Source: Flaviaesturariibacter aridisoli
GTDB taxonomy: Bacteria > Bacteroidota > Bacteroidia > Chitinophagales > Chitinophagaceae
DNA: 45,704 nt
Reading direction: 5' to 3'
Assembly (NCBI RefSeq): GCF_004343705.1
Contig: NZ_SKFH01000030.1
Span: forward strand, 1 to 45,704
Shown piece after piece: positions 1 through 45,704 of the stretch (within the stretch, counting starts at the first letter, position 1; the number at the start of each line of letters is the position of its first letter). A program made the translations under genes and the position numbers. The notes beneath the pieces were generated by a model. That model ran no database searches, was not told where the DNA came from, and saw only the letters and a program-made list of their open reading frames with translations.

Positions 1-243
1 TACCCGGGCCAGGAGACCACCACGAATCCGCCGGTGAACCAGCCGGTGACCATCTCCGCCGATGATTCGCTGCGGCAGCGGCTCCCGGCAGTGACGAAAG
101 ATTACCCGAACGTGCAGGCGACCGTCAGCAACGGCGAGGTAACGCTTACGGGCACGGTTGAGCGCGAACGTCTACCCCGCCTCATGCAGGCCGTACAGGC
201 GATGAACCCGCGCAAGGTCAACAATCAGTTAACCATCAAATAA
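1..243 (+). CDS. BON-domain protein, 5' end outside the window
   Basis: The reading frame is open from base 1 and ends with TAA at 241-243, so the gene enters from the left and its true start is not visible. The visible 80 residues hold a short proline/threonine-rich linker followed by one BON-type module (about 60 residues, alternating charged helix and the strand pattern NGEVTLTGTV). BON domains are small modules often found in periplasmic or envelope proteins that contact membranes. The next gene begins 6 bp downstream in the same direction and has a related N-terminus, so the two are likely co-transcribed. The GTG at 34 could serve as a start, but the frame runs through it. The domain call is fairly firm; the role is unknown. 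Confidence 0.7.
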   Translation, partial: YPGQETTTNPPVNQPVTISADDSLRQRLPAVTKDYPNVQATVSNGEVTLTGTVERERLPRLMQAVQAMNPRKVNNQLTIK

Positions 244-249
244 GCAGCT

Positions 250-669
250 ATGGCAGTACAGGAGAAATACGGGCGCCTTGTGCAGGCCGCTCAGCAGGCC
301 GGCGTGCGCAACTTGGCAGTACGCGAGCAGAACAACGTTTTGTACATCGACGGGGAGGCGCCGAACGGGCAGGTAAAAGACCAGCTCTGGCAGATCTACA
401 ACGAGATCGATCCTGACTTCCGCGCCGGCGACCTCGTGCTCGACGTCAACGTGGGGGCGTCGGCTGCGGGCAGCCGTGCCAAGGTGACCACGCAGGAGTC
501 GAACCTCAACATCCGCAAGGGCCCCGGCACCGACCAGCAGGTGGTGGGCAAGGCGGCGCACAATGATTACGTGACCCTCATCAGCAAGGCCAACGAACAG
601 TGGTGGCTGGTGCGCACCAGCAACGGTGTGGAGGGTTATGCGTCGGCGCAGTACCTGTCGCCGGAGTAA
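250..669 (+). CDS. BON-like plus bacterial SH3 domain protein
   Basis: A 139-residue protein. Residues 1-75 resemble a degenerate BON module (NVLYIDGEAPNGQVKDQLW). Residues 80-138 form a bacterial SH3 (SH3b) domain with the typical pattern LNIRKGPGTDQQVVG, then WWLVR, then GYASAQYLS. SH3b domains usually bind peptidoglycan or other cell-wall polymers. No signal peptide is visible, so the location is uncertain. The gene starts 6 bp after the BON gene and probably forms an operon with it. Its stop is followed at once by an iterated GTTTGTAG-type repeat. It converges on hutG. Confidence in the SH3b domain is high, in the BON part moderate. Confidence 0.75.
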   Translation: MAVQEKYGRLVQAAQQAGVRNLAVREQNNVLYIDGEAPNGQVKDQLWQIYNEIDPDFRAGDLVLDVNVGASAAGSRAKVTTQESNLNIRKGPGTDQQVVGKAAHNDYVTLISKANEQWWLVRTSNGVEGYASAQYLSPE

Positions 670-685
670 GAAGTTTGTAGTGGGT

Positions 686-758
686 GGTTTGTAGTTTGTA
701 GTTCCGCAATGCGGCGTCCGATTCTTTTCGTTCGCCAGCCAACTACCAACTACAAGCC
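686..758. repeat. Inverted repeat between convergent genes, built of GTTTGTAG-type words
   Basis: Bases 686-703 and the reverse complement of 741-758 match at 16 of 18 positions. Each arm is itself made of repeated 7-9 base words (TTGTAG, GTTGGTAG). The arms lie just after the stop of the SH3 gene on one side and just after the stop of hutG on the other. The structure could act as a two-way terminator, although no long T run follows it. Confidence 0.6.
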
Positions 759-768
759 TCCAACTATT

Positions 769-1872
769 TTATTGCTTCTCCGCGGAATGCATCTTGATGA
801 AATCCGACACGAGGTAGGCGATCAGCTTCCCGGTGGACTCATCTGTTCTTCCATTCGAAAGACGTACCGCCCCTTCGCAGATGTGGAGGTAGGCGCATTT
901 GGCGTTGCCGGCGCAGAGGTTAATAAACTGGCGCGCATGTAACGGCAGCAGTCCCGATGGCGTAGCCGCACTCGTGAGGGCGCCCTGCACGGCGTCGAGG
1001 TCGACCTCGATGCCGCACCAGGTGTCGTCGGTAAACTCAATGGCGTGCGCAATGGCTTGCTGGAACGTGCGTTTGCCGTGGATAAAAATGTCCTCGTACG
1101 TAATGCAGTCGAAAAACGGGTTGTTGACGATGTCGACCCAGACATTTTGCTGCAGGTAATTTTCGTGTATCCCCACCACGCAATACTTCTGGAGGAATCC
1201 GTCGTCTTCGGCATAACGGAATCCATTGCCGCTGTGGCGTCCTTCGGCGGGCCTGTAATCGGTGTGGGCATCGAGGTTGATGGCGTTGATCTGGGGCAGG
1301 CCGATCTGCAGGTCCTGGTGCAGGCCTTTGGCACTGCCCTTCAATAGCGGGTATGCATTATTGTGACCGCCACCAATCACCACCGGCACCTTTCCGGAAC
1401 TCACGATCGCCTTCACAATTTTTTCCACCTCTTCATCGATGGTATTGACGGCATGGCGAAACGCCTCGATGCGCTCGTCCTCGCTTTGCGCGTTTGCCTC
1501 GATCAGCTTTTGCATATCGCTGAAGTCGAAGTGACCGGCCACGCAGATGTCGTCGCCGGTGAGGAAGTCGTTGCTCTGGATATTGAGGAAGGAGTGCAGG
1601 AACGCCGTCCAGCCGGTAGCTGCGCCGCCGGTGCCTGCATTGGCCTGAACGCCGATGTCTTCGGGAATGCCGAGCACCACGTAGCGTGCATCGATCTTCT
1701 GGAACGCTTCGGGGCCGTGGTCTTCGGTGAGCACGTGCACCTGTTCGCCCAGCTTTGTTTCAAAGCGGCGGATCTTTGTGAGGGCCAGGATATCGTTCTT
1801 GGTATAGAAGCGGAAATGAGGTGTTTGCATTGTTGTAGATGGCTTTGCGGTCAAAGTTTGTTCCTGTATCAT
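769..1872 (-). CDS. hutG: Formimidoylglutamase, arginase/ureohydrolase family
   Basis: A 367-residue protein expected to hydrolyse N-formimidoyl-L-glutamate to glutamate and formamide, the last step of histidine breakdown. Ureohydrolase metal motifs are visible: GGGH at 167-170, DAHTD at 201-205 (Asp201, His203, Asp205) and the later EVDLDAV segment. These residues bind two manganese ions in this family. The ATG at 1872 overlaps the stop of hutI by four bases (ATGA), so the genes are probably translationally coupled; a later Met at residue 15 is an alternative start. The arginase-family type means that the cell uses the direct formamide route. The hut context supports formimidoylglutamase over arginase or agmatinase. 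Confidence 0.88.
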   Translation of the reverse strand: MIQEQTLTAKPSTTMQTPHFRFYTKNDILALTKIRRFETKLGEQVHVLTEDHGPEAFQKIDARYVVLGIPEDIGVQANAGTGGAATGWTAFLHSFLNIQSNDFLTGDDICVAGHFDFSDMQKLIEANAQSEDERIEAFRHAVNTIDEEVEKIVKAIVSSGKVPVVIGGGHNNAYPLLKGSAKGLHQDLQIGLPQINAINLDAHTDYRPAEGRHSGNGFRYAEDDGFLQKYCVVGIHENYLQQNVWVDIVNNPFFDCITYEDIFIHGKRTFQQAIAHAIEFTDDTWCGIEVDLDAVQGALTSAATPSGLLPLHARQFINLCAGNAKCAYLHICEGAVRLSNGRTDESTGKLIAYLVSDFIKMHSAEKQ

Positions 1873-3107
1873 ATGGGTGTTCCGTTCAGCAGCACGGTTT
1901 CGATGAGGTTGCTGCCGAAGGCGTAAGGAAGGTACGCCAAAGACGGTATCGGTTGCGTTAAAATGAGCTGTGCTTTTTTCCCCACCGCGATCGAACCGAC
2001 CTCACGGTGCAGCTCCAACGCAACCGCCGCGTTGACGGTGGCGGCGTTGATCGCTTCTTCGGGCAGCAGCTTCATGCCGATGCAGGCCATTGATACTACG
2101 CCGTTCATATTTCCCGAGGGCGAAGAGCCAGGGTTGAAGTCGGAAGCGAGGGCGATGGCGCAGCCGGCGTCGATGAGACGGCGGGCCGGTTGGAACGGCA
2201 TGCGGAGAAAATAGGCGGCCGTGGGCAGCAGGGTGCCGATGGTGCCGGAAGCAGCGAGTGCTTGCGTGGCTGCATCGTCCATGCTTTCGAGGTGGTCTAC
2301 CGACAGGGCGCCGACGGCAATGCCGGCCTCCACCCCACCCGATACGGCGAGCTGGTTGGCGTGCAGCCGCGGCTTCAGGCCGAGCGCTTTGCCGGCCGAA
2401 CAAATACGGATCGTCTGCTCCGGGGTGAAAAAGCCTTCTTCGCAAAACACGTCGATATAATCGGCGAGCCCTTCGGCGGCAACACGTGGCAGCATTTCCT
2501 CTATGAGAAGGCGGATGTAGCCTTCGCGGTCGTCGCGGTACTCGGCGGGAAAGCTGTGGGCGCCGAGAAAGGTGGCGCGGATATCGATCCCGCTCTTTTC
2601 CCGGAGGCGCCGGATCACGCGCAGCATTTTCAGTTCGCCCTCCACCGTCAGGCCATAGCCGCTTTTGATCTCGAGGGTACCGGTGCCGAGGCGCGTTACC
2701 TCCTGCAGGCGGGTCCAGGATTGTCGGAACAGCTCGTCCTCGGAAGTTTCGTGGAGCACGCGGGCCGAGTTGAGAATGCCGCCGCCGCGGGCCGCGATCT
2801 CGGCATAGCTGAGCCCGCGGATCTTGTCGACGAACTCCGACTCCCGGCTGCCGGCGAACACGAGGTGGGTGTGGCTATCGACCCAGGCGGGCAGCAGGAA
2901 GCGGCCGGTGGCGTCGATATGGGTGCGGAAGTCTGCCGGTTTCTGGCGAAGCGCGCTCATCGGGCCGAACTCGGCGATGCGGCCGCCCTCGCAGACGAGG
3001 TAGGCGTCGTTGACAACCGGCAATTCGGATAAGGCCGCGCTGCGTAGCGGCCCGTCTATAGTGCGGGTATTGACGAGTTGCTTGATGTTGGTGATCAGTA
3101 CATCCAT
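1869..3107 (-). CDS. hutI: Imidazolonepropionase
   Basis: A 412-residue amidohydrolase-fold protein that opens the ring of 4-imidazolone-5-propionate to give N-formimidoylglutamate. The N-terminal metal motif is HTH at residues 79-81, followed by the family signature LVFAGSRESEF and AARGGGI. Length is typical. The protein starts at MDVLITNIKQ, which matches the usual short N-terminal beta segment. It overlaps hutG downstream by four bases. Twelve bases upstream of its start lie two overlapping palindromes (3119-3146) that could be an operator. It is separated from hutU and hutH by the trehalose block. Confidence 0.92.
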   Translation of the reverse strand: MDVLITNIKQLVNTRTIDGPLRSAALSELPVVNDAYLVCEGGRIAEFGPMSALRQKPADFRTHIDATGRFLLPAWVDSHTHLVFAGSRESEFVDKIRGLSYAEIAARGGGILNSARVLHETSEDELFRQSWTRLQEVTRLGTGTLEIKSGYGLTVEGELKMLRVIRRLREKSGIDIRATFLGAHSFPAEYRDDREGYIRLLIEEMLPRVAAEGLADYIDVFCEEGFFTPEQTIRICSAGKALGLKPRLHANQLAVSGGVEAGIAVGALSVDHLESMDDAATQALAASGTIGTLLPTAAYFLRMPFQPARRLIDAGCAIALASDFNPGSSPSGNMNGVVSMACIGMKLLPEEAINAATVNAAVALELHREVGSIAVGKKAQLILTQPIPSLAYLPYAFGSNLIETVLLNGTPI

Positions 3108-3118
3108 GGGGGCTAATG

Positions 3119-3146
3119 TAGCCGATTATCGGCTATGGATCCATAG
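3119..3146. promoter_or_regulatory. Two overlapping palindromes upstream of hutI, candidate operator
   Basis: Bases 3119-3135 read TAGCCGATTATCGGCTA, a perfect 8-1-8 palindrome. Bases 3133-3146 read CTATGGATCCATAG, a perfect 14-bp palindrome sharing three bases with the first. They lie 12-39 bp upstream of the hutI start. Position and symmetry suggest a binding site for a dimeric regulator of hutIG, or a stem in the leader RNA. No regulator gene is nearby. The function is inference. Confidence 0.45.
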
Positions 3147-3184
3147 TAGGAGTCCTTCCTGGCCGTAAAAACCGGGAAGGGGCG

Positions 3185-3405
3185 CTACGGTGCGTAGGAT
3201 GGTACCCGGTGTTTTCCGGGTGACCGGCTACGAGGCGTAGGATGCCGTTCGGCGTTTTCGGGTGGGGAGGCTACGGTGCGTAGGATGCCGTCCGGGAATT
3301 TCCGGGGGGCATCCTACGGTGCGTAGGGTGGTGTAGGGAGATTTCCGGGTGGCATCGTACGGTGCGTAGGGTGGTAGCCGGAGAATGGCGGTTGGTATGC
3401 TACGG
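3185..3405. repeat. Five-copy 43-bp tandem array with a hairpin core
   Basis: Copies start at 3185, 3228, 3271, 3314 and 3357, with a fragment of a sixth at 3400. The spacing is exactly 43 bp each time although the sequences have diverged. The core is CTACGGTGCGTAG, whose CTAC and GTAG arms pair around a five-base loop. Copy 2 changes the loop (CTACGAGGCGTAG) but keeps the arms. Copy 4 extends the stem to CCTAC/GTAGG. Copy 1 has a second hairpin (ACCCGG with CCGGGT). No open gene is supported here. Confidence 0.8.
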
Positions 3406-3470
3406 ATTTTATGGGGTTAAGAGGGTGGTAGTCAGGGGGTTGTGGAATGTGGGGCGTTGCCCCCTGGCGG

Positions 3471-3574
3471 ACCCATCCCCCTAACCCCCTTCCCAAAGGG
3501 AAGGGGGAACCAACCTCACCCCTGGCCCCTCTCCAAAGGAGAGGGGAAAAAACCTCACCCCCTACCCCCTCTCC
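3471..3574 (+). repeat. Left terminal inverted repeat of the DUF559 unit
   Basis: Contains two perfect hairpins: a 10-bp stem at 3485-3494/3498-3507 with loop AAA, and a 9-bp stem at 3526-3534/3538-3546 with loop AAA. A third half-palindrome, CCCCTCTCC, lies at 3566-3574. Further in, a short palindrome (CCCTTT/AAAGGG, 3614-3627) overlaps the DUF559 stop codon. Confidence 0.75.
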
Positions 3575-3617
3575 ACCAGATGCACTGGCTTAACATCACG
3601 TACCGGGGAGTCGCCCT

Positions 3618-4022
3618 TTACAAAGGGGGGTGTCCTTTCAGCCGGTTCAGGATCCGGAAGCAGACCCATTCTGTCTGGTTGATCACTTCGTCGTTGGTGA
3701 AACGGATGACCTCGAACCCGGCTGCCTCGAGATCGGCCGTGCGATCCTTGTCCCGTTGCGGGTTTTCTCCTTCGTCATGCACCTCGCCATCAATTTCCAC
3801 CACCAGTGCGCGTTGCAGGCAAACGAAATCAACAATGTAAATCCCGATCACATGCTGGCGGCGGAACTTGTAGCCGCCCAGGTGGCGGCCGCGGAGCTCC
3901 TGCCAGAGCAGATTTTCAGCTTCTGTCGGGTTGTGCCGGTTTTCGCGGGCAAAGGCGAGGCGATTCCGGTATTTCCGGTAGGAAGAATGATGGTAGGCGT
4001 AGTGGCGTCCGGGTGCTTTCAT
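3618..4022 (-). CDS. DUF559 (Vsr/restriction-endonuclease-like) protein
   Basis: A 134-residue protein starting at MKAPGRHYAY. The family signature is complete: NPTEAENLLWQELR, then KFRRQHVIG, then YIVDFVC, then LVVEIDGEVH, then an FEVIRFTNDEV strand. These form a small PD-(D/E)XK nuclease fold related to very-short-patch-repair endonucleases. The Asp in VDF and the Glu and Asp in VEIDG are the expected catalytic positions. An upstream in-frame Met at 4067 would add 15 residues without family similarity, so it was not used. The gene is enclosed by palindromic inverted repeats and may act on them (inference). The true substrate of DUF559 proteins is unknown to me. Confidence 0.8.
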   Translation of the reverse strand: MKAPGRHYAYHHSSYRKYRNRLAFARENRHNPTEAENLLWQELRGRHLGGYKFRRQHVIGIYIVDFVCLQRALVVEIDGEVHDEGENPQRDKDRTADLEAAGFEVIRFTNDEVINQTEWVCFRILNRLKGHPPL

Positions 4023-4166
4023 AGGGCAAAACAACCGCCTGCCTTGCCCGGAAACAAAGGGAAACACGCCGGTTTTCCGGGGATTTTTCTGGGGCTTTGG
4101 TGTTTAAAACATCAGGGCGGGCCCGTGCCGGACGTGTACCTTGGCCGGCGGATCATTGAATTTCCC

Positions 4167-4268
4167 GGAGAGGGGATAAAGGGGTGAGGGAAACTCCCCT
4201 CTCCTTTGGAGAGGGGTCGGGGGTGTGGTCTGCTCCCCTTCCCTTCGGGAAGGGGCTGGGGGATGGGT
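4167..4268 (-). repeat. Right terminal inverted repeat of the DUF559 unit
   Basis: Reverse-complement partner of 3471-3574. It has a perfect 9-bp hairpin at 4196-4204/4208-4216 (loop TTT) and another at 4235-4243/4247-4255 (loop TTC). The loops are TTT/TTC here and AAA on the other side, as expected for inverted copies. It ends 60 bp before the trehalose synthase start and replaces most of that gene's upstream region. Confidence 0.75.
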
Positions 4269-4327
4269 CGGCCCGGCCCGTCCCGGAACGATTTTTTCTA
4301 CGCTCCCCCCAGCGACTCCATCTATCT

Positions 4328-7300
4328 ATGCCAACACAAACCCCTAATGACCTCCTCTGGTACAAAGACGCGGTCATCTACGAACTCCATATCAAAGCCT
4401 TCCGCGACTCCAACGGCGACGGCATCGGCGACTTCGGAGGCCTCCTCGAAAAGCTCGACTACCTCCAGGAACTCGGCGTTACGGCCATCTGGGTACTCCC
4501 CTTCTACCCCTCACCCCTCCGCGACGACGGCTACGACATCGCCGACTACTATAGCATCAACCCCCGCTATGGCGACCTCGAACAGTTCAAATCCTTCCTC
4601 GACGAAGCCCACCGCCGCGGCCTCAAGGTCATCACCGAACTGGTGGTCAACCACACGTCCGACCAGCACCCCTGGTTCCAGCGCGCCCGCCACGCCCCCA
4701 AAGGCTCGCCCGAACGCGACTACTACGTCTGGTCCGACGACCCGACGCAATACAAAGACGTCCGGATCATCTTCCAGGACTTCGAGGCCTCCAACTGGAC
4801 CTGGGACCCGGTGGCCCAGCAATACTACTGGCACCGCTTCTTTCACCACCAGCCCGATCTCAACTTCGATAACCCGCAGGTGCAGCAGGAGATCTTCAAC
4901 GTCATGGATTACTGGTGCGCCATGGGTGTGGACGGGTTCCGCCTCGACGCGATCCCGTATTTATACGAACGGGAAGGCACCAACGGCGAAAACCTCGCCG
5001 AGACCCACGCCTTCCTCAAACGCCTGCGCGCGCATGTGGATCAAAAATTTCCCGGGACGCTCTTTCTGGCCGAGGCCAATATGTGGCCCGAAGAAGCCGC
5101 CTCCTACTTCGGCGATGGCGACGAGTGCCACATGAACTACCACTTCCCGGTAATGCCCCGCATGTTCATGGCCGTGCAGCAGGAAGACCGCTACCCCATC
5201 ACCGATATCTTTGAGCAAACGCCCGCCATCCCCGAGAATTGCCAGTGGGCGATGTTCCTCCGCAACCACGACGAGCTGACGCTCGAAATGGTCACCGACG
5301 AGGAGCGCGACTTTATGTACAAGGTGTATGCAAAGGATCCCAAAGCGCGCATCAACCTCGGTATCCGCCACCGCCTCGCGCCGTTGATGGACAACAACCG
5401 CCGCAAGATCGAGCTGATGAACTCGCTCCTCTTCTCCCTGCCCGGCACGCCCGTGCTGTATTATGGCGACGAGATCGGCATGGGCGATAACTTCTACCTC
5501 GGCGACCGCGATGGCGTCCGCACACCGATGCAGTGGTCGGCCGACCGCAACGCCGGCTTCTCGGAGGCCAACCCACACCAGCTCTACCTCCCCGTGATCC
5601 TCGATCCGGAGTATTCCTACGAATCCGTGAACGTGGAGATGCAGCAGCGCAACACCTCTTCGCTGTTCTGGTTCATGAAGCGGCTCATCTCGCTGCGCCG
5701 TTCCTTCAAGGCGTTCAGCCGCGGCGACATGCAGTTTCTCAACGTTGAAAATCCCAAGGTGCTGGCCTTCACCCGCACCTTCGAGGAAGAGACGATCCTC
5801 GTGGTGGTCAACCTCTCGAAATACGCGCAGCCGGCCGAGATCGACCTGCGACCGTTCAAAGGCTATCAGCCCGTGGAGCTGTTCAGCCGCAATAAGTTCC
5901 CGGCGGTGAAAGAAGACGTGCCTTATTTCTTCACAATGGCGCCGCACTCGTTCCAGTGGTTCCAGCTGGAGAAGGTGCGTACCCGCGCCGACGAGGAGCG
6001 CACCATTCCAACCCTGGAGATCCAGGGCAACGGCATCCTCGATGCCTTTGAGCGGACGCAGCTCGAGCAGGACATCCTGCCGGCCTACGTGTTCAGCCGC
6101 CCTTGGTTTGCCGGTCGGCACCGCACTGTGTACAGCCTGACCATCACGGATCACTACGTGCTGGAAGAGAATGGCCGGCGTGCCTGGTGGCTCCTGCTGG
6201 AGGTGGCTTATGAAAGCGGTTTGCCCGAATGGTACCAGCTGGCGGTGAGCATCGTGTCGCCGGATACGGGCCGCGAGCTGGCGGCGACCCATCCCGATGC
6301 GGTCATTGCACACGTGCAGGGTGCCGGCGAAGGCTCCATGCTTTGTGATGCCTTCTACCTCAAAGGACTCCAGCGTTCGCTGCTGCGGCGCTTCGTGCAA
6401 AGCGAGCAATTGAAGCTCGATGACGGCACCGTGTTTTTCGACGCGGTGGAAGAACTGTCACGTTACAACTGGGAAGAATCCACGCCCCGACTGTTTGAGC
6501 AGAATAAATTCAATACATCGATCGTATACGACAACCGCCTGTTCCTGAAGTGGTACCGGAAGGTGGAGTTCTTCACCAACCCCGACGTGGAGCTGAACCG
6601 CTACCTGTCGCTGGAGGCCGGCTTCCCGTATACGCCAACGTACTTCGGGTCGGCGGAATGGCAATCGGGCCGCGGACGCATGGTGCTGGCCATCGTGCAG
6701 GAGCTTGTGGACAATCATGGAAACGGCTACGATTACATGCGTGAACGGGTCAACAACTTCATTGAGCGCCTGCTCGCACGGCCCAATGCGTCGGTACTGC
6801 TCGAATACGAACTGCAGCCCTGGTCGAAGCCCGTTGCGATCGACGAGTTGCCCGAAGTGATGCAGGACCTGCTGGGGGGGCGTGGTGCGGAGCTGATGCG
6901 CCTGCTCGGTGAGCGCACTGCCCAAATGCACAAGGCCTTTGCCCGCAACCACGCCCAGAAAGAATTTGCACCGGAAGACTTCTCCCTCCATTACCAGCGC
7001 TCGCTTTTCTCCTCGATGGTGTCGCTGGTGCGGGATGCCTACCACCAAATGAACCGATCGGAAAACCTCCCGGAGCCGGCAGCCGTAAAAATACGGACGC
7101 TGCTCGGGCGTCGCACCGAACTGCTCGGACTGCTGAAGCGGGTGTATGACCACAAGCTCGACGTGGTAAAAGTGCGTACGCACGGTTCGTTCGACCTGTA
7201 CAAGGTGCTGCTCACCGGGAAAGACATTGTCCTGTACGACTTTGGCGGAAACATATTCAAAAGCTTCTCCGAACGGCGCATCAAACGCTCGCCCGTGCGC

Positions 7301-7645
7301 GACCTGGCACAGATGGTGGCCGGCATTTACAACGCCACCTTCGACGGTTTCGCCAACAGCGGGCACATGACCGGCGACGGGGAAGCGTACCTGCCCTATG
7401 CCGAGCGCTGGGCCTACCTGATGAGCGGCTTTTTCCTGCGCGCTTATTTCGATTGCGTAAAGGAGGAAGCCTTCCTGCCCAAAGACGCCGAAGACTGCAC
7501 GATGCTGCTGCACACGTTCCTGGTTGAACGCTCGCTGCGCCACCTGGCACAGGACCTCCAGTCCGGCGGCGACCGGGTGCTGGGACCGCTGTACCTTATC
7601 GACTCGGTATTTGCGCAAACCGCCTCAACGGTCGGTGACGGCTGA
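4328..7645 (+). CDS. treS: Trehalose synthase fused to a degenerate maltokinase-like domain
   Basis: A 1105-residue fusion. Residues 1 to about 560 form a GH13 trehalose synthase that interconverts maltose and trehalose. It begins LLWYKDAVIYELHIKAFRD and carries nucleophile Asp207 in GFRLDA, acid/base Glu249 in LAEANMWP and Asp315 in RNHDE. The rest resembles maltokinase, which makes maltose-1-phosphate for the GlgE route. The kinase core is altered: the usual HGD-x-H-x-GQ motif reads HGSFDLYK at 952-959, and the usual DFEG reads DFGG at 971-974. The catalytic base position is therefore Ser. The start MPTQTPNDLL was chosen because the upstream in-frame stretch only translates the DUF559 terminal repeat. 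The 3' end overlaps the opposing otsAB end by 21 bp. Confidence 0.9.
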   Translation: MPTQTPNDLLWYKDAVIYELHIKAFRDSNGDGIGDFGGLLEKLDYLQELGVTAIWVLPFYPSPLRDDGYDIADYYSINPRYGDLEQFKSFLDEAHRRGLKVITELVVNHTSDQHPWFQRARHAPKGSPERDYYVWSDDPTQYKDVRIIFQDFEASNWTWDPVAQQYYWHRFFHHQPDLNFDNPQVQQEIFNVMDYWCAMGVDGFRLDAIPYLYEREGTNGENLAETHAFLKRLRAHVDQKFPGTLFLAEANMWPEEAASYFGDGDECHMNYHFPVMPRMFMAVQQEDRYPITDIFEQTPAIPENCQWAMFLRNHDELTLEMVTDEERDFMYKVYAKDPKARINLGIRHRLAPLMDNNRRKIELMNSLLFSLPGTPVLYYGDEIGMGDNFYLGDRDGVRTPMQWSADRNAGFSEANPHQLYLPVILDPEYSYESVNVEMQQRNTSSLFWFMKRLISLRRSFKAFSRGDMQFLNVENPKVLAFTRTFEEETILVVVNLSKYAQPAEIDLRPFKGYQPVELFSRNKFPAVKEDVPYFFTMAPHSFQWFQLEKVRTRADEERTIPTLEIQGNGILDAFERTQLEQDILPAYVFSRPWFAGRHRTVYSLTITDHYVLEENGRRAWWLLLEVAYESGLPEWYQLAVSIVSPDTGRELAATHPDAVIAHVQGAGEGSMLCDAFYLKGLQRSLLRRFVQSEQLKLDDGTVFFDAVEELSRYNWEESTPRLFEQNKFNTSIVYDNRLFLKWYRKVEFFTNPDVELNRYLSLEAGFPYTPTYFGSAEWQSGRGRMVLAIVQELVDNHGNGYDYMRERVNNFIERLLARPNASVLLEYELQPWSKPVAIDELPEVMQDLLGGRGAELMRLLGERTAQMHKAFARNHAQKEFAPEDFSLHYQRSLFSSMVSLVRDAYHQMNRSENLPEPAAVKIRTLLGRRTELLGLLKRVYDHKLDVVKVRTHGSFDLYKVLLTGKDIVLYDFGGNIFKSFSERRIKRSPVRDLAQMVAGIYNATFDGFANSGHMTGDGEAYLPYAERWAYLMSGFFLRAYFDCVKEEAFLPKDAEDCTMLLHTFLVERSLRHLAQDLQSGGDRVLGPLYLIDSVFAQTASTVGDG

Positions 7646-9850
7646 GGAGCGCGGCTGCAGGAACTTTCTTAACAACGGCAGCACGGCACTCTGCGCCCAG
7701 AGGTTGTACCGGGCGGCCGTTTTGTTTTTCCCTACACGGATGGTTACGGCTTTGTCGCGCAATACGCGGAACATATCCTCGTCGGTGGTGTCGTCGCCGA
7801 TACACAGCATGAAGTCGGGGGCGAAATGGTCCAGCACCTTTTGCGAAGCCGTTCCCTTGTCGATGCCGATAAGCCGCACCTCCAGCACTTTATTCCCATC
7901 GATCACCTGCAGCGCTGTGTTGGTGGTCAGCTGCAGCAGGCTGTTGCGCAGCTCGCGCGAACGGCTGAAGCCCAGGTCGGGGTGCGTGTTGCGGTAGTGC
8001 CAGGCGAGCGTGTTGTGCTTTTCTTCAATGAACGAGCCCACGCAACGCGTGACGAACAGTTCCATCAGCGGGCGGATCTCCCCTTTCCATTCCGGCGACA
8101 TTGAGACCTGCGATTGCCAATCGGCGTCACCCCGGTAGCGGATGTAGGCGCCGTGTTCGGCTACAAGTCCCAGCGGCAGCTTGCCCAGCCAGCCATGCAG
8201 CGTTTCCGGGTCGCGGCCGGAGATGATCACTACTTCGGTGTTCGGCAGGTTACCCAGCTCTTCGAGCAACTGCAATACTTCCTTGCTCGGAACGGCCATC
8301 GAAGGCAGCTTGGCATAAGGGGCCAGCGTTCCGTCGTAATCCAGCAGGATGCAGCGCTTCGACGCGGCGCCGAATTCTTCCAGCAGCAATTGCGTTGTCG
8401 GTCCATCGAGGAAGTTGGACTGTTCCTGCTCCTGTTCTTTCTTTACTTCAAATAAGCTTTCAAGGTTATCGTCGATCCAGTGCTGCACGTCGTAAGCGGC
8501 GAGGCGCCGCTGCATAAAGCTCAGGCGGTTGCGCTGCTCGGTGAGCGGCATCGTCAGCGCCAGATGAATGGCTTCGGCCACCTCGGTGGTATCGGTGGGA
8601 TTCACCAGCACCGCTTCACTCAGCTCGGAAGCGGCCCCGGTGAGCTCGCTCAGGATCAACACTCCCTTGTCGAGGCAGGAGGCGACGTATTCCTTCGCCA
8701 CGAGGTTCATACCGTCACGCAGCGGGGTGATGAGCGCCACGTCGGCCGATTGGTACAGGGCGCACAACTCCTCGAAGCTGAGGTGGTTATAACGGTACAT
8801 CAGCGGCTGCCAGTGCAAGGAGGAAAAAGTCCCGTTGATGGTACTCACCTGCTGTTCGATCTGGCGACGCATTTCCGCATACGAGGCAATGTTGGCGCGC
8901 GAGGGGATGATGTTGAAAATGAACACCACCTTGCCGTGCCATTCAGGATAGCGCTGCAGGAATTCGTGAAAGCCTTCGAGCCGGTAGCTGAGGCCCTTGG
9001 TATAATCAAGTCGGTCTATCGAAAAAATGATCTTCTGCCCCCGGAACTTTTCCTCCAGCCCCGTAGAAATACGGGTGGACAGCTCGTTGAGCAGGGCATC
9101 GCGGAACTTCTGGTAGTCGATCCCGATCGGGAACATGTCCACCCGAATAAGCCGGTTGTCGTAGTACAGTACATTGAACTGGTTTTCGAGCTTCAACACC
9201 ATTTTGGCTGACTGGATGAAATGCTGCACGTAATCGTAGGTATGAAATCCCAGCAGGTCGGCGCCAAGAAGGCCCTGCAGCAGCAGTGTCTTCCAGGCCG
9301 TGGGCAGCAGGCGGAAGATCTCGTAGGACGGAAACGGGATGTGCAGGAAAAAGCCAATCGTGGCATCGTTGAGGCGGCGGCGCAACAGTTGCGGCAGCAG
9401 CATCAGCTGGTAGTCGTGCACCCACACCACGTCGCCGGGACGGTAGATTTCCGCGATCCGTTCGGCAAAGAGCGCATTCACCTGCAGGTAAGCGTCGAAA
9501 TCGTCGCCGTGGAACTCTGCCAGCTGCGGAAAATAGTGAAACAACGGCCAGAGCGTGGCATTCGAAAAGCCGTTGTAATAGCGGTCGTATTGTTCCCTGG
9601 GCGGAAACACGGCCTCGATGCCGAATCCAGGCGGGAAGGCGCCTTTATCGGTCGCTTCCTGCCAGTCGGCGCGTGCGGCATCTACACTTCCCACCCAAAT
9701 ACGGGCATCGAAATCCCGGTGCTCTTCCTTCTCGAAAAAACTTTTGATCGCCGATACCAGTCCGCCTGAGCTCTGGCGAACCTGCAGCCGGCCCTCTACG
9801 CGTTCCAACGAATAGGGCAGCCGGTTGGAAACCACAATCAGTCTTGCCAT
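7625..9850 (-). CDS. otsAB: Bifunctional trehalose-6-phosphate synthase/phosphatase
   Basis: A 741-residue fusion. Residues 1 to about 470 are a GT20 trehalose-6-phosphate synthase, with VWVHDYQLMLLPQLLR, HIPFPSYEIFR, GFHTYDYVQHF and DRLDYTKG (about 279-286). Residues about 490-741 are a HAD-type trehalose phosphatase, with LDYDGTLAPY (Asp504 and Asp506), VVIISGRD and GDDTTDEDMF. Together they turn UDP-glucose and glucose-6-phosphate into trehalose. The start MARLIVVSNRLPYS is the family start; an upstream Met 11 codons earlier is less likely. The leader has a possible -7 element (TAATTTTTGG on the coding strand). The stop lies inside the end of the opposing treS gene. The same domain fusion is known in other Bacteroidota. 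Confidence 0.93.
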   Translation of the reverse strand: MARLIVVSNRLPYSLERVEGRLQVRQSSGGLVSAIKSFFEKEEHRDFDARIWVGSVDAARADWQEATDKGAFPPGFGIEAVFPPREQYDRYYNGFSNATLWPLFHYFPQLAEFHGDDFDAYLQVNALFAERIAEIYRPGDVVWVHDYQLMLLPQLLRRRLNDATIGFFLHIPFPSYEIFRLLPTAWKTLLLQGLLGADLLGFHTYDYVQHFIQSAKMVLKLENQFNVLYYDNRLIRVDMFPIGIDYQKFRDALLNELSTRISTGLEEKFRGQKIIFSIDRLDYTKGLSYRLEGFHEFLQRYPEWHGKVVFIFNIIPSRANIASYAEMRRQIEQQVSTINGTFSSLHWQPLMYRYNHLSFEELCALYQSADVALITPLRDGMNLVAKEYVASCLDKGVLILSELTGAASELSEAVLVNPTDTTEVAEAIHLALTMPLTEQRNRLSFMQRRLAAYDVQHWIDDNLESLFEVKKEQEQEQSNFLDGPTTQLLLEEFGAASKRCILLDYDGTLAPYAKLPSMAVPSKEVLQLLEELGNLPNTEVVIISGRDPETLHGWLGKLPLGLVAEHGAYIRYRGDADWQSQVSMSPEWKGEIRPLMELFVTRCVGSFIEEKHNTLAWHYRNTHPDLGFSRSRELRNSLLQLTTNTALQVIDGNKVLEVRLIGIDKGTASQKVLDHFAPDFMLCIGDDTTDEDMFRVLRDKAVTIRVGKNKTAARYNLWAQSAVLPLLRKFLQPRSSAVTDR

Positions 9851-10002
9851 GCCAAAGCTCGTCCAAAAATTACGCCACCGCACCTGGCGCCGGGCAATGC
9901 TAAACCGGTATGGCCCGCTCCGTCTTTTTTTGCAGAAACGTATGAAAACGACCGATTCGCTGACGCTGATGGTTGCTTTCGGACCCTCAGGCGCTCCGCG
10001 GC

Positions 10003-10487
10003 CTACCCCTTCTGGGCAGGCTTCCGGGGCCGTGTACGGAGCATGCGAAACAGCAGCAGCAGCGTCGGCGCCAGCAACACCAGCGTGATAAACGGCACCA
10101 ACCCTCCTGGTTCTGTGCTGGCCTTTCCCAAGGCTGCCTGCAGACTGTAAAAAATGCCGAGCGCCATCACCAGCACGATCGCGAAACGTAACTGCAGGAA
10201 GAATGCGCGGAGTAATCCCAGGTTTGCCTGCCGGTCGCCGGTGCCGGCTTTTTGCGGCAGCCGATCGGCATAGCGGTACAACAACGAAAAGAGGCCATAG
10301 AGCGCGCTGGCCAGCACGGGCAGCACCCAGATGCCCGCCTTTGGCGCCCAGTTGTCGGGCTTCCCGGCACCATCGAAATGTATCGGGATCGTTGTTGGCA
10401 GCGACTCAAAGCTGCGGATGACCATCAGCCAGCAAAAAAGGAGCAGGCCGCCCGAAAGCCAGCCCAATAAACGCGTGGATGCCGCCA

Positions 10488-10488
<1 letters not shown>
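10003..10488 (-). CDS. DUF1648-type small membrane protein
   Basis: A 161-residue protein with four predicted membrane segments. The first segment is followed by LPTTIPIHFDGAGKPDNW, the signature of DUF1648 (IHF-x-G-x-PD-x-W). Function is unknown; related domains occur in SdpI-like immunity proteins. Its ATG shares one base with the stop of hutU (TGATG), so it is almost certainly translated with hutU. No histidine-related role is obvious. The C-terminus is rich in Arg and Lys. Confidence 0.75.
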
Positions 10489-12170
<1,682 letters not shown>

Positions 12171-12218
12171 AGAGCAAGCATTTAATTAAGTGCTGAAGTT
12201 TCCGATAGTCCTGATTGT

Positions 12219-12285
12219 TTTTGGGTTCGGGCTCCCCGTAGAGCCCAACATTTAGAACCCTAAAAACTTTAAGAACCTTAAAAAC
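12219..12285 (-). repeat. Hairpin and iterated AAGGTTCTTAAAG words after the hutH stop
   Basis: On the coding strand of hutH the stop is followed within a few bases by two imperfect copies of an AGGTTTTTAAGGTTCT-type word. After that comes a hairpin with a 6-bp stem (12229-12234 with 12241-12246, GGGCTC/GAGCCC). GTTTTTGGGTTC at 12217-12228 is also nearly the reverse complement of bases inside the iterated stretch, so a longer imperfect inverted repeat is possible. It lies between hutH and hutU and could cause partial termination or protect RNA ends. Confidence 0.5.
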
Positions 12286-13851
12286 CTATTTCAAAGTAAA
12301 GTTATCGAAGCCTTTATTCAGGTGAACTTCCTGGGCGCGGGCGCATTCATTCACATGAGAAACAAGGCTGCCGTCCGCAACGATGCGGTGGGCCTTCTGA
12401 ATATCGTCGGCGAAGATGCGGTCTTCCTCGGCGAAGCCCACGGTGCGCCGCAGGTAGTCGTGCGCACATTCGAGCAGGACGCTGCTTTTCAGTGGCCGGC
12501 GAAACTCGATCGCCTGGGCCGCGCTCACCAGTTCAATGGCAAGAATATATTCGAGGTTATCGAGCACTTTGCCCAGCTTGCGTCCGCTGATGGAGCCCAT
12601 GCTCACATGGTCTTCCTGCCCGAGCGAAGTTGGTATACTGTCGGCCGAGGCGGGGAAGCAAAGGGTCTTGTTTTCGGTTACCAACGCTGCGGTGGTATAC
12701 TGCGGTATCATGAAGCCGCTGTTGAGGCCTACGTTCTTCATCAACAGCAGCGGCAGGCCCCACTTGCCCTCAAGCAGCAGGTAGCAGCGGCGGTCGGAGA
12801 TGTTGCCGATCTCGGCGGCGGCGAAGCAGGCGTAGTCGAGCGGCAGCGCCAGCGGTTGCCCGTGGAAGTTACCACCGCTGATGGTATCGTCTTTTCCCAG
12901 CACGATCGGGTTGTCGGTCACTGAGTTGGCTTCGATCGTGGTGAGGTCTTTCAGGTGTAGCCAGGCATTGCGCGAAGCGCCGTGTACCTGCGGCATGCAG
13001 CGTAGCGAATAGGGATCCTGCACACGGCCGCAATCCACGTGGCTTTGCATAATGTCCGATCCGCCGAGGAGACCGCGGAGGCGTTGCGCCACCAGCAGAT
13101 TGCCGGCATACGGGCGCAACCGGTGCAGGCGTTCATCGAACGGCGCCTTCGTGCCGGTCAGCGCTTCCAAACTCATCGCACCAATGATGTCGGCGGCTTC
13201 CAGGCAATTGTGCAGGCGCTGTACGCCCTTAAGCGCAAAGGCCAGGATAAACTGTGTGCCGTTGATAAGGGCAAGACCTTCTTTGGGGCCGAGCGCGATG
13301 GGCTCGAGGCCTTCGGCCTGCAACACTTCCGCCGACGGCTTGCGCACACCTTTATGATACACCTCGCCGAGGCCGATCAGCGGGAGGCATAGGTGCGCCA
13401 GCGGGGCCAGGTCGCCGGAAGCACCCACCGATCCTTTTTCGGGCACCACCGGGATGACGTCGTTTTCGATATGCCAGATGATGCGCTCGAGCGTGCTGAG
13501 CTGCACGCCCGAAAAGCCCTGCACGAGGGCCTGCACCTTGCAGATGAGCATCAGCTTGGCCACTTCGGCGGGAATGGGATCGCCCACGCCCACGCTGTGG
13601 CTTTGCAGGATCTTATGCTGCAGCAGGCGTGTGTCTTCTTCGTTGATGGCCGTATCGGCGAGGATGCCAAAGCCGGTGTTGATGCCGTAAACGGTGCGGC
13701 CTTCGCGCACGATGGCCTGCACGTCGTTCTGACTTTGCAGTACCCGCCGCGTGGCTGCTTCGTCCAATCGGCCGATAGAGTGGCCTGCGGCCAGCGAAAG
13801 AGCGCTTTCGACGCTTAAAGCGTCCGTTCCGTAGAAAAATGGAGTTCTCAT
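12286..13851 (-). CDS. hutH: Histidine ammonia-lyase
   Basis: A 521-residue lyase that removes ammonia from histidine to give urocanate, the first step of the pathway. The autocatalytic MIO cofactor triad Ala-Ser-Gly is at residues 144-146 within GSVGASGDLAPLAHL. Other signatures include YGINTGFG near 55-62 and the long helical core. It is the first gene of the minus-strand set hutH-hutU-DUF1648. A reasonable promoter lies 13 bp upstream. The start MRTPFFYGTD fits the family. Confidence 0.95.
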   Translation of the reverse strand: MRTPFFYGTDALSVESALSLAAGHSIGRLDEAATRRVLQSQNDVQAIVREGRTVYGINTGFGILADTAINEEDTRLLQHKILQSHSVGVGDPIPAEVAKLMLICKVQALVQGFSGVQLSTLERIIWHIENDVIPVVPEKGSVGASGDLAPLAHLCLPLIGLGEVYHKGVRKPSAEVLQAEGLEPIALGPKEGLALINGTQFILAFALKGVQRLHNCLEAADIIGAMSLEALTGTKAPFDERLHRLRPYAGNLLVAQRLRGLLGGSDIMQSHVDCGRVQDPYSLRCMPQVHGASRNAWLHLKDLTTIEANSVTDNPIVLGKDDTISGGNFHGQPLALPLDYACFAAAEIGNISDRRCYLLLEGKWGLPLLLMKNVGLNSGFMIPQYTTAALVTENKTLCFPASADSIPTSLGQEDHVSMGSISGRKLGKVLDNLEYILAIELVSAAQAIEFRRPLKSSVLLECAHDYLRRTVGFAEEDRIFADDIQKAHRIVADGSLVSHVNECARAQEVHLNKGFDNFTLK

Positions 13852-13863
13852 AACAGTGGGTAG

Positions 13864-13892
13864 CGAAAATAACGTTTAACTTAGAGCGACAA
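13864..13892 (-). promoter_or_regulatory. Candidate Bacteroidota promoter of hutH
   Basis: On the minus strand TTG at 13892-13890 is followed after 18 bases by TATTTTCG at 13871-13864, close to the Bacteroidota -33 TTTG / -7 TAnnTTTG pattern. The hutH ATG begins 13 bases further on, giving a very short leader. Confidence 0.4.
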
Positions 13893-13915
13893 GCTTTTAC
13901 CACATAATCCGCCCT

Positions 13916-14446
13916 ATGAGCAACCTGTTTACCGCACTTACGTCGGCTCTTTTCGGCCGCTTTGCCCCGCAGAACGATACACCCCGCCGCTTCCGCTGCA
14001 GCAGCAACGGCGCCACTCTTCAATTCTATAAAGCGCCTTTTGTGCACCAGTCGTACGACGCGGAAGGTAATGAGCTGTTTACGGGCCAAAGCATCGATGG
14101 CAAGGCTACGTACGGCTTCGTCACCTGCCGCCTGGCCTGCCCCCTTTCGGACCGGATGCTGGCCGAGCAACGCCTCTTCCTTTTTATGGAGCACCTGCAC
14201 CCGCACTACGGCATCGAATGCACCACCGGCCTCGATACGGGCCTGGAGCACCGCGCCTGTCGCGACGCCGTCGGGATGAGCGAATACTGGCAGGATGCGG
14301 ATGGAAAAGACTGGAAAGTCATGGGCTGGACCGACGGCACGCTGGTGACGGTCCTTTATATCCGCAACATCTCCATAACCGACTTCCGCCGCCAGGACGC
14401 TTTCTTCGAATCTTTCCGCTTCGCCCCCGCCCGAAAGTTGGCATAA
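13916..14446 (+). CDS. Hypothetical protein
   Basis: A 176-residue protein that I do not recognise. It has no signal peptide or membrane segment. The middle carries aromatic and acidic stretches (SEYWQDADGKDWKVMGW), a composition seen in small alpha/beta proteins. It contains several cysteines (CSS, CRLAC, ECTTG, RACRD) without a clear metal pattern. It is divergent from hutH across a 64-bp gap and is followed by a tRNA gene. Codon use looks like that of its neighbours, so it is probably a real gene. Confidence 0.6.
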   Translation: MSNLFTALTSALFGRFAPQNDTPRRFRCSSNGATLQFYKAPFVHQSYDAEGNELFTGQSIDGKATYGFVTCRLACPLSDRMLAEQRLFLFMEHLHPHYGIECTTGLDTGLEHRACRDAVGMSEYWQDADGKDWKVMGWTDGTLVTVLYIRNISITDFRRQDAFFESFRFAPARKLA

Positions 14447-14467
14447 TGGCGTCGTAGCCTATCTTTG
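14438..14467 (+). promoter_or_regulatory. Promoter of the tRNA-Arg gene
   Basis: TTG at 14438-14440, a 19-base spacer, then TATCTTTG at 14460-14467, an exact TAnnTTTG -7 box. The -33 part overlaps the end of the preceding gene. Transcription would begin about 30 bases before the tRNA. Confidence 0.6.
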
Positions 14468-14505
14468 CTGCCTTTCGGCAGGAATGTGCGCATTCTTGCC
14501 GTTTG

Positions 14506-14577
14506 GGCTCCATAGCTCAATGGATAGAGCGCCTGCCTTCTAAGCTGGTGATCTAGGTTCGATTCCTAGTGGGGCTA
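14506..14577 (+). tRNA. tRNA-Arg (anticodon TCT)
   Basis: A complete 72-nt cloverleaf can be folded. The acceptor arm is GGCTCCA with TGGGGCT (two G-U-type pairs). The D arm is GCTC/GAGC. The anticodon arm is CCTGC/GCTGG with one T-T mismatch and loop CTTCTAA, giving anticodon TCT. The T arm is CTAGG/CCTAG with loop TTCGATT. The discriminator base is A and CCA is not encoded. It has its own promoter upstream and a hairpin terminator downstream. Confidence 0.93.
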
Positions 14578-14593
14578 CGACCAATAGAATTAC

Positions 14594-14619
14594 CCCGGCC
14601 AACGCGCCGGGTTTTTTTT
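14594..14619 (+). terminator. Rho-independent terminator after tRNA-Arg
   Basis: A 6-bp stem (CCCGGC 14594-14599 with GCCGGG 14606-14611) and a 6-base loop, followed by eight T bases. Confidence 0.85.
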
Positions 14620-14658
14620 GTGCTATATTGTAGGATAACTGCCCACAAAACATTCCAC

Positions 14659-15042
14659 ATGAGTCCTTCCAAAATCTATTACGTCGAAGACGATATCGAT
14701 GATGCGCAGCTGCTCTCCGAGGTCTTTTCTGAAAAGGGCTATGAGATACGCATCTTCCCCGACCCGGTGGAACTCTTTCACCAGCTGCATGCCGACGAGC
14801 TCCTGCCAACGCTGATCATACTCGACCTCAACCTGCCCCGGATGACCGGTGCCGAAGCATTACGTTTGCTGAGCCAGGAGCCGAAATTTTACCGCATCCC
14901 GGTCGCCATTCTTTCTACCAGTCCCCGCTCGGGCCAAAGCGTGGACGAGAAACAATTGTATTTTATGAAACCCGCGGAATACGGCGATTATGGCGCAATC
15001 GTGTCGCGCCTGCTGGCCTACGCGGGTCATGTTCCTTCGTGA
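14659..15042 (+). CDS. Single-domain response regulator
   Basis: A 127-residue stand-alone receiver domain. Residues visible are the acidic cluster Glu10-Asp11-Asp12, the phospho-acceptor Asp56 in LDLNLPRM, the Ser/Thr switch in ILSTS (84-88) and the conserved Lys104 in FMKPAEYGDY. There is no output domain, so it should act by protein contact in a two-component or phosphorelay system. No histidine kinase is nearby. The start MSPSKIYYVEDD was chosen because an upstream in-frame stretch would run through the tRNA terminator. This receiver type is common in Bacteroidota. Confidence 0.88.
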   Translation: MSPSKIYYVEDDIDDAQLLSEVFSEKGYEIRIFPDPVELFHQLHADELLPTLIILDLNLPRMTGAEALRLLSQEPKFYRIPVAILSTSPRSGQSVDEKQLYFMKPAEYGDYGAIVSRLLAYAGHVPS

Positions 15043-15047
15043 TCCGT

Positions 15048-15812
15048 TCAGCCGAGCAGCTGGAGCGCTTTCAGTGTCAGCAGCCCCGTGCCCAACGCCA
15101 GCAAAACGCTGCTGAGTGTGCCGATGAGCAGGTATTCGGTCTTCGCCTCCGTGCGCTGCGAATCGGAAAAGCGGATGATGCTCTTCGCCGCCAGCAATAA
15201 TCCAAAGGCTTCGTATTGCCCTTTCAGTACAAGGATCAGGATGATCACGCGCTCCGCCATTCCGATCCAGGAGCCTGCCGTGGCCAGCGAGTCGTCACTG
15301 ACCGCTTTCGCGCCGAATGGATCTTCCGTATTTTTTGCGGGCACCACCTCCATCGTCAGGCGGGCACGCCACTTTGCTGTGAACAGGCCGATAAAAATAC
15401 CTAAAGGTTTTGTGACGAATACAAAAGCAGTAAGCAGCACAACGTTGCGGGTCGACAGTATCCGGTCCCAGTCGGGCAGCAGTGAGCCTTTGTAATTCCA
15501 CACCGCGAACCAGCAACCGACAAGCACGAGCAGGTGCGCCAGTTGGTCGGCGAGGAAATAGCCGATCTTTTCGGGCAGGTAGGATTTGATGCCGTCGATA
15601 GCGGTATGCGACAGTAGGATTACGGGTGCTACCCACCAGGGATTGAACCCGATGAGCAGCCCGGCGACCGCGGCCGTTACCAGTCCGTGCGCATAGAGTT
15701 GCGGCGCACGGAAATGCATCCGGCTTCGTGCGGCGATCCAGCTTTTGGGCTGAAGCAGGAAATCGGTGAGCAGGTGGGCGAGCAGCAACTTGCAGAGCCA
15801 GGTAAGTTCCAT
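15048..15812 (-). CDS. DUF3307 membrane protein
   Basis: A 254-residue protein with several hydrophobic segments. It opens with LLLAHLLTDFLLQPKSW, and later has LLSHTAIDGIKSYL, the two histidine/aspartate motifs of DUF3307 membrane proteins. Function is unknown. It begins four bases after the stop of the SatD-like gene, and the same pairing is known in other genomes, which suggests one functional unit. The start MELTWLCKLL places the family motif near the N-terminus; an upstream Met was rejected. Confidence 0.8.
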   Translation of the reverse strand: MELTWLCKLLLAHLLTDFLLQPKSWIAARSRMHFRAPQLYAHGLVTAAVAGLLIGFNPWWVAPVILLSHTAIDGIKSYLPEKIGYFLADQLAHLLVLVGCWFAVWNYKGSLLPDWDRILSTRNVVLLTAFVFVTKPLGIFIGLFTAKWRARLTMEVVPAKNTEDPFGAKAVSDDSLATAGSWIGMAERVIILILVLKGQYEAFGLLLAAKSIIRFSDSQRTEAKTEYLLIGTLSSVLLALGTGLLTLKALQLLG

Positions 15813-15816
15813 ACGA

Positions 15817-16422
15817 TCAGTTTTTGAGCGAAGCGCAGAGCGCCTCGTATTCGGAAAGCAGGTATTCGATCTCCGTCCAGCCGGCCGATTGCGCATGGCT
15901 GCTGACGGTTGCTTGCGTCACATGCAGGGTTGCGGCGGCCTCGGTTTGCGTGCGCCCCGACAGCAGCTCGAATACGACGGAAGCCTGCTTGGCGGTCAGT
16001 TGGCGGAACAGCCGGTCGGCATAAGCGGCCAGGAGCCGTAGCGCCGTGTTGTGCTCTTCCACGGCGCTCACAATGGCCAGGCGCCGCTCCTCGCCGAGGT
16101 TGTCGAACGCGCGACCTGAGAGCACAAAAGCTTCGTCGGAAGCGGTTGCCAGCCGGCCGGCGGCGCCAGCCACCCGACCGAGCCCAATGCTGCAGCGTAC
16201 GTCGTGCGAGATGCCAAGCCCCCGCGCGAGGCTGCGCGCCTGCAACGCGGCGCGTAGGGCTTCGCCCGGTTTCGCGATCAGTGCCTGGAAGGAGTCGCCG
16301 CGGTAAAACTCGAGGCGTTGCTTGTCGAAGATTACCTCCAGCGTGCGCCGCAGTTCCGACGACTGGTCGGGCGGTAGTTGCGTGGAATTGACGATGTCGG
16401 CGGTGAGAACGGCTGCGGTCAT
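15817..16422 (-). CDS. SatD-family protein with C-terminal helix-turn-helix
   Basis: A 201-residue protein. The N-terminal half begins with AAVLTADIVNSTQL and contains FYRGDSFQALI, features shared with SatD and distantly with class III nucleotidyl cyclase folds. The C-terminal 60 residues look like a helix-turn-helix (TEAAATLHVTQATVSSHAQS). SatD was named for an acid-tolerance gene in Streptococcus mutans; its biochemical role is not settled. The start MTAAVLTADI avoids an upstream extension that would cover the promoter. The intergenic region holds repeated GTCTATA sites that this protein might bind (inference). Confidence 0.75.
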   Translation of the reverse strand: MTAAVLTADIVNSTQLPPDQSSELRRTLEVIFDKQRLEFYRGDSFQALIAKPGEALRAALQARSLARGLGISHDVRCSIGLGRVAGAAGRLATASDEAFVLSGRAFDNLGEERRLAIVSAVEEHNTALRLLAAYADRLFRQLTAKQASVVFELLSGRTQTEAAATLHVTQATVSSHAQSAGWTEIEYLLSEYEALCASLKN

Positions 16423-16472
16423 AAAAGTCTTATAGATCAAAAAGGCTATAAAAAGGCAATATAGGTTTTTTT

Positions 16473-16508
16473 GTCTATAATCTGAACCTATAGACAATAG
16501 CGTCTATA
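16473..16508. promoter_or_regulatory. Three GTCTATA heptamers in the satD-like/winged-helix divergent region
   Basis: GTCTATA lies at 16473-16479, its exact reverse complement TATAGAC at 16489-16495, and GTCTATA again at 16502-16508. The spacers are 9 and 6 bases. Weaker relatives occur at 16431 (TATAGAT), 16444 (GGCTATA) and 16459 (ATATAGG). The arrangement lies between the two divergent starts (16422 and 16525) and looks like a multi-site operator. Confidence 0.55.
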
Positions 16509-16524
16509 CTCCGTATTTTCGGCC

Positions 16525-17589
16525 ATGCCTGTTTCCAGCTTGTCCCAACAACGACTGACTTCCTTACACCTGCTCCAAAGCGTTGCGTCCGGACCGGCTG
16601 AGCTTGTCAGCAGCCTGGCAGCGCTGCAGGCGCAGGACTATGCGATGTCGCTCTGGGCCGTGGGAAGGCGTACCGGGAACACGCGTGCGCAGGTCGAAGC
16701 CGCACTGGATGCGGGTCAGATCATCCGCACCCATCTCCTGCGGCCGACCTGGCACTTAGTGGCCGCCGCGGACCTTCGCTGGCTCCTTCGCCTCAGCGGG
16801 CCGGTAGTGTTGCGCGCCATTACTGCTACAGGGCGACAGTTTGGCCTGGAAGCAACACAAGTGCGCCGGGCTGCGAACATTTTTGAACGGGAACTGGCCG
16901 GCAACGCGCTCACCCGCGAGGAGCTGCGCATCCACCTCACGGCGGCCCGTATTTCTACGGACGAACACCGGATGGCTCACCTTCTGATGCACGCCGAGCT
17001 GGAAGGGTTGATCTGCAGCGGCCCGCGCCGCGGGCGCCTCGGCACCTACATGCTGCTCGACGAGCGGGTGCCCGATGGAACGATCCGCTTTGGAGCCGAT
17101 GAGGCCTTAGCCGAGCTGGCGCGCCGTTTCTTCAAAACGCGCGGCCCGGCATCGGCGGCCGATTTCCAGTGGTGGAGCGGGCTACCCGCCGCATCAGTGC
17201 GCAAGGCCCTCCTATTCCTGGAAAAGGAGCTCGAACCATGGCCGGGCGGCAGTACCCCGCTTTACTGGATGCCCGCAGCGCCATTGCCGGCGTCCGCCCC
17301 GCTCCTGCTTCCTGCTTTCGACGAGTTTCTGATCTCCTACCGCGATCGCAGTGCCCAGCTCGACGACGCCCACCGCTCCCTGGCGCTGACGGTAAACGGC
17401 ATTTTCCGGCCGGTGGTCGTGGCCGATGGGCAGGTACGGGGCACCTGGAAGGCAGGCACCGGCCGAAGCGGTACGCAAGTAACCGTTCAATGGTTTCCGG
17501 GTGCGAAGCCGCCTGGCCAGCGGGCCCTGGCGGCGGCGCTTAAAGCCTACGCCGGTTTTCTCGAAAGACCCGTGGCGCTCATTCCATAA
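16525..17589 (+). CDS. Winged-helix DNA-binding protein, AlkZ/YcaQ-like (HTH_42)
   Basis: A 354-residue protein of the winged-helix family that includes the DNA glycosylases AlkZ and YcaQ. The key LQAQDYAMSLWAVG segment (QAQD at 35-38) matches the family's glutamine motif near the active site. RTHLLRPTWHLV and a C-terminal GTWKAG-type strand also fit. In known members the enzyme excises bulky or crosslinked bases; whether this one does so is inference. A TATTTTCG element ends only three bases before the ATG. The stop codon runs into a shared terminator. Confidence 0.8.
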   Translation: MPVSSLSQQRLTSLHLLQSVASGPAELVSSLAALQAQDYAMSLWAVGRRTGNTRAQVEAALDAGQIIRTHLLRPTWHLVAAADLRWLLRLSGPVVLRAITATGRQFGLEATQVRRAANIFERELAGNALTREELRIHLTAARISTDEHRMAHLLMHAELEGLICSGPRRGRLGTYMLLDERVPDGTIRFGADEALAELARRFFKTRGPASAADFQWWSGLPAASVRKALLFLEKELEPWPGGSTPLYWMPAAPLPASAPLLLPAFDEFLISYRDRSAQLDDAHRSLALTVNGIFRPVVVADGQVRGTWKAGTGRSGTQVTVQWFPGAKPPGQRALAAALKAYAGFLERPVALIP

Positions 17590-17625
17590 AAAAGCCCCTC
17601 GTCGATGACGAGGGGCTTTTTATTT
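17589..17625. terminator. Bidirectional terminator
   Basis: A perfect 15-bp stem (17589-17603 with 17607-17621) and a three-base GAT loop. A bases precede it and T bases follow it, so it serves both convergent genes. Its first base is the last base of the winged-helix gene's stop codon. Confidence 0.92.
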
Positions 17626-17637
17626 TCCAGAAGTAGC

Positions 17638-19941
17638 TTACAGCTTGATGAAGTTGCGCTGCACTACCGTGTTCCTGCGCTCGTCTACGAGCTGGATCAC
17701 GTAGTTGCCGGGGCGCAGGTCAGCCACGTTGACCGTGTTGTTGCTGCTGAAGCCGCGCACCGTTTTCACCGGGTTGCCGTTCACGTCCAGCACACGCAAG
17801 GTTACCGAGTTGCTGCCTTTGTAGCTCACGCGCACCTGGCTGCGGGCCGGGTTGGGCGAGGTTACCATATCAGGGCTGGCGGGATGCTCGGTCTCCGTGG
17901 TCACAGCTGCCGGGCGGTTGCGGCCCGTAGCGTTGTCGCCGGTGGTGCCTGTAGCGGTCGTGCGGCAGGCGTTCACGTTATAGGCGAAGCCGATAGGACC
18001 GCTGGTGCAGCCGAAGCTGTTGGTCACACGTACCAGGATGTTGGCAGTGCCTACGTTGGGCGTGAAGCTCGGGATGTTGCCGGAGCCGGAAGCTGCCAGG
18101 CCAATGCCCGTGTTGTTGTTGAGCCAGGTGTAGGTCATGCCCGTATTGGAGCCCGTGCTGTTGGTGAAGCTAATCGGAGCCGTAGCGCCGGCGCTCTGGC
18201 AAACAGCCTGGTTGCCTACGGGGTTAACCGTTGCCGAAGGATATACGCGGATGCGGAACACCATTGTGCGGCCAACGCAGGTAGTGCCGGACTTGGTGAT
18301 GCTGGCCGTTACGCGGATGAAGGCGTCGATCGGGGCGTTCGTGTTGTTCGTCACCATGAAGGGCGCGATGTCACCGTTGCCACTGGCAGCGAGGCCGATG
18401 GCGGGGTTGTCGTTGGTCCAGGTGATGGAAGCACCCGGCTCGTTGGCCGAGATGAAGTTTAACGGGGCCGTCATGCTGCCGTTGCAGAGGGCCATGTTGG
18501 GCATGGCATTCAGTACGGGTGTTTCGATGATGGTTACCTGCGTTTGCACCAGCACGTTACCGCAGCTCGGTGTATTCACTGTGTAGCTTACATTGTAGTT
18601 GCCGGCAGTGCTGGAAGCCAGGTCGATAGCGCCGGTGCTGGCGTTGATCGCAAGACCCGCGGGAGCCGAGAAGGTGCCGCCTGTTTGACCGGTGATGGTC
18701 GGGAACAGGGTACCCACCGTCCCGTTGCAATAGCTGGCGCTGGCGTAACTGATGGCAGCCGATGCGTTGTTGATCGTAATCGTCGTGCTGTTAATGAACG
18801 AGCAGCCACCGGCGTTGCCGTACGTGTAGAATACGGTGTAAGTGCCAGGCGTGCTCAGCGACGTATTCACGTTACCGGAAACGGGGCTGATGCTCAGTCC
18901 GGGTGCGCTGGCTGTAAAGGTGCCGCCCGTGGGGCCGGTGAAAGTCGGCGACACCGAGCCTACGGGGCAATAGGGCGTACCGGCGTAGGAGAAGGAGGCT
19001 GTGCCGGCGGGGCTGGGGTTTACCGTGATGGTGAAGGTAGTGGGGTTGCCGGAGCAACGGGCGCCGCTGTTGTAGTAGGGCGTCACCGTAACGGTAGCTA
19101 CCATGGGCGCGCCGCTGGCGTTGAGGGCGGTAAACGAAGGAATCACATCCTGGCCCGACTTGGGCATACCGATCATCGGGTTGTCGCTGGTCCACACATA
19201 GCGAACACCAGGGCCGGTGGTCGGTCCGGTGATCGTGAAAGGAGCCGTCGTCTCACCGCTGCAAAAGGTCATGTTGCTGATCGTATTGACCGCGGGGACC
19301 GGGTTTACGGTGATGGCGAAACGCGTCGGCCGGCTGGTACAGGAAACGCCGTTTTCCGTATACGTAGCGTATACGGCGATGTTGGCGCGCTGCGGCTGGT
19401 CGGTGCTGTTGGTAGCGGTGAACTCGCCGATGTTGCCCGTGCCGGATGCCGGCAGGCCGATCGACGGGTTGTCGTTGGTCCAGGTGAACGTAGCACCCGG
19501 CATGTTGCTCGCGAAAACGTTCGGTGTCACCTGGGTGCCCGAGCAGATGGCGTAGTTAGGCAGCGCCGTTACGGTAGCCCGGGGCATAATGGTCACGTCA
19601 GTGGTGGCATCTACCGCGGGGCAGGAACCGGCTGCCGGGATCATGTAGTGCACCGTGTAGGTTCCTACGCTGGAGGCGGCGGGATCGATCTCGCCGCTCA
19701 TCGGGTTGAGGCGCAGACCGGCGCTCGAGCTAAAGGTACCACCGGGCGTTCCGCTCATCATGGCAATGTGGCGGCCGTCGGAACCACAGATCGAGGACTG
19801 GTCATACGAGATGCTGGCGGAGGCGCATCCCTGTCCGTTTGCAGTTTGGGTCACAGCCAAACAACACGAAAAAGCAAGCAGTCCCAGGAAGCGGCTCCTG
19901 GAAGCTTTCATAAACCGGGTAACTGCGTAACGAGTGTTCAT
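17638..19941 (-). CDS. T9SS-secreted protein with PKD-like repeats
   Basis: A 767-residue exported protein. An N-terminal signal peptide ends near residue 36 (LLAFSCCLAVTQTANGQ). Two repeat types alternate. Type one (GGTFS, then GL-x-I-x-P-x-SG, then GTYTV-x-Y) occurs at about 40-120, 315-390 and 395-470. Type two, PKD-like (TWTNDNPSIGLPASG), occurs at about 125-215, 218-310, 475-560 and 570-650. The last 75 residues form a type A sorting domain (SPNPARSQVRVSY, then LRPGNYVIQL), which directs export through the type IX system. An internal Met at residue 11 is an alternative start. It is likely a cell-surface or released structural protein. Confidence 0.85.
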   Translation of the reverse strand: MNTRYAVTRFMKASRSRFLGLLAFSCCLAVTQTANGQGCASASISYDQSSICGSDGRHIAMMSGTPGGTFSSSAGLRLNPMSGEIDPAASSVGTYTVHYMIPAAGSCPAVDATTDVTIMPRATVTALPNYAICSGTQVTPNVFASNMPGATFTWTNDNPSIGLPASGTGNIGEFTATNSTDQPQRANIAVYATYTENGVSCTSRPTRFAITVNPVPAVNTISNMTFCSGETTAPFTITGPTTGPGVRYVWTSDNPMIGMPKSGQDVIPSFTALNASGAPMVATVTVTPYYNSGARCSGNPTTFTITVNPSPAGTASFSYAGTPYCPVGSVSPTFTGPTGGTFTASAPGLSISPVSGNVNTSLSTPGTYTVFYTYGNAGGCSFINSTTITINNASAAISYASASYCNGTVGTLFPTITGQTGGTFSAPAGLAINASTGAIDLASSTAGNYNVSYTVNTPSCGNVLVQTQVTIIETPVLNAMPNMALCNGSMTAPLNFISANEPGASITWTNDNPAIGLAASGNGDIAPFMVTNNTNAPIDAFIRVTASITKSGTTCVGRTMVFRIRVYPSATVNPVGNQAVCQSAGATAPISFTNSTGSNTGMTYTWLNNNTGIGLAASGSGNIPSFTPNVGTANILVRVTNSFGCTSGPIGFAYNVNACRTTATGTTGDNATGRNRPAAVTTETEHPASPDMVTSPNPARSQVRVSYKGSNSVTLRVLDVNGNPVKTVRGFSSNNTVNVADLRPGNYVIQLVDERRNTVVQRNFIKL

Positions 19942-20414
19942 ATGAATCTATTTGAGTTAAGAATGAACGTGGGGGGATATGAAAATGACCCCGGGAACTC
20001 CGGAGTCGGAACAGGCAAGTAGGGACACAGGGAAGCAGGGTAGGTCATACAGAAGGAAGTCACCGACTTTTGGGGGTTGTAGTCAGGTGGCTTTCGTAGG
20101 AGGTTGGATGGTAACGGTCCCGCGTATGTGGAAGTACCAGGTGCACGTTTCCGGGTGGGGTTGTATGCAATTCGGGGACCAGCAGAGCCGGCTTGCGGCG
20201 CCAGCTCAACCGTATAAACACGGTAGGCGCGTCCGTCCCGCCAGCAGTGCTTTCCAGCGGCTGAGCTTTCCAGGTCCTGCATCGAGGTACCGGGCACAAT
20301 TATGCCCCGATTTTCTTTGCCGTAGCACGAACAGACCGGCGAAAAGCCTCCTTCCTGTGGATGACGTTCCCCAGTTTTGTTTTTGCCTACCTTCCCGCAA
20401 AATCCTACGGAGGC
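19942..20414. other. 473-bp intergenic region, no supported gene
   Basis: It lies between the divergent T9SS gene and ung. No frame shows a recognisable protein. A stretch at 20068-20100 (GGTTGTAGTCAGGTGG) resembles 3424-3440 near the 43-bp tandem array (GGTGGTAGTCAGGGGG), and TTTCCGGGTGG at 20148 recalls that array's units. It may hold decayed repeat copies and the promoters of both genes. Confidence 0.4.
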
Positions 20415-21086
20415 ATGAACGTAAAGATCGAAGAAAGCTGGAAGGAAGTACTGGCGCCTGAATTCCGCCAACCCTATTTTAAACAGGTGGTGGAGCACCT
20501 CAAAACCGAGCGTACGCAGGGCAAAACGATTTACCCAGCCGGCCAGCAGATCTTCCACGCTTTTGATGCAACGCCGTTTGCGGAAGTGAAAGTGGTCATC
20601 CTGGGGCAGGACCCCTACCACGGTCCGAAGCAGGCCCACGGACTCAGTTTCAGCGTGCAGCAGGGCGTTCCCGCGCCGCCGTCGCTGGTCAACATCTTCA
20701 AAGAATTGCACGAGGATGTCGGCGCCCCCATCCCACGCCACGGCAACCTGGAGCATTGGGCGCAGCAGGGTGTTTTGCTGCTCAACGCCTCGCTCACAGT
20801 GCGCGCGCACGAGCCCATGAGCCACGGCAAGATCGGCTGGCACCACTTTACCGATGCCGTTATCCGCACCGTATCGGAAGGCCGCCCCCACGTCGTGTTC
20901 ATCCTGTGGGGTAAGTTTGCGCAGCAAAAAGAAGCGCTGATCGATACCAGGAAGCATCTCGTGCTCAAATCGGCCCACCCCTCTCCCCTGTCGGCCAGCA
21001 ACGGTTTCTTCGGCAGCAGGCCCTTTTCCAAAACCAATGAATGGCTCATGAAGCACGGTGAGCACCCGATCGATTGGGCGGTATGA
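20415..21086 (+). CDS. ung: Uracil-DNA glycosylase
   Basis: A 223-residue family 1 uracil-DNA glycosylase, which removes uracil from DNA to start base-excision repair. The water-activating motif GQDPYH is at 64-69 (Asp66) and the second motif HPSPLS at 188-193. Uracil-contact residues in LLLNASLTVR are present. The start MNVKIEESW matches the family; GGAGG lies directly upstream but only one base from the ATG. Length is normal. The gene stands alone, with plsC 88 bp downstream in the same direction. Confidence 0.96.
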   Translation: MNVKIEESWKEVLAPEFRQPYFKQVVEHLKTERTQGKTIYPAGQQIFHAFDATPFAEVKVVILGQDPYHGPKQAHGLSFSVQQGVPAPPSLVNIFKELHEDVGAPIPRHGNLEHWAQQGVLLLNASLTVRAHEPMSHGKIGWHHFTDAVIRTVSEGRPHVVFILWGKFAQQKEALIDTRKHLVLKSAHPSPLSASNGFFGSRPFSKTNEWLMKHGEHPIDWAV

Positions 21087-21174
21087 CTGTTGGTTCTGCC
21101 CAATTACCTCTGTATCCCTATGTCCGAGATGCTGGAATCCGCGATAACCAGATTCCCTATTTTATCTTAGCGCC

Positions 21175-21915
21175 ATGTCCGTCATAAAAAATGTTTTGGG
21201 CCGCGTGTTCGCGTTGTGGGCGGCCCTGGTCTTTTGCGTCACGCTGCTGATCGTGCTGCTCCCGCTCTGGGCGCTGGGATTCGTGGCGGAGCCGCGCCGC
21301 TCGCAGTTGATGCAGCCCATCTTCCGCGGCTGGATGGCCATATTCTTTACGCTGTCGGGGGTGCGCCGCAGCTACCGCGGCCGCCAGCATTTTAAAAAAG
21401 GCGAGAACTACGTGGTCGTTTGCAACCACCGCTCCTACCTTGACCCGCCGCTGTCTACGCCGGGGATCATCGGCGGCAACAAAACGATCGCCAAGCACGA
21501 GATGGTCAAGATCCCGCTGTTCGGTATCATTTATCGCCGCGGCAGCGTGCTGGTGAACCGCAAAAGCGAGGAAAGCCGCAAGCAATCCTATGTGCGCATG
21601 CGCGACGTGCTGCTGCGACTCCGCCTGCATATGTGCATCTACCCAGAGGGCACGCGCAACCGCGGCTCCGAGCCGCTGACGCGCTTCCACGACGGTGCCT
21701 TCCGCCTCGCTGTGGAAACCGGCAAGCCGGTCATTCCCGCCCTTCTTTTCAACAGCGATAAAGTGCTCCCCAACGACAAGGGATTTTTCTTCTGGCCGCA
21801 GCGCGTGGCGATGCATTTCCTCGCCCCCGTTTCTCCCTCCGGTAAAACCACCGAGCAACTCCGCGACGAAGTGTTCGCCATCATGAACACCTATTACAAG
21901 GAAACGAAAATTTGA
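21175..21915 (+). CDS. plsC: 1-acyl-sn-glycerol-3-phosphate acyltransferase
   Basis: A 246-residue membrane-bound acyltransferase that makes phosphatidic acid. The catalytic H-x4-D motif is NHRSYLD (His85, Asp90), and the phosphate-binding motif is YPEGTRNRG near 156-164. A hydrophobic N-terminal segment (residues 8-36) should anchor it in the inner membrane. It converges on lptD with a 31-bp gap. A TATCTTAG sequence ends just before the start and may be a weak -7 box. Confidence 0.92.
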   Translation: MSVIKNVLGRVFALWAALVFCVTLLIVLLPLWALGFVAEPRRSQLMQPIFRGWMAIFFTLSGVRRSYRGRQHFKKGENYVVVCNHRSYLDPPLSTPGIIGGNKTIAKHEMVKIPLFGIIYRRGSVLVNRKSEESRKQSYVRMRDVLLRLRLHMCIYPEGTRNRGSEPLTRFHDGAFRLAVETGKPVIPALLFNSDKVLPNDKGFFFWPQRVAMHFLAPVSPSGKTTEQLRDEVFAIMNTYYKETKI

Positions 21916-21946
21916 ACAAGAAGAACGCTGACCTCGAAGCCAAAGT

Positions 21947-24667
21947 TTAGAAGTCCGTGAAATACCGCGTGCGGTTCACTTTCAGGTTCTGCAGGATGCC
22001 CGATTTGGGGCTGATGCTGATGCTGAAATAGCGCTGCTGCCCGAGCGGCGACAGGCCGATGGACATTTGCCAGCAATGCAGGTCGCGGTTGATCGATAGG
22101 TTCAGTGCCTGCAGTTTCATCGTGTTCAGGTCGTAATAGCCGTAGGTACTAAAGTTCCATTTTTCCGTCAGGCTGAAGGAGCTGTGGAAGTTGAGGCCGG
22201 AGTTGAGCTCCGAGCGGACCTTGAAATCTTTTTCAAAACGACGCGAGATGCCCAGGGCGAAGTCGAGGCCCAGGTCATACGGAATGTTGAAGTCGACAAA
22301 CTCCGAGGGATTACGGCGCATGTAATCGGCGAGCCGGGCCTGGTCGGCCAGCAGCGTCGGGTCGGAAATGCGGTTGTTGTTGTTGGCCGACGTGACGGTG
22401 TTGGTCTTCGACGGGTCGCGGGGCTCGCTGCGGAACTGGGTGGACAGCGATACAGACAAGTTCTCCAGGCGGCCGATACCGAAGCCGCTTTTCCAGGCGT
22501 ATGTTTCTGTTTCGCGGCCATTCTCGTCTACGCCGTACGGCGAGAGATTGCCCTGCACGTTGAGGTTCACTTTGTCAAACAGCGTGCTCCGCAGGTGCAC
22601 TTCGATGTTGCCCAATTTCTTGATATCCGCGAGGAAGTTGTAGCTCAATGAAAAGCCGAAGCCGTCGATCAGGTGGATCTTTTTGATGGCGTTGTCGCCC
22701 GTGTCTTTTTTGGAGCGCCACTTTCCTTCGAGCACGTTTTCCACGCCGAAGCTCATACCGCCAAATTCACCATTTTGATAGTATTGAACACCGTTGTTGT
22801 AAAAAGAAGCGGCCTGGAAAATATTATAATTCGTGATGGTGCCCAGCGAGTCGCTCTGGAAGTTGCGGTAATAGCTCCGTGCAAGGTTGGGTGTGTAGTT
22901 GATCGCGAACGTGGGACGGATCGTGTGGCGGATGGCCATGAGCCGCGAGTGGCGGAACTGGAAGGTGCCGAAGATGCTCGTGTTCACGCCCAGGCCGAAA
23001 CTGGCGAAGCTGGCGGTGTACAGGCCTTTCTCCGTCACCGTGTCCACCTTGTTCTTGCCGGGGTTCCAGTTGTAAAACGTACGGGCGCGCATCCATTGCT
23101 GGCTGAAGTTGATGCCCGGCGTTACCATCACGGGACCAAGCGCCGGCAGGCTTACGGAGAGCGGCACCGAATGCGAGGCGCCCCAGCTGGCCGAGTCGAG
23201 GATGCGCGGGATGTTGAAGTTGGTGTCGAGGAACGACAAGCGGTTGCGGAAGGATCCGTTGTAGCTCACGCCCAGCTTTTCGTACCAGCGTGCCGCGCCT
23301 ACTACCTCGCGCCGCTGCAGCGGGTAAATCGTATTGACGTTGAAATTCGCGTCGGGCAGCGACAGGTCGATGCGGCGCGTTTCGGCGTTTTGGTTGTGGT
23401 TGGCCGACAGCGTCAGCTGGTAGGGTTTGTCCTGCCAGTTTTTCGAATAGGTGATCGACGAGTTGAGCTGGTTATTGAGGTTGTTCCGGAGGTTGCCCTG
23501 CTGCAGCTTGTTGTACTGCGTGGATCCCGCATTCACGTTGGCCGAGAAGGTTACCCCGGGACGCGCCTTCGCATTGGTGGCGTGGCGCCACTGGATGTTG
23601 AAGGTCTTGCTGGAGCTGTAATCGGGATCGCCGCGGAAGTTCTGCTTGTAGGTCAGGAAGCTCAGGTTGAACCCGCCCTCGAAGCGGTAACGTTTGCGGT
23701 AGTTCACCACCGAGCTGGCATTCCAGCCGCCATAACTATAGATGCTGCCACGGGCCAGCACATCCCAGTAGTCGTTCAGCACCTGGTAATAGCCCAGTCC
23801 TTCCAGGCCGATGCCCTGGGTTTCGGTAGCCACGAACTGTGGCGCGATGAGCCCCGAGTGGCGTCCCTTGCTGAGCGGGTAATAACCGAAGGGCAGGTAA
23901 ATGGGAATCGGCACTCCTTCGAACTCGGGGTGCATCGGCCCGGACACGGCCACCTTATTGTTGATGATCTTCAGCTTATTCGCTCGGAAAGCGAAGTGCG
24001 GCTCGTCGAGGTCGCAGGTGGTGAAGCGGCCTCCACGTATATATACGGTGTTGGAATCGACCTTTTTCGACACTTCGGCGTGAATGAACATCTCGCTTTG
24101 CTGCGTGATGGTATTGGCCAGTAGACCCTTCTGTGATTTGAAGTTGTAGCGGATCGTGTCGCTCTGGAATTTGTTGTCGCCTTCCTGCATTCGTGCACGG
24201 GTCAGCGTCTCGCCAAGGCTGTCCTTTTCGCCGGTGGCCACCAGGACGTTGGACTTCTGGTCCAGCTCCACGCGGGGCGCATCGAGGGTGACGTTCTTAT
24301 ACGTTGTGTGGGTCTTGCCGTAGAGGACGATCTTCTTCTCCGGTACCATGATAACGGCGCTGTCCTCGGCCTCGTAATTCACGGGCGCATCGAGGCTGTC
24401 TTTCGACATCTTTAATTGAAAGGTATCGGTGCGCGGTGCGCGGCGGGTTGAATCGCCCGTGGTGTCGGCACCGGGGCGGGCTGGAAAGACGGGAACGCGG
24501 CGGGCTGTGGAATCACCCGGCTTGCTGGTGTCGGCTGTTAGAACGGTGTTAATCTGTGCGCCGGGTACACCGTTGGCCCTGATGCCCCACGTTAAAACAC
24601 AAAACAATGCGAATAGTGCCGGTACCGGATAGCGTTTTTTTAAACTAAATTTGTGCGGACCGATCAT
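21947..24667 (-). CDS. lptD: Putative LPS assembly outer-membrane protein LptD
   Basis: A 906-residue protein of the Bacteroidota LptD type, expected to insert lipopolysaccharide into the outer membrane. After a signal segment (residues 10-30) comes an OstA-like N-terminal region (DSAVIMVPEKKIVLYGKTHTTY, then DTIRYNFKSQKGLL). It is followed by a long beta-barrel with the marker GRHSGLIAPQF-x-ATETQGIGLEG and aromatic strand ends to the C-terminus (RTRYFTDF). It is divergent from an amidase gene that leads an operon with an MCE and an OstA-like protein, all envelope functions. A TACTTTTG box lies 11 bases upstream. Confidence 0.87.
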   Translation of the reverse strand: MIGPHKFSLKKRYPVPALFALFCVLTWGIRANGVPGAQINTVLTADTSKPGDSTARRVPVFPARPGADTTGDSTRRAPRTDTFQLKMSKDSLDAPVNYEAEDSAVIMVPEKKIVLYGKTHTTYKNVTLDAPRVELDQKSNVLVATGEKDSLGETLTRARMQEGDNKFQSDTIRYNFKSQKGLLANTITQQSEMFIHAEVSKKVDSNTVYIRGGRFTTCDLDEPHFAFRANKLKIINNKVAVSGPMHPEFEGVPIPIYLPFGYYPLSKGRHSGLIAPQFVATETQGIGLEGLGYYQVLNDYWDVLARGSIYSYGGWNASSVVNYRKRYRFEGGFNLSFLTYKQNFRGDPDYSSSKTFNIQWRHATNAKARPGVTFSANVNAGSTQYNKLQQGNLRNNLNNQLNSSITYSKNWQDKPYQLTLSANHNQNAETRRIDLSLPDANFNVNTIYPLQRREVVGAARWYEKLGVSYNGSFRNRLSFLDTNFNIPRILDSASWGASHSVPLSVSLPALGPVMVTPGINFSQQWMRARTFYNWNPGKNKVDTVTEKGLYTASFASFGLGVNTSIFGTFQFRHSRLMAIRHTIRPTFAINYTPNLARSYYRNFQSDSLGTITNYNIFQAASFYNNGVQYYQNGEFGGMSFGVENVLEGKWRSKKDTGDNAIKKIHLIDGFGFSLSYNFLADIKKLGNIEVHLRSTLFDKVNLNVQGNLSPYGVDENGRETETYAWKSGFGIGRLENLSVSLSTQFRSEPRDPSKTNTVTSANNNNRISDPTLLADQARLADYMRRNPSEFVDFNIPYDLGLDFALGISRRFEKDFKVRSELNSGLNFHSSFSLTEKWNFSTYGYYDLNTMKLQALNLSINRDLHCWQMSIGLSPLGQQRYFSISISPKSGILQNLKVNRTRYFTDF

Positions 24668-24677
24668 ATAAGACGAA

Positions 24678-24685
24678 CAAAAGTA
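24678..24685 (-). promoter_or_regulatory. Candidate -7 box of lptD
   Basis: The minus strand reads TACTTTTG, an exact TAnnTTTG match, ending 11 bases before the lptD ATG. No convincing -33 TTTG is seen at the usual distance. Confidence 0.4.
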
Positions 24686-24743
24686 GCCTTTTAGGAATTA
24701 AACGATATGTGAAGATTCCTGTAACAGAAAGTGAAAATCCACT

Positions 24744-25748
24744 ATGCTAAAGAAAACGTTCACCGTCCTCTGCTGCGCCCTTTTCGGCCTTGCGCTGATG
24801 GCCTTGCGCAAGCCCCAACCTGTGAAAACTGTCGTCATCGATGCCGGCCACGGCGTGATGCCAAGCGGGGGTTATAATGGTGCCCGCGGCTCCTATTCCT
24901 ACGAAGACGATATCTGTTACGCCATCGCCAAAAAGCTGGTGGCCCAGATCCATAAAGACCACCCCGAGGTACGCGTTGTCGAAACCCGCCCCACGCGCAA
25001 CATCACCAACCTGCACGAGCGTGCCGACATCGCTAACCGCGAAAAGGGAGACCTCTTCATCTCCATCCACGTCAACGCTATGGACCCCATCCGTAAGCGT
25101 GAGCTCGTCGGCTACGAAACGGAGACCTATTATACCGGCAAGGGTAAAAAGAAAAAAAAGCATACCCGTAAGGTACCCCAGTACCGCACGTACAGCATTC
25201 CTTCAGCCGCCAAGGGCACCCAGACCTATATCTGGGGGGCACACAAGTCGGGCCAGAAAGAGCTGGCAGTACGGGAAAACGCCCAGATTCAGACGGAAAC
25301 CAACCAGGCTGCCTATGGTGATGTAGACGTAAACTCCCCGGAGTTCATGGCCATTGCCGCGGTGCAGACCAAGCAATACTGGATGCGCTCTTCCCGCATG
25401 GCCGACTTCGTCGAATCGGAGTTTGCGCGGGTGGGCCGCGTCAGCCAGGGCTCCTACCAGCGCCAGGTGGGCATCTGGGTGCTGCAGGCGACGAACATGC
25501 CGAGCGTGCTCGTGGAAACCGGTTTTATCACCAACAAGCAGGAAGAAGATTACCTCAACAGCGAATCGGGCCAGCAGGAAGTGGCCGAGTGCCTATCCCG
25601 CGCGATGGGCAACTACATGAGCTGGGTGGATAAGAACGGCAAGGGCTCGAAGAGCACTACCGCGCTGCCGGCTACCGATGCCGCATCGACCGCCGCCTTC
25701 CTCGAAAACATCGAAAAGCAGGAACAGGCCGCCCGCCACGGTCGCTAA
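24744..25748 (+). CDS. N-acetylmuramoyl-L-alanine amidase, Amidase_3 family
   Basis: A 334-residue zinc amidase that cuts the bond between muramic acid and the stem peptide. Zinc ligands are His36 in IDAGHG, Glu54 in YSYEDD and His109 in SISIHVNA-type sequence. The catalytic Glu is in VLVETGFITN near 262. An N-terminal hydrophobic segment (residues 5-21) should export or anchor it. A lysine-rich insertion of about 75 residues after the second His is seen in related proteins of this phylum. It leads a cluster with MCE and OstA-like genes 121 bp downstream. Confidence 0.92.
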   Translation: MLKKTFTVLCCALFGLALMALRKPQPVKTVVIDAGHGVMPSGGYNGARGSYSYEDDICYAIAKKLVAQIHKDHPEVRVVETRPTRNITNLHERADIANREKGDLFISIHVNAMDPIRKRELVGYETETYYTGKGKKKKKHTRKVPQYRTYSIPSAAKGTQTYIWGAHKSGQKELAVRENAQIQTETNQAAYGDVDVNSPEFMAIAAVQTKQYWMRSSRMADFVESEFARVGRVSQGSYQRQVGIWVLQATNMPSVLVETGFITNKQEEDYLNSESGQQEVAECLSRAMGNYMSWVDKNGKGSKSTTALPATDAASTAAFLENIEKQEQAARHGR

Positions 25749-25775
25749 ACCCGGGTGGCACTGTTTTTTAAGCCT

Positions 25776-25791
25776 TGCTGTGGCAGCACAG
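25776..25791 (+). terminator. Weak hairpin after the amidase gene
   Basis: A 6-bp stem GCTGTG/CACAGC with loop GCAG, followed by CATTTTAA. The T run is short and interrupted, so it may only be a partial terminator or an RNA-stabilising stem. Confidence 0.35.
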
Positions 25792-25869
25792 CCATTTTAA
25801 GCCGCGTAGCCGTTTTTGTCGTTATTTTGGCGGCGAATGACCGCTGCGCGGATTCGTAAACAACAAGGC

Positions 25870-26880
25870 ATGAAGATCACTAATGAAGCCAAGGTGGGCA
25901 TACTCGCGATTGGGGCCATCCTGGCGCTGGTAATAGGCTTTAATTTTCTGAAAGGCAAAAAGTTATTCGGCAAAAGCCCGACCATCTACGCGGTCTTCAA
26001 CAACCTCGGTGCGTTGCAGAAATCCAACGAGGTCAAGATTGCCGGCTACGGCGTCGGCACCGTGTACAATTTTACACCTTCCGACAAAGAGATCAGCAGC
26101 ATCATCGTCGAGATCCACCTCAAGGAAGAATTCCACATTCCCAAGAACTCCACCGCCTTTATCGACGGCTCGCCCCTCGGCGCGTCGTACATCACCATCG
26201 CCAAAGGAAACTCCAACGAATTCCTGCAGATGGGCGACACCATCGCCACCAACCAGAGCGGCGGCCTCCTGGCCGACATCAAGCAGCAGGTGCGCCCCAC
26301 CATCGAAAAGGTCAACATGACCCTCGATTCGCTGCGCCAGACCATCGGCAACCTCAACTCGATCTTCGACCCCCGCACGAATAACAATCTTCAGTCGCTC
26401 ATCGCCAACCTGGCCACGGCGTCCAACAACCTGCTCCGCCTCACCGATGCGCAGACCGGCGCACTGGCCGCCACGCTGGGCAACCTGAACTCGGTTACGG
26501 GTAACCTCGCCCGCAATAACGAAGCGGTGACGCATTCGGTGCGCAACATCGAAACGCTTACCGGCAACCTGGCCAATGCCCACGTAAAAGAACTGGTGGG
26601 TGCGCTCGAAGCTACTGTGAACGAACTGAAAGGCGCAGCCGAAGGGCTGAAAGGCAGCATCAACAAGATCCAGGACCCGAGCGGCTCACTGGGTGCGCTC
26701 ATGACCGACCGCAAGTTATACGACCAGCTGAATAAGGCGGCCCTGTCGCTGGAGATTCTCCTCGACGACGTGCGCGTTCACCCCAAACGCTACGTTAATG
26801 TTTCCGTATTCGGGGGCAAAACGAAAACCGACGCGCTAACTTCACCGGCACTAAAGGATACCATTCCGCTCAAGCAGTGA
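25870..26880 (+). CDS. MCE/MlaD-family lipid transport protein
   Basis: A 336-residue protein with one N-terminal membrane helix (residues 9-27, VGILAIGAILALVIGFNFL), then one MCE domain (about 36-120, YAVFNNLGALQKSNEVKIAG), then a long helical region rich in Asn, Leu and Thr repeats (about 150-290). MCE proteins form periplasmic rings or tubes that move phospholipids between membranes. The start MKITNEAKVG fits the family. Its stop shares one base with the next start (TGATG), so it is coupled to the OstA-like gene. The partner ATPase and permease genes are not in this window. Confidence 0.88.
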   Translation: MKITNEAKVGILAIGAILALVIGFNFLKGKKLFGKSPTIYAVFNNLGALQKSNEVKIAGYGVGTVYNFTPSDKEISSIIVEIHLKEEFHIPKNSTAFIDGSPLGASYITIAKGNSNEFLQMGDTIATNQSGGLLADIKQQVRPTIEKVNMTLDSLRQTIGNLNSIFDPRTNNNLQSLIANLATASNNLLRLTDAQTGALAATLGNLNSVTGNLARNNEAVTHSVRNIETLTGNLANAHVKELVGALEATVNELKGAAEGLKGSINKIQDPSGSLGALMTDRKLYDQLNKAALSLEILLDDVRVHPKRYVNVSVFGGKTKTDALTSPALKDTIPLKQ

Positions 26881-28610
26881 TGAAGCGCCTCCTCCTTCTT
26901 TTTCTTCTGATCTACAGCGCCCTCATCGGCGACGCACAGGTGATACCGGCGCCCCCGGCGACCGGCGGCGACAGCACGCAGCCTGTGCTCATCCTGCCCG
27001 GAACCCAGCGCCAGCGCTACTTCCGCCTCGACGACGGCACCGAGCTCCAGGTGCTCGCGGGCACCGTAGGACTACGGCAAGGCAACACGCTTTTTTACTG
27101 CGATTCGCTCGTGCTGAACAGCGTCACGAAAATCTTCGAGGCGTACGGCCACGTGCACATCATCGACGACACCACGCAGATCTACTCCGACTACCTGCGC
27201 TACCATACCGACATCCGGATGGCCTACCTGCAACGCAACGTGCGCCTCACCGACCGCCGCAGCACCGTTACCACTAACGAGCTCGAGTACGATGTAGCCA
27301 CCAAGATCGCGACCTATAAGAATGGTGGCCGCGTCACCATCGGCAAGTCGGTGCTCACCAGCGAGGAAGGCGTTTATAACCAGGATACGAAAGACATTTT
27401 CTTCCGCCGCAAAGTGGAGCTAAAAGACCCCGGCACTTACCTGCGCACCGACTCGATGATCTACAACACGCAGACAAAGCTGACGCAGCTCATCACCGAG
27501 ACCTATATCCGCGACAGCAGTGGCCGCGTGATCCGCACCCGCGAAGGCACCTACGACATGGTGACGCGGCAGGCCACCTTCACCCAGCGTACCTCCATCG
27601 ATGACAAATGCCTCCGCGTAGTGGGCGACCGCATTGCCAACGACGACGCCACCGGCACCGTGCAGATCGAAGGCAACGCCGTGCTGATTGATACCTGCCA
27701 GGGAGTAAATATCCTCGCCAACCGCATTTTCGCCAACAAGCGCACTGAAGCCTACCTGGCCACGAAAAAGCCGCTGATGATCATCCGGCAAGACAAGGAT
27801 TCCATCTTTGTTTCCGCTGATACGCTGTACTCGGCGCGCCTCTCCGATCTCGTGAAGTCGGCGCCTGTGCGCGCGGTGGATTCGTCGGTAGCAGTGCCTG
27901 ACTCTATGGTCGCCCTGCGCGACACGCTGGCACTTAAAGACAGCAGCAAGACAGCTGTGGCGGTGACGCCCGTAAAGGGCAAAGCGCCTGCCCGACCGAA
28001 GACGCCAGCGCGCACGCTGAAGACACCACCGCCGGCCAAAGACAGTACGGACCGTTACTTCGAGGCCTACCGCAACGTGCGGATCTTTTCGGATTCGCTG
28101 CAGGCCGTGGGCGACAGCATGTTTTATTCGTTCAGGGATTCCGTATTCCGCCTGTTCAAAGACCCCGTCGCCTGGAACAAGAAGAACCAGGTCAGCGGCG
28201 ATACGATCTACCTGTACACAAAGAATAAAAAGGCAGACCGCATCCGGGTATTCAACCACAGTTTCGTGGCTACCGAAGTGGCGCCGGGTGTGTACAACCA
28301 GATCAAGTCCACGCGCCTCGACGGCTGGTTCTTTGACGGAAACATCGATTCGGTGCGGTGCCGCGGCTTTGCCGAGTCCATCTACTTTATGCAGGACGAC
28401 GACAGTGCCTTCACCGGCGTCAACCAAACGAGCGCCGATATCCTCGACGTGCGCTTCCTGAAGGGCGACCTGCACCGCGTCATCTACCGCAGCGCCGTGA
28501 AAGGCACGCTGTGGCCTATCCGCCAGAAAAACCCGCTGGAAATGCGGCTGCCCGGCTTCGGCTGGTTCGACAACCGGAGGCCTAAGTCAAAATACGATCT
28601 CTTCCAATGA
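26880..28610 (+). CDS. OstA/LptA-like periplasmic protein
   Basis: A 576-residue exported protein with signal peptide MKRLLLLFLLIYSALIGDAQ. The body is built of OstA-type beta-jellyroll repeats (GNTLFYCDSLVLNSVTKIFE, then GHVHIIDDTTQIYSDYLRY), as in LptA, which bridges lipopolysaccharide from the inner to the outer membrane. An alanine/proline/lysine-rich linker near residues 355-385 splits it into two parts. It starts at the ATG whose first base is the last base of the MCE stop. Its link with the nearby lptD supports a lipopolysaccharide role. It is larger than LptA of Proteobacteria, so exact equivalence is unsure. Confidence 0.8.
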   Translation: MKRLLLLFLLIYSALIGDAQVIPAPPATGGDSTQPVLILPGTQRQRYFRLDDGTELQVLAGTVGLRQGNTLFYCDSLVLNSVTKIFEAYGHVHIIDDTTQIYSDYLRYHTDIRMAYLQRNVRLTDRRSTVTTNELEYDVATKIATYKNGGRVTIGKSVLTSEEGVYNQDTKDIFFRRKVELKDPGTYLRTDSMIYNTQTKLTQLITETYIRDSSGRVIRTREGTYDMVTRQATFTQRTSIDDKCLRVVGDRIANDDATGTVQIEGNAVLIDTCQGVNILANRIFANKRTEAYLATKKPLMIIRQDKDSIFVSADTLYSARLSDLVKSAPVRAVDSSVAVPDSMVALRDTLALKDSSKTAVAVTPVKGKAPARPKTPARTLKTPPPAKDSTDRYFEAYRNVRIFSDSLQAVGDSMFYSFRDSVFRLFKDPVAWNKKNQVSGDTIYLYTKNKKADRIRVFNHSFVATEVAPGVYNQIKSTRLDGWFFDGNIDSVRCRGFAESIYFMQDDDSAFTGVNQTSADILDVRFLKGDLHRVIYRSAVKGTLWPIRQKNPLEMRLPGFGWFDNRRPKSKYDLFQ

Positions 28611-28721
28611 CCCCACCCCGGCAGCGCTTCGCGCGCATCCATCGTTGCGCTCGGATGTCCGAAGGGGGGGCAGGTAGCACATTCCTTGTGGTCCTGAAGT
28701 TTACTTATTTCCTTACTGCGT

Positions 28722-28754
28722 AAAAAGCCCGAATGCCAAAAGCATTCGGGCTTT
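28722..28754. terminator. Bidirectional hairpin terminator
   Basis: A perfect 13-bp stem (28724-28736 with 28742-28754) and a CAAAA loop. A bases precede it and a TTT ends the right arm. It lies about 110 bp after the OstA-like gene and downstream of the converging SpmAB-like gene. Confidence 0.8.
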
Positions 28755-28800
28755 GCATTCCACATTCCGGGGATTTGCTTTGCAGCGATATTTGCGTCGA

Positions 28801-28848
28801 ACCGGTTACCAATTAACACATAGACCGATAAACTAATTAACCAGTCTA
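28801..28848 (-). repeat. Iterated-word repeat after the SpmAB-like stop codon
   Basis: On the minus strand the stop is followed by GTTTATCGGTCTATG and then TTAATTGGTAACCGG. Close relatives lie at 31621-31644 after ychF and 32529-32562 after the large outer-membrane gene, in the sense direction of the preceding gene in each case. Confidence 0.6.
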
Positions 28849-30336
28849 CTAGCCGAAGAACAGGTAGCACAGTGCGATCGACGTTAAAATGCCCACCAGG
28901 TCGGCCAGGAGCATGAGCCCCACCGAGTAGCGGCTGTTGCGGATGCCGACAGAGCCAAAATACACCGCCACCACGTAGAAGGTTGTGTCGGAAGAGCCCT
29001 GCAGGATGCAGGCAAGCCGGCCGGCAAAGGAATCGGCACCGAAGGTCTTCATCGTATCGAGCATCATGCCGCGGGCGCCTGAGCCGCTGAGCGGCTTGAT
29101 GAGCGCCGTGGGCAGCCCGTCTACAAAGCGGGTATCGGCGCCCAGGCCGGCAAAGAGGCTTTTGATGCCGTTGATCAGGATGTCGAAGCAGCCGCTGGTG
29201 CGCAGCATGCTTATGGCCACGAGCATGCCTACGATATATGGAATTATGCGCACGGCGATGTCGAAGCCGCCCTTCGCACCTTCTACAAACGCGTCGAACA
29301 CATCGATCTTTTTATATACGCCGCCCAGCACCACCGCGATGATGATGGCCAGGATGAGGCCGTTGCTCAGGAGCCCGGAAAAGGTATCGGCACTGTCTTT
29401 ATCAAGCCCGTGCACGTAAGCCACCAGCGCCCCGATAACGGCGGCGATGCCCAGCACCCACAGCAGCACTACGGGGTGCAGCAGGTTGATCCGCTGCTTC
29501 AGCGATACCAGCAGCAGGGCTGCCAGCGTGGCCGTGGCGGTGGCCACCATACAGGGAAGGAAGATGTCGGTGGGCGTTTGCGCACCGAGCCCGGCGCGAA
29601 AGGCGATGATGGTAGTCGGGATCAGCGTAAGCCCCGAGGCGTGGAGGCAGAGAAACATGATCTGCGCGTTCGACGCCCGCGTTTTGTCGGGGTTGAGCTC
29701 CTGCAGGCTTTCCATGGCCTTCAGGCCGAAGGGCGTCGCCGCGTTGTCGAGGTTGAGCAGGTTGGCCGAGAAGTTCATCATCATATGCCCGATGGCTGGG
29801 TGACCCCGCGGTACGTCGGGGAAGACGCGCGAAAAGAAAGGGCCGATAAGGCGCGACAGGAAGCGGATGCCACCGGCCTTTTCAGCGATCGACAGGATGC
29901 CCATGAAAAGGGCCATGACGCCGATAAGCGGCAGGATAATGTTCATCACCGCGCTTTTGGCCGTTTCCACGATGCCGTCCGACTTGCGCTCCAGCCGGCT
30001 CTGGATGCCGGTGAAGGTGTATACCTTAAGTTCCGGGTTTTGGGCCTGCAGCAGGCGCACCGAGTCCGAATTCAGATTGTCCGTCAGCACTACCGTGGCG
30101 GCGCCGGCCGAGTCGCGGCGCGTATAGCCGTATTCCCGCAGCAGGTCGAAGTATTTGGCCGACAGGCGCTGGCTTTGCGGCGAGCCTACGGCCACGTAGG
30201 CTACGCTGTCGTAGGCGTCGGACGACTTTCCGGTGACCATCCGGTTGAAGATGGTGCTGTCGCCCCGCAGCGCGCGGAAGCCCGCCACGAGCACGGCGAT
30301 GATGATAAATGCCGACCAGATCCTGCTTAGGGCCAT
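28849..30336 (-). CDS. SpmA-SpmB-like fusion, nucleoside-recognition (Gate) membrane protein
   Basis: A 495-residue inner-membrane protein. After one N-terminal helix comes a soluble part (about 30-120), then two Gate/nucleoside-recognition halves. The first half has MMMNFSANLLNLDNAATPFG, the SpmA signature, and the second has IIPYIVGMLVAISMLRTSG and GSSDTTFYV, the SpmB signature. In spore formers SpmA and SpmB help dehydrate the spore core, but fused forms are common in non-sporulating Bacteroidota, where the role is unknown. It is divergent from ychF across a region bounded by an inverted repeat. Confidence 0.85.
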   Translation of the reverse strand: MALSRIWSAFIIIAVLVAGFRALRGDSTIFNRMVTGKSSDAYDSVAYVAVGSPQSQRLSAKYFDLLREYGYTRRDSAGAATVVLTDNLNSDSVRLLQAQNPELKVYTFTGIQSRLERKSDGIVETAKSAVMNIILPLIGVMALFMGILSIAEKAGGIRFLSRLIGPFFSRVFPDVPRGHPAIGHMMMNFSANLLNLDNAATPFGLKAMESLQELNPDKTRASNAQIMFLCLHASGLTLIPTTIIAFRAGLGAQTPTDIFLPCMVATATATLAALLLVSLKQRINLLHPVVLLWVLGIAAVIGALVAYVHGLDKDSADTFSGLLSNGLILAIIIAVVLGGVYKKIDVFDAFVEGAKGGFDIAVRIIPYIVGMLVAISMLRTSGCFDILINGIKSLFAGLGADTRFVDGLPTALIKPLSGSGARGMMLDTMKTFGADSFAGRLACILQGSSDTTFYVVAVYFGSVGIRNSRYSVGLMLLADLVGILTSIALCYLFFG

Positions 30337-30366
30337 AGGGGGAGCGTTTGTGCCGGGAAGATACCG

Positions 30367-30500
30367 GAAGATGGCAGATTTCAGAATCCGGATTTCAGAT
30401 TTGAACGATAGTATCCTCGCGCCGACAAACTGAATGGGCTATCTTTGCGGGCCGATTTCGGGTAGGTTCCGAATTCTGAAATCCGAAATCAGACATCTTC
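30367..30500. repeat. Imperfect inverted repeat of GATTTCAG-type words around the ychF promoter
   Basis: The left part begins GAAGATG at 30367-30373 and continues with GATTTCAGAATCCGG and GATTTCAG. The right part carries CTGAAATCCGAAATCAG and ends CATCTTC at 30494-30500. The outer seven bases are exact inverse copies and the inner words match in shifted order. A -7 box for ychF lies between the arms. Confidence 0.5.
30440..30447 (+). promoter_or_regulatory. Candidate -7 box of ychF
   Basis: TATCTTTG, identical to the tRNA-Arg -7 box. It lies 67 bases before the ychF start. A clear -33 TTTG at the usual spacing was not found. Confidence 0.4.
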
Positions 30501-30513
30501 AAATTCTCTCCTT

Positions 30514-31611
30514 ATGGCATTACAAGCAGGCATCGTGGGGCTTCCCAACGTAGGTAAATCCACTCTTTTCAACGCCGTGAGCAACTCGGCGAAGGCGCAG
30601 GCGTCCAACTACCGCTTTTGCACCATCGATCCCAATGTGGGCCTGGTCGACGTACCCGATACGCGCCTGAGCAAGCTGGCCGAGCTGGTGCAGCCCAACC
30701 GCGTGGTGCCCACGCAGATCGAGATCGTGGATATTGCCGGCCTCGTGCGCGGTGCCTCCAAAGGGGAAGGCCTTGGTAACAAGTTCCTCGGCAACATCCG
30801 CGAGGTGGACGCCATCATTCACGTGATCCGCTGTTTTGAAGACGAGAACGTACTTCGCGAAGAAGGCGCCATCAACCCGATCTCCGACAAGGAGATCATC
30901 GATACCGAGCTGCAGCTGAAAGACCTCGAGAGCGTGGAAAAGAAGATCCAACGCACCGAGAAGCTGGCCAAGACCGACCCGAAGATGAAGGCTGAGCTGG
31001 AAGTGCTGCTCCGCTGCAAAGCCCACCTGGAGCAGGGGCGCAGTATCCGCGAGTTGGACATCGCCAAAGAGGAAATGGCCGCTATCGCCGACCTGTTCCT
31101 GCTCACCATCAAACCGGTGCTGTACGTTGCCAACGTCGACGAGCCTTCGATGCACACGGGCAACAAGTTTTCCGAAGCGCTGCGCGAGGCTGTCAGGAAC
31201 GAAAACGCCGAGGTGATTATCATGAACAATTCCATCGAGGCCCAGATCTCCGAAATGGAGGCCCCGGAAGACAAGCAGCTGTTCATGGAAGAGTATGGCA
31301 TGACCGAGCCCGCCCTCGACCGCCTTATCCGCTCCGCCTACAAGCTCCTGAAGCTCTATACCTACTTCACCGCCGGTGTGCAGGAAGTGCGTGCCTGGAC
31401 GATCCAGGAAGGCTGGAAAGCGCCCCAGGCGGCCAGCGTCATCCACACCGATTTTGAAAAAGGCTTTATCAAGGCCGAGGTGATCGCCTACGACGACTTT
31501 GTCAAATATGGCTCCGAAGCCGCCTGCCGCGAAGCCGGACGCCTCCGCATCGAGGGAAAGGAATACATCGTCAAGGACGGCGACGTGATGCACTTCCGCT
31601 TCAACGTGTAA
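30514..31611 (+). CDS. ychF: Redox-regulated ATPase/GTPase YchF
   Basis: A 365-residue Obg-family P-loop protein, which binds ribosomes and prefers ATP over GTP. Walker A is GLPNVGKST at 9-17. The switch region has [20 protein letters not shown]. The usual NKxD specificity motif is replaced by NVDE, as is normal for YchF and consistent with ATP use. A C-terminal TGS domain follows ([12 protein letters not shown], then [14 protein letters not shown]). The usual NYPFCTI reads NYRFCTI here, a minor change. Length and start are normal. Confidence 0.95.
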
Positions 31612-31620
31612 GGGGCCATT

Positions 31621-31720
31621 CGTTTATTGGTCTGTTGGTAACCGTTACGGTACCGGTCTTTCGTCATAACTAACTTACCCTAGAATCGGCCGTACCAATA
31701 AACTAATAGACCAATACACC
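31621..31720. repeat. Pair of inverted iterated-word repeats after ychF
   Basis: CGTTTATTGGTCTGTTGGTA begins at 31621, nine bases after the ychF stop. Bases 31690-31720 hold a related unit in the opposite direction, whose reverse complement reads TATTGGTCTATTAGTTTATT. The shared 12-base piece differs by one base. Confidence 0.55.
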
Positions 31721-31828
31721 AAACTGGGCAGGAATTCCCCAAATCGTCCATCTGTGACCGGGGCATCTCTACCGGCCGCGCTTTAGGCTACCGTGGCCCG
31801 TGAATTTTATAAATAGCGGTAACCTAAC

Positions 31829-31915
31829 GCGGCAGGCAACCGTCCGAATTTTGAGTGTTGTCAATCAAAATAAGTAACCTGCCGCAACGGGCGCCCGACC
31901 AGGGCGCCCTTTTTT
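31829..31915 (+). ncRNA. Candidate structured RNA ending in a strong terminator
   Basis: GCGGCAGG at 31829-31836 pairs exactly with CCTGCCGC at 31878-31885, enclosing 41 AT-rich bases. This is followed at once by an 8-bp terminator hairpin. No gene ends nearby; the closest upstream stop is 218 bp away. It could be a small RNA, or an attenuator leader for the GNAT gene. I do not recognise a known RNA family. Confidence 0.4.
31889..31915 (+). terminator. Orphan rho-independent terminator
   Basis: GGGCGCCC at 31889-31896 pairs with GGGCGCCC at 31902-31909 around a GACCA loop, then six T bases. Confidence 0.85.
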
Positions 31916-31973
31916 GGCCCTGTTTGCCTGCCCAACAACGCAACGCTACCCGGGCTGCCCTCCCGCAGCGCCG

Positions 31974-31981
31974 TAACTTTG
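31974..31981 (+). promoter_or_regulatory. -7 box directly before the GNAT start codon
   Basis: TAACTTTG, an exact TAnnTTTG match, ends four bases before the ATG at 31986. If it is used, the mRNA would have no leader or almost none. Confidence 0.4.
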
Positions 31982-31985
31982 CCGC

Positions 31986-32462
31986 ATGACCGATACGCCC
32001 GCCACTATTGTGCTTGCCGATTACACACCTGCCTATGCGCCCGCTTTTCGCGCGCTCAACGAGGAATGGATCAGCCGGTACTTCCGGATGGAGGAAGAAG
32101 ATTACAAAGCTCTGGAGCATCCGCAAGAAAAGATCCTGGCTCCCGGCGGCGCCATCGTGGTGGCCCTGCTCCGCAACGAGCCGGTCGGTGTTTGCGCATT
32201 GGTTCGCCACCCCGACGGCAGCTGGGAACTCGCCAAGATGGCCGTAGCACCGCACGCCCAGGGCCTCGGCATCGGGCGCCTGCTTGGCGAGCGGGTCCTC
32301 GCTATCGCCCGCGGGCGGGGCGCCGGAACGGTTTTCCTCGAAAGCAATACGATCCTCGCGCCCGCCATGGCCCTGTACCCGAAGCTTGGCTTCCGCGAAG
32401 TGCCCCACCGCTCCTCCCCTTACCAGCGCAGCAACATCCGCATGGAGGTATCCTTACGGTAA
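31986..32462 (+). CDS. GNAT-family N-acetyltransferase
   Basis: A 158-residue acetyltransferase. The acetyl-CoA pyrophosphate loop is HAQGLGIGRLLGER near residues 94-107, preceded by the strand WELAKMAVAP. The C-terminal ALYPKLGFREV segment is also typical. The substrate is not predictable from the sequence. The start MTDTPATIVL is the only sensible one. The gene stands alone and converges on the large outer-membrane protein gene. Confidence 0.88.
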   Translation: MTDTPATIVLADYTPAYAPAFRALNEEWISRYFRMEEEDYKALEHPQEKILAPGGAIVVALLRNEPVGVCALVRHPDGSWELAKMAVAPHAQGLGIGRLLGERVLAIARGRGAGTVFLESNTILAPAMALYPKLGFREVPHRSSPYQRSNIRMEVSLR

Positions 32463-32528
32463 CTGCCTGCCGGTGATGGCAAGGAATACCCGGTAAATAC
32501 GTGCTCACAAGTCGCCGCGTAGCTGAAA

Positions 32529-32562
32529 CCCATAGACCGATAAACGAATAGACGAATAACCA
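32529..32562 (-). repeat. Iterated-word repeat after the outer-membrane gene stop
   Basis: On the minus strand it reads TTATTCGTCTATTCGTTTAT and then CGGTCTATGGG, starting about seven bases after the stop codon. Words of 8 bases (CGTCTATT, CGTTTATC) repeat in tandem. It is the same family as 28801-28848 and 31621-31644. Confidence 0.6.
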
Positions 32563-32566
32563 CTCC

Positions 32567-35500
32567 TTAGAACAGTGCGCGGAGGCTAGCCCTCCCGATG
32601 TGCACCGTATTGGACGCTCCCGCCTTGCGCCCTTCATATTGCAGGTTCACTTCGATATTCCGGAAAAGGCGCTTCGTGAAGTCGGCCGACCACAGGAAAT
32701 TGCGGCCGGGAAGAAGGCCTTCGAGCATGATGTAGCTCACGGTGCTGTTGGGTGCGAAGGGGTAATCGATATTGCTGTACGTAAAGCGGGTGCTCACCGA
32801 AGCGTTCTGCAGCACGCTGTATTTCGAATCCAGGTTCAGCGAATGAGCCGTGGAGCGCTCGCCGCCGTACCCGTTTTCGTTGCGGCGCAGGTCCAGCTTG
32901 TAGCCCGCCTGTACCCGAAAGGTGCTGCCTCGCAGGTAAACGAGCTGCGGCTCGGTGCTTTGCCCGCTGATTGCGTAGTTGCGGTTGTTGAAGCTGGGGG
33001 TAAACAGGCTGTTGCTTCCCAATTTCGTATTGAGATTGACGGTAAACGAAGGACTCAGGTTCCACCGCAGCTTCAGCAGCCAGTCGTTGAGCCGGCGGCT
33101 TTCGTAGCCGTAGGTGAGCAGCGATTTGCCGGTGTTTTGCAGGTTGCTCAGGTCGAGGCCCCACTTCTGTGAAAAGCGATTGAACGAAAGGGTGTTGTTA
33201 AGCGATGTGGCCGCCGTGATGAGCGCTGTATCCTGCAGGCTGTATTTAAAAGGATTGAAATCGACGTCGCCTTTCGCTATGCCCTTCTTGGTTTTTTGCA
33301 GGGCCGTTTGCCAGGTGAAGCGCTTGATGAAGCGGCCGCGGTCCGAGCCCGGGTACAGGTTGCGGGGCGTAAACTGGAACGAGTAGTTCAGCGTCGTGTA
33401 GTTGGCTTTCAGGAAGTCGGTGGTCGGAATAAAGATCCGGATCCACTTCGCCTGGTCGGGAAACTGTGCCGGCTCGAATTCATTAAGCTGCTGAATGCCG
33501 TCGCCGTTGTAGTCGTTCCAGGCGAACTCACCCTTTCCGGGCGGCACTTCGTAATACGTGATGTCGCGGCGCTGCTCCTGCCCCGCGCCCACTTCATACA
33601 GCAGGTTGCCCGTAACGAAGCCGCGCAGCTCATTCACCTGGTACTCCACACGGCCGAGGAAGGTGCGGTCCTTCTGCTGGCGCGACACCTTATTGTTGAA
33701 CACATCCAGCTGGCGGTAGGTGGCGTTGAAGATCACCTGGTGGTGCTCGTTTGCCAGCAGCTCGGCTCCAAAGCTGGTATTATAGCTCCGGTCGCCCCGC
33801 ACCAGGCCTTTTTCAAACGGGTATTTATCCGAGCGGGTAAAAAAGGTCAGCGTATAGCGGTTGCGCCGCGCTTCGTCCGTCTTCAGGTAGGCGGTCCATT
33901 GTTCGAAGGAGAAGCTGGTCGCCGTAACCGTATCCAGCGCCTTGTTGCGCACCTCATTGTCTTCGAGGCTGTAGCGCAGGCCCAGCTTCACGTTGCGCAA
34001 CGACTCCAGCGTGCGGCTCACGTCGATCACGGGACGCAGGAAGCGGCCTTTGTCCCGGCTGTTGCGGAAGGCCGTCACGGCCAGCTCGTTGGCAAAGGTC
34101 CAGCCGCCCAATACGAAGCCGTGCTGAATGATCTGCTGCAGGCCCTGGTAGTCCGTATTTCTACGGTACGACATCAGCTGGTAGCTGAAGGAGTGCTTGC
34201 GGTTGTCCTGCAGCGCAGCCGACAGGCGGGCGATGGTTTCGTCGGCGGGCACGGCCACAGCTTCCAGCGGCAGCCCCCATTCGCGGGAAAACTCCACGTA
34301 GCGCAGCCGCTCCAGCGGGCGGAACTGTGCCTGCTCGTGCTCGAAGTCCACCGTGGTCGTGAGCTCCAGGCCGCGGGCTTTCGACAGACGCGCGCGGTTG
34401 GTATACTGCAGGCGGCCGGCGAAGCCGCGGTCGTCGGCGGCGTCGCGCATGGAGAAGGTGTTCGCGCTGTAGTTGCTCATGCCCATTTCGGCATGCAGTG
34501 TATTGCGGTCGTTGAAGCGGTAGTCGGCGGCCATGCTGACCACCTGCTGCTTCTTTGGCGTCACAAGGCGCACGACGGGCTCGAAGGAGCCCTGGCGGAG
34601 GCTGTTCACCGGCGCCACGTATTTATACACCTTGCCGTTCGCACCGTTGAAGTCGGGCACGTAGTTGCCGCGGCCGGCGCCGACATCGGTAAACGACAAC
34701 GAGTAGCGCGCGTTGATCGAGTCGGTGGAATACCGGTAAAAGGAATCGGGCACCGTTCCGCCGGTCACGTACACTTTTTCATACAGGATCCGGTTGCGAG
34801 CAAAGGAGTCGAACACAATATTGGGATAAAATGCCTGGTCGATGCTGTCGCCTATGTTCGCCAGGAAGCGGCGCTGCGGCTCGTCGATGGTCTGGTTGAT
34901 CGAGGAGTTCTTCGCATCCGCATTCTGAAAGGCGCCGATCTTCAGCGACAGCTTCGGACCCAGGTCGAGCGTCTGGAACGCATAAAGGTTCGAGTTGAGA
35001 AAGTTGCGGTCGGCGTATTCAAACTCGATCTGGATCCGCGAGTCTTTCGAAATAAGGTGCTTGGGCGTGAAGGTCACCTCGGCCGTATTGTAATTGATCA
35101 CGTAGTCCTGGTCCTCCCCCCGTTGCAGCAGCACGCCGTCGAGAAATACGCGCTCCGAGTTGGCCAGCACGATGAAGAAGTACTCATTGTTGGCGCCGTG
35201 TAGCCGGAAGGGGCCCTGGTTGCCTTCCAGCTGCAGGTCGGGGCGGGAGACGGCGTCGATGATGTTCCGGAAAAACTTGCCCTTGGCGATGGAGCAACTT
35301 ACAAGCGTGGACCCCTTGCTGCCGCCGCCGAGGCCGTAATTTGTTTGAAAGGTGACCCCCTGCAGGCGCTTGTAGAAGTTGAGGAAATACAGGTTGTTCT
35401 GCCGAAGGTCGATATCGCCCAGGTTGAGTTTCCAGTTCTTCTTGCTGAATTGCAGGAACACCTGGTCGAACTCGTTGAGTTGCTGGGTGGTGCCGTCGGG

Positions 35501-36055
35501 TTGGATGGGCATGTTGTTGTCGGTAATGGCGGCGGCGATCTCGATGGAATCGGCCAGCATACCGGAAAGCTGCAGGTTAAAGTTGGAGTTGACCACGGCG
35601 TCCTGCGCGTTACCGAAGGCGATGCCCCGCCCAAAAGAACCGTTGTACTGCAGGTTGCCGAAGTTGAATAGCCCGCGGCTGCTCGCGGGATCCTTGCCGT
35701 CGTCGGGCTCAAAGGGCCGCAGGTAGGAAAAAAGCCGGATGCTGTCGTAGCGCATGCGCTGTGCTACGGCGCCCAGGCGGAAGGGAAACACACGGTAGCG
35801 GACCCTTACGCTGTCACCGGCAGGCCGCTGCTTCCAGCGCAGGAGGCCGCGGGCCGGATCGACGGTAAAGAGGGAGTCGGGCACCCCCTCCACCTGCACC
35901 GTGCCGGGCACGAGGCTGAGGCTGTCGAGCTGCAGGGAGTCCGTCCGCAGGGCCAGCGTCTTTACCCGCCCGTTCGACCCGGGCAGCTGCGCGCCAGCAC
36001 GCACGGCGGCGGTCAGCAACAGGAACAACAGCATTATCCGGGAAAGGAAGGGCAA
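32567..36055 (-). CDS. Large uncharacterised outer-membrane beta-barrel protein
   Basis: A 1162-residue exported protein. The signal peptide is MPFLSRIMLLFLLLTAAVRAGAQ. An N-terminal Ig-like stretch (to about 110) is followed by a long run of amphipathic beta strands, including NEFDQVFLQFSKKNWKLNLGDID and DYVINYNTAEVTFTPKHLIS. The latter recalls motifs in the gliding protein SprA. Strands end in aromatic residues up to the C-terminal GRASLRALF. It is probably a beta-barrel in the outer membrane, but I do not know a function. No partner gene is adjacent. The internal Met8 is an alternative start. Confidence 0.7.
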   Translation of the reverse strand: MPFLSRIMLLFLLLTAAVRAGAQLPGSNGRVKTLALRTDSLQLDSLSLVPGTVQVEGVPDSLFTVDPARGLLRWKQRPAGDSVRVRYRVFPFRLGAVAQRMRYDSIRLFSYLRPFEPDDGKDPASSRGLFNFGNLQYNGSFGRGIAFGNAQDAVVNSNFNLQLSGMLADSIEIAAAITDNNMPIQPDGTTQQLNEFDQVFLQFSKKNWKLNLGDIDLRQNNLYFLNFYKRLQGVTFQTNYGLGGGSKGSTLVSCSIAKGKFFRNIIDAVSRPDLQLEGNQGPFRLHGANNEYFFIVLANSERVFLDGVLLQRGEDQDYVINYNTAEVTFTPKHLISKDSRIQIEFEYADRNFLNSNLYAFQTLDLGPKLSLKIGAFQNADAKNSSINQTIDEPQRRFLANIGDSIDQAFYPNIVFDSFARNRILYEKVYVTGGTVPDSFYRYSTDSINARYSLSFTDVGAGRGNYVPDFNGANGKVYKYVAPVNSLRQGSFEPVVRLVTPKKQQVVSMAADYRFNDRNTLHAEMGMSNYSANTFSMRDAADDRGFAGRLQYTNRARLSKARGLELTTTVDFEHEQAQFRPLERLRYVEFSREWGLPLEAVAVPADETIARLSAALQDNRKHSFSYQLMSYRRNTDYQGLQQIIQHGFVLGGWTFANELAVTAFRNSRDKGRFLRPVIDVSRTLESLRNVKLGLRYSLEDNEVRNKALDTVTATSFSFEQWTAYLKTDEARRNRYTLTFFTRSDKYPFEKGLVRGDRSYNTSFGAELLANEHHQVIFNATYRQLDVFNNKVSRQQKDRTFLGRVEYQVNELRGFVTGNLLYEVGAGQEQRRDITYYEVPPGKGEFAWNDYNGDGIQQLNEFEPAQFPDQAKWIRIFIPTTDFLKANYTTLNYSFQFTPRNLYPGSDRGRFIKRFTWQTALQKTKKGIAKGDVDFNPFKYSLQDTALITAATSLNNTLSFNRFSQKWGLDLSNLQNTGKSLLTYGYESRRLNDWLLKLRWNLSPSFTVNLNTKLGSNSLFTPSFNNRNYAISGQSTEPQLVYLRGSTFRVQAGYKLDLRRNENGYGGERSTAHSLNLDSKYSVLQNASVSTRFTYSNIDYPFAPNSTVSYIMLEGLLPGRNFLWSADFTKRLFRNIEVNLQYEGRKAGASNTVHIGRASLRALF

Positions 36056-36189
36056 CAGGTGGGCAGTTTAAGCCCGGTAAAATTCCGACTTTTAAACGAG
36101 GAATAGGCCTGCATTTGGGCGGTTGGGCTTCGGAAATCGTTAAAATCGGGAAAAGGCAAAGTCGTACGAGGCCACCGTCAACGGGCGCC

Positions 36190-36450
36190 TGCCCGGCTTC
36201 AGTTTGTTAATCTCCATCCAGCTCCGGACTACAGTCATAACCATTTGAAAAGTTCTTTCGCCTGGGTGATGTCCGAGCGCTACGCGGGTAGAATAAGGCC
36301 CCTGACCCGCAGGAAGGTTGCGAGGCCTCCCTGTCGATAACGATCTCTGCCGTTCCTTCGATGACCGTGTGACGGTGTTGAACCGGCCGCTCTTCACCGG
36401 TACGCCTTCACCAGGGTCGAGCGCCATGACGCTCACGTGTGCCGTACTCT
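36190..36450 (-). pseudogene. Degraded cupin-domain gene
   Basis: On the minus strand, pieces of a small cupin are readable but lie in different frames. One frame gives VSVMALDPGEGVPV, the next gives TVIEGTAEIVID, then the first frame resumes with NLPAGQG and ends with GERTFQMVMTVVRS. In an intact cupin these would follow in order: a start strand, the EG-x-A-E-x-x-x-DG strand, the L-x-AG-x-G turn, and the closing strand. At least two frameshifts are needed, and the metal-binding histidines are mostly lost. It lies just downstream of the AraC-type regulator on the same strand; such pairs are common, so they may once have been one operon. Confidence 0.5.
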
Positions 36451-36545
36451 TATTCAGGATCGTTTTGTTTAAATAGAATTGGGTTGAATTCGATGATTTC
36501 GACAATCATATGGGTCGTAAGCCGCTGTCTTCCTGGTGGTACCGT

Positions 36546-37106
36546 CTATTGTTCGATAGTATCGTCGAAACGGATTCGTTTGATTTTTTTAAAATGGGAA
36601 GCCGTGAAGCCGGTTACTTTTTTGAACTGGCTGGAAAGGTGGGCTGCGCTACTGTAGTTCATCCGAAAGGCGATCTCTGAAACAGTCAACTCTTCATACA
36701 CGAGCAGCTCCTTCACTTTTTCGATCTTGTTATTGATGACATACCGTTCCAGCGTCAGACCCTGGTTCACGGCAAACAGGTGCGACAGGTAGTGGTAGTC
36801 GTAATTCAGCATCCGCGCCAGAAACGTCGAGAAGTTTTCCTGCAACGGTTCTGTAGCATGATGTACCTGTTCTACGACAAGCTGCTTGATCTTTTCCACC
36901 AGCTTGCTTTTGTGGTCGTCAAAGATTTCCAGGCCGGATTTTTTCAGGGCCAGCCTCAATAGCGTCTGGTCCTGCTCCGAGACCGGTTCAAAAATAACCG
37001 CCTCACCCAGCTTCACGTCCTGCCATACCAGTCCCAGGCGCTCGATCTCGTCTCTCACCACCATAATGCAGCGCAGGGTGACCATATTTTTTATGTACAG
37101 CTTCAA
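36546..37106 (-). CDS. AraC-family transcriptional regulator with HMA-like N-terminus
   Basis: A 186-residue regulator. Residues 1-70 resemble the short metal-binding-like fold that precedes many Bacteroidota AraC proteins (MKLYIKNMVTLRCIMVVRDE), here with the metal-type Cys pair reduced to one Cys. Residues 90-182 form the AraC double helix-turn-helix (LTVSEIAFRMNYSSAAHLSS, then QFKKVTGFTASHFK). It is intact although remnants of other genes lie on both sides. The target is unknown; the decayed cupin downstream may have been one. The strip is less GC-rich than its neighbours by eye. Confidence 0.85.
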   Translation of the reverse strand: MKLYIKNMVTLRCIMVVRDEIERLGLVWQDVKLGEAVIFEPVSEQDQTLLRLALKKSGLEIFDDHKSKLVEKIKQLVVEQVHHATEPLQENFSTFLARMLNYDYHYLSHLFAVNQGLTLERYVINNKIEKVKELLVYEELTVSEIAFRMNYSSAAHLSSQFKKVTGFTASHFKKIKRIRFDDTIEQ

Positions 37107-37364
37107 ATAGCGGGTTAAAGGAGAATCGAAAATGCCGCACCCGGCCTGAAAGGCACTCCTTACCGTAAGGGAACAGTAAACCTAATCAATATTGGAGCCG
37201 ATCGGCGCGATTTGTTGTATAAAGACGGCAAAAAACGAATTATGTAGCATTAAACAGGAATTCTATAGCGGGTGATGAGGCTGGGATCGGTAGTTTTATA
37301 ACTGTCTTCCGAATACCAACCGTCCCTAAACCAAAAGAGTTCCGTACCAGGAAATGAAAAAGCC

Positions 37365-37545
37365 GGGCCTGCCCGCTGCTGGGTACCCCGCCACCGGCAT
37401 CGGGGCCTTGTACGACCGCTATACGGTGCCCTGCGCCTCCTGGCCCACCTGACCGCCAACAAGCGGAATACATGCAGCAAGGTAGCTTTCTCAACGGGGG
37501 TACGCCACGGTCCAGCCAGGGGTTGGCGGAAGGCAGGCGCTGCGC
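37365..37545 (+). pseudogene. Degraded ECF sigma factor gene
   Basis: Fragments typical of sigma-70 region 2 follow in the right order but in three frames. GALYDRY begins at 37405. YGALRLLAHLTANK follows in the next frame from about 37423. AEYMQQGSFLNGG follows in the third frame from about 37465. Together they match the order seen in Bacteroidota ECF factors (LYDRYSGALYG, then AE-x-x-x-Q-x-xFL). Two frameshifts separate them and no region 4 is readable. No other explanation of all three fragments suggested itself, but each piece is short. Confidence 0.4.
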
Positions 37546-37676
37546 AACAATTTGCGTGAGGCATCGGAAGTCGGAAACTCTCCAAAGACGATTGGCTACA
37601 CAAAATAACAGCGATTCTTCCCGGCTTGCCGGCTGATGGAGTCTGTAATCATCCTCGAATTCAAAATCAAATAACC

Positions 37677-37967
37677 ATGATGAAAACCGACCTCACCTTT
37701 ATTTTCTCCGGATATATCTATACCTGCGAAGCGCAAGTCGACATTTCAGCCTTTCCACTTCTTGTCTTCGTACGCCTGCATGAGCAGGCGCTTACGGATC
37801 GGTTTGGTGAGGTATTGACGATCAAAACGAATTTTGACGGACTGCTGCCCCGGCAAGACGACCGGCCCGAACTCACCATGCTGCGCCAGGCTATTTTGGA
37901 TGCCTTGCACCTAACTCCGGCATGGCAAACGGAACGGCTGCTTCGGAAACCTCCGCTTGCCTATTGA
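37677..37967 (+). CDS. Small hypothetical protein
   Basis: A 96-residue protein starting MMKTDLTFIFSGYIY. I do not recognise it. It appears soluble, with a beta-rich first half (FIFSGYIYTCEAQVDISAFP) and a helical end. It has no signal peptide. An upstream in-frame Met at 37626 would add residues with no sensible pattern. It lies in the decayed strip beside the sigma-factor remnant and ends 79 bp before a strong terminator shared with sdhB. It may be real or the last open piece of an older gene. Confidence 0.45.
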   Translation: MMKTDLTFIFSGYIYTCEAQVDISAFPLLVFVRLHEQALTDRFGEVLTIKTNFDGLLPRQDDRPELTMLRQAILDALHLTPAWQTERLLRKPPLAY

Positions 37968-38045
37968 TGCAGTGCCCGATTATCCGTGCCCTTTTACCAA
38001 AGCCGTCGTTGCGGGAAGCAATGGAAGGCTTTCCGGCTGCCTCAG

Positions 38046-38087
38046 AAAGTAAAAGCCCCGCGAAGTGCGGGGCTTTTACTTTTATTT
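38046..38087. terminator. Bidirectional terminator after sdhB
   Basis: A perfect 16-bp stem (38046-38061 with 38067-38082), loop GAAGT, flanked by A bases on the left and ATTTTT on the right. It touches the sdhB stop codon on the minus strand. Confidence 0.92.
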
Positions 38088-38846
38088 TTCGGTTGTTAGT
38101 CCGGCCACCAGGTATTCTTTGTGCATCATGGAGATGTTGGTCACGGAGATCTCCTTCGGGCAAACGGCTTCGCAGGCGCCGGTGAAGGTGCAGGAGCCGA
38201 AACCTTCCTTGTCCATCTGGTCTACCATGCTCATCACGCGTAGCTTGCGCTCCGGTGCGCCTTGCGGCAGCAGGGCCAGGTGGGCCACTTTGGCGGCGGT
38301 GAACAACGAGGCGGAGGCGTTCTTACAGGCCGCAACGCAGGCGCCGCAGGCGATGCAGGAAGCAGCGGCGAAGGAAGCATCGGCAGCCGTCTTGTCGATC
38401 GGCAGGGCGTTGCCGTCCTGCGCGTTGCCGGTGTTGACCGAGATAAAGCCGCCGGCCTGGATGATGCGGTCAAAGGCGGTACGGTCTACGGCGAGGTCCT
38501 TGATCACCGGGAAGGCGTTGGCGCGCCAGGGTTCCACCACGATGGTGTCGCCATTCTTGAAGGCGCGCATGTGCAGCTGGCAGGTGGTGGTGGCGTGCCA
38601 GGGGCCGTGCGGGCGGCCGTTGATGTGCATGGAGCACATGCCGCAGATGCCCTCGCGGCAGTCGTGGTCAAACGCGATGGGGTCTTTGCCCTGCTCGATG
38701 AGGCGCTCGTTGAGCACGTCGAACATTTCCAGGAACGACATTTCCGAAGAGATATCGGCTACCTCGTAGCTTTCAAAGCGGCCCGCTGCGTTATTGTTTT
38801 CCTGACGCCATACTTTGAGGGTCAGATTCATATTGTAGTGTTCCAT
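38082..38846 (-). CDS. sdhB: Succinate dehydrogenase/fumarate reductase iron-sulfur subunit
   Basis: A 254-residue subunit that passes electrons between the flavoprotein and the membrane quinone. The 2Fe-2S ligands are Cys63, Cys68, Cys71 and Cys89 in CREGICGMC and TTTC. The other clusters use C-x2-C-x2-C-x3-C at 164-174 ([11 protein letters not shown]) and Cys219, Cys225 and Cys229. The start [10 protein letters not shown] has GAGGAAGA just upstream; the internal Met6 is an alternative. It is the last gene of sdhCAB, 29 bp after sdhA. Confidence 0.95.
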
Positions 38847-38875
38847 TCTTCCTCTTTTTAAGAATGCTGATTGGA

Positions 38876-40849
<1,974 letters not shown>

Positions 40850-40919
40850 ACTACTTGTTTCTGGGTTCGAAAGATTGTTCGGAATAGGTACAGCTATCGG
40901 GCGAAATTGTTCACCGATA

Positions 40920-41645
40920 TCAGTTGTAAGGATTCACCCACTGGAAATACATCGCGATGGGCATAAGCGCAAACAGCACGCAAACCACGATCGTGAAGAC
41001 GTAGCCCAGGCTGCGGAGCATGGCCAGGTATTTCCTGTTGTGCACGCCGAGCGAGCGCCAGGCGCTGTGGAAACCCTGGAACAGGTGAAACGTAAGGGCG
41101 CCGACACCGAGCAGGTAAAGGATCACGACCCACTCTTGCTGGAACACTTCGTACATGCGGAGGAACAGGTTGTGCACGTGCACCGTGTCGTTGCGGTAAG
41201 AAGCTTCCTGGAGCATGCCGGGCGCAAGGCGCGAAGGATACCAGAACTGGGCGATGTGTACTACGAGGAAAAGCAGGATCAGGGTGCCGAGCAAAGCCAT
41301 GCTGCGGCTGTACCATTTGGAGCCGCGGTTGCCGAGCGACACCTGGTAGCCCTGGCTGCGGCGGCTGCGGTTCTTCAGTTCAACTGCATATCCCTGCACA
41401 ATGTGCAGCAGGAAGCCGGCGAAAAGCCCGAACTCGAGGATGCGGATGACAATGGAATTACCCATGAAGTGGGCCGCGCGGTTGAACATCGATCCGTTGT
41501 CGTTCGCGTTGAAAAACGTAAGGTCATTGAACAGGCAAGCGTTGAGCGCAACGTGGATCAGCAGAAAAGAAATGAGGAAGATGCCCGTCAGCGCCATAAC
41601 GAATTTCCTACCTACAGCAGACGTGAAGAAGTGTGACCATTTCAT
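40920..41645 (-). CDS. sdhC: Succinate dehydrogenase cytochrome b subunit
   Basis: A 241-residue inner-membrane anchor with five predicted helices, of the b558 type that replaces separate SdhC and SdhD. Membrane histidines for two hemes are visible ([45 protein letters not shown]). The protein begins [21 protein letters not shown], a typical start. It is the first gene of sdhCAB. The upstream region on the coding strand has TACCTTCG, a possible -7 box. Confidence 0.93.
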
Positions 41646-41770
41646 AATCAGTCGGAGGGGATTGAAAATTTGCGCGAAGGTACACCCGGATTGTCAAAAA
41701 AGCGTCTGCTTCAACAAATTACAACCGGCTCCAAATGTGTCCTCCGGACACGAAGAGAGGGAACGCATGG

Positions 41771-41839
41771 TTCGACTTCGCTCACCATGACACGTAACAT
41801 TCTGACTCAATAGTGCTGTCACCCCTGAGCGCAGTCGAA
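41771..41839. repeat. Inverted pair of TTCGACTTCGCTCA-type repeats
   Basis: The left arm 41771-41792 reads TTCGACTTCGCTCACCATGA and ends CA. The right arm 41817-41839 is its inverse, differing at one base in the first half and in the CCA/GGGG part. From memory, similar 20-mers (TTCGACTGCGCTCAGGGTGA) are dispersed in many Bacteroidota genomes. The pair can form a long hairpin behind the stop of the minus-strand gene at 41857. Confidence 0.65.
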
Positions 41840-41856
41840 GGGTGCGTTCTTGCTCT

Positions 41857-42423
41857 TCAGAGCGTGAGGCGCTTCCCGAGCTCGTCGTCGATTTTCTTGA
41901 ACAGGTGAAAGGGTTTGTAGGTGCGCCAGTTGGCAAGCTCCATGAGCTCTACGTAGTAATTGATCTTTGCTTTCCGGAAGTCGTGTTGCGTAGCCTCGGG
42001 CATGTTGAGACAAACGATCCAGCCAGCCTCGTCGCTCACTTCTTCGTGCCACTCCTCGTAGTAATCGCGGTCGCTGCTATGAAAGTTGAGCACGTTCTCG
42101 GCGATGAGGATGAACTTGTAAATACCTTCCTTTTCGAACTTGTCGATGACGTCGCGCTTCAGTGTCATGATGTCGTTCTCGATGGCGTCGTTCCACTCTC
42201 CCAGCAGCTCCAGCACGACGTATTTTTCCTCGTAATCGGCCTGCAGCACTTTCATGTAGAGCGTGCGGCTGCCGAACTCATCCCATTGCGGGTGGATGTA
42301 GTAATTGTACACGGTCTGGCTGAACTCGAATTCCGAATACTGCCGCTGAAAAAACGGCGAGCGTTCGTCTTCCTCGCTCACGTAAATGTGCCGCCAGTTA
42401 TAAAAGGGTTCAATGTCGTGCAT
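41857..42423 (-). CDS. Conserved-looking hypothetical protein
   Basis: A 188-residue soluble protein, very rich in acidic and aromatic residues (IHPQWDEFGSRTLYMKVL, then NFHSSDRDYYEEWHEEV). I do not recognise a named domain, although similar proteins seem common in the phylum (inference from memory). There is no signal peptide. The start MHDIEPFYNW is the only clear one. It lies between sdhC and a sugar-kinase-like gene on the same strand but is set apart by repeat-rich gaps on both sides, so it is probably transcribed alone. Confidence 0.65.
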   Translation of the reverse strand: MHDIEPFYNWRHIYVSEEDERSPFFQRQYSEFEFSQTVYNYYIHPQWDEFGSRTLYMKVLQADYEEKYVVLELLGEWNDAIENDIMTLKRDVIDKFEKEGIYKFILIAENVLNFHSSDRDYYEEWHEEVSDEAGWIVCLNMPEATQHDFRKAKINYYVELMELANWRTYKPFHLFKKIDDELGKRLTL

Positions 42424-42429
42424 GTATTC

Positions 42430-42577
42430 TAATCTGCTTATTGGCTATTGTGCTGATCTGCTAACGATTTTCGAGGCAAAGTTCTGATATAGCTTGTTTC
42501 GCCGTCAAGGCTCGTCAGGCTTTAACTTTTACCTGCATTCATTGGCAGATCAGAAGGTTTCACAAATAAGCAGATTA
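42430..42577. repeat. Nested inverted repeat in the gap after the kinase gene
   Basis: TAATCTGCTTATT at 42430-42442 is the exact reverse complement of 42565-42577. Inside it, CTGATCTGC at 42453-42461 is the exact reverse complement of 42545-42553. The intervals between inner and outer arms are 10 and 11 bases. The right arm starts five bases after the stop of the kinase gene. The unit fills almost the whole 159-bp gap. Confidence 0.7.
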
Positions 42578-42582
42578 CATTT

Positions 42583-43431
42583 TTATGCCAGTTCCTTATG
42601 GTATGTGACCAGGCCGTCCATAGGCTTCTGGAGCACGGGCCCGAGGTCGAATTCGTAAGAATGGCAAAGTTCCGCGAGCTTGTCGCGGAAGCCGGCTGCC
42701 ACCGATCCAACAAAGCTCACCGGGTATTTCCATACCTCGGGAATCTTGCACAGGTGCTGGTAGAAAAAGTCGTTGAGGCCGTCCTCGATGATGTTTTCGA
42801 TCATGAAATGCCCGCGGTTTTCGGCGAGAAAGAGGGCAAAGCCGGCGAGGTAGCGGTTGGGGAAAGGCTGTTTGTACACGCGGTCGAGGATCTCCACGGG
42901 TGTTGTCAGGAAGCGGGCGTCGAAACGGGCGCGCAGCTCCTCGTCGAAGGTGTTATAGAGGTAATACTGCAGCACCTTGCGGCCCAGGTAGGCGCCGCTG
43001 CCCTCGTCGCCGAGCACGTAGCCGAGCCCGGGGCTGTTGCGCAGGATGGTCCGGCCGTTGTAATAACAGGCGTTGGAGCCCGTGCCCAGGATGCAGGCGA
43101 GCCCCTTTTCGTGGCCGCAAAGCGCGCGGGCAGCCGCCAGCAGGTCGGTGGCCACTTCCGACTTCGCCTCGGGGAACACCCGCTTGAGCGCCCGTTTGAC
43201 TGCCCGGGCATTGTCGGGGCTGGCGCAGCCCGTACCGTAATAAAACACGCGTTCGATCGTTACATTCCTGAGTTTTTTCCCCAGCTCGTCTTCCAGCACC
43301 CGCACGATGCCGTCGGTGTCGAGGAAGTAGGGACTGATGCCTTGCGTCAGGATCGACTTGCTGCGACCTTCGTGCAACAGGCGCCACTCGGCTTTGGTTG
43401 CGCCGCTATCGGCGATCAGGGTTGTGAGCAT
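42583..43431 (-). CDS. N-acetylglucosamine-kinase-like BadF/BcrA ATPase
   Basis: A 282-residue protein of the ASKHA fold. It opens with LIADSGATKAEWRL, the phosphate-1 loop found in N-acetylglucosamine kinases. LACILGTGSNACYYNG is phosphate-2, and GLGYVLGDEGSGAYLGRK is also characteristic. It probably phosphorylates an amino sugar recovered from cell wall or chitin. The start MLTTLIADSG fits; an upstream extension of 64 residues in the same frame lacks any pattern and covers the promoter of the divergent protease gene. Confidence 0.85.
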   Translation of the reverse strand: MLTTLIADSGATKAEWRLLHEGRSKSILTQGISPYFLDTDGIVRVLEDELGKKLRNVTIERVFYYGTGCASPDNARAVKRALKRVFPEAKSEVATDLLAAARALCGHEKGLACILGTGSNACYYNGRTILRNSPGLGYVLGDEGSGAYLGRKVLQYYLYNTFDEELRARFDARFLTTPVEILDRVYKQPFPNRYLAGFALFLAENRGHFMIENIIEDGLNDFFYQHLCKIPEVWKYPVSFVGSVAAGFRDKLAELCHSYEFDLGPVLQKPMDGLVTYHKELA

Positions 43432-43484
43432 GGGTGAAAAAGCGCTTATTTTGCGCCAATTTACAAATGTAACCGCTCCCCCCA

Positions 43485-45077
43485 ATGAGGAATAAAAAAC
43501 TGCAGGTATGGCTTCCCCTTCTCTTCTCCCTCGTGATGATCTCGGGGATGTTCTTCGGCTTCCGCCTGCACCAGCAAACCGGCACTGGTAAAGGGTTTTT
43601 CGCCCGCGAAGGCCGGAGCTCACTGCAGGAGGCCATCGACCTCATCCGCAGTAAATACGTAGACAAAGTACGGATCGATTCCCTGCAGGACAATGCCATG
43701 GAAGGGCTGATGAACCAGCTCGACCCGCATTCGGTGTACATCCCCAACCGCGAAGTGTCCGAGGCCAATGAAGACATTGCCGGCAATTTCGAGGGCATTG
43801 GCGTCGAGTTCAACATCTTTTCGGATACCGTTAACGTATTGTACGTGGTGCCCGGCGGTCCCGGCGAAAAGGCCGGACTGCAGATCGGCGACCGGATCAT
43901 CCAGGTAAACGATGCCAACATCGTCAGCAAGACGCTCCCCAGCGACAGTATCCGCCGCATGATCCGCGGCCCCGGCGGCACCCAGGTAAAGCTCTCCATC
44001 GTTCGCAAAAACACCACCCAGTATTTCTACGTCACCCGCGGCACCATTCCCCTCCCCTCTCTCGACGCCGCGTATATGCTCGATGGCGCCAACGGCTATA
44101 TCCGCCTCAACAAATTCTCCGAAACCACCTACCGCGAATTCATGCGCGCCATGGAGGACCTGCAGGCCAAGGGTATGAAGGCGCTCGTGCTCGACCTGCG
44201 CGGCAACGGCGGCGGCCTCGTCACGCAGGCGGTGAATATCGCCGACGAATTCATCGGGGGCAACGAGCTGATCGTATATACGCAGGGCACCAATTCCCAG
44301 CGTCACGACTACAATGCCACCAAGGACGGCGTGTTTGAAAAAGGCAAGCTCGTAGTGCTGGTGGATGAATTAACGGCTTCCGCTTCGGAGATCCTCGCCG
44401 GCGCGCTGCAGGACCTCGACCGCGCCACCATCGTGGGCCGGCGTTCCTTTGGCAAGGGCCTCGTTCAGGAGCAATACGGCCTGAGCGACGGCTCGGCGAT
44501 CCGACTCACGGTGGCCCGCTATTTTACACCGCTGGGACGAAGCATTCAGCGCCCCTACGACAAGGGCAAGAAAGTATACCTCGAAGAAGTGCTGGAGCGC
44601 TACCGCAACGGTGAAGTGATCCACCCCGACTCGGTGTACCACGCTACCGGGCAAGCCTACAAGACGAAAGCCGGCCGCACCGTGTACGGCGGCGGTGGCA
44701 TCATGCCCGACGTGTATGTGCCGGTGGACACGAGCTCGCTGACGGCCAATATCTCCAAGCTTTACCTGGATGGCAAATTCAATAATTACGTGTACCTGTA
44801 TTATATGAGCCACCGCAACGACGTCAACGCCTTCAAGGCGCCGGCCGACTTTGCCCGCGGCTTCGTCAATACCGATGCGGCCTGGCAAGGCCTGGTTGAC
44901 TTCGCTGAAAAAGACAGCGTCAACCTGCGCAACATCCCGGAGAAAGACAAGCGCGAAGTGCAGGCCCGCATCCGGGCTTACCTCGCCCGCCTGCGCTGGC
45001 GTACCCAGGGTTTTTACGAGGTGTACAACCAGACCGACCCCGTGGTTCTGCGCGCGCAGCAGGTGGTGAAGTCGTGA
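43485..45077 (+). CDS. C-terminal processing protease, S41 family
   Basis: A 530-residue periplasmic serine protease. An N-terminal membrane anchor (residues 8-26) is followed by a PDZ domain (about 100-185, YVVPGGPGEKAGLQIGDRI) and the S41 catalytic core. The Ser/Lys dyad is Ser299 in TASASEI and Lys324 in RSFGKGLVQ; their 25-residue spacing matches known CtpA enzymes. Family partner segments (LDLRGNGGGL and SAIRLTVARYFTPLGRSIQ) are present. It is divergent from the kinase gene with a 53-bp gap. The substrate is unknown. Confidence 0.94.
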   Translation: MRNKKLQVWLPLLFSLVMISGMFFGFRLHQQTGTGKGFFAREGRSSLQEAIDLIRSKYVDKVRIDSLQDNAMEGLMNQLDPHSVYIPNREVSEANEDIAGNFEGIGVEFNIFSDTVNVLYVVPGGPGEKAGLQIGDRIIQVNDANIVSKTLPSDSIRRMIRGPGGTQVKLSIVRKNTTQYFYVTRGTIPLPSLDAAYMLDGANGYIRLNKFSETTYREFMRAMEDLQAKGMKALVLDLRGNGGGLVTQAVNIADEFIGGNELIVYTQGTNSQRHDYNATKDGVFEKGKLVVLVDELTASASEILAGALQDLDRATIVGRRSFGKGLVQEQYGLSDGSAIRLTVARYFTPLGRSIQRPYDKGKKVYLEEVLERYRNGEVIHPDSVYHATGQAYKTKAGRTVYGGGGIMPDVYVPVDTSSLTANISKLYLDGKFNNYVYLYYMSHRNDVNAFKAPADFARGFVNTDAAWQGLVDFAEKDSVNLRNIPEKDKREVQARIRAYLARLRWRTQGFYEVYNQTDPVVLRAQQVVKS

Positions 45078-45113
45078 TGTCGGAATCGGGAGTCGCTGAT
45101 TCCTGAATATGAA

Positions 45114-45142
45114 GAAAGGCAGTCCGAAGGGCTGCCTTTCTT
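45114..45142 (+). terminator. Hairpin terminator after the protease gene
   Basis: A 9-bp stem GAAAGGCAG (45114-45122) with CTGCCTTTC (45132-45140), followed by TTATT. The T run is short. Confidence 0.65.
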
Positions 45143-45154
45143 ATTGCGGCTTAG

Positions 45155-45170
45155 CGATTGCCGATTGCCG
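45155..45170 (-). repeat. Tandem GCAATCG words after the DUF6249-type stop
   Basis: On the minus strand the heptamer GCAATCG is repeated in direct tandem, starting three bases after the stop codon of the small membrane-protein gene. It is another short iterated word placed right after a stop. Confidence 0.5.
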
Positions 45171-45173
45171 TCC

Positions 45174-45512
45174 TCATCGGAACAGGTCCGGGTTTTTGTC
45201 CATCGCTTTCTTCTCGATGCTGTACGAGGCTAATAGCCCGCCGCCGCCGCCGAGGGCCACCAACGCGAAGTAAAGCGGCTCCACGTCGCCGCGGGGCGCA
45301 CCGAAATTACTGATCAGGTAGGCCAGCAGCAGGCCGAGGCCGGCGCCCATAATGAGCAGGCCCGCTTTGAGGCTGTTGAAGGGCCGTGGCGAGCGCGGGT
45401 CTTTGCCCTTTTCGAGGATGGCGAGGTTCTCGCGGGTGCGGAGGTAAAAAATACCGAAGGTCATGGCCGTAGTGCTCAGGAAGAGGGTGATCGGCACGAG
45501 GTTATGGTCCAT
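45174..45512 (-). CDS. Small DUF6249-type membrane protein
   Basis: A 112-residue protein with three predicted membrane segments (VPITLFLSTTAMTFGIFYL, then LLIMGAGLGLLLAYLI, then a glycine-rich ALVALGGGGGLLAS). Short linker motifs RTRENLAILEKGKDP and a C-terminal charged tail resemble the DUF6249 family of Bacteroidota membrane proteins, whose role is unknown to me. The start MDHNLVPITL was preferred over an upstream Met because the extra residues are lysine- and proline-rich with no pattern. The neighbouring sigma factor and anti-sigma genes that often accompany such proteins are not visible here and may lie outside the window. Confidence 0.65.
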   Translation of the reverse strand: MDHNLVPITLFLSTTAMTFGIFYLRTRENLAILEKGKDPRSPRPFNSLKAGLLIMGAGLGLLLAYLISNFGAPRGDVEPLYFALVALGGGGGLLASYSIEKKAMDKNPDLFR

Positions 45513-45644
45513 TGTCAAGCTTTTTTGAGGTTTCTGAAGCGGTTTACCCATCATCAGACGCCGCCCGGAAGGTACGGGTTACCGGAAAACCAGGATTATT
45601 CTTCACTTGTGCAGGCCGGTAATCAATGGGATCGGGAGCCGGAT

Positions 45645-45690
45645 AAAAAAAGCGCGCAGGGCAGAATTTCAAAAATTCCGCCCTGCGCGC
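45645..45690 (-). terminator. Strong terminator for a minus-strand gene beyond the right edge
   Basis: An 11-bp stem (45652-45662 with 45680-45690), one A/C mismatch, then a 6-bp inner stem and a three-base loop. Seven A bases on its left side are a T run on the minus strand, so transcription comes from the right. Confidence 0.85.
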
Positions 45691-45704
45691 CGGCGCGGCA
45701 AGCC

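What the first reader, a model, noticed from the sequence alone, without database searches (positions are those of the whole stretch)
3471..4268. DUF559 nuclease gene packed between ~100-bp palindromic terminal inverted repeats
Seen: both flanks of the gene carry the same ordered blocks in inverse orientation (outer ACCCATCCCC, two perfect hairpins, CCTCACCCC, a half-palindrome), and CGG stands outside both ends. Known: REP-associated tyrosine transposases are single-gene systems surrounded by palindromes, and DUF559 is a PD-(D/E)XK nuclease fold. Inference: this is a comparable unit in which the nuclease acts on, or is spread with, the palindromes. It has landed in the treS promoter region.
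Basis: partly seen in the sequence, partly recalled or inferred. Interest (0 to 1): 0.75.

Follow-up and report, generated by a model that had tools for sequence, protein, structure and literature searches.

The report
Mobile nuclease gene between inverted palindromes
A small gene for a DNA-cutting enzyme sits between mirror-image palindromic repeats, and relatives of the same unit turn up in other bacteria both between genes and set in frame inside enzymes, which looks like a form of selfish DNA that I could not find described.

Summary
A 134-aa DUF559 nuclease gene (3618-4022, minus) lies between inverted arrays of C-rich palindromic units (3471-3574 / 4167-4268). It is not local: stand-alone DUF559 loci have flanking inverted repeats (score >=15) in 38 of 57 against 0 of 161 shifted windows; RAYT, GIY-YIG and LeuRS loci carry these hairpins in 1 of 29, 0 of 25 and 1 of 27. 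At four own-genome sites tested, some relative lacks the nuclease. Unexpectedly, 96 of 154 DUF559 loci, a sample biased to close matches, lie in long reading frames, among them LeuRS, MetRS, IleRS, MetH and CinA, with translated palindromes at the joints (53 of 92 against 1 of 445 controls). One LeuRS insert has perfect 40-bp inverted ends. Catalytic residues are intact in 94 of 96 in-frame copies. Nearest folds: 3hrl and homing endonuclease I-Bth0305I. Best reading: a mobile, REP-like palindrome element driven by a Vsr-type nuclease and tolerated in frame, like Rickettsia palindromic elements. Mobility is inferred from comparison; cutting of the palindromes is untested.

The parts
3471..3507 (+). 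Left outer palindromic unit, type A: C-rich head (ACCCATCCCC...) plus hairpin 3485-3507
3514..3546 (+). Left unit, type B: head CCTCACCCC 3514-3522 plus hairpin 3526-3546
3553..3574 (+). Left inner half unit (head plus first arm only), matched by an inverted half unit at 4167-4189
   Evidence: read by eye
3618..4022 (-). DUF559 PD-(D/E)XK nuclease, 134 aa from ATG at 4022 (149 aa from GTG at 4067)
4167..4189 (-). Right inner half unit, inverted copy of 3553-3574
   Evidence: read by eye
4196..4228 (-). Right unit, type B inverted: hairpin 4196-4216 plus outer head
4235..4268 (-). Right outer unit, type A inverted: hairpin 4235-4255 plus outer head GGGGATGGGT
3487..3561 (.). Left arm of the long inverted repeat (partner 4181-4255, 76% complementary)
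4181..4255 (.). Right arm of the long inverted repeat
1869..3107 (-). Neighbour: hutI-like amidohydrolase, one side of the divergent gap
4328..7645 (+). Neighbour: treS-like alpha-amylase/maltokinase, other side of the divergent gap

Best explanation
A mobile unit: one Vsr/homing-type PD-(D/E)XK nuclease gene between inverted copies of a short palindromic unit (C-rich head plus pyrimidine-arm hairpin). Shown by comparison: the unit is recurrent, is present or absent at the same site in relatives, and occurs between genes and in frame inside host enzymes; gene-less palindromic units of the same kind also occur. Inferred: the nuclease cuts or nicks at the palindrome (or at a site lacking the unit), and repair copies the unit in, so nuclease-bearing copies are the autonomous form and solo palindromes are by-products or spent copies. 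Because the units can be read through in an open frame, insertions into permissive loops leave the host enzyme working, with no splicing (that it works is inferred from LeuRS being found once per genome).
For: Flanking repeats: stand-alone IR >=15 in 38 of 57 against 0 of 161; in-frame joints IR >=12 in 53 of 92 against 1 of 445. Gene specificity: pyrimidine-arm hairpin on at least one side in 19 of 24 DUF559 genus loci and 18 of 31 others; RAYT 1 of 29, GIY-YIG 0 of 25, LeuRS 1 of 27. Other phyla. Sites without the gene at four of four own-genome sites tested, including HK|DUF2147: palindrome pair with nuclease in G016, without in G010. LeuRS site 2: nuclease in G029 and G023, palindromes only in G011, neither in G013. 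Perfect 40-bp inverted ends in L138. Selection: catalytic D and E intact in 94 of 96 in-frame rows; dN/dS 0.05-0.16 in 12 of 13 pairs with a value among the 20 pairs shown. Palindrome type tracks nuclease clade across three genomes: 1 change on the tree for 9 loci, 2 of 126 labelings as good; Mantel rho -0.25, p 0.0024. Fold: homing endonuclease I-Bth0305I second to 3hrl.
Against: No assay of cutting or movement exists. No excess of target duplications was detected. Nucleases at one host site cluster on the tree (20 changes for 83 tips, shuffles 43-48), so much in-frame occurrence is inherited, not fresh insertion. Inverted repeats reach the threshold in only 13 of 34 scored MetH-linker and 0 of 3 IleRS joints. 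L001 (own genome) keeps the gene without clear palindromes. The Mantel signal is not significant in the Chloroflexota sample alone (p 0.15). The type labels of the nine loci were given by eye after the tree was seen, and the A/B branch has support of only 30. My first, wider test found 3 of 75 loci above the 99% control. Two of five named plasmid loci do not exceed their controls. 37 of 40 hairpin clusters in this genome lie away from DUF559.
Confidence: 0.62

Rival explanations
1. The palindromes are ordinary REP-like repeats moved by a RAYT (HUH tyrosine transposase), and DUF559 is a passenger caught between them.
For: Y1_Tnp hits occur in 14 of 18 genus genomes, 7 in the own genome, and 19 of 29 tested loci have flanking inverted repeats, IR >=13.
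Against: RAYT-flanking repeats are of another kind: 0 of 29 with pyrimidine-arm hairpins on both sides, 1 of 29 on any side, against 19 of 24 on any side for DUF559 in the genus. G004 and G011 show no Y1_Tnp hit yet carry DUF559 and palindromes in LeuRS; these assemblies are only 79% and 62% complete.
Confidence: 0.12
2. DUF559 is a host repair enzyme (Vsr-like, as proposed for Caulobacter VsrA) and the palindromes are terminators or recombination hot spots that happen to flank it.
For: Caulobacter VsrA carries a DUF559 domain and is proposed to be a T:G mismatch nuclease (PMC12907096, passages read); E. coli Vsr is a weaker fold match. Not all copies have palindromes.
Against: Variable number of hits, 0-7, among congeners, empty sites, in-frame presence in 15 host protein families among 18 representatives with palindromes at many joints, and hardly any such flanks on three other gene families.
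Confidence: 0.1
3. A classical free-standing homing gene: the nuclease recognises the uninterrupted host sequence, not the palindrome; the palindromes are only protective ends or translatable linkers.
For: Closest solved relative after 3hrl is homing endonuclease I-Bth0305I; same-site copies cluster on the tree; hosts are conserved genes, as for inteins (recalled).
Against: Palindrome type follows nuclease clade rather than genome in the window's clade; insertion points in the MetH linker vary by several residues; palindromic units also occur without the gene.
Confidence: 0.25
4. The in-frame copies are useful domain fusions kept by the host, unrelated to mobility.
For: Purifying selection on the domain.
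Against: Hosts are unrelated enzymes, in several the insert splits a host Pfam domain, many joints are inverted DNA repeats, and LeuRS of relatives lacks the insert at the same point.
Confidence: 0.05

Closest known systems
REP / RAYT (REPtrons, GTAG REPs; PMC3733652, passages read; PMC2817692 and PMC3116915, listings only)
   Same: Single nuclease-type gene flanked by inverted palindromic units with a head; many solo palindromes elsewhere in the genome.
   Different: Enzyme is PD-(D/E)XK (DUF559), not a HUH Y1 transposase; palindromes have pyrimidine arms and no GTAG or CGTC tag in this window; many relatives are in frame inside coding genes.
Rickettsia palindromic elements (PMC10969869, passages read)
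   Same: Palindromic repeats inserted in frame in unrelated metabolic genes and translated as part of the host protein.
   Different: The passage read describes elements of about 150 bp that encode a conserved peptide; here nuclease-bearing forms (476 bp in L138) exist beside gene-less ones, in other phyla. No sequence comparison with Rickettsia repeats was made.
Vsr-type homing endonucleases such as I-Bth0305I (PDB 3r3p)
   Same: Fold and profile match; plausible cut-and-copy spread.
   Different: No intron or intein was found around it; the domain stays in the host frame; bounded by palindromes.
Inteins (recalled)
   Same: Nuclease in frame inside conserved enzymes at recurrent sites.
   Different: No splicing domain among the Pfam hits of 18 representatives.
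Caulobacter VsrA (PMC12907096, passages read)
   Same: DUF559 domain; causes an SOS response in cells lacking a cytosine methyltransferase.
   Different: Proposed repair role; no palindromic element described in the passages read.

Membership tests
DUF559 (PF04480) | Match above the Pfam gathering score with conserved catalytic D and E | tested here: met
   121 bits against cut-off 20.6; D and E intact in 56 of 56 stand-alone rows, the window's included
REP/RAYT | HUH/Y1 tyrosine transposase encoded between the palindromes | tested here: not met
   Only DUF559 and, below its cut-off, MTES_1575 match the protein
REP/RAYT | Flanking inverted palindromes plus dispersed solo copies | tested here: met
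REP/RAYT | GTAG or CGTC tag at one end of the stem | tested here: not met
   Window units begin ACCCATCCCC and CCTCACCCC (by eye); tag definition from PMC3733652
Rickettsia palindromic elements | In-frame insertion of a palindromic repeat in unrelated genes | tested here: met
   For relatives, not for this intergenic copy:
Rickettsia palindromic elements | Sequence relation to RPE families | not tested
   No comparison with Rickettsia repeats was made
Homing endonuclease gene | Fold of a known homing nuclease | tested here: met
   3r3p profile E 5.8e-7; Foldseek E 7.6e-5
Homing endonuclease gene | Cuts the empty allele and is copied in | not testable with these tools
   Needs biochemistry; empty alleles exist
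Intein | Protein-splicing (Hint) domain | tested here: not met
   No such family among Pfam hits (E <= 0.001) of 18 representatives
TIR transposon with target duplication | Short direct repeats outside the ends | tested here: inconclusive
   3-mers 9 of 67 against shuffled mean 7.9; 4-mers 5 against 2.1, maximum 6; ends placed only by alignment
Vsr repair endonuclease | Vsr fold | tested here: inconclusive
   1vsr is rank 10, E 0.023; T:G activity not testable

The most novel reading that the evidence does not exclude
A class of selfish DNA spread over bacterial phyla (strong here in Bacteroidota and in a sample taken as Chloroflexota; single loci in Deinococcota, Pseudomonadota and, marginally, Cyanobacteriota): a Vsr-type nuclease with its own palindromic ends that inserts between genes and, unspliced and in frame, into essential enzymes ('an intein without splicing'), and that supplies the machinery for RPE-like and REP-like C-rich palindromes. 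Together with RAYTs and the GIY-YIG loci seen in passing, it would suggest that bacterial palindromic repeats are generally paired with a cognate nuclease family.
Probability: 0.4. Interest if true: 0.95.

Novelty: categorically new. Interest (0 to 1): 0.85.

Why it matters
It proposes a mover for C-rich palindromes and for in-frame palindromic insertions, gives a role to a domain still named 'of unknown function', and shows nuclease domains sitting in the only LeuRS found in several genomes, and in MetRS, IleRS and methionine synthase, with no splicing domain. The claim is directly testable with one small protein and synthetic hairpins. 'Categorically new' rests on defining features not met for RAYT (enzyme, tag) and intein (splicing domain), an inconclusive test for TIR transposons, and searches of open-access papers only; it works like REP/RAYT, RPE and homing genes combined, and a reader who weighs that likeness more could call it a new variant.

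Tried and rejected
Rejected or weak. (1) Target duplication from the CGG: 3-mers at chance over 67 loci, ends placed by alignment only. (2) A first flank test with 600-bp windows gave 3 of 75 loci above the 99% control; 72 of these 77 non-duplicate loci later proved to lie in long frames, where units are short, and the narrower test is positive. The narrow test was chosen after seeing the first. (3) RAYT as mover. (4) Rfam: no match at gathering score in 3000-4800. (5) AlphaFold of the CinA fusion: mean pLDDT 46, not used. (6) Remnant nuclease in the gene-less G016 hutI-treS gap (L179): nothing convincing, best tblastn E 0.056. (7) A 103-aa extra stretch in the own LeuRS looked DUF559-like by eye but has no Pfam hit up to E 5. 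(8) The first Mantel run held a duplicate (L199 = L084) and had L199 and L061 in the wrong group; repeated without L199 and with L061 moved (42 loci). Searches (154 loci; 58 stand-alone rows; 152 rows) still hold L199. In one search four of 31 loci were dropped as truncated; one of 30 RAYT, five of 30 GIY-YIG and three of 30 LeuRS loci.

Choices made by eye: palindrome types A to D, and the D/AB label of nine loci, given after the tree had been seen (L003 has a D unit on one side and an A unit on the other; I labelled it D). The five plasmid loci were picked by me from 40 listed rows.

Literature: PMC12907096, PMC10969869 and PMC3733652 read as passages; all others seen as search listings only (titles and abstract starts). 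Inteins are described from recall.

Full report
Anatomy. The window holds a 134-aa DUF559 gene on the minus strand between two inverted arrays of palindromic units. A unit is a C-rich head (ACCCATCCCC or CCTCACCCC) followed by a hairpin whose 5' arm is all C and T (CCCCTTCCC, CCCCTCTCC). Heads face outward on both sides. The inverted pair is the longest of the two pairs listed for the 45.7-kb window and the hairpins exceed shuffles.

The genome. The own genome has six DUF559 hits; five have C/G palindromes on both flanks, L001 does not. The exact hairpin pattern occurs 50 times in the own genome, 16 in G016, 5 in G010, 3 in G003 and 0-2 in each of the other 14 genus genomes; the reversed control gives 0, except 1 in G015. 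Seven of the 50 lie within 600 bp of DUF559 (my count) where 0.1 is expected; counted as clusters, 3 of 40 (P 0.0002); 37 clusters are elsewhere. Gene-less inverted pairs exist (L010, L014, L015). DUF559 hits, a few of them weak matches inside very long frames, number 0-7 in the 18 genomes of the genus.

Empty sites. I tested four of the six own-genome sites. hutI-treS: the two genes are adjacent in G016, G010 and G015 (3 of 11 relatives whose treS region was fetched) and none of the three has DUF559 there; in G016 the gap holds inverted B-type units around a 432-bp gene-less stretch. HK|DUF2147: G016 has palindromes plus DUF559, G010 the palindrome pair without it, the own genome the gene without clear palindromes. 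RluF|TBDR has no DUF559 in G016 and G010. BirA|right is a gap of about 72 bp in G016; in the own genome the BirA stop codon lies in the palindrome.

How general. L061 lies in a record titled Chloroflexi bacterium; I take the phylum drawn around its genome to be Chloroflexota (the tool names none). There 70 of 151 genomes have a hit, and 10 of 25 testable loci have flank inverted repeats >=15 (11 of 27 with two loci of a Prevotella genome), with the same head-plus-hairpin grammar. In that set, repeats of different loci resemble each other, so mismatched-locus pairs also reach 15 in 48 of 702. Of five named plasmid loci that I picked from 40 listed, Deinococcus proteolyticus (score 48.5), Sphingomonas parapaucimobilis (25, between sufB and sufC) and Picosynechococcus (14.5) exceed their own shifted controls; Azospirillum (14.0, control up to 14.0) and Sinorhizobium do not. 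In some of these loci, and some Chloroflexota loci, the heads face inward.

Controls. Stand-alone loci: IR >=15 within 300 bp in 38 of 57 against 0 of 161 shifted windows; at >=13, 44 of 57 against 5 of 161. Other families in the genus and family: RAYT-like Y1_Tnp loci have inverted repeats (19 of 29 with IR >=13), as expected for a positive control, but hairpins of this kind in only 1 of 29; GIY-YIG 0 of 25; LeuRS 1 of 27, with no inverted repeat >=13.

In-frame copies. Of 154 DUF559 loci (153 without one duplicate), 96 lie in long reading frames, meaning more than 60 residues after or 150 before the domain; 80 of 153 have at least 60 residues of frame on both sides. The share depends on the sample: 72 of 77 in the set of best matches, 19 of 46 in the own genome, genus and family, 4 of 29 in the Chloroflexota sample. 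Pfam on 18 representatives shows the domain inside 15 host protein families: MetH (several sites), MetRS, LeuRS, IleRS, CinA, tryptophan dioxygenase, adenine deaminase, acetyl-CoA synthetase, CoA-transferase, a MiaB-like radical SAM enzyme, an M23 peptidase, a RecQ-like helicase, PurL, chorismate synthase, GcpE (some names are my reading of the Pfam hits). The joints often are inverted palindromic units read through as peptides such as PPAPKGG: IR >=12 in 53 of 92 against 1 of 445 windows shifted along the same loci. L138 (G004, LeuRS) is a 476-bp insert with perfect 40-bp inverted ends.

LeuRS as a case. 57 of 58 relatives have a LeuRS editing-domain hit, one strong hit per genome as a rule (G028, a fragmented assembly, has two), plus usually a weak hit that I read as ValRS-like. 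Five genomes with an in-frame nuclease (G029 with two, G023, G004, G011, G017) have it in the only LeuRS found. At site 2 G013 has nothing and G011 an inverted pair of units without nuclease; at site 1 G001 has a nuclease-less pair; at another position G029 and G010 have a solo unit.

Selection and phylogeny. Catalytic D and E are intact in 56 of 56 stand-alone and 94 of 96 in-frame rows; among the 20 closest in-frame pairs shown, 13 have a dN/dS value, 12 of them 0.05-0.16 and one, nearly identical, 0.64 (several dS values exceed 1). On a tree of 152 domains, host site changes 20 times for 83 in-frame tips (shuffles 43-48), so sites are mostly inherited with repeated jumps; stand-alone/in-frame changes 11 times (shuffles 38-52). 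The window nuclease belongs to a clade of nine stand-alone copies in three congeners (SH-aLRT 84); palindrome type, labelled by eye afterwards, changes once on it, genome four times; the D branch has support 91, the A/B branch 30. Unit similarity falls with nuclease distance (rho -0.25, p 0.0024; Bacteroidota alone p 0.024, Chloroflexota sample alone p 0.15).

Enzyme. Profile search finds PDB 3hrl (E 3.9e-32) and 3r3p (5.8e-7); the model (pLDDT 84) matches 3hrl, then homing endonuclease I-Bth0305I, with E. coli Vsr weaker. In Caulobacter the DUF559 protein VsrA is responsible for an SOS response in cells lacking a cytosine methyltransferase (PMC12907096, passages), so a DUF559 protein can damage DNA.

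Mechanism. Shown by comparison: a recurrent unit of nuclease plus inverted palindromes, present or absent at the same sites, in frame or between genes. Inferred: nuclease-driven copying into or through palindromes, with solo palindromes as by-products. No excess of target duplications was detected, which gives no support to a simple cut-and-paste transposon.

Novelty. Searches of open-access papers returned no listing that, from title and abstract start, describes DUF559 with palindromes or as an in-frame mobile insert; 14 papers hold the word DUF559, of which I read passages of one. Most subscription journals are not in the library.

Noticed in passing
L319, L320, L321, L323, L334, L336, L340 (flanks of the GIY-YIG match): 7 of 25 testable GIY-YIG nuclease loci in the genus have flanking inverted repeats scoring >=20, of a different type (such as TGTCATGCTGA and CGAGCGAAGCGAGGA motifs): a possible second nuclease-palindrome pairing.
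   Followed up: partly
G010:C2:497531-499150 and C43; G000:C53; G015:C1:1257979-1258614: Tandem arrays of GIY-YIG genes, several copies with the same score at regular spacing of about 350-430 bp.
   Followed up: no
window 3173-3387: A tandem repeat with a 43-bp period (CTACGGTGCGTAGG...) beside the element; a like repeat lies in the same gap of G010 (L180), and other short repeats fill the gene-less palindrome pairs L010 and L014.
   Followed up: no
L261 (G000 LeuRS) and L264 (G001 LeuRS): A further insert of about 103 aa in LeuRS, no Pfam hit up to E 5 for the G000 copy; looks like a much-diverged nuclease by eye.
   Followed up: partly
L265 (G057 LeuRS): A different 182-aa insert at LeuRS site 1, where other genomes carry DUF559.
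   Followed up: no
window about 4023-4100; L003, L004, L005, L163, L179: Recurring GTGAAAAAC / GTTTTTCAC-like motifs upstream of the stand-alone nuclease genes, with a similar stretch in the gene-less G016 gap (by eye); possible operator or recognition site.
   Followed up: partly
G000:C14:26, C29:82950, C46:89; G016:C23:1: Hairpins of this family at or near contig ends, suggesting that the repeats break assemblies and are undercounted.
   Followed up: no
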